A program made the position numbers and the translations under genes. From NCBI GenBank assembly GCA_902599665.1, contig CACKGK010000006.1, forward strand, positions 17,999 to 81,998: a stretch of 64,000 bases of DNA. The letters are read 5' to 3'. This stretch comes from an uncultured Pelagibacteraceae bacterium. Its GTDB lineage: Bacteria; Pseudomonadota; Alphaproteobacteria; Pelagibacterales; Pelagibacteraceae. Every line of letters begins with the position of its first letter. The first letter of the stretch is position 1. Shown here piece by piece: positions 1-64,000 of this stretch. The notes under the pieces are model-generated. The model ran no database searches. It saw only the letters and a program-made list of their open reading frames with translations, and had not been told where the DNA came from.

Positions 1-141
1 AATTAAATAATTTAAAGTAGGTAGAATTTTATCAATTCTAGTTGTGTCATTTATTTTTCCGTTTTCTATCGGAACATTTAAGTCTAATCTCAATACTACT
101 TTTGTATTCTTTAGATTTTTTTTGCTTAAAATACTTCTCAT
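1..141 (-). CDS. pgk: Phosphoglycerate kinase, N-terminal part (runs off window start)
   Basis: Not in ORF track. Reverse-strand translation from ATG at 141 gives MRSILSKKNLKNTKVVLRLDLNVPIENGKINDTTRIDKILPTLNYLI, the typical PGK N-terminus (LRLDLNVP..G.I.D.TRI...LPT). ATG overlaps the gap stop codon (TAATG). Confidence 0.88.
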   Translation of the reverse strand, partial: MRSILSKKNLKNTKVVLRLDLNVPIENGKINDTTRIDKILPTLNYLI

Positions 142-1148
142 TAAGAGATTTTTTCTAAATTTTCAGCTATATCACACATTCTATTTGAAAAACCCCATTC
201 ATTATCATACCAAGCAGAGATTTTACCCATGTTGTTTCCAACCACATTTGTTAATGACGCATCAACTATTGCGGATGCAGAATTATGATTAAAATCAATT
301 GAAACTAATTTTTCATATGTAATTTCTAAAATTCTCTTAAGTTTATTTTTAGAGGCATAATCAAAAGCTTGATTAATTTTTTTTACATTAATTTTTTTTT
401 TTGTACAAAATACTAATTCCACAAGTGATACATTAGGAGTTGGAACCCTCATTGCAATTCCTTCTAATTTACCTTTAAGGCCTGGAATTATCTCACCTAT
501 TGCTTTTGATGCTCCAGTTGATGTTGGAACTATTGATTGACTAGCAGCTCTTGCTCTTCTTGGATCTTTATGAGAGTTATCTAAAATTCTTTGATCACTA
601 GTAAATGCATGAATGGTGGTCATAAAGCCTCTCTCAATCCCAAATTCATTATTAATCACATCTACAATTGGCGCTAAACAATTAGTTGTACAGGAAGCGG
701 CAGAAATAATTAAATCATTTTTGGATAAAATATTATCATTAACACCAAAAACAATTGTCTTATCTGCATTTTTACATGGTGCTGATACGATAACTTTTTT
801 TGCACCATTTCTAATGTGTGACATAAGTTTTTCTTTTGAATTAAATTTTCCTGTACACTCAAAAACATAATCAACATCTTGATTTTTCCAATTAATATTT
901 TCTATTTTAGGCTCTTGTGAAAATTTAATTTTGTTTTTATTAATTGTTAAGTAATTCTTATCGAATTTTATATCTGCATTAAATTTTCCATGAACAGAAT
1001 CGTACTTTATTAACTTGGAGGTAGATTCTAAGTCTGATCTATTGTTAATATGTACAACCTTTAAATTTTTATTTTGAGTTTCAATAATTGATCTAATTAC
1101 CATCCGACCAATCCTGCCCATTCCATTAATTCCAATTTTTATTGTCAT
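141..1148 (-). CDS. gap: Glyceraldehyde-3-phosphate dehydrogenase, type I
   Basis: GINGMGRIGR N-terminus, SAASCTTNCLAP catalytic motif, WYDNEWGFSNR C-terminus. Confidence 0.97.
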   Translation of the reverse strand: MTIKIGINGMGRIGRMVIRSIIETQNKNLKVVHINNRSDLESTSKLIKYDSVHGKFNADIKFDKNYLTINKNKIKFSQEPKIENINWKNQDVDYVFECTGKFNSKEKLMSHIRNGAKKVIVSAPCKNADKTIVFGVNDNILSKNDLIISAASCTTNCLAPIVDVINNEFGIERGFMTTIHAFTSDQRILDNSHKDPRRARAASQSIVPTSTGASKAIGEIIPGLKGKLEGIAMRVPTPNVSLVELVFCTKKKINVKKINQAFDYASKNKLKRILEITYEKLVSIDFNHNSASAIVDASLTNVVGNNMGKISAWYDNEWGFSNRMCDIAENLEKIS

Positions 1149-3107
1149 CTAATTCTTGAATAATTTTTTTGTTTTTTTTTCAATGTTTGAAACTATCAAT
1201 CCAAATTTTTTAAAAACATCTTTATATGGTGCACTTTTTCCAAATTCATCTATTCCAAAAGTCATTCCAGAGTCGCCAACGTATCTTTTCCAACAATCAG
1301 TAGACCCAGCTTCTATAGATATTTTTAATTTTGTTTCATTTAAAATTTTTTCTTTGTAATTAATTGATTGAGCTTCGAATAATTCCATACAAGGCACTGA
1401 TATAACTTTTGAATATATCTTATCTTTGGCCAATTTATGGCTAGTCTCTATAGCTAAGTTTACTTCAGACCCACTTGCTAAAATTGTCAAATTAACTTTT
1501 TTATTTGTTCTCAAAACTTCATATGCCCCAAAAGAACATCTATTTGTTTGTGAAAATTTATTTCTAATGGGACTTAAGTTTTGTCTTGTTAAACATAGAA
1601 TGCTTGGTGTTTTTAAACTCTTTAAAGCATGCTCCCAACATTCTATTGTTTCCGATCTATCTGCTGGTCTAAATACATTAAGATTTGGTATAGATCTTAA
1701 TCCAGATAACTGTTCCACAGGTTGGTGCGTTGGTCCATCTTCCCCTAGACCAATAGAATCATGTGTCATAACATATATAACCTGTTGCTTCATCATTGCC
1801 GATAATCTTATTGAGGGCTTACAATAATCAGAAAAAATTAAAAAAGTTCCTCCATAAGGTATTAATTTGCTATGCAAAGCTAACCCATTCATAATTCCAC
1901 ACATAGCATGCTCTCTAACTCCATAATGAATATAGTTCCCCTCAAAATTTCCTGGTGTAACAATTTTATGATTTTTTGTTTTGGTATTATTTGATCCAGC
2001 AAGATCAGCTGACCCACCTATAAGAGTATTACTTTTTTCAACAAGAGAGCTAATTATGAGCTCAGAAGATTTTCTTGAGGCTAAGCTTTTATTATCCTTT
2101 AATGCCATTTTTTTTTCATTTATTACAGACTTTACAAAATCATTTTTAAAATATTTATTTATTTTACTTTTTTTCGGATTGTAGATTTTGTTCCATTTAT
2201 ACTCAATTTTTTCTCCCTTTTTCCCTATTTCTCTCCAAATCTTCATCACATTTTTTGGTATTTCAAATGGTTTATAATTCCATCCTAACTCCTTGCGAAC
2301 TAAACTAATTTCCTCATCACCCAATGGACTTCCGTGCGAAGAGGCTTTTCCAGATTTATTTGGTGATCCGTAACCAATTTTGGTTTTACATGAAATCACT
2401 GATGGTTTTTTCGCATTTTGAACTTTTTTAAGTGCTTTAAATATTTCGTTTTCTTTATGTCCATCAATTTCTATGTAATCCCATCCATAACTTTGAAATC
2501 TTTTTTTAAAATTATCGGATACCGCTAAACTAGTTGGCCCATCGATAGATATTGAATTATTATCAAATAGCAAAACAAGATTTTTAAGCCTTAGATGTCC
2601 TGCTAAACTCATAGCTTCATGACTTATTCCCTCCATTAAGCAACCATCTCCAGCGATTACATATGTTTTATGATTTATAATGTCTTTACCGATTTTTTCT
2701 TTTAAAATTTCTTCAGCTAATGCAAAACCAACAGCATTTGAAATTCCTTGTCCCAAAGGTCCTGTGGTTGTTTCAATACCTGAGTTTTTTACATATTCAG
2801 GGTGACCTGCACAAATAGAACCGATTTGACGAAAATTTTTTATATCCTTTAACCTAATACTTTTGTAGCCTGTTAAATAAAGCAAAGAGTAAAGTAACAT
2901 TGATCCGTGACCAGCTGACAAAACGAATCTATCTCTATTTATCCAGCTAGGGTTTTTAGGATTAAATTTTAAAAAATATTTGAAAAGTATTGTTGATACA
3001 TCTGCCATACCCATTGGCATGCCTGGATGTCCAGAATTAGCTTTTTGCACGGCATCCATCGAAAGAGCACGTATGGAGTTAGACAAGGTTTTATTTAATT
3101 TTCTCAA
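1149..3107 (-). CDS. tkt: Transketolase
   Basis: 652 aa; AGHGSMLLYSLLYLTGY, GDGCLMEGISHEA TPP motif, GPTHQPVEQLSGLRSIPN. Confidence 0.97.
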   Translation of the reverse strand: MRKLNKTLSNSIRALSMDAVQKANSGHPGMPMGMADVSTILFKYFLKFNPKNPSWINRDRFVLSAGHGSMLLYSLLYLTGYKSIRLKDIKNFRQIGSICAGHPEYVKNSGIETTTGPLGQGISNAVGFALAEEILKEKIGKDIINHKTYVIAGDGCLMEGISHEAMSLAGHLRLKNLVLLFDNNSISIDGPTSLAVSDNFKKRFQSYGWDYIEIDGHKENEIFKALKKVQNAKKPSVISCKTKIGYGSPNKSGKASSHGSPLGDEEISLVRKELGWNYKPFEIPKNVMKIWREIGKKGEKIEYKWNKIYNPKKSKINKYFKNDFVKSVINEKKMALKDNKSLASRKSSELIISSLVEKSNTLIGGSADLAGSNNTKTKNHKIVTPGNFEGNYIHYGVREHAMCGIMNGLALHSKLIPYGGTFLIFSDYCKPSIRLSAMMKQQVIYVMTHDSIGLGEDGPTHQPVEQLSGLRSIPNLNVFRPADRSETIECWEHALKSLKTPSILCLTRQNLSPIRNKFSQTNRCSFGAYEVLRTNKKVNLTILASGSEVNLAIETSHKLAKDKIYSKVISVPCMELFEAQSINYKEKILNETKLKISIEAGSTDCWKRYVGDSGMTFGIDEFGKSAPYKDVFKKFGLIVSNIEKKTKKLFKN

Positions 3108-3160
3108 AAATTTATCCTTTGTAGACTTAGGTGAATCAATTTATTATTATAGATATATAT

Positions 3161-3484
3161 ATGAAATCAATTAGTGAAAAAGAAAAAAAACTATTAGAAA
3201 CTTTAGATAAATTGAAAAGTCTAGAAAATCTAAAACCACATAAAATTTTAGAGTTAGAAAATCTAGCCAATCAAAAAAATCAATTAGAAATTGAAAAAAA
3301 ACAAGTTGAAGATAGATATAATTTACTTCAACAAGAAAATGAGAGCTTAAAGCAAAAATTCGATGAATTTAGAAAAAAAGAAATGGAAGAAAAGAAAAAA
3401 GAAGATCAATTTTCCGAAAAAATTGATGAATTAAATCAGGAAACAGATAATTTGATGGAAGAAATTGATAAATGGCAAATGTAA
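3161..3484 (+). CDS. Small coiled-coil protein upstream of zapA (DUF4164-like)
   Basis: Charged coiled-coil ORF overlapping zapA start; likely start ATG at 3161 rather than the ORF-track 3131. Confidence 0.65.
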   Translation: MKSISEKEKKLLETLDKLKSLENLKPHKILELENLANQKNQLEIEKKQVEDRYNLLQQENESLKQKFDEFRKKEMEEKKKEDQFSEKIDELNQETDNLMEEIDKWQM

Positions 3485-3918
3485 ATATAAAATTTAATGG
3501 AAAAGAGTTTTTGCTATCATGTGATGATGGTCAGGAGGAGCACTTAGAGGGATTAGCTTTTTATTTAAACGAAAAATTTATAAGACTAAAAAATTCGTTG
3601 GGAAATATTGGGGAAAGTAAACTTTTACTTATTACGTCAATTTCAGTTTTAGATGAATATTATGAAACCAAAAATAAAATAGAAACACAAAAAAATGAAA
3701 TCAAAAATATAACAGAAAAATTTAAAGAACTTAAATCATTGGTCTATAACTATAGAGATTTAAAAGAAAAAGAGATTTCTGAATTAAGCAGAAACCAAGA
3801 CAATCTAAAGATTGAAATTGAATCTAATCGAAACGACTATGAAACTTTAGTTGATAAGACCACTCTTGAATTAGAAAATTTTATCAAAAGAAATGATCCA
3901 GGTACTAAGACTCAATAA
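3472..3918 (+). CDS. zapA: Cell division protein ZapA
   Basis: MANVNIKFNGKEFLLSCDDGQEEHLEGLAFYLNEK resembles ZapA; position next to 5-FCL gene. Confidence 0.85.
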   Translation: MANVNIKFNGKEFLLSCDDGQEEHLEGLAFYLNEKFIRLKNSLGNIGESKLLLITSISVLDEYYETKNKIETQKNEIKNITEKFKELKSLVYNYRDLKEKEISELSRNQDNLKIEIESNRNDYETLVDKTTLELENFIKRNDPGTKTQ

Positions 3919-3923
3919 CCAAA

Positions 3924-4469
3924 GTGTCAAAGAAAATTTTAAGAAGTAGATTAATTAATTTAAGAAAAAAAAAATTTATTGAAAAGAGAATACCATTTAT
4001 TCAATTCAAAAAAATTTTAAACAGTTTAAATTTTAATAAAAAAATAAATATTGGTGGGTATTATCCAATTAATAGTGAGATCGACTGTTTAGATATATTA
4101 AAAAATTTAGAAAAAAATTACTACGGTATATCTTTACCTATAACTAATAATAATTATAAGATGGATTTTTACGAATGGACTTTTAAAGACTTACTAAAAG
4201 TTGGTCGTCAAGGGATACCTGAGCCTGAAGATAGAAAAAAAGTTTTTCCTGATGTTTTGATTGTTCCGCTTGTCGCATTTGATAATAATAAATTTAGATT
4301 AGGCTATGGAGGTGGATTTTATGATAGGTATATTAACAAAAATCGTAATCTTAAAAAATTTTTTACTGTAGGTCTTGCATTCTCTTTTCAGGAAATTAAA
4401 AAAATTCCAATAAATAAATTTGATCAAAAATTAGATATTATATTAACCGATAAAAAAATTATTAAATGA
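3924..4469 (+). CDS. 5-formyltetrahydrofolate cyclo-ligase
   Basis: DVLIVPLVAFDNNKFRLGYGGGFYDRYI signature. Confidence 0.93.
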   Translation: MSKKILRSRLINLRKKKFIEKRIPFIQFKKILNSLNFNKKINIGGYYPINSEIDCLDILKNLEKNYYGISLPITNNNYKMDFYEWTFKDLLKVGRQGIPEPEDRKKVFPDVLIVPLVAFDNNKFRLGYGGGFYDRYINKNRNLKKFFTVGLAFSFQEIKKIPINKFDQKLDIILTDKKIIK

Positions 4470-5272
4470 ATATTTTATTTTTAGGAGATATAGTTGGAAA
4501 TAGTGGATACCAAGCTGTTAAAAAATTTTTACCTAGTATAATAAAATCAAAAAAAATAAACTTTGTTATTGTGAATGGTGAGAATGCTGCAAAAGAGGGA
4601 GTCGGAATAACTGAGAATATTGTCGATGAATTATTAAGTTGTGGTGTTGATGTTATCACAACAGGTAACCACGTGTGGGATCAAAAAGAAACATATGAAT
4701 TTATTAAAAAACAAAAAAGATTATTAAGACCTTATAATTTAACAGGAGATGTACCAGGGCATGGCTTTGGAATTTATGTTTCTACCAGAGGATACAAAAT
4801 TGGTGTCTTGAATTTAATGGGAAATGTTTTTATGAAAAAATGTGATGATGTATTTATGAAAAGTAAAAAATTTATTGATGAAAATAAACTTAAGAAAAAT
4901 TATGATTTTCTTATTGTTGATTTTCATGGAGAGATTACAAGTGAAAAAATGGCTATAGGTCATGTATTTGATGGTAATGCCACATTTGTGGTTGGTACTC
5001 ATACTCATGTGCCCACAAATGATGGAAGAATTTTAAAAAAAGGAACTGCATATTTAACTGATGCGGGAATGTGTGGTGACTATGATTCGGTGATTGGAAT
5101 GAATGCTGAAAATTCAATTAACAGGTTCTTCAAAAGGAGTTCCCTAAAACATTTTCCTGCAAAGGGAGAGGCTTCTCTTTGTGGTGCAATTATTCAAGCA
5201 AATCCAAAAAATGGTTTAGCTTCAGATATAAGTCAGTTTATATTTGGTGGTCAACTTCAGAAAGATAAATAA
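4466..5272 (+). CDS. YmdB family metallophosphoesterase (TIGR00282-like)
   Basis: MNILFLGDIVGNSGYQAV, NGENAAKEGVGIT, TTGNHVWDQKE, GTHTHVPTNDGRIL. Confidence 0.92.
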   Translation: MNILFLGDIVGNSGYQAVKKFLPSIIKSKKINFVIVNGENAAKEGVGITENIVDELLSCGVDVITTGNHVWDQKETYEFIKKQKRLLRPYNLTGDVPGHGFGIYVSTRGYKIGVLNLMGNVFMKKCDDVFMKSKKFIDENKLKKNYDFLIVDFHGEITSEKMAIGHVFDGNATFVVGTHTHVPTNDGRILKKGTAYLTDAGMCGDYDSVIGMNAENSINRFFKRSSLKHFPAKGEASLCGAIIQANPKNGLASDISQFIFGGQLQKDK

Positions 5273-5275
5273 ATT

Positions 5276-5989
5276 ATGGCTGGACATTCACATTGGGCAG
5301 GTATTAAGCATAAAAAAGGTAAAGCTGATAAACAAAGATCTGCAATATTTTCAAAACTATCAAGAGAAATTACAGTAGCTGCTAAACTTGGTGATAAAAA
5401 TCCAGATATGAATTCGAGATTAAGATCAGCAATTCAAGCAGCTAGATCAGCAAATATGCCGAAGGATAATATTGAAAGAGCCATTGATAAGTCATCAGTA
5501 GCAGCAGACTCTAATTTCGAAAATATAAGATATGAAGGGTTTGGACCTGCAAAAACTGCAATAGTTGTTAATACTTTGACGGATAATAAGAATAGAACTG
5601 CATCAAATCTACGAACAATTTTTCAAAAATATGGAGGAGGCCTTGGTACCCAAGGATCTGCATCACATAATTTTGTCCAACAAGGTGTAATAAAAATTAA
5701 TAAAGAGGAAATAGAGGAAGAAAAAATTTTTAACTTAGCAACTGATACTGGAGCTAATGATTGTATATTTCATGAAGATTACTATGAAATTCGTACTAAT
5801 AAAGATGACATCTATGAAATAAAAAACATAATGGAAAAAGAAATTTCAAATTTTATATCTACAGAAATACAGTGGATTCCACTTAATAAAATTAACTTAA
5901 CTGAGGAGGATAGAGAAAAAATGATAAGGTTTTTAGAATTTTTAGAGCAAGACGATGATGTACAAAATGTGTTTACAAATGCAATTTAA
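5276..5989 (+). CDS. yebC: YebC/PmpR family transcriptional regulator
   Basis: MAGHSHWAGIKHKKGKADKQRSAIFSKLSREI; NMPKDNIERAI. Confidence 0.97.
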   Translation: MAGHSHWAGIKHKKGKADKQRSAIFSKLSREITVAAKLGDKNPDMNSRLRSAIQAARSANMPKDNIERAIDKSSVAADSNFENIRYEGFGPAKTAIVVNTLTDNKNRTASNLRTIFQKYGGGLGTQGSASHNFVQQGVIKINKEEIEEEKIFNLATDTGANDCIFHEDYYEIRTNKDDIYEIKNIMEKEISNFISTEIQWIPLNKINLTEEDREKMIRFLEFLEQDDDVQNVFTNAI

Positions 5990-5998
5990 TTTTATTTT

Positions 5999-6487
5999 AT
6001 GCTTATAATTGGGATAGATCCTGGAATAAATGGCGCAATTTGTTTTTTTGAAAATGGAGAAATAATAGACGTAATCGATATGCCTACTATGGCAGCAGGC
6101 AATAAAAATAAAAAGCAAATTAATGGTAGTCAAATATTTAATGAAATATCTTTAAGAATTCGAAAATACAAATCTGAACAAATAAATGTAGTCGTAGAAC
6201 AAGTCTCTGCTATGCCAGGCCAAGGTGTAACCAGCATGTTCAATTTTGGTCAATCATTTGGTGTTATAAAAGGAGTTTGTGCAGCAATGCAATTACCAAT
6301 CTACTTTGTAAGACCCGCTAAGTGGAAAAAGCATTTTGATTTAATAAATTCTCAAAAAGATTCGAGTAGAGTCAAGGCAATTGAAATGTTTCCTAAATTT
6401 TCTTCAATGTTATCACGTAAAAAAGATAACAACAAAGCAGATGCAATATTAATAGCCAATTACCACCTTAATACTCAAGAAAGATAA
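5999..6487 (+). CDS. RuvC-like (phage-type) Holliday junction resolvase / RNase H-fold nuclease
   Basis: MLIIGIDPGINGAI, VVVEQVSAMPGQGVTSMFNFGQSFGVIKG, KADAILIANYH; sits between yebC and tolQ. Confidence 0.82.
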   Translation: MLIIGIDPGINGAICFFENGEIIDVIDMPTMAAGNKNKKQINGSQIFNEISLRIRKYKSEQINVVVEQVSAMPGQGVTSMFNFGQSFGVIKGVCAAMQLPIYFVRPAKWKKHFDLINSQKDSSRVKAIEMFPKFSSMLSRKKDNNKADAILIANYHLNTQER

Positions 6488-6545
6488 GATAAAGAATAGA
6501 TTTACTAGCCAAATTCATGACACATTTTAGTGTGAAATCATTAAG

Positions 6546-7220
6546 ATGGAAGCAGATATAACTTCACAAGCAGTTGGATTGGCAAGCAATACAGATTTTT
6601 CAATTTTAAGCTTATTTTTAAGAGCAGATTTTGTAGTTAAATCTGTAATTATAATTCTAATTGCTAGTTCAGTTTACTCATGGGCTATAATTTTTGATAA
6701 AATTGTTATGTTTAAAAAAATAAATAAAGACGCAGAAGATTTTGAGGATAGATTTTGGAAGTCAAAGTCTGCTGAAACGTTTTACAATAGCCTTCCTGCA
6801 ACCTTGGATAATCCAATGGCTCAATTATTCAAAGACTCAATGCAATCTGTGATGAAAACTAGATCTAAAACTAATATTAGTCAAAAGCTTGAAAATATTT
6901 TAGAGGTAAACATTGAAAAACAAATGAACATAGTGAATAATAAATTTACTTTTCTTGCAACAGTTGGATCTACCGCACCATTTATTGGATTATTTGGAAC
7001 AGTTTGGGGAATAATGAATTCTTTTCAGTCAATAGCAATATCAAGAAATACAAGTCTAGCAATCGTTGCTCCTGGAATTGCTGAAGCTTTATTTGCAACT
7101 GCTCTAGGTTTGCTAGCTGCAATACCAGCGGTAATTGCTTATAATAAATTTGGCAATGATTCCAAAAAATATTCACAAAAACTAGAAAATTTTTCAAAAA
7201 GATTTATTTCAATAATTTAA
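6546..7220 (+). CDS. tolQ: Tol-Pal system proton channel TolQ
   Basis: ATVGSTAPFIGLFGTVWGIMNSFQSI, PGIAEALFATALGLLAAIPAVIAYN. Confidence 0.96.
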   Translation: MEADITSQAVGLASNTDFSILSLFLRADFVVKSVIIILIASSVYSWAIIFDKIVMFKKINKDAEDFEDRFWKSKSAETFYNSLPATLDNPMAQLFKDSMQSVMKTRSKTNISQKLENILEVNIEKQMNIVNNKFTFLATVGSTAPFIGLFGTVWGIMNSFQSIAISRNTSLAIVAPGIAEALFATALGLLAAIPAVIAYNKFGNDSKKYSQKLENFSKRFISII

Positions 7221-7221
7221 T

Positions 7222-7638
7222 ATGGCATTTAACTTAAAGCGTTCAGAAAACGAACCGATGAGTGAGATAAATGTGACCCCTTTTGTGGATGTAATGCTTG
7301 TTCTATTAATTATATTTATGGTCACAGCACCTTTGCTTACAGTAGGAGTTCAAGTAGATTTACCCGAAACATCAGCTGACACTTTGCCAGAGGAAAGTGA
7401 GCCACTTACATTAACTATAAATTCAAAAGGTGAAGTTTTTATTCAAGAAACAAAAATAGAATTTGATAATTTAGTAAAAAAAATTTTAGCTGTATCTAAC
7501 AACAGAACAGATACAAGAATTTATGTTAGAGGTGACAAGACAATCAATTATGGGAGAGTTTTAGAGGTAATGGGTAAACTCTCAGGATCAGGCTTTACCA
7601 AAGTTGCCTTAATATCTGAACCTTATAAAGAGAGATAA
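7222..7638 (+). CDS. tolR: TolR/ExbD family protein
   Basis: SEINVTPFVDVMLVLLIIFMVTAPLLTVGVQVDLPET. Confidence 0.96.
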   Translation: MAFNLKRSENEPMSEINVTPFVDVMLVLLIIFMVTAPLLTVGVQVDLPETSADTLPEESEPLTLTINSKGEVFIQETKIEFDNLVKKILAVSNNRTDTRIYVRGDKTINYGRVLEVMGKLSGSGFTKVALISEPYKER

Positions 7639-7640
7639 AA

Positions 7641-8708
7641 TTGTTTCGTAAAATCGTATTTAGTGTTGTTCCAAATGGATTTAATAACTTTTCTTTTGGC
7701 ATGTTGTTTTCTATAATCTTTCATGGAACAATTTTTATTGCTACAATATTTGCACTTCCATTTGTTGTAAAAAAACCCCTTGAGTTAATGCCAATTGTTT
7801 CTGTTGAATTGATACAAATATCTGAAAAAACTAATATTCCTTATGCCCCAAAAGCTGCAAAAATTATCGAAAAGACAAGAAATAATAATAAAAAACTTCT
7901 CTCAGAGCAAGCACCACCAAAAGAATTGAAAAAAGAGGAAAAAAAGCAAGTAAAATTTGAAAATCAAAAAGATGAAATTGATTTATCAAAGTCAAAAAAG
8001 ATACCTGTTCCTGAGAAAAAACAAGAAAAAGTAAAATTAGAAAAATCTGAAGCTGTTCCATTACCTGATAAAAAGTTTGAAAAAATAGAAACAAAACAAG
8101 ATACTGAGCAACAACCTTCCAAAGAGGATAAAAAAATAGTTGTAAAAAAAGAAAAAAGAAAAAAAGTTGAAAAAAAAGTTGAAAATGACGAAGTGATAAA
8201 AGAATTTGCTAAAATTAAAAAACCTTTGAAAGATGAAAAGACAAAACAAGTATCGGAATATGAAAAAAAAGATATAGATGTTGACAAAATTAAAGGTTTA
8301 ATTGCAAAGCAATATGAGAACGTTGGCGAGGTTAAAAAAAAAGCAAATGGAATTACACAATCTGAGGACAAGTCTATGAAACTTTCTAAATTAAGTGTAA
8401 CCACTGAGTATGCAGTTAGACATCAAATTTACACATGTTGGTCAGTTCCTACTGGGCTACCATATAGTGAAGATTTATTAGTTACTGTAAAACTAAATTT
8501 AGAAAAAAATGGAATCGTAAAAAACTTTGAAATGCTAGATCACGTAAGAATGAATACACCTGGAGAAGGTGCTTTTTATCAAATAGCTCAAAGTGTAATT
8601 AGAGCTATTAGACTTTGCAATCCTATAAAAAATCTCCCAACAACTAGTTATGAAAAATGGAAGACTATGATACTAAGATTTAATCCTGTAGAAATGATGG
8701 GTGGATGA
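7641..8708 (+). CDS. tolA: TolA-like envelope-spanning protein (TTG start)
   Basis: N-terminal TM segment, long Lys/Glu-rich domain, C-terminal TolA-type domain ([12 protein letters not shown]...); position between tolR and tolB. Confidence 0.85.
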
Positions 8709-10066
8709 AAAATAAACTTTTATTAATAATTATTTTTTGTTTTTTTTTAAAGCCTGGAATATCTTATTCTCTTGTTGAAATTGATATTACAAGAGGAAAT
8801 CTTGATCCTTTGCCAATTTCAGTTTCTCCTTTTTTTATCGACGATACCTCTAAAGAAAAAATTAAAAAAAATTTAGATATAGATAATTTAGGTTTAGAAA
8901 TTTCAAAAGTGATAGAGAATAATTTAAGAAAAACTGGACTTTTTGATACTCTTAATAAAGAATCTTTCTTACAAAAACCGGATATCGCACATTTAAAACC
9001 AAGATTTGAAGATTGGGCTTTAATTAAATCTCAAGTTTTAATAACTGGCAAGGTTAGTTCAAAAATTATTAACGAAAAAGATTATATCAGGATTGAATTC
9101 AAACTTTGGGACATTTTAGGAGCAAAAATGGTTGATGGCTTTTCTTTAACAACAGTTCCAACAAACTGGAGAAGAGTTGGTCATAAAATCTCAGACAAAG
9201 TCTACGAGCGTTTAACTGGAGAAAGTGGTTATTTTGATACTAGAATAATATATGTTGCAGAAGAGGGACCTAAAACTCAAAGAGTAAAAAAATTGGCAAT
9301 CATGGATCAAGATGGATTTAACACAAAATATTTAACTTTAGGAAATGAATTGGTGTTAACTCCAAGATTTAATCCAACAAATCAAATGGTAACTTATCTC
9401 TCTTATTTTAGAAATATGCCTAGGGTTTATCTTTTGAATATTGAAACAGGAAAACAGGAAGTTGTTGGAGATTTTCCTGGAATGACATTCGCTCCAAGAT
9501 TTTCTCCAGATGGAAAAAAAATTATAATGAGTTTAGCAAAAGATGGTAATTCAGAAATTTGGGTTAGAAATTTAGAGACAAACATACAGGAAAAATTAAC
9601 TGATCATCCATCTATAGATACTTCGCCATCATATTCACCTGATGGTAAATATATTACTTTTAATTCAGATAGAAGTGGCTACCAGCAAATATACGTGATG
9701 AGAAGTGATGGATCCAAAGTTAAAAGAATATCATTTGGAAAAGGAATTTATGGTACGCCCGTTTGGTCACCAAGGGGAGATTTAATAGCGTTTACAAAAT
9801 TACATAAAGGTAAATTTTTTATTGGAGTTATGAGAACTGATGGAACTGGAGAAAGATTGCTTACAGAAAATTTTTATCAAGAGGCGCCCTCTTGGTCTCC
9901 AAATGGAAGAATAATCATATTTTATAGAGAGACAAAAACTGATGACAAAGGTCAAGGATTTTCAGCTAAATTATGGTCAATTGATTTAACCGGATACAAC
10001 GAGAGGTTGGTATCAACCGAGACTGATGCTTCTGACCCATCATGGTCTTCTTTATTAGGAAACTAA
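8705..10066 (+). CDS. tolB: Tol-Pal system translocation protein TolB
   Basis: Signal peptide and repeated beta-propeller motifs ([34 protein letters not shown]). Confidence 0.96.
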
Positions 10067-10161
10067 AGAAAATTAAGGATTCTGCTAAATTAGGTTGATT
10101 TTTCTGGACAAAACATCTAATTACATGGTTAAGTTCATAATATTCTATTGAAGGAGCAAAA

Positions 10162-10725
10162 ATGAGTCTAAGCAAAATTTTAAAAAATGCATTTCTTGTT
10201 ATAATATTTGGTTTAATTATCACTGCATGTGCAACAAAGAAATCTGTAAAGACAACAACCGAGACAACAACCGAGACATCGACTACAACTAAAGCAGCCG
10301 ATACTCAAAAAGCAGATCCAATTAAAAAATTAGATGCGTTAATGCAGGGCGACGTTTATATTGGCTCTGATACTGTAGGAGAGCTTGCGAGCGGAGTTCC
10401 TGACAGAGTATTCTTTGCAACAAATGAAACAATTTTAACAACAGCTTCTAGAGAGACTTTAAGAAAGCAAGCTGCTTGGTTAAGACAAAACTCAGATGTG
10501 ACTGTTGTAGTAGAAGGTCACGCGGATGAAAGAGGTACAAGAGAATATAACTTAGCTTTAGGGGAGAGAAGAGCAAATGCTGCAAAAGACTATTTAATGA
10601 CTTATGGTGTTTCGTCAGATCGAATTAAAGTTTTAAGTTATGGAAAAGAGAGACCTGTAGACTCTGGTTCAAATCCACTTTCATGGTCAAAAAATAGAAG
10701 ATCTGTAACAGTAAAAGCAAATTAA
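10162..10725 (+). CDS. pal: Peptidoglycan-associated lipoprotein Pal
   Basis: Lipobox ITAC; OmpA-like VVVEGHADERGTREYNLALGERRANAAKDYL. Confidence 0.96.
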   Translation: MSLSKILKNAFLVIIFGLIITACATKKSVKTTTETTTETSTTTKAADTQKADPIKKLDALMQGDVYIGSDTVGELASGVPDRVFFATNETILTTASRETLRKQAAWLRQNSDVTVVVEGHADERGTREYNLALGERRANAAKDYLMTYGVSSDRIKVLSYGKERPVDSGSNPLSWSKNRRSVTVKAN

Positions 10726-10737
10726 AAATAAATTTTT

Positions 10738-10775
10738 AAGACCCTTACTTTAAAAAAGTAAGGGTCTTCTTTTTG
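10738..10775 (+). terminator. Rho-independent terminator downstream of pal
   Basis: AAGACCCTTACTT-TAAAA-AAGTAAGGGTCTT-CTTTTT: 13-bp perfect stem followed by T-tract. Confidence 0.9.
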
Positions 10776-10801
10776 CCATTATTATAACTACAAATGCTAT
10801 T

Positions 10802-11821
10802 ATGAAATCATTAATTAAGTTAATTATAGTTAACTTTGTTTCATTTTTACTATTTTCAACAAGTATTTCATTTTCTCAGGATCAAGAAGTGGGAGAGATT
10901 TTAGAAAATATTCAAAAAGATCTTAGAACTTTAGAAAGAGCAGTTTACTCCCAATCATTTTCTGAAAACTCCGATACAAATACAATTCAAAAAGCTTCAA
11001 CAAAGGAGTCTGAACAGGCTTTAACAAAACATTTATTGAAATTAAGTGAAATAGAGACTCAATTCCAAGAATTAACAAATAAATTTGAAGAAATTAATTT
11101 TAAATTAGATAAACTTTCAAATAAAATTTCAAAAGTACAACAAGATAATCAATTAAGATTTGAGCAAATTGAAAAAAACTCTGTCATAAATTCAAACAAT
11201 AACTCTGTTTCCTCTTTACCCAAAACAAATCAGACGTCAACGAATGAAGATATAAGCCAAAAAAAAATACTTCCTGGATCTTTAGAACCACAATCACTGG
11301 GAGAGGTATCATATAAAGACTTGACTACTAGTGATGATACGCAAGTAATAGAATCTGTAGAACAGACTGAAGCAATAATCTCTGAAGTTTTTAACGCAGA
11401 GGAGAAATTATTACCTGATGCTAGTCCAAAAGAGCAATATCAATTTGCAAGAAATTTCTTAAAAGTTGGTGATTATACTAGTGCTGAAAAAGCATTTAGA
11501 GAATTCGTATTGACTAATCCTGATAATGAATTGTCAGGTAACGCACAATATTGGTATGCAGAAACATATAGAATACGACAAATGTACACTGATGCTGCCA
11601 CTGCATATTTAGAAGGTTATCAAAAGTATCCAAAAAGCAAAATCGCTCCTGAAAATTTATTGAAACTAGGGGTGTCATTGGTTCAGATGGGAGAAAAAGA
11701 TCAAGGATGCTTGATGATCGCTGGAGTAAAAAAACAGTATCCAGATGCAACTCAATCTGTACTTCAAAAAGCAAAGTATTATGAAGAAAAAGAATTTGAG
11801 TGTAAAAAAGACAATTCATAA
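10802..11821 (+). CDS. cpoB: Cell division coordinator CpoB / YbgF
   Basis: Signal peptide, coiled coil, TPR region (QYQFARNFLKVGDYTSAEKAFREFV...SGNAQYWYAETYR) following pal. Confidence 0.9.
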   Translation: MKSLIKLIIVNFVSFLLFSTSISFSQDQEVGEILENIQKDLRTLERAVYSQSFSENSDTNTIQKASTKESEQALTKHLLKLSEIETQFQELTNKFEEINFKLDKLSNKISKVQQDNQLRFEQIEKNSVINSNNNSVSSLPKTNQTSTNEDISQKKILPGSLEPQSLGEVSYKDLTTSDDTQVIESVEQTEAIISEVFNAEEKLLPDASPKEQYQFARNFLKVGDYTSAEKAFREFVLTNPDNELSGNAQYWYAETYRIRQMYTDAATAYLEGYQKYPKSKIAPENLLKLGVSLVQMGEKDQGCLMIAGVKKQYPDATQSVLQKAKYYEEKEFECKKDNS

Positions 11822-12833
11822 TTTTTACTTCAAAAAATTAGACGACCCAAAAATAAAAAGAATTTATCTAAATTTTAAGAAAAAATTAAGTAGCTATGAT
11901 GTAAATAACTTTTGTGTTGCTGTTTCAGGAGGAATTGATAGCTTGGCATTATCTTTTTTGGCAAAATCTTACTCTTTAGAAAATAAAGTAAAAGTATATT
12001 TTTTTATTGTCGATCATAAACTAAGAAAAAATTCTACAAATGAAGCTATTTTAGTTAAAAAAAAACTAAAATCATTTCATATTTCAAGTGAAATACTAAC
12101 ATTAAAGAAAATCAAAAAATTCAAAAATTTACAATCATACGCACGCAATAATAGATATAAATTAATAACTCAAAAAAGTTTAAATAAAAAAACTAATTTT
12201 GTTTTAACTGCCCATCATGAGGATGATTTGTTAGAAAATTTTTTTATAAGATTGTTAAGAGGGTCAGGTTTAAAAGGTTTAATTTCATTTAGTAAAATTA
12301 AATCGAAGGTTAAATTTGATGATAGAATTTTTATTTTGAGGCCTTTGCTTGATGTATCTAAAAATGATTTAAAATATATATTAAAAAATACATTCAATTT
12401 TAACATTGAAGATCCTTCAAACCTGGATGATAAATTTTTAAGAGTCAAAGTTAGAAAATTAATTTCAACACTAGTAAAAGATGGATTAACATTTAATAAA
12501 TTTAAATTATCTCTAAGCAGCCTTGCAAAAAGTAATCTTGCTATTGATTATTACGTTCAAAAAAATATTGATGATAATTCAAACTATTTGAACTTAAGTA
12601 AAACAGTTATTTTAAAAAAAGAATTTCTTAAACAACCAGATGAAATAGTGTTTAGATCATTTTCAGACCTAATCAAAAAAGTTGGAAAAAGACGTGTTTA
12701 TACTAGAGGATTAAAAGTTGAAAATATTCTTAATCAGTTAAAATCTAAAAAAAAGTATATAAAAAAAACACTTTCAGGATGTATAATTCAAAAACTTGAG
12801 AACTCAGTCATTATTTCTCAAGAAAATAGGTAA
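11781..12833 (+). CDS. tilS: tRNA(Ile)-lysidine synthase
   Basis: VAVSGGIDSLALSFLA PP-loop, HHEDDLLENFFIRLLRGSGLKGL; likely start ATG at 11781, overlapping cpoB. Confidence 0.92.
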   Translation: MKKKNLSVKKTIHNFYFKKLDDPKIKRIYLNFKKKLSSYDVNNFCVAVSGGIDSLALSFLAKSYSLENKVKVYFFIVDHKLRKNSTNEAILVKKKLKSFHISSEILTLKKIKKFKNLQSYARNNRYKLITQKSLNKKTNFVLTAHHEDDLLENFFIRLLRGSGLKGLISFSKIKSKVKFDDRIFILRPLLDVSKNDLKYILKNTFNFNIEDPSNLDDKFLRVKVRKLISTLVKDGLTFNKFKLSLSSLAKSNLAIDYYVQKNIDDNSNYLNLSKTVILKKEFLKQPDEIVFRSFSDLIKKVGKRRVYTRGLKVENILNQLKSKKKYIKKTLSGCIIQKLENSVIISQENR

Positions 12834-12896
12834 ATATCATGAAATTGGCACAAATTGACACTTGTTAAATTGATAATAATTCTTAATTTATAAGCT

Positions 12897-14789
12897 ATGA
12901 ATTTCAGAAATCTTGCAATGTGGGCTGTTATAGTAATTTTAACCATAGGCCTTTATAACATGTTTAAGAATCCTCAAGGCTCTATAAGTCAAAAAAATAA
13001 TATTATATTTTCTGAGTTTTTAACCCAGGTAGATAATGGAAGGGTAGTTCAAGTAGAAATCCAAGGAAAAAATATTAAAGGAGTAATGTCTAATGGAGAA
13101 ATGTTTAACACCTATGCACCTGATGATCCAAATTTAATTCAAAAATTAAGTGATAAAGGAGTTAGTATTTCAGCTAGCCCCTTAGAAGAAAAAATGCCTT
13201 CCTTGTTTGGTATACTTTTATCATGGTTCCCAATGTTACTTTTAATAGCTGTTTGGATATTTTTTATGAGACAGATGCAAGGTGGTAAAGGCGGAGCAAT
13301 GGGCTTTGGCAGATCTAAAGCAAAGATGATGAACCAAATAAAAGGTAAAGTGACATTTAATGACGTAGCAGGTGTGGAAGAGGCTAAAGAAGAAGTTGAA
13401 GAAGTAGTAGAATTTTTAAAAGATCCAAAAAAATTTAGTAGACTTGGGGGCAAAATACCTCGAGGATGTCTTTTAGTTGGTCCTCCAGGAACTGGTAAAA
13501 CATTACTTGCAAGAGCAATCGCTGGAGAAGCAGGTGTGCCTTTTTTTACGATATCAGGCTCTGATTTTGTTGAGATGTTCGTTGGTGTTGGAGCATCAAG
13601 AGTACGAGATATGTTTGAGCAGGGTAAAAAACATTCACCATGTATCATATTTATTGATGAGATCGATGCTGTTGGAAGAAGTAGAGGTGCAGGTTTAGGT
13701 GGAGGAAATGACGAGAGAGAACAAACACTTAATCAGTTATTGGTTGAAATGGACGGTTTTGATACTAATGAGGGTGTAATAATTATTGCAGCAACTAATA
13801 GACCAGATGTATTAGACCCAGCCCTTTTAAGACCAGGAAGATTTGATAGACAAGTAGTAGTTTCAAACCCAGATTTAATTGGAAGAGAAAAAATTTTAAA
13901 AGTGCACGCAAAAAAAATATCAATGGCGCCAGATGTTAATTTACGTACAGTTGCGAGAGGTACACCGGGTTTTTCTGGAGCAGATTTAGCAAATCTTGTT
14001 AATGAAGCCGCATTACTTGCAGCAAGAAAAAATAAAAGAATTGTAACTTATCAAGAGTTCGAAGAAGCAAAAGATAAAGTGATGATGGGGTCTGAGAGGA
14101 GATCAATGGTAATGTCAGAAGAGGAGAAAAGGTTAACTGCTTATCATGAGGCTGGACATGCAATTGTAACAATAAATGAAAAAGCTGCTTATCCTATACA
14201 TAAAGCAACTATTATTCCAAGAGGTAGAGCTTTAGGAATGGTGATGCAATTACCAGAGAGAGATGAAGTTTCACAAACAAGAGAACAACTTCATGCTCAA
14301 ATGGCCATAGCTATGGGCGGCAGAGTTGCAGAGGAAATAATTTTTGGTGAAGATAAAGTAACAACAGGAGCAGCTAGTGATATTGAACAAGCAACGAAAA
14401 GAGCAAGAGCTATGGTCATGAGAGCAGGATTAAGTAAAGAAATGGGCCCTGTTGCATATGGTGAAAACGAAGAAGAAGTATTTTTAGGAAGATCAGTTGC
14501 CAGACAACAAAATATGTCAGAAGAAACTGCAAGAAAAGTCGATAGTGAAATAAGAAAATTTGTTGATATGGGATACGATAGGGCAAGAAAGGTGTTAACA
14601 GAAAAAATTGATGATCTACACAAATTAGCGAAAGCTTTACTTACGTATGAAACTTTGACAGGGGAAGAGATAGAGGATTTAGTAAATAAAAATATATATC
14701 CAAAAAATAAAGAAGATCTCAAAGTTGAAGATGATGATCAAAGTTCAGCACTTGGTTCAATGGGACTAAAACCAAAGATAGTGCATTAA
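12897..14789 (+). CDS. ftsH: ATP-dependent zinc metalloprotease FtsH
   Basis: [49 protein letters not shown] zinc motif. Confidence 0.99.
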
Positions 14790-14795
14790 GCACTA

Positions 14796-15845
14796 ATGAA
14801 TAAATATTACACTAGAGCGTGTAATTTTTATTTTGGTTCAGAATCTAAGAAAAAAATTAAAAAAAAACAGTCTATTTCTTTAAATGGAAACAATCTAATC
14901 TCTTTTGATAAATTAGAAATTATAAATAGAAAAAAAACCAAAATAATTAACATTAAAGATATTAAAAAACTCCCAAAAAATCTAAAAATAAAAATTAATA
15001 AGGATTTAAAAAAAATCAAACAAAAGAAAACTTTTAAAAAATTAACTTTATCCGATATTCCAATTTATATGGGTATTGTCAATTTAACTCCAGATAGTTT
15101 TTCAGATGGTGGCAAATATAATAGTAAAAATTTAGCTTCAAAACATATTAATAACTTATTGTCAAATGGAGCAAAAATAATTGATATCGGAGGAGAGTCC
15201 ACAAGACCAGGAGCAAATGATATAAGCCCTTCTAAAGAGTGGGACAGAATTAAATCAGTTTTAAAAATTTTAAAAAATAAAAAATGTTTTGTTTCATTGG
15301 ATACAAGAAAAACTTTTGTAATGATGAAAGCTTCTAAAATAAAAGTTGATCTTATTAATGATGTATCTGGATTAGATTATGATATTGAAACTATAAATTT
15401 TTTAAAAAAAACAAAAAAGCCATTTGTTATTCATCATATGAAAGGAACACCAAAAAATATGCAAGTTAAACCATCATATAAAAATGTTTTACTCGATATA
15501 TATGATTTTTTTGAAACAAAATTAAAATATATAAGAAAAAAAGGAATTAATCATAATAATATTATATTAGATCCAGGAATTGGATTTGGAAAAAATTTGA
15601 AACATAATATTACTCTTTTAAAAAATATTTCTATTTTTCATTCATTAGGACTTCCTGTAATGTTGGGTTTATCGAGAAAAAGATTTATAAAGGATATTTC
15701 AAAAGAGAATGATACTAGAGAAAGACTTGGAGGCACAATATCATCCTGTATTCAATCATATTTACAAGGAGTTCAAATTTTAAGGATTCATGATGTTAAA
15801 GAAATTAGTCAAGCATTTAAAGTATTTAAAGAATTACAAAATTAA
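14796..15845 (+). CDS. folP: Dihydropteroate synthase
   Basis: YMGIVNLTPDSFSDGGKY, IIDIGGESTRPGA, IILDPGIGFGKNLKHN. Confidence 0.95.
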   Translation: MNKYYTRACNFYFGSESKKKIKKKQSISLNGNNLISFDKLEIINRKKTKIINIKDIKKLPKNLKIKINKDLKKIKQKKTFKKLTLSDIPIYMGIVNLTPDSFSDGGKYNSKNLASKHINNLLSNGAKIIDIGGESTRPGANDISPSKEWDRIKSVLKILKNKKCFVSLDTRKTFVMMKASKIKVDLINDVSGLDYDIETINFLKKTKKPFVIHHMKGTPKNMQVKPSYKNVLLDIYDFFETKLKYIRKKGINHNNIILDPGIGFGKNLKHNITLLKNISIFHSLGLPVMLGLSRKRFIKDISKENDTRERLGGTISSCIQSYLQGVQILRIHDVKEISQAFKVFKELQN

Positions 15846-15847
15846 AT

Positions 15848-17179
15848 ATGTTTAAAAAATATTTTGGCACGGATGGAATAAGAGGAAGAGTTAATGGCTC
15901 AAAAATTAATGGTGAAATGTTTTTTAAATTTGGATTAGCAGCAGGGACATATTTTAAAAATTTAAAAAAAAGTAAACAAACAGCAATTATTGCTAAAGAT
16001 ACAAGGTTATCTGGTTACACACTTGAGCCAGCTTTGGTATCTGGATTGGCTTCAGCTGGTATGCATATTTATACATTAGGACCACTACCAACCAATGGTT
16101 TAGCAATGTTAACAAAAAAAATGAGAGCAAATATGGGGATAATGATTACAGCATCTCATAATCCATACTATGACAATGGTTTAAAGCTGTTTGGACCAGA
16201 TGGGCTTAAATTATCTGATAGAATTGAAAAAAAAATTGAAAAGTTAATTGACTCAAAGATCGCAAAAAATCTCTCAAGACCAATTGAATTAGGAAGAGTT
16301 AAAAGATTAGAAGATGCAAACAGTAACTACATAAAAATTTTAAAACAAAATTTTCCTCCTTCATTTAGTTTAAAAGGTATCAAAATAGCTTTAGATTGTG
16401 CCAATGGTGCAAGTTATAAAGCTGGTCCTAAACTGTTTACATCATTAGGAGCCAAAGTGTTTAAATCTGGTACTTCTCCAAATGGATTAAATATAAATCT
16501 TAAATCTGGATCAACTTATCCAAAAAAAATTTGTCAAATGACAATAAAAAAAAAGGCTCATATAGGTGTAGCTCTTGATGGTGATGCAGATAGAATTATT
16601 GTATGTGATGAAAAAGGTAGAATTATTGATGGAGATAAAATTCTTGCAATGTTAGGTGAGAGATGGAAAAGAAAAAAAATTTTAAAAGGTGGAGTTATTG
16701 GAACATTAATGTCAAATTATGGTTTAGAGGAATTTTTTAAAAAAAATAGGATAAAATTCTTAAGATCAGATGTAGGAGATCGATATGTTAAAGAAAAAAT
16801 GAAAAAAAATAGATTTAATTTAGGAGGAGAACAATCAGGCCATATAATTCTTGGAAAGTTCGCAACCACGGGAGATGGATTATTGGTTGCCTTAGAAATC
16901 CTTTTTTCTCTAAGAAAAAGAAAAAAAGCAAGTGAACTTTTTAATAAATTTAATCCCACTCCTCAAATATTAGAAAATGTGGACGTAAAAGATAAATCAA
17001 TCATTGATAGTCCAAAATGTAAAAAAGCGATTTCAGTTGCAAATAAAATTATAAAAAATAAAGGTAGAATACTTGTTAGAAAGTCTGGTACCGAACCAAA
17101 AATTAGAATTATGAGTGAGTCGAAAGACTCTAGTTTAAATAAATTATGTATTAATATAATTAAAAAATCTATTCAGTAA
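15848..17179 (+). CDS. glmM: Phosphoglucosamine mutase
   Basis: FGTDGIRGRVN, GIMITASHNPYYDNGLKLFGPDG, ALDGDADRI. Confidence 0.97.
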   Translation: MFKKYFGTDGIRGRVNGSKINGEMFFKFGLAAGTYFKNLKKSKQTAIIAKDTRLSGYTLEPALVSGLASAGMHIYTLGPLPTNGLAMLTKKMRANMGIMITASHNPYYDNGLKLFGPDGLKLSDRIEKKIEKLIDSKIAKNLSRPIELGRVKRLEDANSNYIKILKQNFPPSFSLKGIKIALDCANGASYKAGPKLFTSLGAKVFKSGTSPNGLNINLKSGSTYPKKICQMTIKKKAHIGVALDGDADRIIVCDEKGRIIDGDKILAMLGERWKRKKILKGGVIGTLMSNYGLEEFFKKNRIKFLRSDVGDRYVKEKMKKNRFNLGGEQSGHIILGKFATTGDGLLVALEILFSLRKRKKASELFNKFNPTPQILENVDVKDKSIIDSPKCKKAISVANKIIKNKGRILVRKSGTEPKIRIMSESKDSSLNKLCINIIKKSIQ

Positions 17180-17180
17180 A

Positions 17181-17993
17181 TTGAAAATAAATTCTAAAAT
17201 ATTAATTATTGCAGGGTCAGACTCTTCTGGTGGAGCAGGTATTCAAGCAGATATCAAATCTGTTTCATCGCTTGGTTCTTATGCAATGACAGCAATTACA
17301 GCGGTTACTGCACAAAATACCAAAGGTGTAAAATCAATAATACCAATACCAATTAAAGAGATTTCAAACCAGATTGAATTTACTTCTAAAGATATAAAAC
17401 CGGATTCAGTAAAGATTGGAATGTTATATTCCACACAAGTTATTGAATCAGTATTAAAATCAATAAAAAAATTAAAATTAAAAAAAATAATATTAGATCC
17501 TGTGATGGTAGCTAAAGGTGGCACTAAGCTTATAGATGATAGAGCAGTTTTAGATTTAAAAAAAAAACTAATTAATAAAGTAGATTTAATTACACCAAAT
17601 ATTCCTGAAGCAGAAATATTAACGGCAATGAAGATCAAATCTACGGATGATATGAAAAACGCTGCTTATAAAATATTAGATTTAGGTGTAAAAAATGTTT
17701 TAATTAAAGGTGGTCATTTACGCTCTAAAATTTTGAAAGATGTTTTTGTAAACAAGAAAGAAATTGCAATATTTACTAATAAAAAAATTAAAACAAAAAA
17801 TACTCATGGAACTGGATGTACATTATCAAGTGCAATTGCAACATATTATGGATGTGGAAAAACATTAAAGAAATCTTGTGAGTTAGGCATTAGGTATGTA
17901 AATAATGCTATAAAGACAAGACCAAACTTTGGAAAAGGTAATGGACCAATTAACCATTTAAATAGTTTTATTATAGAAAAGAAATTTAGATGA
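17181..17993 (+). CDS. thiD: Hydroxymethylpyrimidine/phosphomethylpyrimidine kinase (TTG start)
   Basis: [53 protein letters not shown]. Confidence 0.94.
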
Positions 17994-19279
17994 AAAATGT
18001 AGTTGTTGTCGGTTCTCAATGGGGAGATGAAGGAAAAGGAAAAATAGTTGACTGGTTGTCTAGTGAAGCTGATGTGGTTGTTAGATTTCAAGGTGGCCAT
18101 AATGCAGGTCATACGTTAGTCATAGATGGAGTTACTTATAAATTAAGACTATTACCATCTGGCATTGTGAGAAAAAATAAAATTTCTATTATAGGAAACG
18201 GAGTTGTTGTCGACCCATGGGCTTTGCTTGATGAAATAAAAGAAGCCAAATCTAAAGGTGTACAAATAAATGACAGCAATTTGATATTATCTGAATCGGC
18301 AACTTTAATTTTACCATTTCACAGAGAGATGGATGAAATTAGAGAGGACTCTGCAGGTAATTCTAAAATTGGAACTACAAGAAGAGGAATTGGACCAGCT
18401 TATGAAGATAAAGTAGGAAGAAGATCTATAAGAGTAATGGATCTAGCATCAAAAAAAAATCTTGAAAAAAGATTAACCGTAGTACTTGAACATCATAACG
18501 CAATACGCAAGGGATTAGGTAAATCTCTATATGAGAAAAAAAAATTAGTCGAAGAATTAGTAAAAATAGCACCAAATATTTTAAATTATTCCGCACCTGT
18601 TTGGAGAAAAATAGACCAATTTAAATCAGAAAATAAGAAAATTTTATTCGAGGGTGCTCAAGGTATATTACTTGATGTTGATCACGGAACTTACCCATAT
18701 GTAACTTCATCAAATACAGTTGCAGCTTCTGCAGCAACAGGATCTGGATGTGGCCCCAATTCGATAAATTTTGTTTTAGGTATAACAAAGGCATATACAA
18801 CAAGAGTAGGCGAAGGGCCTTTCCCAACTGAACTTACAGATGATGTTGGCAATCATTTAGGAGAAAAGGGACATGAATTTGGAACAGTAACGAGCAGAAA
18901 AAGAAGGTGTGGCTGGTTTGATGGAGTTTTAGTAAGACAAACTATAAAGATTTCAGGCATTGATGGTATAGCATTAACTAAGTTAGATGTTTTAGATGAA
19001 CTTGATGAAATTAATGTTTGTGTAGCATACGATCTTAACGGAAAAGAAATAGATTATTTTCCAGCCGCGGTAGAGGACCAATTAAATGTTAAACCAGTTT
19101 ATAAAAAATTTAAAGGTTGGAAATCTAAAACCCAGGGAATTAAAAAATTTGAAAATTTACCTAAGAATGCCAAGATTTATATAAAAGCAATTGAGGAGTT
19201 TATTGAAACAAAAATATCAAGTATTTCAACAAGTCCTGAGCGAGAAGATACTATTCTTTTAATAGATCCGTTTAATTAG
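17990..19279 (+). CDS. purA: Adenylosuccinate synthetase
   Basis: [55 protein letters not shown]. Confidence 0.98.
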
Positions 19280-20162
19280 CAGGTAATAAATTTTTTGATT
19301 TAGCAGAGTTCAGCATATGCTTCTGTAATTTTTCAAATGCTTTATTTTCAATTTGTCTAACTCTTTCTCTACTTATTTTATATTTTTTACTAAGCTCATC
19401 TAAAGTTGTTGGTTCATCAGTGAGCCTTCTTGAATATAGGATTTTTTTCTCTCTGTCATTTAATACTTTAATTGAGTCTTGAAGTAAGTCTTTTCTCTGC
19501 TCCATTTCATCATTTTGAGCAATTTTTAATTCATGATCCATATCATTATCTACTACCCAGTCTTGCCACTCATCACCATCCTCACCAATGGGTGCATTTA
19601 AAGATTTTTCTTTACCGGAAAGTCTTCTATTCATGGAAATTACTTCATCTTCACTCACTGAGAGTCTTTTTGCAATATCCTCAACATGTTCTTTTTTAAG
19701 ATCTCCTTCTGATCTAGGGGCTATTTGGTTTTTAATTTTTTTTAAATTAAAAAATAGTTTTTTTTGAGCAGTTGTTGTACCTATTTTAACTAAACTCCAT
19801 GATCTTAAAATATATTCTTGTATTGAAGCTTTTATCCACCACATTGCATACGTAGCAAGTCTGAAGCCTTTCTCTGGCTCAAATTTCTTTACTGCTTGCA
19901 TTAGTCCCACATTTCCTTCAGATATCATTTCATTTAGAGGCAGACCATAGCCTTTGTAACCCATAGCGATCTTTGCAACCAATCTAAGATGGCTAGTTAC
20001 TAACTTTTCGGCTGATTTCACATTTCCTGTTGACTGCCAATTTTTGGCTAACATATATTCTTCCTCAGCTGCGAGCATAGGAAATTTCTTTATTTGTGAA
20101 AGGTATGCAGCTAACCCACCTTCATTTGAAAGTGCAGGTAAATTGTAGTTATTGTTATTCAT
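19272..20162 (-). CDS. rpoH: Heat-shock sigma factor RpoH (sigma-32 family)
   Basis: [70 protein letters not shown] is an RpoH-type region 2. Confidence 0.95.
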
Positions 20163-20205
20163 TCGAGGTATTTATTTAATAAATAAATAAAATTTTACAA
20201 TGTTT

Positions 20206-21186
20206 TTATTTATTGATTTTTCTTAGTTTTTTAAGAATTTTTTCCAAATCATAAGGTAATTTTGATGAAAATTCTAGCCATCGATTATTTTTTGGATGAT
20301 TAAAACCGAGTGTTTTAGCGTGTAGAAATTGTCTATCAAGAGAAACTAGGCACTTCTCGAGTTCAGTATTTATATTAATGAATTTTTTAAATTTTTTCTT
20401 ATATTTTTTATCACCTAAAATATTATTCCCTTTGTTAGACAAGTGAACTCTTATCTGATGAGTTCTACCTGTTTCTAATTTACACTCAATAAGACTTAAT
20501 GTTGGTACATCATCATTTTCAAATATTTCTAAAGTTTTGTAGTTCGTTATAGCTTTTTTACCTTTATTTAAAGAGACCTCCATCATTTGTCTGTTCTTTG
20601 AGCTTCTTGTAATAAATGTTTCAATTTTTCCATTTTGGGGTCTTATTTTGCCCCAGACTAAAGCCTGGTAAACTCTTGTAATAGAATGCTCAGAAAACTG
20701 ATTAGATAAATTTTCATGGGATACATTATTTTTAGCAACTACAATTAATCCAGATGTCTCTTTATCTATCCTATGAACAATGCCTGGTCTTAATTCGTTT
20801 CCAATATTTGATAAATTATTACCAGTATAATTAATTAAGGCATTTACAATTGTATTGTCATAATTTCCTGGTCCAGGATGCATTGAAATTCCAGCTGATT
20901 TATTTAATACTATCAAATCTTCATCCTCATGAATTATTTCAAGTGGATAATTAAATGGTGTAAGTCTTTCTTTTTTTGGTTCAACAATTTCAAAAAATAT
21001 TTCATCATCTACTTTAACTTTTCTAGATGGGTCAGTAACAATTATATTGTTTATTTTTAAGTTATTTTCTAAAATTAAAACTTTTACTCTTGATCTACTT
21101 AATTTATTGTTCTGATTTGATAACAAAACATCAATTCTTAAATTATTTTCTTTATTTTTAACTTTTATATTTATATTACTTTTCAT
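20206..21186 (-). CDS. rluD: Ribosomal large subunit pseudouridine synthase, RluD type
   Basis: S4 domain, GIVHRIDKETSGLIVVAKN, GRTHQIRVHLS. ORF-track start 21222 would overlap tRNA-Arg; internal Met at 21186 is preferred. Confidence 0.92.
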   Translation of the reverse strand: MKSNINIKVKNKENNLRIDVLLSNQNNKLSRSRVKVLILENNLKINNIIVTDPSRKVKVDDEIFFEIVEPKKERLTPFNYPLEIIHEDEDLIVLNKSAGISMHPGPGNYDNTIVNALINYTGNNLSNIGNELRPGIVHRIDKETSGLIVVAKNNVSHENLSNQFSEHSITRVYQALVWGKIRPQNGKIETFITRSSKNRQMMEVSLNKGKKAITNYKTLEIFENDDVPTLSLIECKLETGRTHQIRVHLSNKGNNILGDKKYKKKFKKFININTELEKCLVSLDRQFLHAKTLGFNHPKNNRWLEFSSKLPYDLEKILKKLRKINK

Positions 21187-21207
21187 GTTATTATAATTAT
21201 ACAATAT

Positions 21208-21284
21208 GCGCTTGTAGCTCAACTGGATAGAGCGCCAGATTTCGGCTCTGGAGGTTCAGGGTTCGACTCCTTGCGGGCGCACCA
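21208..21284 (+). tRNA. tRNA-Arg (anticodon TCG), CCA encoded
   Basis: GCGCTTG-TA-GCTC-AACTGGATA-GAGC-G-CCAGA-TTTCGGC-TCTGG-AGGTT-CAGGG-TTCGACT-CCTTG-CGGGCGC-ACCA folds as a full cloverleaf; A at D-loop position 20 typical for Arg. Confidence 0.95.
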
Positions 21285-22076
21285 TTACTCTCCCATGTTA
21301 ATTAATGTACCCCTATTTTTTGCAGCATTAAATGAATAATAAAATAAAATTATTGAAAGTGTGAAATATAAAGCATTCCAAATGAAAGCATTATAAATAT
21401 TTTCAATATCCACAGTTTGGTTAATCAAGATGTTTCTAGCTTCCTCAAATATATATACTAACGGTAAAATATAAGCTATTTTTTGAAATACTTCTGGAAG
21501 AGTTTCTATAGGGTAATAAATACATCCAAATGGCGCAAGTAAAAACATTGTCGACCATGCTATATTCTCAAATGATGGGCCAAATCTAAGTAATCCTGAA
21601 GAAACTAAAATTCCTAGCGTAATCCCAAAAATATAAAGACTCAGAAATAGAAAAAACAAAAATATTCCTAACTCTAAGATTGAAATTCCAAATAATGGGG
21701 AAGTTAGCAAGACTGCAGGAACTAGACCAATTAAAGATCTTATTAAGGCTGTTATAACAAGTGAAGTTAAAATTTCACCAATCTTCATAGGCGCTATAAA
21801 AAGATTGGTAAAATTTCTACTCCAAATCTCCTCTAAAAAAAGCATATTAAAACCAATACTTGTTCTGAACAAAAAATCGTAGAGTATTGCACAAGTCAAA
21901 ATCACACCAACTGCATTGTTGTAATAAGTTGTGTGTGTAGCAAAAAAATTAGAGATAAATCCCCAAAGAGTAATTTGAATAGTTGGCCAGTATACTAAAT
22001 CTAAGATTCTAGGAAATGATCTAGTTATAAGATAAAAATGTCTTAAAAATAAACCATATATTCTAGTTAAACTCAC
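21285..22076 (-). CDS. ABC-2 type transporter permease
   Basis: Six-TM ABC-2 permease-like protein overlapping the ATPase gene. Confidence 0.88.
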   Translation of the reverse strand: MSLTRIYGLFLRHFYLITRSFPRILDLVYWPTIQITLWGFISNFFATHTTYYNNAVGVILTCAILYDFLFRTSIGFNMLFLEEIWSRNFTNLFIAPMKIGEILTSLVITALIRSLIGLVPAVLLTSPLFGISILELGIFLFFLFLSLYIFGITLGILVSSGLLRFGPSFENIAWSTMFLLAPFGCIYYPIETLPEVFQKIAYILPLVYIFEEARNILINQTVDIENIYNAFIWNALYFTLSIILFYYSFNAAKNRGTLINMGE

Positions 22077-22800
22077 TTTTGCTCCTTGAGAGTTTTAAGA
22101 AAACTTCTTCTAGATTTGTTCTTCCGTGCTTATTAATCAAATCATCAGGCGTCCCTTGGTCTATAATCTCTCCATTTTTCATCATTAGCACTGATTTGCA
22201 CAATCGTGTTACTTCACTCATATTATGAGAGGCTAAAAGTACTGAGATTTTTTTTTCTTTTTTATATTCTTCTAAAAAAGTTCTAACAAAATCACCCACT
22301 TCTGGGTCTAAAGACGCTGTTGGCTCGTCAAGCAAAAGCACCCTTGGTTCATTAATTAAAGCTTTTGCTAAACTTACTCTATTTTTCTGACCAGAGGATA
22401 ATTCACCAGTAATACTATCCAATAATTCTTCTATTCTCAATTTTTCTGAAAGATATTCAATTCTCTCCTCAATATTTTGGACTTTATAAAGTTTAGCATA
22501 AACATTTAGATTTTGCTTTACAGTAAGCTTTTTTGGTAATTCAATATATGGAGATATAAAATTAATCATTTCGAGTATTTCAATTCTATGATTTTCAAGT
22601 TTAAGATTATTAATCAATATTTGTCCGCTTGTAGGTTTTAGCAAACCAAGCAACATTCCAATAGTTGTAGTTTTACCTGAGCCATTTGGTCCAAGCAAAC
22701 CTAGAATTTCATTTTCTTGAACATTAAAAGAAATACCTTTCACAGCTTGCTTTTTTCCATAATTTTTTTTTATATTTTTTACTTCAATTAAATTTTTCAT
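22063..22800 (-). CDS. ABC transporter ATP-binding protein
   Basis: GLLGPNGSGKTTTIGMLLGLLKPTSG Walker A, ELSSGQKNRVSLAKALINEPRVLLLDEPTASLDP. Confidence 0.95.
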   Translation of the reverse strand: MKNLIEVKNIKKNYGKKQAVKGISFNVQENEILGLLGPNGSGKTTTIGMLLGLLKPTSGQILINNLKLENHRIEILEMINFISPYIELPKKLTVKQNLNVYAKLYKVQNIEERIEYLSEKLRIEELLDSITGELSSGQKNRVSLAKALINEPRVLLLDEPTASLDPEVGDFVRTFLEEYKKEKKISVLLASHNMSEVTRLCKSVLMMKNGEIIDQGTPDDLINKHGRTNLEEVFLKLSRSKSEFN

Positions 22801-23728
22801 TTTTCGATGCCCTCAAAAGTCTATCGTTAATTGCCTCACCAATTTGAACATTTGGTATTTTCTCAACCGCAATTTTTTTATATCTATTTTTTTTTATTTT
22901 TCTTAATGTTTTGTATAAATTTTTTGCTGCCTCTTTTAAATTTTTAGTTTTACTTAAATAAAAATAATTTTTATTTTTTTTTTTCCTTTTTTTTATCAAA
23001 ATAAAAGCCTCATCATAATTATTTTTTTTGACATTTAGTCTCATAGGGATTCCAGGAGAATAATGCAATTTTCTACTACCTGGCATTTTTACATTTACTT
23101 CTTTTTTTTGATTATTTTTTGACGATTTGATAAATTTATAAATTGTTTTACTGTCTATACCTCCCAATCTAAGAATATTAGGCTTACCGACAAGATTTAT
23201 TATAGTAGACTCCAAACCTACCTTTGAAGATCCTCCTTCTAAAACAAATTTAATTTTATTCCCAAACTCATCAATTACGTCTTGTTTTGAAACTGGACTA
23301 ATACTTGATGAAATATTTGCACTCGGAGCTGCTAGAGGATAATCAATTTCTTTTAATATCTTTCTGGTTAAATGATGACTTGGAAATCTTACTGCTACCA
23401 GATTTGAGTTATTTGTGACTATTTTTGAAATTTTACTAGTCTTTTTAAGTTTCAAAACAAACGAAATTGCTCCTGGGCAAAATTTTTTGTAAAGCCTCCT
23501 GAAAACACTATTTAATTCACAATCCTTTTTTAATTGATTGATATTATGATAGTGAACAATTAAAGGATTACTTCTAGGCCTTTTTTTTAACTTAAATATT
23601 TTTGATACAGCATTTTTTGAGTAGGCATTTGCAGCCAACCCATAAACAGTTTCGGTGGGGATTGCTACACATTCATCATTATTCAAATATTTTATTGTTT
23701 TTTTGATATTTGAATCGTTAATTTTCAT
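22784..23728 (-). CDS. L-threonylcarbamoyladenylate synthase (Sua5/YrdC/TsaC, long form)
   Basis: IPTETVYGLAANAYSKNAVSKIFKLKKRPRSNPL; APSANISSSISP; C-terminal Sua5-type extension (MPGSRKLHYSPGIPM). Confidence 0.94.
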   Translation of the reverse strand: MKINDSNIKKTIKYLNNDECVAIPTETVYGLAANAYSKNAVSKIFKLKKRPRSNPLIVHYHNINQLKKDCELNSVFRRLYKKFCPGAISFVLKLKKTSKISKIVTNNSNLVAVRFPSHHLTRKILKEIDYPLAAPSANISSSISPVSKQDVIDEFGNKIKFVLEGGSSKVGLESTIINLVGKPNILRLGGIDSKTIYKFIKSSKNNQKKEVNVKMPGSRKLHYSPGIPMRLNVKKNNYDEAFILIKKRKKKNKNYFYLSKTKNLKEAAKNLYKTLRKIKKNRYKKIAVEKIPNVQIGEAINDRLLRASKNEKFN

Positions 23729-23748
23729 ATAATATCACCAACTAATAT

Positions 23749-24003
23749 ATGAATGAAAAAAATTTGCTAGATGATATTACATCAAAATCTTTAAATGAGC
23801 TTACGGATTTAGCTGATAAAATTATTAAAAATTTGGAAAATGAAATAAATTTAGAAAACAAATCAGAGGACTATGCAAATTTGATTAAAATAAATAAACT
23901 TATAGAAAAAAAATTTCAAAAAAACCTTAAAGAAATATCAGAAAAATCAAATTCAAAAATCAAAGAGATTAAATCAAAGAAAGATGGAAAAAAAACTAAA
24001 TAG
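23749..24003 (+). CDS. xseB: Exodeoxyribonuclease VII small subunit (likely)
   Basis: Small acidic/coiled ORF immediately upstream of ispA-dxs, the usual xseB position; limited motif support. Confidence 0.6.
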   Translation: MNEKNLLDDITSKSLNELTDLADKIIKNLENEINLENKSEDYANLIKINKLIEKKFQKNLKEISEKSNSKIKEIKSKKDGKKTK

Positions 24004-24853
24004 AATTGTTAAAAAAACTAACGATTATCTTTATCTATATTTTTCTAAAGAAAAAAATACAGATCTAATCAAACCGATGTTGTATGGACTTCTTCCTGGA
24101 GGAAAAAAAATAAGATCAAAAATATTATTTGATGTTGGTTCAATATTTAAAACAAATAAAAAAAATATCTTGCAAATAGCTGCTGCAGTAGAATGCATTC
24201 ATGCTTACTCACTCATTCATGATGATTTGCCCTGTATGGATAATGATAATTTAAGGAGAGGAAAGTTGACGACCCATAAAAAATTTAGTGAGTCCACAGC
24301 AATACTTGCAGGTAATTCTTTACTTACAATAGCTTTCCAAATTTTGAGCCAGAAAAAATTAAATTTAAGTGAAAAGAAGAAAATAAAATTAATAAACTTA
24401 CTATCAGAGAGTTCTGGTCATTCTGGTATAGCTGGAGGTCAATATCTAGATTTAAGTTATGAAAAAATAAAAAAAAATAAAAGACAAATTATTGATATGC
24501 AAATTAAGAAAACTGGTAGGCTTTTTAGTTTTTGTTGCGTGGCACCAATTATTATGTCAGATAAAATAAAATATTTACGAATGTTTAATAAAATTGGTAA
24601 TGAAATAGGCCTATTGTTCCAAATTGCTGATGATTTAATAGATTTAAAGGGAAAAACATCAAGCGTTGGAAAAAAAACTAGAAAAGATTTAAAAATGGGA
24701 AAAGCTACTTTAATAAGTTTACTAGGTACTAAAAATACTATTAAATATGCAAATGAACTGAAATTAAATATATTCAAAAGTTTAAATAAATTTGGAAAAA
24801 AAAGTAGAGATCTTAAAGAAACCATAAATTATATTTTAAGTAGAACAAAATGA
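23984..24853 (+). CDS. ispA: Polyprenyl synthetase, farnesyl/geranylgeranyl diphosphate synthase type
   Basis: [25 protein letters not shown] first Asp-rich motif; [12 protein letters not shown] second motif. Confidence 0.92.
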
Positions 24854-26763
24854 GTAGTAATTACAAATTTTTAAACAATGTCAATTTTCCAAGTGATATC
24901 AGAAAATTATCTCAATCTGAGATAAAAGCTTTGGCTGATGAGGTCAGGCAAGAATTAATTGACGTTGTCTCAGAAACTGGTGGACACCTAGGAGCTGGTC
25001 TTGGAGTTGTAGAGCTCACTGTGGTTTTGCATTATATATTTAATACTCCACATGATAAATTAATTTGGGATGTTGGGCACCAAACTTATCCTCATAAAAT
25101 ATTAACTGGTAGGAAAAATAAAATTAGAACACTAAGAAAAGGGAGGGGATTGTCTGGTTTTACAAAAAGATCAGAAAGCGAGTATGATCCTTTCGGCGCT
25201 GCTCATAGTTCAACTTCTATATCTTCGGCACTAGGGATGGCTGTTGCTAATAAATTGTCAAATAAATCTGATAATGTAATTGCAGTCATAGGTGATGGAG
25301 CGATAAGTGCTGGTATGGCATATGAGGCAATGAACAACGCAGGAGAAAGTAAGACAAAAATGATAGTCGTTTTAAACGACAATGACATGTCAATTGCAAA
25401 ACCTGTTGGAGCTATGAGAAAGTATCTTGCAAAAATTCTGTCTGGTAAGATTTATTTTAGTTTTAGAGAGACATTAAAATTAATCATATCTGCCTTCTCA
25501 AAAAGATTTAAAAACAAAGCAGGAAAAGCAGAGGATTTTTTAAGATCTGCAGTTACTGGTGGTACTTTATTTAATTCCATGGGATTTTATTACATTGGAC
25601 CAATAGATGGACATGATATTGATACGATGGTTTCTGTATTTAAAAATGCAAAAGAAATTAATTATGATGGTCCAATTTTAGTTCATGTAAAAACTGAAAA
25701 AGGAAAAGGTTATAAATTCGCAGAAAAATCTGAAGATAAATTCCATGGAGTTTCAAAATTTAATGTAAAAACAGGAGAACAGATAAAGTCTTCATCTAAT
25801 GCACCATCATATACAAAAGTATTTGCTAATACCTTAATCAAGCATGCTGAAAAGGATAGTAAAGTTGTTGGTATAACAGCAGCGATGCCATCAGGAACAG
25901 GTATGGATTTATTTGGAAAAAAATTTCCTAACAGAATGTTTGATGTTGGAATAGCAGAACAGCACGCAGTAACTTTTGCCGCTGGAATGGCTACAGAGGG
26001 ATTTAAACCTTATGCAGCAATATACTCAACTTTTCTTCAAAGAGCTTATGATCAAGTTGTTCATGATGTTGCAATTCAATCCCTGCCAGTAAGATTTGCA
26101 ATTGATAGAGCTGGACTAGTTGGTGCTGATGGACCAACACATGCAGGCTCGTTTGATATAACATACTTATCAACACTACCAAATTTTGTAGTAATGGCGG
26201 CTAGCGATGAAGCCGAACTTGTAAGAATGATCAATACCTCAATAGATATTAATGATAGACCCTCAGCTTTTAGATATCCAAGAGGAAATGGTATAGGGAT
26301 TGAATTACCAGAAATAAATGAAAAAATTGAGTTGGGTAAAGGAAAAATTATTAAAACTGGAAAAAAAGTTGTAATTTTAAATTTTGGTGCAAGACTTCAT
26401 GAGTGTATTTTAGCATCTGAAAATTTATCTAAAAAAGGAATTAATATTTCTATAATTGATGCAAGATTTGCAAAACCTTTAGATGAAAATTTAATCTGGC
26501 AAATTGCAACAGAGCATGAGGTTTTAATCACAATAGAGGAGGGCTCTATTGGTGGATTTGGATCTCATGTTAGTCAGTTTCTCAGTGAAAAAAATCTTCT
26601 AGATAGCAATTTAAAATTTAGATCAATGATATTACCTGACAGATTTATAGATCATGATAAACCCGAATTAATGTATAAATTTGCAAATCTTGACTCAATT
26701 GGAATTGAAAATAAGATTTTAGATACATTAAATTCAAAAGTTTTAATAAAAAAATCTAATTAA
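24850..26763 (+). CDS. dxs: 1-deoxy-D-xylulose-5-phosphate synthase
   Basis: [60 protein letters not shown]. Confidence 0.97.
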
Positions 26764-27845
26764 ATTTTGTTTTGAGCAGTGTTCATTAAATAGTGATCAA
26801 GTATTACACAATGCATCATAGCTTCTCCTATAGGAACCGCTCTGATTCCTACACATGGGTCATGTCTACCTTTAACAGATATTGTTGTATTCTTACCAAA
26901 TTTATCAATTGTTTTTCTAGATGATAAGATCGATGATGTTGGTTTAACAGCAAATGAAATTTTTATTTCTTGCCCTGTTGAAATACCTCCCAAAATTCCA
27001 CCAGCATTATTTGATTTAAAACTAGTTTTACCTTTTCTTTGTAAAATCTCATCAGAGTTTTCTTCCCCAGTTAGCATAGCTGAATCCATTCCTGATCCAA
27101 TATTTACACCCTTTACAGCATTAATGCTCATCATTGCTGCTGCTAAATCCATATCTAATTTGGAATATATTGGCGCTCCAAGTCCTAAAGGCACTCCTCT
27201 TGCTCTTATCTCAATTATTGCTCCACAAGATGAACCAGCTTTTCTTATGCCAAGTAAATATTTTTCCCAGAGCTTAATTGCAGATTTGTCAGGACAAAAA
27301 AATGGATTTGCAGATATAGTTTTGTCTTTCCATTTGTTTATATCACACCCTAAAATTCCTAATTGTATAACAGCACCGACTGCTTGATATTTAGCACCAA
27401 TCTTATTTTTCAAAACTACTTTTGCAATTGCCCCTGCTGCAACTCTTGCTGCAGTCTCACGGGCTGATTGTCTTCCACCTCCTCTATAATCCCGAATTCC
27501 ATACTTTTTAAAATAAGTGTAATCTGCATGTCCTGGTCGAAATTTGTTCTTTATTGTCTCATAATCTCTAGATCTCATGTCTTTGTTATAAATTATTAAA
27601 GATATCGGAGTTCCAGTAGTTTTTCCCTCAAAAACACCAGATAAAATATTAATTTTGTCATCCTCTTTTCTTTGTGTTGTGAATTTAGATTGACCTGGTT
27701 TTCGTTTATTAAGTTCTTTTTGAATATCACTTTCCTTTATTGGAACATTTGGTGGGCATCCGTCTACAACACACCCAATTGCAGGACCATGAGACTCTCC
27801 CCAAGTAGTAAATCTAAATATCTTTCCAAAAGTATTAAATGACAT
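26760..27845 (-). CDS. aroC: Chorismate synthase
   Basis: [59 protein letters not shown]. Confidence 0.98.
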
Positions 27846-27877
27846 TATCTTACTGTATAAATTATTTTTTTAAAATT

Positions 27878-28501
27878 ATGAACGAAAAAAACTCACTTGG
27901 ATTAAATCTTTGCTTTAAAGATCATAATAACCCAATAAAACTTTTTGAAGAATGGTTCAATAAAGCAAAAAAAACTGAAATTAATGACCCAAATGCGTTT
28001 GCTGTAGGCACTGTTAATAAAAAAGGATTTCCAACAGTCAGAATGGTTCTTCTTAAAGATTTTGATAAAAATGGTTTCGTTTTTTATACAAATTTAAAAA
28101 GTGATAAAAGTAAAGCCATTAAAAATTCTTCAAAAATTTCCATGTGTTTTCATTGGAAAAGCCTACAAAGACAAATTAGGGTAGTTGGTATTGCATCTAA
28201 AGTTTCAAAAAAAGAAGCTGATGATTATTATAAATCAAGAGCATATGGAAGTAGAATTGGTGCTTGGGCTTCACAACAGAGTAGCATTTTAAAAAAAAGA
28301 GATGATTTATATAAATCTATAAAAGAATTTAAAAAAAAATTCCCAAATCAAAAAAAAGTACCACGACCAGAATACTGGTCAGGCTGGAGAATAAAACCTA
28401 AAGAAATAGAATTCTGGCTTGATGGTCAAAATCGAATTCATGAAAGATTGAAATACATTAGAAAAACTAAAAGTTGGAAAAAAGTATTGCTAAGCCCTTA
28501 G
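27878..28501 (+). CDS. pdxH: Pyridoxamine 5'-phosphate oxidase
   Basis: FPTVRMVLLKDFDKNGFVFYTNLKSDKSKA, SRIGAWASQQSS, PEYWSGWRIKPKEIEFW. ATG at 27878 avoids overlap with aroC. Confidence 0.95.
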   Translation: MNEKNSLGLNLCFKDHNNPIKLFEEWFNKAKKTEINDPNAFAVGTVNKKGFPTVRMVLLKDFDKNGFVFYTNLKSDKSKAIKNSSKISMCFHWKSLQRQIRVVGIASKVSKKEADDYYKSRAYGSRIGAWASQQSSILKKRDDLYKSIKEFKKKFPNQKKVPRPEYWSGWRIKPKEIEFWLDGQNRIHERLKYIRKTKSWKKVLLSP

Positions 28502-29511
28502 AAATTTCTCTCTATACTAAAAGATGTTAAATTTTTAAGAACATTTTTTTCATTAGACTCCTCAAATACACTTAAAGAATTAGAAGCTAAATTTATATAA
28601 TGCTCTGCTTTTTTATAACACTCATTAATTATGTTATTTTTTTTTATTAGATTTAGAACATATTCTAAATCTTTCTTTTCACGAATTTGTTTTTCAAATA
28701 AAGATTTTAATTTTTCTTTTTCAACATTATCTAATTTTTGATAAAGTAGAATTATAGGTAAAGTTACTTTTCCCTCATAAAAATCATTACCAATGTTTTT
28801 TCCAAATAATTTTAATTCAGAATTATAATCCAATGTGTCATCTGCAATTTGAAATGTGAGACCTAGGTTTTTTCCATAAAATTCTAAAGCATTTTTAAAT
28901 TTTAAATCTTTTTCTGAAATAATTGCTCCAACTTTAGTAGCTGCTGCAAATAATGATGCAGTCTTTGAGGAAATAATATTAAGATATGTCTCCTCTAACA
29001 TGTCTATTTCTTTATTATGTTGCAATTGCAGAACTTCACCTTGAGCAATTTCTGATGATGTGTTAGCCAAAAGTTTAAGTAATTCTAAATTTCCATCTTC
29101 AACCATCATTTCAAAACATTTGCTTAAGAGATAATCACCCACTAAAATTGATGAGTGATTTCCCCAGATCTTATTTAAGGTCTTTTTTCCTCTTCTAATT
29201 TTAGAGTTATCAATTACATCATCGTGCATTAAAGTTGCTGCATGGATTAATTCAACACATGCAGCCAGATTAACATCTCTTAATCCTTTCTCGTATCCAC
29301 AAATTTTTGAGCATTGCAATGTTAATAGAGCTCTAAGTCTTTTACCTCCAGTGCTTAAATGATATTTTGTCATCTTTTGAACTAACTCAACTTTACTTGC
29401 TAATCTGGAAATAATTTTTTCTTCAACTAGAATCAACTTATCTTCAACTGAGTTTTTTAAGTCAGTATAAGAATTATTAATTTGTTTTTTAAGCTGTATT
29501 ACAGTTCCCAT
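28498..29511 (-). CDS. ispB: Long-chain polyprenyl (octaprenyl-type) diphosphate synthase
   Basis: ELIHAATLMHDDVIDNSKIRRGKKTLNKIWGNHSSILVGDYLLSKCF; FQIADDTLDYNS. Confidence 0.93.
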   Translation of the reverse strand: MGTVIQLKKQINNSYTDLKNSVEDKLILVEEKIISRLASKVELVQKMTKYHLSTGGKRLRALLTLQCSKICGYEKGLRDVNLAACVELIHAATLMHDDVIDNSKIRRGKKTLNKIWGNHSSILVGDYLLSKCFEMMVEDGNLELLKLLANTSSEIAQGEVLQLQHNKEIDMLEETYLNIISSKTASLFAAATKVGAIISEKDLKFKNALEFYGKNLGLTFQIADDTLDYNSELKLFGKNIGNDFYEGKVTLPIILLYQKLDNVEKEKLKSLFEKQIREKKDLEYVLNLIKKNNIINECYKKAEHYINLASNSLSVFEESNEKNVLKNLTSFSIERNF

Positions 29512-29621
29512 GTTTTAAAACTATTATATACAAATTATTAATATACTTATCAATTGACGCACCTTATTCTTTAATTATAACTAGGGTTTATAATATATTT
29601 AAAAAACTTATAAAAATTTTA

Positions 29622-30431
29622 ATGTTTTCATTTTTAAAAAAAAAAAAAGTAATTAGTCATCTTAAACTATCAGGCGTTATAGGAAATGTTGGAAAATTTA
29701 GACAAGGAATAGATTATTCAAGCCAGGAAGAAATAATTAAAAAAGCTTTCTCACTAAAAAAAGCATTAGTAGTAGCAATTACAATAAACTCACCAGGAGG
29801 ATCTCCAGTTCAATCACATCTGATATATAAACTTATTAAGGAACAATCAAAAAAAACAAAAAAAAAAGTGATTGTCTTTGCTGAAGATGTGGCTGCATCT
29901 GGTGGATACCTTATCGCTTGTGCTGGTGATGAGATATATGCAAACTCAAGTTCGATAATAGGATCAATTGGTGTTATTTCTGCATCATTCGGATTTAAAA
30001 ACTTAATAGAAAAAATTGGAATTCAAAGAAGAGTATATACAGCAGGAAAGAATAAAAGTACTTTAGACCCTTTTCTTGATGAAAAAGAAGAGGATATAAA
30101 TCGGTTAAAAAATATTCAATTAGAAATTCATCAGGACTTTATTGATGTCGTTGAGGAGAGTAGAAAAGAAAAACTAAACAAAAACTCTGGTATTGAACTT
30201 TTTTCAGGTGAGTTTTGGGCTGGAAAAAAAGCAAAAGAATTAGGTTTAATAGATGGTTTGGGTAATGCAGAGCAAATATTAAGAAAAAAATTTGGAGATC
30301 AAATTGAGATTAAGAAGTTTGAAAAATCTAAGGGATGGTTGTCAAAAAAATTATCATCCTCAGAAAATTATGCTGAGAAGATTTTAAGTGTGTTGGAGGA
30401 GAGATCAATCTGGCAAAGATATGGCCTCTAA
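29622..30431 (+). CDS. S49 family (SppA/SohB-like) signal peptide peptidase
   Basis: [60 protein letters not shown]. Confidence 0.92.
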
Positions 30432-31293
30432 AATAAAAAAAAATAATTTTTCTTTTCAAGATACAATTTTTAATTTGCAAAAATTTTGGGCAAAAAAAGG
30501 TTGTGTAATATTACAACCGTACGATCTCGAAGTAGGAGCTGGAACATTTCATCCTGCAACCACTCTTAGATCTCTAGGCCCAAAACCATGGAAAACTGCA
30601 TATGTCCAACCATCACGTAGACCTACTGATGGACGATATGGAGACAATCCAAATAGATTACAACATTATTATCAATTTCAAGTTTTAATAAAACCTTCTC
30701 CAAAAGGTATTAAAAAAATGTATTTAAATAGTTTAAATTCGATTGGAATTAATCATGAAGATCATGATATTAGATTTGTAGAAGATGACTGGGAAAGCCC
30801 TACTTTAGGAGCCGCAGGCCTTGGATGGGAAGTTTGGTGTGATGGAATGGAAGTTACACAATTTACTTATTTTCAACAAATGGCTGGTATTGAATGTAAT
30901 CCTGTGTCTGTAGAAATTACTTATGGTTTGGAAAGATTGTGTATGTTTATTCAAGATAAAAAAAATGTTTTTGATTTGAATTGGAATAATGAGGGCATCT
31001 TATACAGGGATGTTTTCCATCAATCAGAAAAAGAATTTTCAGCTTATAATTTTGAATATGCCAATACTGATAATTTATTTAAAATATTTGATATGCTTGA
31101 AGAAGAAACAAAATTATTAGTTGAAAAAAAGATTTCACTTCCAGCATACGATCAATGTTTAAAATGTAGCCATGTATTTAATATTCTAGATGCTAGAGGG
31201 GTGATTAGTGTAGCACAAAGGGCTGAATATATTGCAAGGATAAGGGAACTAACTAAATCAATTGGGAAAGTTTGGATTGAAAGCCAAAGTTAA
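30421..31293 (+). CDS. glyQ: Glycine--tRNA ligase alpha subunit
   Basis: [47 protein letters not shown]; likely start ATG at 30421. Confidence 0.97.
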
Positions 31294-33356
31294 TGTCAGA
31301 ATTATTTGTAGAGCTATTTAGTGAGGAAATTCCTGCAAAGCTTCAAATTAATGCAAGGAATGAGTTAAAAAAAAATGTTAAAAATTTTTTTATTGATAAC
31401 CAAATTAAATTTAACGAAAATTTCAACGTTTATTCAACACCAAATAGACTAGTTCTACATATTGATAAAATCCCTAATGAAATTAAACTTAACTCACAAG
31501 AAATAAGAGGTCCAAATGTTAATGCTCCTGAAAAAGCTTTAGAGGGATTTATTAGATCTAACAATACAACATTAGAAAAAATCTTTAAAAAAAGTACTGA
31601 TAAAGGTGAATTCTACTTTTTTAAAAAAGAGTCTAGAAAAATAAAAGTTTCAGATTTATTAGAAAAAAATTTAAGTGAAATCTTAACAAAGATAACTTGG
31701 AATAAATCAATGAAATGGGCAAATTATGATCTTTACTGGGGAAGACCTCTTAAATCCATTTTAGCAATATTTAATAAAAAACCCCTTAATTTTGTTTTTA
31801 ACCACATAAAAAGCTCTAACAAAACTTTTATAGATAAATCACTAGAGGAAGGTTTAAAAATTTTTGACGACTTTAATTCATATTTAAAATTTTTTAAACA
31901 AAAAGGTATTTTAATTGACCAAGATTTAAGAAAAAAAATAATACAGAGTAAAATTAACGAAATAATTAATAAAAAAAATTTAAAAATTGAACAAAATGAT
32001 AGGCTTATAGATGAAATAGTAAATATAGTTGAAAAACCAACAGTAATTGTTTGTGATTTTGACAAAAAATTTTTGAATGTACCTAGTGAAATATTGATTA
32101 CGACTATGCAGAGTCATCAAAAATATTTACCAACTTTTGATAAAAAAAATAATCTTACAAATAATTTTTTTGTAGTTTCAGATATAAAAGACAATAAAGG
32201 GTTTGTTAAATTAGGAAATGAGAGAGTGATTGAGGCAAGATTAAGCGATGCCGAGTTCTTTTGGGAAAAAAATAAAACTCAAAATTTAGTTAAACAAGTA
32301 GATAAATTAAAAAATATAAATTATTTTAAAGGTTTAGGATCCTACTTTGATAAAATTCAAAGAATGAGAAAGTTATCATCATTAATTTCTGATGATTTTT
32401 TAATTAGTAAAGATAAAATTGAAATAGCCTCATCAATTTGTAAAGTTGATTTAATGTCTGATCTTGTTGGAGAGTTCCCAGAACTCCAAGGTATTGTTGG
32501 TGGTCACTTTGCAAAGTTTCAAGGCTTTGATAAAGAAGTTTGCCTTGCTGTATCTGAACAATATTTGCCTAACGGGATGGAAAGCAAACTACCAAAAAAA
32601 ATGTACAGTGTTGCTTTATCGTTAAGTGATAAGCTAGATTCATTAGTAGGCTTTTTTGGAATAAATCTGAAACCCACTAGTTCAAAAGACCCATATGCAA
32701 TAAGAAGAATGGCTATAAGTCTTGTAAGACTAATTGTTGAAAATGAAACAAAAATCAAATTAAAAGATTTAATTGTTTACACCTGTTCAGCATATAGAGA
32801 TCAGGGCTATGATTTTGACGCCAAAAAAATACAAAACGAATTAAGCGATTTCATAATTGAAAGATTAAAAAATTATTTAAAAGAAAAAAAAATAAGACAA
32901 GATATAATTGAAAGCTCAACATTTTTGCTTGGATTGGATGATTTATTAAAGGCTTATAAAAAATCTTTATGTTTAAATAAAAATATTAAAAAAGAAATCG
33001 GTTTTGAAACTATTGCAGTATACAAAAGATCTTCAAATATATTAAATACTGAAGAAAAAATATCTATTGAAACTCTTGGTTTTGCAGATCCAGGCTTATT
33101 TAAAAATGATTATGAGAAAAAATTATATAAAAAAATAAATGATATAAGAAAATATTTTTTGAGTATTGGAAAAGATGAAAATTACGAAGAAAGTCTAAAA
33201 ATTTTATCAGGCATTAAGAATGAGGTAAACGATTTTTTCGATAATGTAATTGTTAATGATGAAGATATAATAATTAAAAAAAATAGATTAGAATTATTAA
33301 ATATGTTGTGTAAAACTTTTGATAACTATTTTAATTTTTCAAAAATAGAAGCTTAG
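31293..33356 (+). CDS. glyS: Glycine--tRNA ligase beta subunit
   Basis: FVELFSEEIPAKLQ; TTMQSHQKYLPTFD; KPTSSKDPYAIRRMAISLVRL; adjacent to glyQ. Confidence 0.97.
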   Translation: MSELFVELFSEEIPAKLQINARNELKKNVKNFFIDNQIKFNENFNVYSTPNRLVLHIDKIPNEIKLNSQEIRGPNVNAPEKALEGFIRSNNTTLEKIFKKSTDKGEFYFFKKESRKIKVSDLLEKNLSEILTKITWNKSMKWANYDLYWGRPLKSILAIFNKKPLNFVFNHIKSSNKTFIDKSLEEGLKIFDDFNSYLKFFKQKGILIDQDLRKKIIQSKINEIINKKNLKIEQNDRLIDEIVNIVEKPTVIVCDFDKKFLNVPSEILITTMQSHQKYLPTFDKKNNLTNNFFVVSDIKDNKGFVKLGNERVIEARLSDAEFFWEKNKTQNLVKQVDKLKNINYFKGLGSYFDKIQRMRKLSSLISDDFLISKDKIEIASSICKVDLMSDLVGEFPELQGIVGGHFAKFQGFDKEVCLAVSEQYLPNGMESKLPKKMYSVALSLSDKLDSLVGFFGINLKPTSSKDPYAIRRMAISLVRLIVENETKIKLKDLIVYTCSAYRDQGYDFDAKKIQNELSDFIIERLKNYLKEKKIRQDIIESSTFLLGLDDLLKAYKKSLCLNKNIKKEIGFETIAVYKRSSNILNTEEKISIETLGFADPGLFKNDYEKKLYKKINDIRKYFLSIGKDENYEESLKILSGIKNEVNDFFDNVIVNDEDIIIKKNRLELLNMLCKTFDNYFNFSKIEA

Positions 33357-33357
33357 T

Positions 33358-36018
33358 ATGAAAAAAATTATATTTAATTTTAATTCAAATGAAATAAAAA
33401 AAATTAAAATACCAAAAAATATTCTTGGCGGCAAAGGTGCAAACCTTTCTGAAATGGGAAGAATGGGGCTACCTGTACCTCCTGGTTTTACAATATCTAC
33501 TGAGGTATGTAATTTGTTTTACAAGAATAAAAAAAAATTAAATAAAAAAATACTTAATGAAATAAATAAAGAACTAAAATTTATTGAAAAAGACTCAGGA
33601 AAAAAATTTGGAGATATAAAAAATCCTCTCCTAGTCTCTGTAAGATCTGGAGCAAGGGTTTCTATGCCTGGTATGATGGATACTATTTTAAATCTAGGCC
33701 TAAATGATAATACGGTAATTGCACTTGCAAAAAAAACATCAAATTTAAGGTTTGCAAATGATAGTTATAGGCGTTTTATTCAAATGTATTCCAATGTTGT
33801 GTTGGGTATCGAAGCCTATCATTTTGAGGATATAATCGAGAACTATAAGTTAACAAAAGGAGTATTACTAGACACAGAATTAGACGAGTATGACTTGGAA
33901 GCTTTAATAAAAGATTTTAAAAACACTGTAAAAGAAAAAACAAAAAAAGATTTTCCTCAAAATGTCAAAGAACAACTGGTGGGAGCTATAAGTGCTGTAT
34001 TTTTATCTTGGGAAAGTAACAGAGCAAAAGTCTATAGAAAATTAAATCAAATACCATCCCATTGGGGTACAGCAGTTAATGTACAATCAATGGTTTTTGG
34101 AAATATGGGAAATGATTGTGCAACTGGTGTAGTATTTACTAGAAACCCATCAGATGGATCAAAAAATATTTATGGAGAATATTTAATAAATGCACAAGGA
34201 GAGGATGTAGTTGCTGGAACCAGAACACCCCAACATATTACAAAAAAAGCCAGAGTTGAGTCAAAAGAAACTCTTAAGTCAATGGAAGAGACAATGCCAG
34301 AGACATACAAGCAACTTAAAAATATTTTAAATAAGTTAGAAAAACATTACAAAGATATGCAGGACGTGGAGTTTACTGTTGAAAATAAAAAACTTTGGAT
34401 GCTTCAAACGCGCTCTGGAAAACGAACAGCTAAGTCTGCTGTTAAAATAGCTGTAGATATGGTTAAAGAAAAGTTGATTACCAAAAAAGATGCAATATTG
34501 CGAATAGAACCAAGTTCTTTAGATACTTTGCTTCATCCAACTTTAGATGAGAAAGCAAACTTAGAAGTAATTGGGTTAGGCTTGCCTGCATCACCCGGTG
34601 CCGCAAGTGGAAAAGTTGTTTTCACGTCCGAGGAGGCTGAAAGACTAAATAGTATGATGCAAAGCACAATATTAGTTCGTGTAGAAACTTCTCCAGAAGA
34701 TATACATGGTATGCATGCAGCAAAAGGAATACTGACATCAAGAGGAGGTATGACAAGTCATGCTGCAGTAGTTGCTAGAGGAATGGGACGACCATGTGTT
34801 TCTGGATCTAGTGAAATAGAAATTGATTATGAAAACAAATTATTCAAAACTAAAAATAAAGTAATTAAAGAGGGAGAAATAATTACAATTGATGGTTCAA
34901 CAGGTAGAATAATTATTGGAGAGGTAAAAACAGTTCAACCAGATATATCAGGTGATTTCTCAAAAATAATGAGTTGGTCTGATGATTTTAGAAAATTAAA
35001 AATTAGAACTAATTCCGAGACGCCATTAGATAGCAAAACTGCTAGAGAATTTGGTGCAGACGGTATTGGTTTGTGTAGAACTGAACATATGTTTTTTGAC
35101 GAAGAAAGAATTTTATCAGTAAGAGAAATGATATTATCAAAAACAATTGAAGATCGATCCAATGCACTCAAAAAGCTATTACCGCATCAAAAAAAAGATT
35201 TTATTGAAATATTTAAAATAATGAAAGGTTTACCAGTAACAGTAAGGTTGCTTGACCCACCACTTCATGAATTTTTGCCAAAAAGTAATAACGAAATTAA
35301 TGATGTTGCAGTTTCACTAAATATCCCTCTTAAAGAACTTGAAGTTAGAATTTCCGAGCTTCATGAACAAAACCCAATGTTGGGTCATAGAGGTTGTAGA
35401 TTAGCAATATCATTTCCTGAAATTTATGAGATGCAGTGTAGAGCAATTTTTGAAGCTTTAGTAGAATGTAAAAAGCAAAAAATACAATCAACTATGCCAG
35501 AAATTATGATACCTTTAGTTTCAACAGAAGCAGAGATAAAAATCATGAAAGAATTAGTCATAAGAGTGGCAAAAAAAGTTCAAGATGAAAATAAAATTAA
35601 AATTGATTTTTTAGTTGGAACAATGATTGAACTCCCAAGAGCAGCAATCAAGGCAAAAGAAATTGCTAAACATGCTGAATTTTTTAGTTTTGGAACAAAT
35701 GATTTAACTCAAACTACATTTGGAATTAGTAGAGATGATAGTGGTAAATTCCTTAATGATTATATAGAGAACAAAATTTTTGATATTGATCCTTTTGTAT
35801 CAATTGATGATGGAGTTGGAGACTTAATAAAAATTGCAACTGATAAAGGCAGAAAACAAAACAAAAAAATTAAACTTGGAATTTGTGGTGAGCATGGAGG
35901 AGATCCTAAAAGCATAGAATTTTGTGCAAAAACTGGATTAGATTATGTGTCTTGTTCACCTTACAGGGTTCCAGTTGCAAGATTAGCAGCAGCTCAAGCT
36001 CAAATAAAAAAAAATTAA
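33358..36018 (+). CDS. ppdK: Pyruvate, phosphate dikinase
   Basis: 886 aa; GGKGANLSEMGRMGLPVPPGFTIST, GGMTSHAAVVARGMGRPCVSG phosphohistidine site, C-terminal GICGEHGGDP. Confidence 0.98.
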   Translation: MKKIIFNFNSNEIKKIKIPKNILGGKGANLSEMGRMGLPVPPGFTISTEVCNLFYKNKKKLNKKILNEINKELKFIEKDSGKKFGDIKNPLLVSVRSGARVSMPGMMDTILNLGLNDNTVIALAKKTSNLRFANDSYRRFIQMYSNVVLGIEAYHFEDIIENYKLTKGVLLDTELDEYDLEALIKDFKNTVKEKTKKDFPQNVKEQLVGAISAVFLSWESNRAKVYRKLNQIPSHWGTAVNVQSMVFGNMGNDCATGVVFTRNPSDGSKNIYGEYLINAQGEDVVAGTRTPQHITKKARVESKETLKSMEETMPETYKQLKNILNKLEKHYKDMQDVEFTVENKKLWMLQTRSGKRTAKSAVKIAVDMVKEKLITKKDAILRIEPSSLDTLLHPTLDEKANLEVIGLGLPASPGAASGKVVFTSEEAERLNSMMQSTILVRVETSPEDIHGMHAAKGILTSRGGMTSHAAVVARGMGRPCVSGSSEIEIDYENKLFKTKNKVIKEGEIITIDGSTGRIIIGEVKTVQPDISGDFSKIMSWSDDFRKLKIRTNSETPLDSKTAREFGADGIGLCRTEHMFFDEERILSVREMILSKTIEDRSNALKKLLPHQKKDFIEIFKIMKGLPVTVRLLDPPLHEFLPKSNNEINDVAVSLNIPLKELEVRISELHEQNPMLGHRGCRLAISFPEIYEMQCRAIFEALVECKKQKIQSTMPEIMIPLVSTEAEIKIMKELVIRVAKKVQDENKIKIDFLVGTMIELPRAAIKAKEIAKHAEFFSFGTNDLTQTTFGISRDDSGKFLNDYIENKIFDIDPFVSIDDGVGDLIKIATDKGRKQNKKIKLGICGEHGGDPKSIEFCAKTGLDYVSCSPYRVPVARLAAAQAQIKKN

Positions 36019-36851
36019 ATCTCTAATTTTAAATCCAAAGCTTGGATACTATGTGTTAATTCACCTACTGATATTCTATCAACTTTTGTTGAGGCTAAAT
36101 TCTTTATGTTTTTTAAAGTTATTCCTCCAGAGGCTTCAGTCTCATATTTCCCTTTTGTATGTCTAATAGCAACTTTTAGATTTTTTGGGCTCATATTATC
36201 AAATAGAACTGTATTAAAATTTAGTCCATTAATTCTTTTAAATTGTTTTAGAGTGTCAACCTCAACAGTAATTTTTCTTCCCTTTTTAGTATTAATTGCT
36301 TTTCTCACTATCTCTTCAAATTTCTTAGATGAGGCCAGATGATTATCTTTTATTAAAAACTCATCACTTAAATTAAATCTATGGTTAGTTCCACCTCCAA
36401 GTTTTACAGCATACTTTTGAATAACTCTTAAATTTGGAATTGTTTTTCTAGTACAACAAATTTTTGTTTTCTTACCAACTTTTTTTACGAATTTATTGGT
36501 CTTAGTTGCAATCCCTGAAATATGAGAGAGAAAATTTAGAGCCACTCTTTCTCCAATTAATATATTTTTAATTTTACCTTCAATTACAGCAATTACAGAA
36601 CCTTTAGTAACTTTTGATCCTTCCTTTTTTTTTATGTGAAATTTAATGTTTTTGTCTAATAAATTAAAAGTTTCTTTAGCAAATTCTAGACCTCCTATAA
36701 TACCTTTTTGATTACTTATTAGTTTAACTTTTGAAATTGAATTATTATTTAATAAATTTGTTGTTATATCTCCTAAAGGGTAAAGGTCCTCATTAAGAGC
36801 AAGCTTACAGGTTGATCGGATAAAATTTTTACTTAATTGAATTTTGGGCAC
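36015..36851 (-). CDS. nadC: Nicotinate-nucleotide pyrophosphorylase (carboxylating)
   Basis: ALNFLSHISGIATKTNKFV, TRKTIPNLRVIQKYAVKLGGGTNHRFNLSDEFLIKDNHL. Confidence 0.96.
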   Translation of the reverse strand: MPKIQLSKNFIRSTCKLALNEDLYPLGDITTNLLNNNSISKVKLISNQKGIIGGLEFAKETFNLLDKNIKFHIKKKEGSKVTKGSVIAVIEGKIKNILIGERVALNFLSHISGIATKTNKFVKKVGKKTKICCTRKTIPNLRVIQKYAVKLGGGTNHRFNLSDEFLIKDNHLASSKKFEEIVRKAINTKKGRKITVEVDTLKQFKRINGLNFNTVLFDNMSPKNLKVAIRHTKGKYETEASGGITLKNIKNLASTKVDRISVGELTHSIQALDLKLEI

Positions 36852-36856
36852 AGAGT

Positions 36857-37846
36857 TTATCTGCCTATTTCAGCCATTCTCTCTACTGATTTCCTAGCTC
36901 TCTCAATTGTATCATTATCCATAATTAATTCGTTACTTTCATTTTCTAGGCAATCAAGAATTTTTGGTAGTGTAATTCTTTTCATGTGAGGACATAAGTT
37001 ACATGGTCTAATAAATTCTACATTAGGATTGTCAATTTGAACATTGTCACTCATTGAGCATTCTGTAACCATCATAACTTTTTTAGGTTGGTTATCCTTT
37101 ACATATTTAATCATTCCACTTGTTGAGCCAGCAAAATCACTTGCCTGTATTACATCTGGTGGACATTCAGGATGAGCAATAATTTTAATACCTGGGTTAT
37201 TTTTTCTAATTTCATTTATCTCTTCATCATTAAACTGTTCATGAACTTCACAAGTACCCTTCCAAGAAATAATTTCCACATCTGTTTGAGAGGCAACATA
37301 TTTTGCTAAATAGTCATCAGGTAAGAAAATTACTTTTTTTACACCTAAAGAATTTACAATTTTTACAGCATTTGCTGATGTACAACAAATATCAGTTTCA
37401 GCTTTGACATCTGCAGAAGTATTAACATATGAGACTACTGGAACTCCTGGATAATTTTTTTTTAAATTTTTTACATCTTCTCCTGTTATTGATGAGGATA
37501 AAGAGCAACCAGCCTTCATATCAGGTAGCAAAACTTTTTTGTTTGGGCTCATTAGTTTTGCAGTTTCTGCCATGAAATGTACTCCACACATAACGATAAT
37601 ATCCGCCTCAGTTTTTGAGGCCTCAATTGCTAAAGCCAAAGAGTCAGCTGAGAAATCAGAGATACCGTGATATATTTCTGGTGTCTGATAATTATGTGCA
37701 AGAATTACAGCATTTTTTTCTTTTTTTAATTTATTTATTTTATAAATGTATGGAGCATGTAACGCCCATTCTACTTCTGGAATAGATTTTGAAACCTTCT
37801 GATATATAGGATCTGTTGCTATTTTTACTTCAGTTGTGAATTCCAT
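36857..37846 (-). CDS. nadA: Quinolinate synthase A
   Basis: AVILAHNYQTPEIYHGISDFSADSLALA, IVMCGVHFMAETAKLMSP, TECSMSDNVQ, RPCNLCPHMKRITL. Confidence 0.97.
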   Translation of the reverse strand: MEFTTEVKIATDPIYQKVSKSIPEVEWALHAPYIYKINKLKKEKNAVILAHNYQTPEIYHGISDFSADSLALAIEASKTEADIIVMCGVHFMAETAKLMSPNKKVLLPDMKAGCSLSSSITGEDVKNLKKNYPGVPVVSYVNTSADVKAETDICCTSANAVKIVNSLGVKKVIFLPDDYLAKYVASQTDVEIISWKGTCEVHEQFNDEEINEIRKNNPGIKIIAHPECPPDVIQASDFAGSTSGMIKYVKDNQPKKVMMVTECSMSDNVQIDNPNVEFIRPCNLCPHMKRITLPKILDCLENESNELIMDNDTIERARKSVERMAEIGR

Positions 37847-37904
37847 AATAAAAACTTATCAACTTGAAATAGAATTGTCATTCATTTAATCTGACGCATT
37901 ATTT

Positions 37905-37990
37905 GCGGCCATGCTGAAATTGGTAGACAGGCACGGTTGAGGGCCGTGTGAGCATAGCTCATGAGAGTTCGATTCTCTCTGGCCGCACCA
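37905..37990 (+). tRNA. tRNA-Leu (anticodon GAG), CCA encoded
   Basis: GCGGCCA...CACGG-TTGAGGG-CCGTG...class II variable arm (TGAGCATAGCTCA)...GAGAG-TTCGATT-CTCTC-TGGCCGC-ACCA. Confidence 0.95.
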
Positions 37991-38008
37991 TAAACTATTA
38001 TTTTTTAT

Positions 38009-38040
38009 AAAAAAGGGGCGTTCTGTTGCCAGGTGCCCCA
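38009..38040 (-). terminator. Probable tmRNA terminator (may also be part of the mature 3' structure)
   Basis: Minus strand GGGGCACCTGGCAACAGAACGCCCCTTTTTT: GGGGC...GCCCC stem plus T-tract. Confidence 0.6.
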
Positions 38041-38290
38041 AACCCCGTAACTTAATTATTAAATTAATTAAGCTGCAAGTGCATAACTTTCGTTAGCATT
38101 TATAAATTAGCCCGTTACGGCGGAACAATACCGAACGAAAGAACAACTTTTAGACACCCGTCGATCCTAATTCACCCCCTTAAGTTGTAAATGGTGGAGG
38201 TGGTGGGTACTGCCCCCACGTCCGTAATGGTTATTACGAAATTCGTTTATCGTCATAGTTGGAAAACCAACACTATTAATATAAAACCAA
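38009..38290 (-). ncRNA. ssrA: Circularly permuted two-piece transfer-messenger RNA (alpha-tmRNA); outer boundaries approximate
   Basis: Minus strand reads: acceptor piece ...GGACGTGGGGGCAGTACCCACCACCTCCACCA (CCA ends at 38192), short spacer, then coding piece GGGGGTGAATTAGGATCGACGGG (starts 38179). GGGGGUG pairs with CACCUCC including the tmRNA G3:U wobble. Tag frame GCT AAC GAA AGT TAT GCA CTT GCA GCT TAA = ANESYALAA (38097-38068). Confidence 0.9.
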
Positions 38291-38315
38291 ATAATAGAGA
38301 TTCAATAATTTATTC

Positions 38316-39263
38316 ATGAAACTTACAAAAGATCAAATAAACGACATAAAAGAACAACAATCTCAAGATAATAAAACTAAAAGAGTTACCGCTCCAGAAT
38401 TAGAAAAAATTTTATATGAGGCTTTACCAGCTTTAGATCACGGCTTTATAAGAGTTATTGATTATATGGGGGATGATAGCTCAATTGTTCAGTCTGCAAG
38501 AGTTTCATATGGTAAGGGGACTAAACAAGTTTCAACAGATAGTGGATTAATTAAGTATCTGATGCGTCACTGGCATAGCACTCCATTTGAAATGTGTGAG
38601 ATTAAATATCATGTCAAATTACCAATATTTATAGCTAGACAATGGATCAGACATCGTACAGCAAATGTAAATGAATACTCGGCAAGATATTCAATATTAG
38701 ATAAAGAATTTTATTTACCTGATCCAGAAAATTTAGCTGCACAATCAATAGCAAACAGACAAGGTCGAGGTGATGTTATTGAAGGAGAACAAGCAAAAGA
38801 AGTTTTAGAACTTTTAAAAAATGATGCAGAAAGAACATATCATAACTATGAGACTATGCTAAATCAAAAATATGATGGATCCACCATTGATGATAATAAA
38901 AAAGGGCTGGCCAGGGAGTTAGCGAGAATGAACTTAACTTTGAATACATATACACAGTGGTACTGGAAAACAGATTTGCTTAACTTAATGAATTTTTTAA
39001 GATTGCGTGCAGATCACCATGCACAATACGAAATAAGAGTTTACGCAGATATTATGTTAGACACATTAAAGAGATGGGTTCCAATTACTTATGATGCTTT
39101 TATGGATTATAGAGTAGGTGGTACTGAAGTTTCAGCTAAAGGTAAAATTATTATTCAAAAGTTATTAAAAGGTGAAAATGTAAATATCGATAATTCTGGA
39201 CTTTCAAAAAGAGAATGGAATGAATTAATGGAAGCTTTTGAAATTAAAGATAAGATTGTTTAA
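38316..39263 (+). CDS. thyX: FAD-dependent thymidylate synthase ThyX
   Basis: [18 protein letters not shown] (RHR-x7-S ThyX motif). Confidence 0.97.
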
Positions 39264-40068
39264 TCTTCTCAGCAAATTCTAAATAAACTTTTGTTATTTC
39301 GTGATCTGGATCTTTTTCAACAATAGGAATACCCATATCACCATACTTTCCTACATCTGCGTTAATAGGAATTTGACCTAAAAATTTTTTTTCAAATTCT
39401 TTAGCTGTTCTTTCAACGCCATTCTCACCGAAAATTGAATATTTTTTACCATCATCCCCAATAAAATGACTCATATTATCTATTAAACCAATGATATTCA
39501 CTTTTAATTTATCAAACATTCTTATACCTCTTTTAACATCTTGAAGAGCTATCTCCTGAGGAGTTGACACAATTATTGCACCATCAACTTTTATTTCTTG
39601 TGCAAAAGTTAATTGAGTGTCACCTGTGCCAGGAGGCATATCCACAATTATAAAATCTAAATCTTTCCATCCAACTTTTTGGGTAAAGGTTTTTATTGCA
39701 CTCGTTACCATAGGTCCTCGCCATATCATTGGAGTTTGTTCATCAGTGAGAAATCCAATAGACATGCACTGAATATCATACTTGATGATCGGTTTTAAGA
39801 TTTGACCATCACTTTCAGGTTTTTCATTAATTGAAAATAATTTAGGTAAAGATGGCCCATAGATATCCGCATCTAAAATTCCAACTTTGCAACCAACTTT
39901 TTTTAAAGCTAAGGCCAAATTCGTAGCAAAAGTTGATTTTCCAACACCACCTTTTGCGCTTGAAATGGCAATTGTAAATTTAGTGCCTGGAATAGGGTTT
40001 CTTTTGAAGGTTTTAGGCTCTGTTTTTGCCTTCATTGTGTCACTAAGACCTACTTTTTTATCGTTCAT
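39244..40068 (-). CDS. mrp: Mrp/ApbC/NBP35-family P-loop ATPase (short form)
   Basis: [66 protein letters not shown]. Confidence 0.94.
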
Positions 40069-40121
40069 AAAAATACACTTACCTTGTTTTTGACCATAAA
40101 GACACTATATAGATTGACATA

Positions 40122-41231
40122 ATGACGATTTATAAAAATCAAAGCCCGTGGGGCACGCCGCCTGGAAGTGGTGGAAGTGGTGGAAGTGGTGGAAACGGAG
40201 GAGGTTTCAGAAGAGGCCCAACTCCCCCCAACTTAGATGAGGCAATTAAAAAATTACAGGACACAATAAATAAATTTACAGGAAGTAGCGCAGGTGGAAA
40301 AAAACCCATCATACTTGGATTAATAATATTAGTTGTTATTTGGGCATTAAGTGGTTTGTACAGAGTTTTACCTGATGAGCAAGGTGTGGTTTTAAGATTT
40401 GGAAAATTTGTTAACACTACTCAACCAGGATTAAATTATCATTTGCCATTTCCGATTGAAAGTGTGCTAACGCCTAAAGTAACAAAAGTAAACAGAATGG
40501 ATATTGGTTTTAGATCAGAAAGAGACAGTGGATTTGGACAGGGTGGTGGAGTTGCAGATGTACCAGAGGAAAGTCTAATGTTAACTGGAGATGAAAATAT
40601 TGTTAATATTGATTTTTCAGTATTTTGGGTGATTAAAGATGCGGGTAACTTTTTATTTAAAATTCAGGACCCAGAGGGAACAGTCAAAGCTGCAGCCGAA
40701 ACAGCGATGAGAGAAGTAATAGCAAGATCAGATATTCAACCAATTCTTACAGAAGGTAGAGCAGTTATTGAAAGAGATACACAAGATATTATACAAGGTA
40801 TACTTGATGAATATGAAAGTGGAGTGCAAATTACCCAAGTTCAAACTCAGAAAGCTGACCCACCTGATCAGGTAATTGATGCATTTAGAGATGTCCAGGC
40901 TGCTAGAGCTGATATGGAGAGATCTAAAAACGAAGCAGAAGCTTATGCTAATGATGTAATACCAAGAGCACGAGGAGAAGCTGCAAAAATTTTACAAGCT
41001 GCAGAGGCTTACAAAAAAGAAGTTGTCGCAAAAGCAGAGGGTGAAGCTAGCAGATTTTTGTCTATTTATGCAGAGTATGCAAAAGCAAAAGATGTAACTC
41101 AAGAGAGAATGTATTTAGAAACAATGGAGCAAGTCCTTGCAGATATTAACAAGATTATTATCGACAAAGACTCTGGATCTGGCGTAGTTCCTTATCTTCC
41201 ATTACAAGAATTAAAGTCGGGGGCAAATTAA
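40122..41231 (+). CDS. hflK: FtsH protease modulator HflK
   Basis: Gly-rich N-terminus, single TM, SPFH domain (YRVLPDEQGVVLRFGKFVNTTQPGLNYHLPFPIE). Confidence 0.95.
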   Translation: MTIYKNQSPWGTPPGSGGSGGSGGNGGGFRRGPTPPNLDEAIKKLQDTINKFTGSSAGGKKPIILGLIILVVIWALSGLYRVLPDEQGVVLRFGKFVNTTQPGLNYHLPFPIESVLTPKVTKVNRMDIGFRSERDSGFGQGGGVADVPEESLMLTGDENIVNIDFSVFWVIKDAGNFLFKIQDPEGTVKAAAETAMREVIARSDIQPILTEGRAVIERDTQDIIQGILDEYESGVQITQVQTQKADPPDQVIDAFRDVQAARADMERSKNEAEAYANDVIPRARGEAAKILQAAEAYKKEVVAKAEGEASRFLSIYAEYAKAKDVTQERMYLETMEQVLADINKIIIDKDSGSGVVPYLPLQELKSGAN

Positions 41232-42091
41232 TGAAAGCTGGAAAATTTATATTACCAATAGTTATTTTGATTGCCGCAACACTATTTTTTTCAATATTTA
41301 TAGTTAAAGAAGTCAATCAAGCTATCGTTCTTCAGTTTGGAGATCCAAAAAGAATAATATTGAAACCTGGTCTTAATTTTAAAATTCCATTTATCCAAAA
41401 TGTGGTTTTTTTAGATAAGAGGGTTTTAAATTTAGATACGCCTCCAGAGGAAGTAATTGCTTCAGATCAAAAACGTTTAATTGTCGATGCATTTGCAAGA
41501 TTTCAAATTGTTGATCCATTAAAATTTTATATTTCAGTGGGCAATGAAAGAGTTGCTAGATCAAGATTAGCAACGATTATTAATTCAAGAATAAGAAATG
41601 TGTTAGGTCAACAAAAACTTCAAACATTATTATCAGAAGATAGATCAAAGCAAATGGCTTTAATCCAACAAGGTGTTAATAATGAAGCCGAGAATTTTGG
41701 GATTAAGATAGTTGACGTAAGAATAAAAAGAGCTGATTTACCTCAAGCAAATAGTGATGCAATTTTTAGAAGGATGCAAACTGAGAGGGAGAGAGAAGCT
41801 AAAGAGTTTAGAGCAAAAGGTGCTGAAATGGCAGTGACTATAACATCAACTGCGGATAAAGAAGTTACAGTTATTTTAGCTGACGCACAAAAAAAATCTG
41901 AAATTATGAAAGGGGAGGGTGATGGTCTTAAAAATAAAATCTTTGCGGATGCATTTGGACAGGACCCTGAATTTTTCGGTTTTTATAGAGCAATGCAAGC
42001 TTATCAAAACGCTTTAATCGGTGGAGAAACATCAATGATATTATCTCCTGACAGTGAATTTTTTAAGTTTTTTGGGAACAAAGACAAATAA
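41231..42091 (+). CDS. hflC: FtsH protease modulator HflC
   Basis: FIVKEVNQAIVLQFGDPKRIILKPGLNFKIPFIQNVVFLDKRVL SPFH domain after hflK. Confidence 0.95.
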   Translation: MKAGKFILPIVILIAATLFFSIFIVKEVNQAIVLQFGDPKRIILKPGLNFKIPFIQNVVFLDKRVLNLDTPPEEVIASDQKRLIVDAFARFQIVDPLKFYISVGNERVARSRLATIINSRIRNVLGQQKLQTLLSEDRSKQMALIQQGVNNEAENFGIKIVDVRIKRADLPQANSDAIFRRMQTEREREAKEFRAKGAEMAVTITSTADKEVTVILADAQKKSEIMKGEGDGLKNKIFADAFGQDPEFFGFYRAMQAYQNALIGGETSMILSPDSEFFKFFGNKDK

Positions 42092-42105
42092 CAATTTTAG
42101 TTGAT

Positions 42106-42291
42106 ATGAAAGAATTGATCATAGCATTTGGTCTTTTCTTATTTATTGAAGGAATATTATATGCCTTATTTCCATCAAAAATGAAAAATATGTTAAAAAA
42201 ACTCGATGCAATTGCTGATAAACAATTAAGGGTAGGTGGATTAGTATTTGCAATTATAGGATTTATAATTATTTGGTATTCAAAGAAATGA
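42106..42291 (+). CDS. DUF2065 family small membrane protein
   Basis: 61 aa, two hydrophobic segments, between hflC and degP as is typical for DUF2065. Confidence 0.8.
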   Translation: MKELIIAFGLFLFIEGILYALFPSKMKNMLKKLDAIADKQLRVGGLVFAIIGFIIIWYSKK

Positions 42292-43685
42292 AAAATTTTT
42301 TAAAAATTTTATCAATATTGATATTTTCAATAAATCATTTTACAATTTCTAAAGCTCAGGAAATTCCATCATCATTTGCAGATTTAGCAGAAAGATTAAT
42401 GCCATCAGTTGTAAATATTTCAACAACTACAACTGTTACAACTAGATCAAACCCTTTACCATTTGAATTTCCACCAGGTTCACCATTCGAAGATATGTTT
42501 GGTTCTCCTCAACAAAGACAAACAAGCGCACTAGGATCAGGATTTATAATCAGTGAAGATGGAATTGTAATAACAAATAATCATGTTATTCAAGGAGCTT
42601 CAGATGTATTTGTTAGAGTAAACGGAGATCAAGATTTTAAAGCTGAAGTTCTTGGTGCTGACGCAGGTATGGATGTCGCAGTGTTAAAAATAGAGTCTGA
42701 CGAAAAATTTGAGCCAGTAAAATTTGGTAACTCAGATAAAGCCAGAATTGGGGATTGGGTTATTGCAATAGGTAATCCATTTGGTCTTGGAGGCACAGTA
42801 ACAGCGGGAATAATTTCAGCTAGAAATAGAAGTATTGGGTTATCAAGATATGAAGATTATATTCAAACTGATGCTTCAATAAACCAAGGAAATTCAGGAG
42901 GACCATTATTTAATATGAATGGAGATGTGATTGGAATAAATACAGCTATACTTGGACAGTCTGGATCAATTGGAATAGGATTTGCTATCCCATCTAATAG
43001 TGCACAAAAAGTTATTGATCAATTAATTGAATTTGGAGAAACAAAAAGAGGATGGCTTGGTGTTAGAATTCAAGTAGTAGATCAAGGAATAGCGGATGCA
43101 GAGAAGCTAGACAAACCTAGAGGTGCTCTTGTTGCTAGTGTTGCTGATAATAGTCCATCAGATAAAGGAGGAATTAAACCTGGTGATATAATTTTAGAGT
43201 TTGATGGAAAACCAATTAATGAAATGAAAGAACTACCTAAAATTGTTGCTGAAACTGATGTTGGAAAAAAAGTTATAGTAAAAGTTTGGAGAAATAAAAG
43301 AGAAATTACAAAAGAAATAATTCTTGGAAGGTTGGAAACATCCGAGGACTTTAAAGCAAAAAAACCTGCGGTTGAAAAACCAAAGGTGAAAAGAATAGAG
43401 GGTCTTAAAATCGATGTTCGAATACTAAGTAAAGATGATATTGAGGCTAGAAACCTTCCAAAGAATACAAGTGGAGTGGTAATTACAAAAATAGATAAAG
43501 ATAGTCCAATTAATTATTTGCAAGTAAATAATGTTATTGTTGAGGCAAATAGAAAAAAAATTAATACGATAGGTGATCTTGATAATGTGGTAAAATTAAA
43601 ATTAAGAGGTGATGAAAATAACCTACTAATTGCAATATATAATAACCAAAATCAAAGAACATATGTTGGGGTTAAATTAAAATAA
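42288..43685 (+). CDS. Do/DegP/DegQ family periplasmic serine protease
   Basis: Signal peptide, GSGFIISEDGIVITNNHVI, DASINQGNSGGPLFNMNG catalytic Ser, two PDZ domains; ATG at 42288 overlaps DUF2065 stop. Confidence 0.96.
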   Translation: MKNFLKILSILIFSINHFTISKAQEIPSSFADLAERLMPSVVNISTTTTVTTRSNPLPFEFPPGSPFEDMFGSPQQRQTSALGSGFIISEDGIVITNNHVIQGASDVFVRVNGDQDFKAEVLGADAGMDVAVLKIESDEKFEPVKFGNSDKARIGDWVIAIGNPFGLGGTVTAGIISARNRSIGLSRYEDYIQTDASINQGNSGGPLFNMNGDVIGINTAILGQSGSIGIGFAIPSNSAQKVIDQLIEFGETKRGWLGVRIQVVDQGIADAEKLDKPRGALVASVADNSPSDKGGIKPGDIILEFDGKPINEMKELPKIVAETDVGKKVIVKVWRNKREITKEIILGRLETSEDFKAKKPAVEKPKVKRIEGLKIDVRILSKDDIEARNLPKNTSGVVITKIDKDSPINYLQVNNVIVEANRKKINTIGDLDNVVKLKLRGDENNLLIAIYNNQNQRTYVGVKLK

Positions 43686-43689
43686 CCAA

Positions 43690-44598
43690 ATGGACCTAAA
43701 GTCCAAAATAATATTAATTTCAGGTCCCACAGCATCAGGTAAATCTAAACTTGCATTAAAAATAGCTAAAAAATTAAATGGAGAAATTATCAATGCAGAT
43801 AGTATGCAGGTTTATAAAGAATTAAATATATTAACTGCAAGACCTTCTAAAATTGATTTAAAAAAAATAGAACATCATTTATATGGTTTTAGAACTGTTA
43901 AAAAAGAATTTTCATCTGGTGAATGGTTAAAATTAGCAAAAAAAAATATAAAAAAAATTAGAGATAAAAATAAAATACCAGTTTTAGTTGGTGGTACCGG
44001 TCTTTATTTCAAAGCATTGACCAATGGATTAGTTAAAATTCCAAAAATACCAACTCCTATTCGTAATCAAGTAAGACTAATGCAAAATAGATTAGGTCAA
44101 AAAAAGTTCTATTTAGACCTTTTGAAATATGATCCGTCAGTAAAAAATAGAATTGATCCAACCGATGTTCAAAGGTCAATAAGAGCTTTTGAAGTTATTT
44201 CTTTTACAAAAAAATCAATCTTTGAATGGTATAAGAAAACAAAATCATCCTTTAAAAAAGATCAATTTGTAAAAATTTATGTTGACTATCCCAAAGATGA
44301 GCTAATTAATAAAATTTCCAAAAGAGTAGATCAAATGATTAAAAATGGAGCTATTGAGGAGGTTAAGGATTTTTATAAGCTTAATTTGAAGAGTGATAGC
44401 AATATCTTTAAGGTTATAGGGATAAGAGAGATAAAAGATTTTATTGATAAGAAAACTTCTATAAATGATTTAAAACAAAATATTGTTATAAAAACTAGAC
44501 AATACGCCAAAAGACAGAGGACTTGGTCTAGAGGCCAGATGAATGATTGGCAAAAATTTGATGCCCAAACTCTATCAAAATTTATAAATAAATTATAA
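43690..44598 (+). CDS. miaA: tRNA dimethylallyltransferase
   Basis: LISGPTASGKSKLALKIAKKLNGEIINADSMQVYKELNILTARPS. Confidence 0.96.
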   Translation: MDLKSKIILISGPTASGKSKLALKIAKKLNGEIINADSMQVYKELNILTARPSKIDLKKIEHHLYGFRTVKKEFSSGEWLKLAKKNIKKIRDKNKIPVLVGGTGLYFKALTNGLVKIPKIPTPIRNQVRLMQNRLGQKKFYLDLLKYDPSVKNRIDPTDVQRSIRAFEVISFTKKSIFEWYKKTKSSFKKDQFVKIYVDYPKDELINKISKRVDQMIKNGAIEEVKDFYKLNLKSDSNIFKVIGIREIKDFIDKKTSINDLKQNIVIKTRQYAKRQRTWSRGQMNDWQKFDAQTLSKFINKL

Positions 44599-44615
44599 TT
44601 TATCCTCACAATAAC

Positions 44616-44645
44616 TTGACCAATGAGTACAACTTCAGCTAGATT
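44616..44645 (+). promoter_or_regulatory. Putative promoter of ilvB operon
   Basis: TTGACC (44616-44621), 18-nt spacer, TAGATT (44640-44645); predicted start at about the ilvB ATG (44652). Confidence 0.4.
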
Positions 44646-44651
44646 GTCTGG

Positions 44652-46418
44652 ATGCCAAAATTATATTCAGGAGCTGAGATAGTATTTAAATGTTTAAAGG
44701 ATCAAAATGTTAGTCACATTTTTGGTTATCCTGGTGGAGCAGTTCTTCCAATTTATGATGAATTAAAAAATTTTAATTCTGTAAAACATATTTTAGTAAG
44801 GCATGAACAAGGTGCAGGGCACGCTGCTGAAGGTTATGCAAGATCAACTGGAAAACCAGGTGTATTATTAGTTACCTCAGGTCCTGGTGCAACAAATGCT
44901 GTTACTGCCTTAACGGATGCATATATGGACTCAGTCCCATTAGTTTGTATAACTGGACAAGTTCCAACACACTTAATTGGTACAGATGCATTTCAAGAAT
45001 GTGATACAACAGGGATTACTAGACCTTGTACTAAACATAACTGGTTAGTAAAAGATGTTAATGATTTAGCTGAAATAATGCATAAAGCTTTTGAAGTAGC
45101 AACAACAGGTAGACCAGGACCAGTTTTAGTTGATATACCTAAAGATATTCAATTTCAAAAAGCAAAATATAAAACTTATACAAAAGCTAAAAAATTAAAT
45201 GGCAAATCCCATGATAATTTTTCACAGAAAAATATTGATGACCTAATTGAATTAATAAGTAAATCGAAAAGACCAATTTTTTATACTGGAGGTGGAGTAA
45301 TAAATTCAGGAACAAAAGCAAGTGAGCTATTAAGAGAACTTGTATATGCAACAGGCTTTCCAATAACCTCTACTTTACAAGGTCTGGGTTGTTTCCCTGC
45401 TGATGATAATCAATTTTTAGGAATGTTAGGTATGCATGGCACCTATGAAGCAAACAACGCTATGTATAGTTGTGACTTAATGATAAACGTTGGTGCAAGG
45501 TTTGACGATAGAATTACTGGTAAAATTGACGAGTTCTCTCCAAAATCAAAAAAAGTTCATATTGATATAGATCCATCATCTATAAATAAAAATGTAAAAG
45601 TAGATCTTGCAATTGTTGGAGACATTAAATCGGTTTTAACTACAACACTAAAAACTTTTAAAAAATCAAAAAAAAATTTTTTTAAATCAAATAAATATCA
45701 AATATCTAATTGGTGGAAACAAATTCAAAAGTGGAGATCTATAAGATCATTAGATTATATTGGAAGTGAAGAGACAATAAAACCACAGTATGCAATCGAA
45801 AGGTTGTACGAGCTAACTAAAGATAAAGACACATATATTACAACTGAAGTAGGTCAACATCAAATGTGGGCTGCTCAACACTATAAGTTCAATAAACCAA
45901 ATAGATGGATGACTTCTGGAGGTCTTGGTACAATGGGGTATGGTTTACCCGCAGCTGTTGGAGTTCAGATTGCACATCCTAAAAAATTAGTTATTGATAT
46001 TGCTGGAGAAGCTTCTGTTTTAATGACTATGCAAGAAATGTCTACAGCAGTGCAATACAATTTACCCATAAAAATATTTATTTTAAATAATGAATATATG
46101 GGAATGGTAAGGCAGTGGCAGGAATTGCTTCATGATAAAAATTATTCTGAAAGTTACACTGCTGCATTGCCAGATTTTGTTAAAATGGCTGAAGCTTATG
46201 GTTGTGTCGGCATAAGAGCTAAAACACCCGAAGAATTAGATGATAAGATCATTGAAATGTTAAACACAGATCGACCAGTTATATTTGATTGCCTTGTAGA
46301 TAAACAAGAAAACTGTTTTCCAATGATACCTTCTGGAAAGCCTCATAATCAAATGTTACTTGGTCCTAAAGACCAAAAAGAAAAAAAGATCACTGGAAAG
46401 GGTAGAATACTCCTTTAA
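44652..46418 (+). CDS. ilvB: Acetolactate synthase large subunit
   Basis: FGYPGGAVLPIYDEL, RHEQGAGHAAEGYARSTGKPGV, TSGGLGTMGYGLPAAVG. Confidence 0.97.
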   Translation: MPKLYSGAEIVFKCLKDQNVSHIFGYPGGAVLPIYDELKNFNSVKHILVRHEQGAGHAAEGYARSTGKPGVLLVTSGPGATNAVTALTDAYMDSVPLVCITGQVPTHLIGTDAFQECDTTGITRPCTKHNWLVKDVNDLAEIMHKAFEVATTGRPGPVLVDIPKDIQFQKAKYKTYTKAKKLNGKSHDNFSQKNIDDLIELISKSKRPIFYTGGGVINSGTKASELLRELVYATGFPITSTLQGLGCFPADDNQFLGMLGMHGTYEANNAMYSCDLMINVGARFDDRITGKIDEFSPKSKKVHIDIDPSSINKNVKVDLAIVGDIKSVLTTTLKTFKKSKKNFFKSNKYQISNWWKQIQKWRSIRSLDYIGSEETIKPQYAIERLYELTKDKDTYITTEVGQHQMWAAQHYKFNKPNRWMTSGGLGTMGYGLPAAVGVQIAHPKKLVIDIAGEASVLMTMQEMSTAVQYNLPIKIFILNNEYMGMVRQWQELLHDKNYSESYTAALPDFVKMAEAYGCVGIRAKTPEELDDKIIEMLNTDRPVIFDCLVDKQENCFPMIPSGKPHNQMLLGPKDQKEKKITGKGRILL

Positions 46419-46966
46419 TGGCTAACTCAAAATCAGCATATAGTTTTGCAGGAAAAAAACAGAAGCCTGATACTCATATTATAGTTGTGTGGGTAGATAA
46501 TGAAGCTGGAGTTTTAGCTCGAGTAGTTGGTTTATTTTCTGGAAGAGGCTACAACATAGAATCTCTTGCAGTAGCTGAGGTTGATCAGAAGCAAAATATA
46601 TCAAGAATAACAATTGTGACTACGGGTACACCACAAGTAGTAGACCAGATTAAACTTCAATTAAAAAAATTAGTTCCAGTCCATAAAGTAGCAGATTTTA
46701 AGAGAGAAGATAAAAATGTTATTTTTAAAGAAATGGCATTGTTTAAGTTTGTCGCAAACAATGGTAAATTAAATAAAGCTTTTGAAGCTTGTAAAAATTT
46801 TAACCCTGTAATATTAGATAAAACAAATAAATCAAAAGTTATACAAATTACAGCTTTAAGAAGAGAAATAGATAGTATGTCAAAAAATTTAAAAAAATTT
46901 GGTTTAGTGAGTGTTTCAAGAACAGGTGCAGTCGCTATGACAAGAGGATCAGAAATATTTAAATAA
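46418..46966 (+). CDS. ilvH: Acetolactate synthase small subunit
   Basis: ACT domain: VWVDNEAGVLARVVGLFSGRGYNIESLAVAE. Confidence 0.96.
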   Translation: MANSKSAYSFAGKKQKPDTHIIVVWVDNEAGVLARVVGLFSGRGYNIESLAVAEVDQKQNISRITIVTTGTPQVVDQIKLQLKKLVPVHKVADFKREDKNVIFKEMALFKFVANNGKLNKAFEACKNFNPVILDKTNKSKVIQITALRREIDSMSKNLKKFGLVSVSRTGAVAMTRGSEIFK

Positions 46967-46978
46967 ATTAAAAATTAA

Positions 46979-48013
<1,035 letters not shown>

Positions 48014-48054
48014 ATAAATTATTATATTATTTATTCTGAAATAGCCATTTTATT

Positions 48055-48082
48055 TTGCAATCTGAGCGTGAGCATGTATGAT
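48055..48082 (+). promoter_or_regulatory. Putative sigma-70 promoter of leuA
   Basis: TTGCAA (48055-48060), 16-nt spacer, TATGAT (48077-48082), 21 nt upstream of the leuA ATG (48104). Confidence 0.45.
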
Positions 48083-48103
48083 ACATTTGCTTAAATTAAT
48101 TAA

Positions 48104-50726
<2,623 letters not shown>

Positions 50727-50731
50727 TTAAA

Positions 50732-51574
50732 ATGTCTAGAGAAATGGGCAGAGATGATTTTGTTATATCTGCTCGTTCTGTTTTTTTAAAAAAGAGAAAT
50801 AGACAAAAATTCTCACTGTTAACTTTAATTATTACCTCTATAATAATACTTTCTTTAGAGTACTTTAAATCTGGCCCAATAAATCAAGCAAGATTAATTA
50901 CAAAAGACATAATTATAAAGTCATCGTATGTTGCTTCAATTCCTTTTAAATCAATTACGAAGACTTATTACTCTTTTATAGATCATCTTAATATGTACGA
51001 TGAATATGAAAAACTCAAAATCGAGCAGAAAAAAAATAAAAGTTTAATTCTTGAAAGCAATTTTTTTAAAGAAGAAAATCAAAGATTAAAAAAATTAATA
51101 GATGAAAAAAATCTTTACAAAGAAGATTTCCATATCACTAAAGTTTTATTAGATCAAAAAAGTCCTTATCTAAGATCCATGCTAATCAATAAAGGATTTA
51201 AGCATGGAATTAAATTGGGTGCTGCGGTTAGAAGTAATTCATATTTTATTGGTAAGGTTGTAGATAGCAACTATCTTACTTCAAGAATATTACTTATAAG
51301 TGATTTGAATAGTAAAATTCCTGTTATTATTGAACCCGGGGCTGTCAGCGCAATTTTATCTGGAACTGGTGATAATAAGTTAGGAAAAATTGAATATTTA
51401 CCGGAAAATAATAATATAAAAGATGGAAATGTGGTTTATACGTCTGGAGCAGACGGAATAATTTCTTCAGGCATACCTGTTGGAAAAATAGTTATTGATA
51501 ATGACCATGCAAAAGTGAAATACTTTTCAGATTTTACACAAATTGAATTTGTGAAGGTTTATTACAAAAAGTGA
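50732..51574 (+). CDS. mreC: Rod shape-determining protein MreC
   Basis: N-terminal TM, coiled coil, C-terminal MreC beta domain; follows mreB. Confidence 0.93.
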   Translation: MSREMGRDDFVISARSVFLKKRNRQKFSLLTLIITSIIILSLEYFKSGPINQARLITKDIIIKSSYVASIPFKSITKTYYSFIDHLNMYDEYEKLKIEQKKNKSLILESNFFKEENQRLKKLIDEKNLYKEDFHITKVLLDQKSPYLRSMLINKGFKHGIKLGAAVRSNSYFIGKVVDSNYLTSRILLISDLNSKIPVIIEPGAVSAILSGTGDNKLGKIEYLPENNNIKDGNVVYTSGADGIISSGIPVGKIVIDNDHAKVKYFSDFTQIEFVKVYYKK

Positions 51575-52095
51575 GCATACCAAATAAATTTTATTCAAGT
51601 ATACTCTCAATATTTCCTCTTCTTATTTTAATTGTTTCTATTTTATTGAGCTCAAAATATAATTTTACATATAGTGGCCATAATCTAAGTTTTAATATTA
51701 GTTACCTTTTGATTTTTTATTGGAGTTTAAAAAAACCAAATTATTTAGGCTTAGGTTTCATTTTTTTAGCGGGTATATTAAATGATGTAATTCAAGATAA
51801 TCCTTTAGGTATTTCTTCAATTGAGTATTTGTCTCTTTGTATAATTACTGGTTTTGCAAGATCTAGAATAATATTACAAAATTTATTTTATGATTGGGTA
51901 TTTTTTTTAATTTCAATTTTAATTGCAGGATCAATTAATTATATTATACTAGTTTATATATTTAATGTTCCAATCATATATAACAGCTTGTTATTAGGAT
52001 TATTTGCTACATTTCTTTTATATCCTTTACTTGCCAAAATATTAAGTTGGATTGATAATATTGTTCAATTGAGTGGCAATGATAAAAAGAAATAA
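51571..52095 (+). CDS. mreD: Rod shape-determining protein MreD (GTG start)
   Basis: Multi-TM protein between mreC and PBP2 gene; overlaps both. Confidence 0.85.
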   Translation: MSIPNKFYSSILSIFPLLILIVSILLSSKYNFTYSGHNLSFNISYLLIFYWSLKKPNYLGLGFIFLAGILNDVIQDNPLGISSIEYLSLCIITGFARSRIILQNLFYDWVFFLISILIAGSINYIILVYIFNVPIIYNSLLLGLFATFLLYPLLAKILSWIDNIVQLSGNDKKK

Positions 52096-54022
52096 TAATT
52101 TAGATAAAAATAAGACTATTAATCGAAGACTTTTCATTTTAGGAACAGCAAAAGCTGGTTTGTTAGGATTAATAACCTCAAGATTATATAACCTTCAAAT
52201 ATCTGAAAAAAAAAAATATGAGTTATTATCTGATAAAAATAGATTTAGAGAGTGGAAAACGCCACCTAAAAGAGGTGTAATTACAGACTTTTACAATAAT
52301 GTAATTGCTGACAACAAAAGAGTTTATCAGGTTCATCTTTCTTTAGATGAAACAAAAGATTTTAATAACTCTATATTTAAATTAAAAAATATAATTAATT
52401 TAAGTGATGATGAATTAAGTAAAATTTACGAAAAAAAACAGAAAATTAAGCCTTGGGATACTATCGTAGTCTCTGAAAATTTATCTTGGGAAAAATTCTC
52501 AAAATTAAATCTTTATTTACATGAAATAGAGGGGGCGAAACCAGTTTTATCCACTTCCAGGTATTATCCTTATTCAAATGATTTAGTTCACATTGTTGGA
52601 TATGTGGGTGATGCTAGCCCAGATGACATAATAAAGAATGAAAAGATTGAGAAAAATTTTGTTCCAGGTTTGAAAGTTGGAAAAATAGGAATAGAAAATT
52701 CAACAGATCAAATATTAATTGGAAATTATGGTATCAAAAGATATGAGGTAAACTCGTCAGGAAAAAAAATTAGAGAAATCAGTTATAAAAAAGAAACTCA
52801 AGGAGAAAATCTTAGAACAACAATTGATTTAGAGGCACAAAAACTCGCACAAAAACTTCTTGAAAATAAAGCTGGATCCATTTGTGCTATGGATATTTAT
52901 AGTGGCGAAATAATAGCAATGGCATCTTCGCCTACCTATGATCCAAATAAATTTACATACGGTATAAATAAAAAAGATTGGAATGAGATTAAAAATAATA
53001 AATTAAGACCACTAGTTAACAAGTCAATAGCAGGTTTATACTCGCCAGGTTCTACTATAAAACCACTAGTAGCTCTTGCTGCTTTAGAATACGGAATTAT
53101 AAATCCTAACCTCAAAATCAAATGCAAAGGTCATGATCATCCCTATGAATTATATGGTCAGAAATATCATTGCTGGAAAAAAAATGGTCACGGCATAATG
53201 AGCTTAAGAAATGCTATAAAGCAATCGTGTGACATTTATTTTTATGAAGTAGCAAGATTACTTGGAGTAGATAGGTTATCGATTATCGCCAAAAGATACG
53301 GTTTAGGCTCAAAAGTACTAGAAAATATCTTTTCTGAAGAAAAAAAGGGTCTCGTTCCATCTACTAAATGGAAAAAACAAGTTTTAGAGCAATCTTGGTA
53401 TCTTGGTGAGACTGTTATCACAGGAATTGGACAAGGATATATACAAACAACTCCTCTACAACTTTGCTTGATGACTGCTCAGCTAGCAAATGGTGGATTT
53501 AAAATTAAACCAAATATAATTTATAATAGCAATTTTAATTATGAAGAAATTTTATCAAAAATCGAGTCTGAGAAAAATAAACCCTCAAAAGCAAATATAT
53601 TAAAAGATAAAAATATAAATCTTTACGAAAAATTATATAAAAATCCAAAAAATATCAAAATTGTTCTTGATGCAATGTATGGATCAACAAATGAACAATT
53701 TGGTACATCATATAGATCAAGACATGTAGATAAAAAATATAGGTATGCTGGAAAGACAGGTACCTCGCAAGTAAGAAGAATCACTGATGAGGACAGAGAA
53801 CTAGATTTAGATACATCTGAAATTGAATATAAAAATAGAGACCATGCATTGTTTGTAGCATTTGCTCCTTATGACAAGCCAAAATACGCCATAAGTGTTT
53901 TGGTTGAACATGGTGGGTCTGGTAGTAAAGCAGCAGCACCTCTAGCAAATAAATTGATTAAAAAAATTATAGATAGAGATAAAGATAGAGAAATAAAAAG
54001 GAAAGAACTAAAAATTATATAA
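52079..54022 (+). CDS. mrdA: Penicillin-binding protein 2
   Basis: PKRGVITDFYNNVIADN, GLYSPGSTIKPLVALAALE (SxxK), KQSCDIYFYEVA, YAGKTGTSQV (KTG). Confidence 0.96.
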   Translation: MIKRNNNLDKNKTINRRLFILGTAKAGLLGLITSRLYNLQISEKKKYELLSDKNRFREWKTPPKRGVITDFYNNVIADNKRVYQVHLSLDETKDFNNSIFKLKNIINLSDDELSKIYEKKQKIKPWDTIVVSENLSWEKFSKLNLYLHEIEGAKPVLSTSRYYPYSNDLVHIVGYVGDASPDDIIKNEKIEKNFVPGLKVGKIGIENSTDQILIGNYGIKRYEVNSSGKKIREISYKKETQGENLRTTIDLEAQKLAQKLLENKAGSICAMDIYSGEIIAMASSPTYDPNKFTYGINKKDWNEIKNNKLRPLVNKSIAGLYSPGSTIKPLVALAALEYGIINPNLKIKCKGHDHPYELYGQKYHCWKKNGHGIMSLRNAIKQSCDIYFYEVARLLGVDRLSIIAKRYGLGSKVLENIFSEEKKGLVPSTKWKKQVLEQSWYLGETVITGIGQGYIQTTPLQLCLMTAQLANGGFKIKPNIIYNSNFNYEEILSKIESEKNKPSKANILKDKNINLYEKLYKNPKNIKIVLDAMYGSTNEQFGTSYRSRHVDKKYRYAGKTGTSQVRRITDEDRELDLDTSEIEYKNRDHALFVAFAPYDKPKYAISVLVEHGGSGSKAAAPLANKLIKKIIDRDKDREIKRKELKII

Positions 54023-55146
54023 TGATCTACTCAACTTTAAATTCAAATTATTCTTTTGTTGATAAATTAAAATCTGTAGATTATTTTTTAATTTTTTTAG
54101 TTTTATTAATTGGAGCTATTAGCGTTTTTTCAATTCATTCAACAGAAAGTGGAGATTTTTCGTTTTATACAAAAAATCATTTAATAAGATTAATTGCATT
54201 TTTCTCGTTATTCTTGGCCTTGTCATTTGTAAGAGTTTCAACTTGGTATAGACATGCCTATATATTTTATTTATTTGGTCTTTTACTTTTGTTATTAGTT
54301 ATTTTTTTTGGAATTTCAGCCTCTGGTTCTAAGCGTTGGATCAACTTATTTGTATTCAATCTTCAACCATCTGAACTTATGAAAATTGCAGTTATTGTTT
54401 GCTTTGCTAGATATTATCATAGGATACAAAGTACAGATATCGAAAGTTATAAATATCTGCTGCAACCAATAATACTTTTATTGATACCTTGTTATTTAGT
54501 AATCACTCAACCAGATTTAGGAACTGCTATTTTAATAGCAGGTAGTGGAATAGCTATAATTTGGTTAGCGGGTTTAAACATAAAATATTTTATTTATTCT
54601 GGTCTCTTGCTTCTTGTATCTTTACCATTTATTATTTCAATTTTAAAACCATACCAAAAATCAAGAATTTTAACTTTTTTTAATCCTGAAAGAGATCCTT
54701 TAGGTGCAGGTTATCAAATTATTCAGTCTAAAATAGCTATTGGTTCTGGCGGTATGCATGGAAAGGGTTTCTTACAAGGTACTCAGAGTTATCTGGAGTT
54801 TTTGCCAGAAAAACATACAGATTTTATATTTACTCTCTTCTCAGAGGAATTTGGATTTATAGGTTCAATATTACTGATATTTTTATATGCATTGTTGATT
54901 TATAGGATTATCAAAATAGGATTTTCTTGCAGGAGTTTTTTTGCAAAACTATATTGCTTTGGTTTTTCAACAGCTCTTTTCTTATATGTATTTGTGAATA
55001 TAGCTATGGTTGTAGGATTATTGCCAATTGTAGGAGCTCCATTACCAATTATGTCTTATGGAGGCTCATCAATGCTTTCTATTATGATCGGCTTAAGTAT
55101 TGTGATGAGCTGTAAAATTTATAGCCAGGAAATAATATCAAATTGA
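54022..55146 (+). CDS. rodA: Rod shape-determining protein RodA (SEDS family)
   Basis: FNLQPSELMKIAVIV, TQPDLGTAILIAGSG, FLPEKHTDFIFTLFSEEFGFIGS, LPIMSYGGSSMLSIMIGL. Confidence 0.96.
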   Translation: MIYSTLNSNYSFVDKLKSVDYFLIFLVLLIGAISVFSIHSTESGDFSFYTKNHLIRLIAFFSLFLALSFVRVSTWYRHAYIFYLFGLLLLLLVIFFGISASGSKRWINLFVFNLQPSELMKIAVIVCFARYYHRIQSTDIESYKYLLQPIILLLIPCYLVITQPDLGTAILIAGSGIAIIWLAGLNIKYFIYSGLLLLVSLPFIISILKPYQKSRILTFFNPERDPLGAGYQIIQSKIAIGSGGMHGKGFLQGTQSYLEFLPEKHTDFIFTLFSEEFGFIGSILLIFLYALLIYRIIKIGFSCRSFFAKLYCFGFSTALFLYVFVNIAMVVGLLPIVGAPLPIMSYGGSSMLSIMIGLSIVMSCKIYSQEIISN

Positions 55147-55160
55147 ACTTATTGCCTATC

Positions 55161-55203
55161 TTGATATCAGCCGCGATCAAATATCATATATAATTTCGAT
55201 CAA
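55161..55203 (+). promoter_or_regulatory. Candidate promoter/operator for the 55223-62998 operon
   Basis: TATAAT at 55189-55194 flanked by two CGATCAA direct repeats (55174-55180 and 55197-55203), plus TGATATCA palindrome at 55162-55169. No well-spaced -35 box. Confidence 0.35.
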
Positions 55204-55222
55204 CTCCATCTATATTTAATTA

Positions 55223-56464
55223 ATGTCTGATAAAAAATTTAAAATTGGTATTGTTGGTGCAGGCATTCAAGGAGTATGTAATGCTCTTTTTCTTCAAAAA
55301 AAAGGATATCAGGTAATACTTTTTGACAGGGATGAGCCTGGTAATGCTGCATCTTATGGGAATGCAGGACATTTCTCACCTTATGCATCAGTCCCATTAA
55401 ACAGACCAGACATTTTATCTGATGTGCCGGCAATGTTGATGAGTTCGCGAGGACCCCTTGCTTTAAAATGGAATTATGTACCAAAAATCATTCCATGGTT
55501 TTCGAGATTCATGGTTAACTGCACAAAAGATAAAATGATGCATACTGCAAAATATATGCATCAAATTCTAGACCAATCATTAATTGCATACGATGAATTA
55601 TTTGACGAAATAGATTTAGAGGGTTTGGTAGAGAGTAATGGGATACTTTATATTTGGAATGAAAAAAATTTAAAAAGCAGAGAGCTAGAAATTAAAATTA
55701 GAGATGAATTAGGTGTTAAACAAAAAGTTGTAAATAAGAAGGAAATACATGATCTAGAACCAAACCTAAAACCTATTTACTCTGGTGGAGTATTCTATGA
55801 TTATGCAAGGCATGCAAGAAATCCAAAAAAAATTCTAGTAAAATTATTTGAAAATTTTGTAAAAAAAGGTGGAAAATTTCTTAAACTAAATATTCAAGAT
55901 GTTAATTTTGATGAAGGTAAACCAGTATTAAGATCTGAAACACAAAGGTTTGTATTTGATAAATTAGTAATAGCCTGTGGGGCTTTCTCCAAAAGACTTA
56001 CTGACAAATTACATGAAAAAATTCCTTTAGATACAGAAAGAGGGTATCATGTTCATTTCAAAGACTTAGATCATTTAATTTCAAGACCAGTCGTGAACTC
56101 AAACAGAGGCTTTGGAATGTCTCCAATGGATCAAGGTTTAAGAGTGGTGGGAACTGTTGAATTTGGTGGTTTAGAAAATGCGCTATCTAAAAATAGAATA
56201 AAAAATTTAATTTTAAATGCTAAAGAAATGCTTGATGGTTTACCTGAACATAAAGATGAATGGCTAGGTTTTAGGCCAACTTTACCAGACTTTTTACCAG
56301 TGATTGGACCATCAAAAAATTATGAAAATGTATACTATTCATTTGGTCATCACCATTTAGGATGGACTTTAGGTGCAATATCTGGAAAAATAGTTTCAGG
56401 GATGATTGCAAATGAAAATACTAATATGGATTTAAAACCATATAGTTCAGTCAGATTTGCATAG
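55223..56464 (+). CDS. DadA-like FAD-dependent amino-acid oxidoreductase
   Basis: KIGIVGAGIQGVCNALFLQKKGYQVILFDRDEPGNAASYGNAGHFSPYASVPL (DAO/DadA family N-terminus); C-terminal YYSFGHHHLGWTLGAISGKIVSGMI. Confidence 0.88.
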   Translation: MSDKKFKIGIVGAGIQGVCNALFLQKKGYQVILFDRDEPGNAASYGNAGHFSPYASVPLNRPDILSDVPAMLMSSRGPLALKWNYVPKIIPWFSRFMVNCTKDKMMHTAKYMHQILDQSLIAYDELFDEIDLEGLVESNGILYIWNEKNLKSRELEIKIRDELGVKQKVVNKKEIHDLEPNLKPIYSGGVFYDYARHARNPKKILVKLFENFVKKGGKFLKLNIQDVNFDEGKPVLRSETQRFVFDKLVIACGAFSKRLTDKLHEKIPLDTERGYHVHFKDLDHLISRPVVNSNRGFGMSPMDQGLRVVGTVEFGGLENALSKNRIKNLILNAKEMLDGLPEHKDEWLGFRPTLPDFLPVIGPSKNYENVYYSFGHHHLGWTLGAISGKIVSGMIANENTNMDLKPYSSVRFA

Positions 56465-56478
56465 TAAAGTTATATAGT

Positions 56479-59400
56479 GTGGATATTAAACTTGAGGATA
56501 AATATAAATTAATTGAAGGTACTAGATTCTTAACTGGTGCCCAAGCATTGGTTAGAGTTCCTATCGTTCAGGCTAGAAGAGATAAAAAAAAAAATCTAAA
56601 CACCGCATGCTATATTTCTGGTTACAGGGGCTCACCACTTGGCGGTTATGATCAACAAATAATAAAAAATAAAAAATACTTGAATGAAAATAATATTTTC
56701 TTTCAACCTGGAATTAATGAAGAACTAGCTGCAACCTCCTTATGGGGTACACAGCAGGTTAATCTCAGAAAAAAAGATAAATATGACGGTGTATTTGGCA
56801 TTTGGTATGGCAAAGGACCAGGCGTCGATAGAGCGGGGGATGCATTAAAGCATGTAAACTTAGCAGGTACCTCAAAGTTTGGTGGCGTTATAGCTCTTAT
56901 GGGAGATGATCACATCTGCGAATCTTCTACAACTTCCCACCAAAGTGAATTTGCGATGATCGATGCAATGATCCCTTTTTTTAATCCAAGTGGTGTTCAA
57001 GAAATATTAGATTATGGGATAATTGGAATTGAATTATCTAGAAAAAGTGGTTGTTGGGTTGGTATTAAGTGTGTTCATGACAATGTCAGTTCAGGCGCAA
57101 CAGTTGATTTAGATGAAAACAGAGTTGTTCTTAAAGATATCTCTGAAGAAAATTATCCATCCGATGGATTAAATATAAGATTGAAAGATACAGCTCAAGA
57201 AAAAGAATATCGCTTACATCATCATAAATTAAAATACGTAAAAGATTATTGTAAAGTAAACAATCTAAACAGATTAATTTTTGACTCGGAAAAACCTAGA
57301 ATTGGAATAATTAGTACAGGAAAATCTTTCTTAGATACTAAGCTTGGACTTGAAAAAATTGGAATAAATAAAGAAATCGCAAATAAGATAGGAATTAAAT
57401 TTCTTAAAATTGCTATGCCTTGGCCATTAGAGGAAACAGTAATTGAAAATTTTGCGGAAAATTTGGACAAAATCATAGTAGTTGAAGAAAAAAGATCAAT
57501 TATTGAAACACAAGTAAAAGAAATCTTATTTAATAAAAACCTAAAAGTAAAAGTAATTGGAAAAAAAGATGAGAATAGTAACGATCTGTTTTTTTCGTCT
57601 GGAGCTCTAGATCCAGGAGAGATTGGGTTGAAAGTCTACGAAATAATAAAATATCTACAATTACCAGATGACGTGAATAATTGTTTAAAAGAATTGAAAT
57701 CTTTAACTGAGTCAACAAATTCAAATATTTCCTTAAAAAGAGTCCCACATTTTTGCTCAGGTTGTCCTCACAACACTTCAACTAGAATTCCAGAAGGCAG
57801 TAGAGCGATAACTGGGATTAGTTGTGCTTATCTTGTTGAACATATGGAAAGAGATAATGAGGGCTTTTCTCAGATGGGATCTGAAGGAGCTACATGGGTA
57901 GGAGAGTCAGTTTTTAGTAACACTGACCATGTTTTTCAAAATATGGGAGATGGGACTTATATACATTCAGGAATACTTTCGATTAGACACGCAGTTGCAG
58001 CAAAAACTAAAATGACATTTAAGATTTTATATAATGATGCCGTTGCATTAACTGGAGGACAAGCATTAGATGGTTTGCCAACAGTTGCTCGAATGTCCAA
58101 ACAGCTTGAGGCAGAAGGAGTTGAAGAAATAGCAATAATTACAGATGAAATACAAAAGTATGGTGACACGGGAGGCTTTGCCAAGAATTCAAAAGTTTAT
58201 GATAGAAAAAACATTATAGATGTTCAAATTGAATTGAGTAAAGTTAATGGAACAACTGTAATAATTTATGACCAAACTTGTGCAGCAGAGAAAAGAAGAA
58301 GACGAAAAAAAGGTATATTAGAGGAACCAAAGAAAAAAATTTTCATTAATAAAGATTTATGTGAAGGGTGTGGAGATTGTGGAATACAATCTAATTGTGT
58401 TTCAATCGCACCAGTTGAGACTGAGTATGGAAGAAAAAGACAAATCGACCAATCATCTTGCAACAAAGATTATACATGCGTTGATGGGTTTTGCCCTAGC
58501 TTTGTAAGTCTTGAGGGTGATATATCACTTAAAAAAAATTACGACGAAACCCTTATAAATAAAATAAATTCAAAAATTGAGGATCCAATACTACCCGAAA
58601 TAAATAAATCCTATGGAATAATGGTTGCTGGTATTGGAGGAACTGGTGTTGTTACAATTGGAGCAGTACTTGCAACAGCTGCTCAAATAGATGGCAGAGG
58701 ATCTGGCGTTCTTGACATGACTGGGCTAGCACAAAAAGGTGGAGCTGTAAAAAGTTTCTTAAGAATTTTTGAAAAACCAGAAGATGTTGGAGCAATCAGA
58801 TTATCGTACGGGGATACAAACTTACTCTTGGGATTTGATTTACTTGTTTCAAATGATTTAGAAATAATAAAAACTTTGGATAAACAAATTTCAAAACTTA
58901 TAATCAATACAGATGAAGTAATGCCAGGAGATTTTACACGGGATAAAGATTTTTATTTGCCATTTGAGGAAATGCGAAATAATTTAATTAATATAGTAGG
59001 ACTAGAGAATATTAAATTTATATCATCAAATAAAATTACATCTAAGATCTTAGGAAATTCAATATTATCAAATATGTTTAATGTTGGGGTTGCATATCAA
59101 TCAGGCCTAATACCAATTTCAGCTTCATCAATTGAAAAAGCAATTGAATTAAATGGTGCAAGCGTAAAAGATAATATAGATGCCTTCAGATTTGGCAGAC
59201 ACTACAAAAATTTAAAAGAAGAAGTAAATAGCATAATTAAAGACGAACCTGAGATCTTAGAGGGTTTTGATGCCAAATATCAGAATAGATTAGAATTTTT
59301 AGAAGACTATCAAAATACAAAATATGCTCAAAAATATAACGATTTGGTAAGTTATGCGAAAAAGATAGATAAAAATGTTGGAAATGGAAGTCAATTCTCA

Positions 59401-59898
59401 ACAGCAGTCTTAAAAAATTATTTTAAGCTAATGGCTTACAAGGACGAGTATGAAGTATCTAGATTAATGACAAGTAAAAAATTTGTAGATGATATAAATA
59501 AAAACTTTGAAGGAAACTTTGATTATAATTTTTATTTAGCCCCACCAATTTTCAGTAAAAAAAGCAAAGTGGATGGTAAATTAATAAAAATAAAATTTGG
59601 TGGTTGGTTATTTAATGTGTTTAAATTGCTTTCAAAATTTAAATTTTTAAGGGGTACAAAATTTGATCCATTTGGTTATTTAGATGAAAGAAAAAAAGAG
59701 AGAGAGTTAATAAGAGATTATAAGCAAACCATTGTTGATATTGGATCAAAAATAAATAAATCAAACTATGATACAGCTGTTAAAATAGCATCAATACCTG
59801 ATCAAATAAGAGGATTTGGACATGTTAAGGAAAAGAATATAAAAGAAGCTATAAACTATAGAACAAATTTACTAAATTCTTTTCATGAAAACACTTAG
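56479..59898 (+). CDS. Indolepyruvate:ferredoxin oxidoreductase family protein, fused subunits (GTG start)
   Basis: 1139 aa; N-terminal YISGYRGSPLGGYDQQI, PHFCSGCPHNTSTRIPEGS, ferredoxin-like CEGCGDCGIQSNC, C-terminal GIGGTGVVTIGAVLATAAQIDG gamma domain. Confidence 0.93.
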   Translation: MDIKLEDKYKLIEGTRFLTGAQALVRVPIVQARRDKKKNLNTACYISGYRGSPLGGYDQQIIKNKKYLNENNIFFQPGINEELAATSLWGTQQVNLRKKDKYDGVFGIWYGKGPGVDRAGDALKHVNLAGTSKFGGVIALMGDDHICESSTTSHQSEFAMIDAMIPFFNPSGVQEILDYGIIGIELSRKSGCWVGIKCVHDNVSSGATVDLDENRVVLKDISEENYPSDGLNIRLKDTAQEKEYRLHHHKLKYVKDYCKVNNLNRLIFDSEKPRIGIISTGKSFLDTKLGLEKIGINKEIANKIGIKFLKIAMPWPLEETVIENFAENLDKIIVVEEKRSIIETQVKEILFNKNLKVKVIGKKDENSNDLFFSSGALDPGEIGLKVYEIIKYLQLPDDVNNCLKELKSLTESTNSNISLKRVPHFCSGCPHNTSTRIPEGSRAITGISCAYLVEHMERDNEGFSQMGSEGATWVGESVFSNTDHVFQNMGDGTYIHSGILSIRHAVAAKTKMTFKILYNDAVALTGGQALDGLPTVARMSKQLEAEGVEEIAIITDEIQKYGDTGGFAKNSKVYDRKNIIDVQIELSKVNGTTVIIYDQTCAAEKRRRRKKGILEEPKKKIFINKDLCEGCGDCGIQSNCVSIAPVETEYGRKRQIDQSSCNKDYTCVDGFCPSFVSLEGDISLKKNYDETLINKINSKIEDPILPEINKSYGIMVAGIGGTGVVTIGAVLATAAQIDGRGSGVLDMTGLAQKGGAVKSFLRIFEKPEDVGAIRLSYGDTNLLLGFDLLVSNDLEIIKTLDKQISKLIINTDEVMPGDFTRDKDFYLPFEEMRNNLINIVGLENIKFISSNKITSKILGNSILSNMFNVGVAYQSGLIPISASSIEKAIELNGASVKDNIDAFRFGRHYKNLKEEVNSIIKDEPEILEGFDAKYQNRLEFLEDYQNTKYAQKYNDLVSYAKKIDKNVGNGSQFSTAVLKNYFKLMAYKDEYEVSRLMTSKKFVDDINKNFEGNFDYNFYLAPPIFSKKSKVDGKLIKIKFGGWLFNVFKLLSKFKFLRGTKFDPFGYLDERKKERELIRDYKQTIVDIGSKINKSNYDTAVKIASIPDQIRGFGHVKEKNIKEAINYRTNLLNSFHENT

Positions 59899-60790
59899 GC
59901 CACTTTATTTAGCCTCTTTTTATTTGGTTCTAGCTTGTTTATTTTGGGCAGGTAATTTTATAGTAGGAAAAGCAGCAAGTATTATTGACATTCCTCCGAT
60001 ATCTTTAAATTTTTATAGATGGTTTTTGGCTTGGTTAGTTTTGCTCCCATTCACCTATAAAGAGTTGTTAAATAACAGAAAAATTATATTTGATAATATT
60101 TTTTTGTTTTCACTCTTAGGAATTTTAGCCGTAACAGTTTTTAATTCAGCTCTTTTTTACTCTCTGAGACATACACAAGTTATTACTGGGGTACTTATGA
60201 TTTCAACCGTACCAGTTATGATTATATTATTTTCATCTTTGCTTAGAATTGAGAAAACAAATTTATTTCAAATAATAGGAGTATTTCTCTCACTTACAGG
60301 TGTTTTGTTTATAATAACTAAAGCAAACTTAAATAATTTATTAAATTTATCATTTAATAAAGGAGATATTTTTGCATTAATTGCAATGTTTGCGTGGTCA
60401 CTTTATTCGGCTCTTTTGAAAAAAAAAGAATTCAATCTATCTCCAATTTCTCTATTACAGGTCGTTATTTCTTTTGGAGTAATTTTTCTTATACCCATGT
60501 ATTTTATTGATTATAGTTTGGGTAGTATAATTAAATTACAATCCTCTTTTTATTTAGTTTTATTCTATGTCGTTTTTTTTCCTGGTCTAATCTCATTTTT
60601 ATTTTGGATAAAAGGTGTTAAGCTTATCGGTGCAAATAGATCTGGAGTTTTTCTTCATTTGATGCCAATTCTAGGTGCAATAATGGCTATGATAATTTTC
60701 AATGAAAAAATTTTATTTTATCATTTCTTGGGTGCAATTTTTATAATTGCTGGTATTACAATCTCAAATAAAAAAACTCAAAATGCTTAA
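59885..60790 (+). CDS. DMT-superfamily (EamA) transporter
   Basis: About ten TM segments with two EamA repeats; FWAGNFIVGKAASIIDIPPISLNFYRWFLAWLVLLPF. Confidence 0.92.
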   Translation: MKTLRPLYLASFYLVLACLFWAGNFIVGKAASIIDIPPISLNFYRWFLAWLVLLPFTYKELLNNRKIIFDNIFLFSLLGILAVTVFNSALFYSLRHTQVITGVLMISTVPVMIILFSSLLRIEKTNLFQIIGVFLSLTGVLFIITKANLNNLLNLSFNKGDIFALIAMFAWSLYSALLKKKEFNLSPISLLQVVISFGVIFLIPMYFIDYSLGSIIKLQSSFYLVLFYVVFFPGLISFLFWIKGVKLIGANRSGVFLHLMPILGAIMAMIIFNEKILFYHFLGAIFIIAGITISNKKTQNA

Positions 60791-61733
60791 AGTAGCCATT
60801 TTAGACGACTATCAAAACGTAGCTCAAGAATTTATAGATTTGAAAAATCTTTCATCAAAGTTTGATATTGAGATTTTTAGCGAACCTTTTGAAAATGAGG
60901 ACGATGCCATAGAAAAATTAAAAGAATTTGAAGCTCTGCTTATTATGAGAGAAAGAACATTAATTACTGCAAATCTTATTAAAAGTTTGAAAAAACTAAA
61001 ATATATTTCTACAAGCGGAATGAGAAATAAAGCCATAGATCTTGGAGCAACAAAAAAAGCTAAAATCCTTGTTACTGGAACAGAAATAAACTCAAACCCT
61101 ACGTGTGAACTAACATGGGCATTAATTTTAGGGCTAGCTAGAAATATAAAAGTGGAAGTTGATAACATGTATCAAGGCTATTGGCAGACAACAGTGGGAG
61201 TTGAATTAAAAGGAAAAATTCTTGGTCTTATTGGCTTAGGAAAAGTTGGATCTCAAGTTGCCAAAATTGGAAAAGCGTTTGGTATGCAAGTAATGGCATG
61301 GAGTGAAAATCTTAGCTTAGATAAATGTAAAGAGCTTGATGTTTTGCCTTCAAGCAAAGAAGACATAATCCAAAATTCTGATTTCATATCAATTCATGTA
61401 CAGGGAGGAGAAAGATATAAAGGTTGTTTTAAACTTGCTGAGTTTGATAAAATGAAAAAAACAGCCTTTTTGATTAACACCTCAAGAGGTCCAATTGTAA
61501 ATGAAGATGATTTGATTATAGCACTTTCAACTAATCTAATCGCTGGTGCTGGAATTGATGTTTATGATAAAGAGCCTTTGCCTGCTGGTCACAAATTAAG
61601 ATTTGTACCTAATGCACTTTTACTTCCACACGTAGGTTATGTAACAGCTGAAAATTATTCTATTTTTTATACACAAATGATTGAAAATTTAGAAGCTTGT
61701 GTTGCCGGTAAGCCTATAAGAGAAATAAAGTAA
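60783..61733 (+). CDS. D-isomer specific 2-hydroxyacid dehydrogenase family protein
   Basis: LGLIGLGKVGSQVAKIGKAFGMQVMAW NAD motif; NTSRGPIVNEDDLI; AGIDVYDKEPLP; LLPHVGYVT. Start ATG at 60783. Confidence 0.93.
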   Translation: MLKVAILDDYQNVAQEFIDLKNLSSKFDIEIFSEPFENEDDAIEKLKEFEALLIMRERTLITANLIKSLKKLKYISTSGMRNKAIDLGATKKAKILVTGTEINSNPTCELTWALILGLARNIKVEVDNMYQGYWQTTVGVELKGKILGLIGLGKVGSQVAKIGKAFGMQVMAWSENLSLDKCKELDVLPSSKEDIIQNSDFISIHVQGGERYKGCFKLAEFDKMKKTAFLINTSRGPIVNEDDLIIALSTNLIAGAGIDVYDKEPLPAGHKLRFVPNALLLPHVGYVTAENYSIFYTQMIENLEACVAGKPIREIK

Positions 61734-61734
61734 A

Positions 61735-62640
61735 GTGGAATTGCCAGTTGTAAATCATCCAGATTATGAAGCAAAGATTGGTGATGATAACAAATTTCCA
61801 ATTAAAAAGTTTGGCGAATTAGCAAATTTTCTTAAAAATGAAAAAGTAGTTAAAAAATTTTATAAACCTGAGCCATGTTCAATTGATACACTTAAAGAGG
61901 TTCACTCGGAGGAGTATATTTTAAAAATTAAAAAAAAAACATTAGAGGAAACATTAGTTAAAAAAATAGGCTTTCCTTTAGTTGATAGTGTTGTGAGAAG
62001 GTCTTTAGTTGCAACAGGTGGAACCGTGTTAGCTTCTAAATTGGCCATTAATTATGGAATAGCTTGTAATACCGCTGGTGGAAGTCACCATGCAATTTAT
62101 GACGAGGGAGCAGGATTTTGTGTTTTTAACGATGTAGCTGTTGCTGCAAAATATCTTTTAAATAGAGGATTGGCTAATAAAATTCTCATTCTTGATCTAG
62201 ATGTACACCAAGGAAATGGAAACGCAGAAATATTTAAAGATGAAAATAATGTTTTTACTTTTAGCATGCACTCAAAAGTAAATTACCCTCCTATAAAGTC
62301 AAAAAGTGATTTAGATGTTGAGCTCGAGCAAGACATGGAAGATGTTCAATACTTAGATATTTTAAAAAAAAATTTAATTTTTTTAAACGATTTCAATTTT
62401 GATTTTGTATTTTATATTGCAGGAGTTGATATTCATTTAGGTGATAGATTAGGCAAGTTAAAAATTACTGACATAGGAATAAATAAGAGAGATGACATGG
62501 TTATTAGAAACTTTTTTGAAAAAAGAATTCCTATTTGTGGAGTTTTAGGCGGTGGTTATAATAAAGATTTTGAAAAACTTGTTGAATTACATGCAAGTTT
62601 ACATAAAAATTGTGCAAAATATTTAAATGACAAAAAATAA
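61735..62640 (+). CDS. Histone deacetylase / acetylpolyamine amidohydrolase family protein (GTG start)
   Basis: GGSHHAIYDEGAGFCVFNDVAVAA, ILDLDVHQGNGNAEIF, GVDIHLGDRLGKL. Confidence 0.93.
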   Translation: MELPVVNHPDYEAKIGDDNKFPIKKFGELANFLKNEKVVKKFYKPEPCSIDTLKEVHSEEYILKIKKKTLEETLVKKIGFPLVDSVVRRSLVATGGTVLASKLAINYGIACNTAGGSHHAIYDEGAGFCVFNDVAVAAKYLLNRGLANKILILDLDVHQGNGNAEIFKDENNVFTFSMHSKVNYPPIKSKSDLDVELEQDMEDVQYLDILKKNLIFLNDFNFDFVFYIAGVDIHLGDRLGKLKITDIGINKRDDMVIRNFFEKRIPICGVLGGGYNKDFEKLVELHASLHKNCAKYLNDKK

Positions 62641-62998
62641 CCCAAATTTATCAGATCAACAAAAAAAAGTTTTATTTGAAGAAGCAACAGAGCCACCAGG
62701 CTCAAGCGAATTAAATCATGAAAAAAGAGAGGGTGCCTATCATTGTGCTAATTGTGGAGTAAAGTTGTTTGACTCAAATACTAAATATGAAAGTGGATCT
62801 GGCTGGCCTTCATTCTATGAATCTTTGCCTGATGCATTTGAAACCACAACCGATTATCACATTGGTTATGCTAGAACCGAATATCATTGCAAGAATTGTG
62901 GAGGTCATCATGGTCATATATTTGACGACGGTCCACAACCCACGGGCAAAAGATACTGCAATAACGGTGTTTGCTTGGTTTTTAAACCAAATAAATAA
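62627..62998 (+). CDS. msrB: Peptide-methionine (R)-S-oxide reductase MsrB
   Basis: GAYHCANCGVKLFDSNTKYESGSGWPSFYE; CKNCGGHHGHIFDDGPQPTGKRYCNNGV. Confidence 0.96.
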   Translation: MTKNNPNLSDQQKKVLFEEATEPPGSSELNHEKREGAYHCANCGVKLFDSNTKYESGSGWPSFYESLPDAFETTTDYHIGYARTEYHCKNCGGHHGHIFDDGPQPTGKRYCNNGVCLVFKPNK

Positions 62999-63061
62999 TA
63001 CAAACTTAAAATTATCTTGTTAAATTTTCTTGTCCAATATAGGTTTTTATAAATACATGAT

Positions 63062-63898
63062 ATGAAAAAAATACTTTTGGTCTCATTTCTCGTTTTATTT
63101 ACAAGTAATTTGAGCGCAGATGTATCCAATAATATTTCACGATATATATCTAATTTAATCCCTGGTGAGGGTGATACAGAGGTTAGTATTGATTTAAGAG
63201 AAAATAATAAACCCGATTATAGTATTCTTACAGTAAGAGAGATTGAAAAAACTGAAAATGGAAATTTTTTTTCTCAGTTATCTTTATTTAATACAGAAAA
63301 AGATAATGATGAAAGAATTGTAGCTAATATTGGCTTAGGTAAAAGATCATTAAGCCAAGACAATTCGCTAATGACTGGTTTCAATGTTTTTCTCGATTAT
63401 GATGATGCTGGAAACTTAAGATCTAGTTTTGGTTTAGAAGCAAGAAGTGCAGTTTTAGAATTTATGTACAATTATTATTTTGGACTAGATGATGCGTCAG
63501 ATGAAAAAGTTTTAGATGGATACGAATTAGGTTTGGCATCACAAATTCCTTATCTACATTGGGCAGATGTATTTATTAATACTTATGAATGGGAAGGTGT
63601 TTCTAGAGACGATGTAAAAGGTACAAAAATTGGATCAGAATTATTATTAAGTCCAACATTAAATCTAGAAATTGCGTATGATGATAAAGACAAAAAGGGA
63701 TTAGAAGATGAGTGGTATGCAAAAATAATGTTTGTTCATCCTCCAAGAAATAAAAATTCTTTACAAGATGGTTTCATAAGTGCAAATACATGGAGAGATC
63801 AAAAAGATATGTCTGGTCAATTGTTAACAAAAGTAAAACGTAATAATAAAATTTTTGTAGAATTTAATGGTAAATCAACAATATCGAGAGCTGATTAA
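63062..63898 (+). CDS. Inverse-autotransporter-type outer-membrane beta-barrel protein (IAT_beta-like), no passenger
   Basis: Signal peptide (MKKILLVSFLVLFTSNLSA), ANIGLGKRSLSQDNSLMTGFNVFLDYDDAGNLRSSFGLEARSAVLEFMYNYYFGLDD matches the GLGxR..(M)xGxNxFxDYD...R.GLGxE.......NYY pattern of intimin/invasin-type barrels. Confidence 0.75.
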   Translation: MKKILLVSFLVLFTSNLSADVSNNISRYISNLIPGEGDTEVSIDLRENNKPDYSILTVREIEKTENGNFFSQLSLFNTEKDNDERIVANIGLGKRSLSQDNSLMTGFNVFLDYDDAGNLRSSFGLEARSAVLEFMYNYYFGLDDASDEKVLDGYELGLASQIPYLHWADVFINTYEWEGVSRDDVKGTKIGSELLLSPTLNLEIAYDDKDKKGLEDEWYAKIMFVHPPRNKNSLQDGFISANTWRDQKDMSGQLLTKVKRNNKIFVEFNGKSTISRAD

Positions 63899-64000
63899 TG
63901 AAAATGACTTTTAGAATATTAATTTTCGTAAAAATCATAATGTTCTTTTCAATCTCAACTTTGCATGCTGCAAGCACAACTGGCCTTGCAAGTGTATACA
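63898..64000 (+). CDS. N-terminus of an exported protein, truncated by window end
   Basis: ATG overlaps stop of preceding gene (TAATG); MKMTFRILIFVKIIMFFSISTLHAASTTGLASVY resembles a Sec signal peptide ending LHA. Confidence 0.6.
   Translation, partial: MKMTFRILIFVKIIMFFSISTLHAASTTGLASVY

Follow-up and report, generated by a model that had tools for sequence, protein, structure and literature searches.

A permuted two-piece tmRNA gene adjoining thyX

The minus strand of the window (the whole stretch of 64,000 nucleotides analysed) almost certainly carries an ordinary, intact ssrA gene of SAR11 (Pelagibacteraceae), encoding a permuted two-piece tmRNA. The gene runs from about 38271, a start placed from the -10 box, to 38009, the end of the terminator T-run. 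It is already known, because Meyer and colleagues reported in 2009 its orthologue, a permuted tmRNA in the intergenic region by thyX of 'Candidatus Pelagibacter ubique' HTCC1062 (PMC2704228). By the published description, the two genes are alike in being permuted and in adjoining, and diverging from, thyX.

The preliminary description of this DNA had proposed a permuted two-piece tmRNA on the minus strand and named the Rfam alpha_tmRNA model and ARAGORN as checks. Both were run, and both bear the proposal out. The covariance models RF01849 (alpha_tmRNA) and RF04321 (tmRNA_permuted) matched with 233.5 bits (E 1.9e-66; gathering score 50 bits) and 128.5 bits (gathering score 47 bits), respectively; a chance match is therefore excluded. 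ARAGORN reported a permuted tmRNA with the tag ANESYALAA, although its end at 37977 is an overcall that runs into the neighbouring tRNA-Leu. In common with the two Rfam families, the gene has a full-length match, permuted order, an encoded CCA, a G3:U pair, a tag and the conserved CCUGGCAACAGAA end.

The acceptor half is encoded upstream of the coding half, with a spacer between them. According to Rfam alignment, direct reading and folding, the acceptor piece occupies 38192..38271 on the minus strand, its 5' end again depending on the -10 box. It opens with a hairpin, GTTGG-TTTT-CCAAC (38271-38258; direct reading and fold), and continues through the T arm (38219-38203; Rfam alignment, reading and fold) to the acceptor 3' strand CACCTCC (38202-38196), A38195 and the CCA that had been described as encoded, which we read at 38194-38192. 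The coding piece (38009..38179, minus strand; Rfam alpha_tmRNA and ARAGORN) extends from the acceptor 5' strand to the terminator. Its first seven bases, GGGGGTG (38179-38173; direct reading), pair with CACCTCC in reading and fold, giving the acceptor stem of 7 bp with G:U as third pair (G3:U70) noted earlier. The tag frame (38068..38097, minus strand) likewise agrees with the earlier proposal: by ARAGORN and by direct reading, the codons GCT AAC GAA AGT TAT GCA CTT GCA GCT TAA at 38097-38068 specify ANESYALAA, with a hydrophobic degron end, followed by a stop. The piece closes with a terminal hairpin, GGGGCACCTGGCAACAGAACGCCCC (38015..38039, minus strand), which folds at -13 kcal/mol and is followed by T6 (38014-38009). 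A terminator scan of the region found no terminator; the loop of this hairpin is larger than the limit of the scan.

A predicted sigma-70 promoter, TTGAAT-16-TATATT, lies upstream at 38278..38305 on the minus strand and extends to about 10 bases from the thyX start codon. The consensus scan that detected it expects 1.2 sites by chance in the region; conservation also supports it, as the two hexamers keep their register in most loci of the genus, whereas the spacer is variable. The preliminary description had placed the gene between tRNA-Leu and thyX as neighbours convergent with each other, which was wrong: tRNA-Leu(GAG) (37905..37990; ARAGORN) and thyX (38316..39263; from the ORF list, identified by sequence and conserved synteny) are both on the plus strand, and the tmRNA converges on the former and diverges from the latter. 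In most loci of the genus, as in the sister family, thyX is the neighbour of the tmRNA, with tRNA-Leu and nadA following in a subset.

Distribution, spacer and tag among relatives

Of the 297 genomes examined in the order, 269 have an RF01849 match, as do 110 of the 115 in the genus. The five genus genomes with no match (G044, G112, G121, G130 and G179) have an estimated completeness of 91-97%, and the absences are likely to be assembly gaps. Across Alphaproteobacteria, compensatory changes were observed at acceptor pairs 5 and 6, the variants being GGGGGTG/CACCTCC, GGGGGCG/CGCCTCC, GGGGACG/CGTCTCC and GGGGTCG/CGACTCC. The G3:U pair and the CCA are present in the window, but both were required by the script that defined loci, so that their constancy across loci is not independent evidence.

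The two halves in the window are separated by an intervening sequence of 12 nt, TTTACAACTTAA (38180..38191, minus strand; direct reading), whose removal is expected. This length and position had been described correctly, but the judgement that the spacer is very short holds only against other Alphaproteobacteria. Among the best-scoring loci of each search, which are no random sample, spacers measured 9-16 nt in the genus (median 12; 32 loci) and 7-9 nt in the sister family (23 loci), whereas in 28 other Alphaproteobacteria they measured 16-61 nt (median 34). Twelve nucleotides is thus typical within the genus, and a short spacer is characteristic of the clade. The tags differ similarly. SAR11 tags have 9 amino acids (ANESYALAA, ANDKFALAA, ANNKFALAA, ANDELALAA and others), as in the window, whereas those of the other Alphaproteobacteria examined are mostly of 12 amino acids and ANDN-type. 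A literature search for the tag string found no paper.

Further matches were noted. The window gene is the sole full tmRNA match in its genome; a second alpha_tmRNA match there (21.4 bits; G000:C3) proved to be no tmRNA, consisting of the terminal hairpin alone behind rnhA. Relative L093 has a second, weaker permuted tmRNA (75.7 bits; L093:3669-4007, minus strand) about 2.2 kb downstream of the intact one. Eight IMG/VR viral contigs (L128-L135) with the exact hairpin each contain a permuted tmRNA, and in 8/8 the tag ends in ADENLALAA.

Such copies raise the alternative that the window gene is a decayed, non-functional copy, or the tmRNA of an integrated element instead of the host's own gene. 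Permuted tmRNAs with this 3' hairpin do occur on viral contigs (see also PMC9004378), and a weaker second copy exists in one relative. In the window, however, every tmRNA feature is intact, no other full match exists in the genome, and the host genes around it (thyX, mrp, nadA, nadC) keep a conserved order; the viral tags, moreover, are unlike ANESYALAA. We therefore regard a decayed or element-borne copy as very improbable. A phage origin of the window gene was rejected, since the tmRNAs on the viral contigs that share the exact hairpin encode a different tag.

Predicted processing and partners of the tmRNA

The host's ssrA gene would be expressed as one transcript that starts near 38271 and runs through the acceptor piece, the 12-nt spacer and the coding piece to the end of the terminal hairpin. 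Cuts after the CCA and before G38179 would release two RNAs that stay base-paired together, and alanine would be loaded at the CCA via the G3:U70 pair. Together with SmpB, the charged tmRNA would rescue stalled ribosomes and add ANESYALAA, the ALAA end of which would act as a ClpX degron. smpB (PF01668, 187.9 bits), clpX and rnpA, encoding the RNase P protein, are all present in the same genome. ClpX recognises ALAA, and RNase Z has been suggested to act together with RNase P in tmRNA processing (PMC3985003). For RNase Z, we found a weak partial match of 40.7 bits, under the curated cut-off.

This weak match, and the fact that spacers of 7-12 nt leave a loop of 11-16 nt on the acceptor stem, would suit an RNA whose spacer is too short for cutting and which works as one continuous, hairpin-linked molecule. 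Charging, however, needs a free 3' CCA, and a CCA is encoded in all measured loci, albeit loci in which the script required it. An uncut tmRNA is, in our estimate, even less probable than a decayed or element-borne one, and we retain the two-piece reading.

SspB (PF04386), the adaptor that delivers tagged proteins to ClpX, was detected in none of 98 Pelagibacterales genomes; in a sample taken across the class, 179 of 193 genomes have it. Loss of SspB and a tag that often lacks an ANDN start are thus correlated in SAR11, where degradation of tagged proteins would proceed without SspB. Taken together, the gene fits the known picture in which SAR11 keeps trans-translation, with shortened spacers (7-16 nt), tags of 9 amino acids and without a recognisable SspB. 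Its significance as a tmRNA gene hardly goes beyond annotation.

The terminal hairpin as a candidate cassette attachment site

As a by-product of the tmRNA analysis, we describe, with moderate confidence, a cassette site at the 3' end of the gene. On a slight balance of probability, the tmRNA 3' hairpin, along with similar hairpins at the ends of rnhA and further genes, serves as an attachment site of small integrase-less cassettes that are mobilised in trans and exchange genes, nucleases and proteases included, between SAR11 bacteria, in an integron-like system on the tmRNA terminator.

The hairpin core occurs in a single copy in the window, and the site there is therefore empty. In some relatives, the terminal hairpin is repeated downstream of the tmRNA. 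In many SAR11 relatives it was seen to bound small cassettes with conserved ends, single or in tandem (L093, L096, L097 and L136-L215), located at the ends of the tmRNA gene, rnhA and further genes. Public genomes scanned for a variant of the hairpin signature gave 85 stretches, all from records of Pelagibacteraceae, Pelagibacter or Pelagibacterales. This outcome, together with the synteny with HTCC1062, is the basis for assigning the window to SAR11. Adjacent hairpin cores in the scan loci and six others delimit 87 intervals of 121-3749 bp, in which 130 open frames run against the tmRNA direction and 16 along it. The left end L1 (TATCAACGTTATTT type) was found in 28 intervals, whose cargo falls into 24 different clusters; 26 of the 28 intervals have RA or RC as right end, and the left ends L2 and L3 were joined to RB in 11/11; the 80 scan loci were chosen by a pattern that contains the right-end signature, the left ends lying outside it. 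An extra core was present in 9 of 19 genus regions that include about 17 kb of downstream sequence; several of these were chosen for secondary matches, so that this is not a frequency.

Empty and occupied versions of the same site were then paired. At the tmRNA site, L020 is empty and L212 has 1718 bp inserted, and L108 and L122 form a second pair (4339 bp); both flanks are common to each pair. At the rnhA site, L127, from the window's own genome, is empty and L178 has 469 bp inserted, again with both flanks in common (right flank 93% over 500 bases). In all three pairs the 3' end of the target is duplicated at the distal boundary, so that the core stands at both ends of the insertion, as site-specific insertion predicts. 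These pairs, with the core at both ends, support site-specific insertion. Homologous recombination between the hairpins, of about 25 bases, may also account for the pattern, or the insertions may be old and fixed. Elsewhere, insertions are found behind other protein genes; by eye, some of the C-termini flanking them resemble pnp.

Extra hairpins as mere terminators were set aside as a full explanation, since the flanks fall into conserved end families that recur with unrelated cargo; the hairpins may nevertheless function as terminators. A classical integron attC site was also considered and rejected: by eye, the hairpin is without the usual core-site motifs.

The cargo includes McrB_N-type and NucS-like nucleases, SRA, GIY-YIG and HNH domains, a DNA methylase with an Mrr domain, trypsin-like proteases, cupredoxins and methyltransferases. 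Several cargo proteins match PADLOC models of candidate defence proteins, which is no proof of defence. The searches made in the cassettes yielded no integrase; they comprised Pfam scans of 27 proteins from among the largest in the cargo, the 25 most frequent families in a set of 94 cargo proteins, and a motif scan run without a positive control.

tmRNA genes are well-known sites of genomic islands. Like the tmRNA islands found by Islander and like tycheposons, the SAR11 cassettes are inserted DNA flanked by a duplicate of an RNA-gene 3' end, and they too may stand in tandem. They differ in their size of 0.1-3.7 kb, in having no detected integrase and in occurring also at protein-gene ends. 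The Islander search requires an integrase gene (PMC4383910); tycheposons are described as measuring 4-200 kb, and the single one reported in that paper has a tyrosine recombinase (PMC10872708). Among the titles, abstracts and passages searched, a set outside which most subscription papers fall, there was no description of tmRNA cassettes in SAR11, a result that is insufficient to establish their novelty. If mobile, such cassettes could allow the streamlined SAR11 to gain or lose single genes, including defence-like nucleases and proteases, without an integrase in the cassette. In the genome of the window, a second hairpin core (G000:C3:71383-71399; L002 and L127) follows rnhA directly, beside a peroxiredoxin-like gene.
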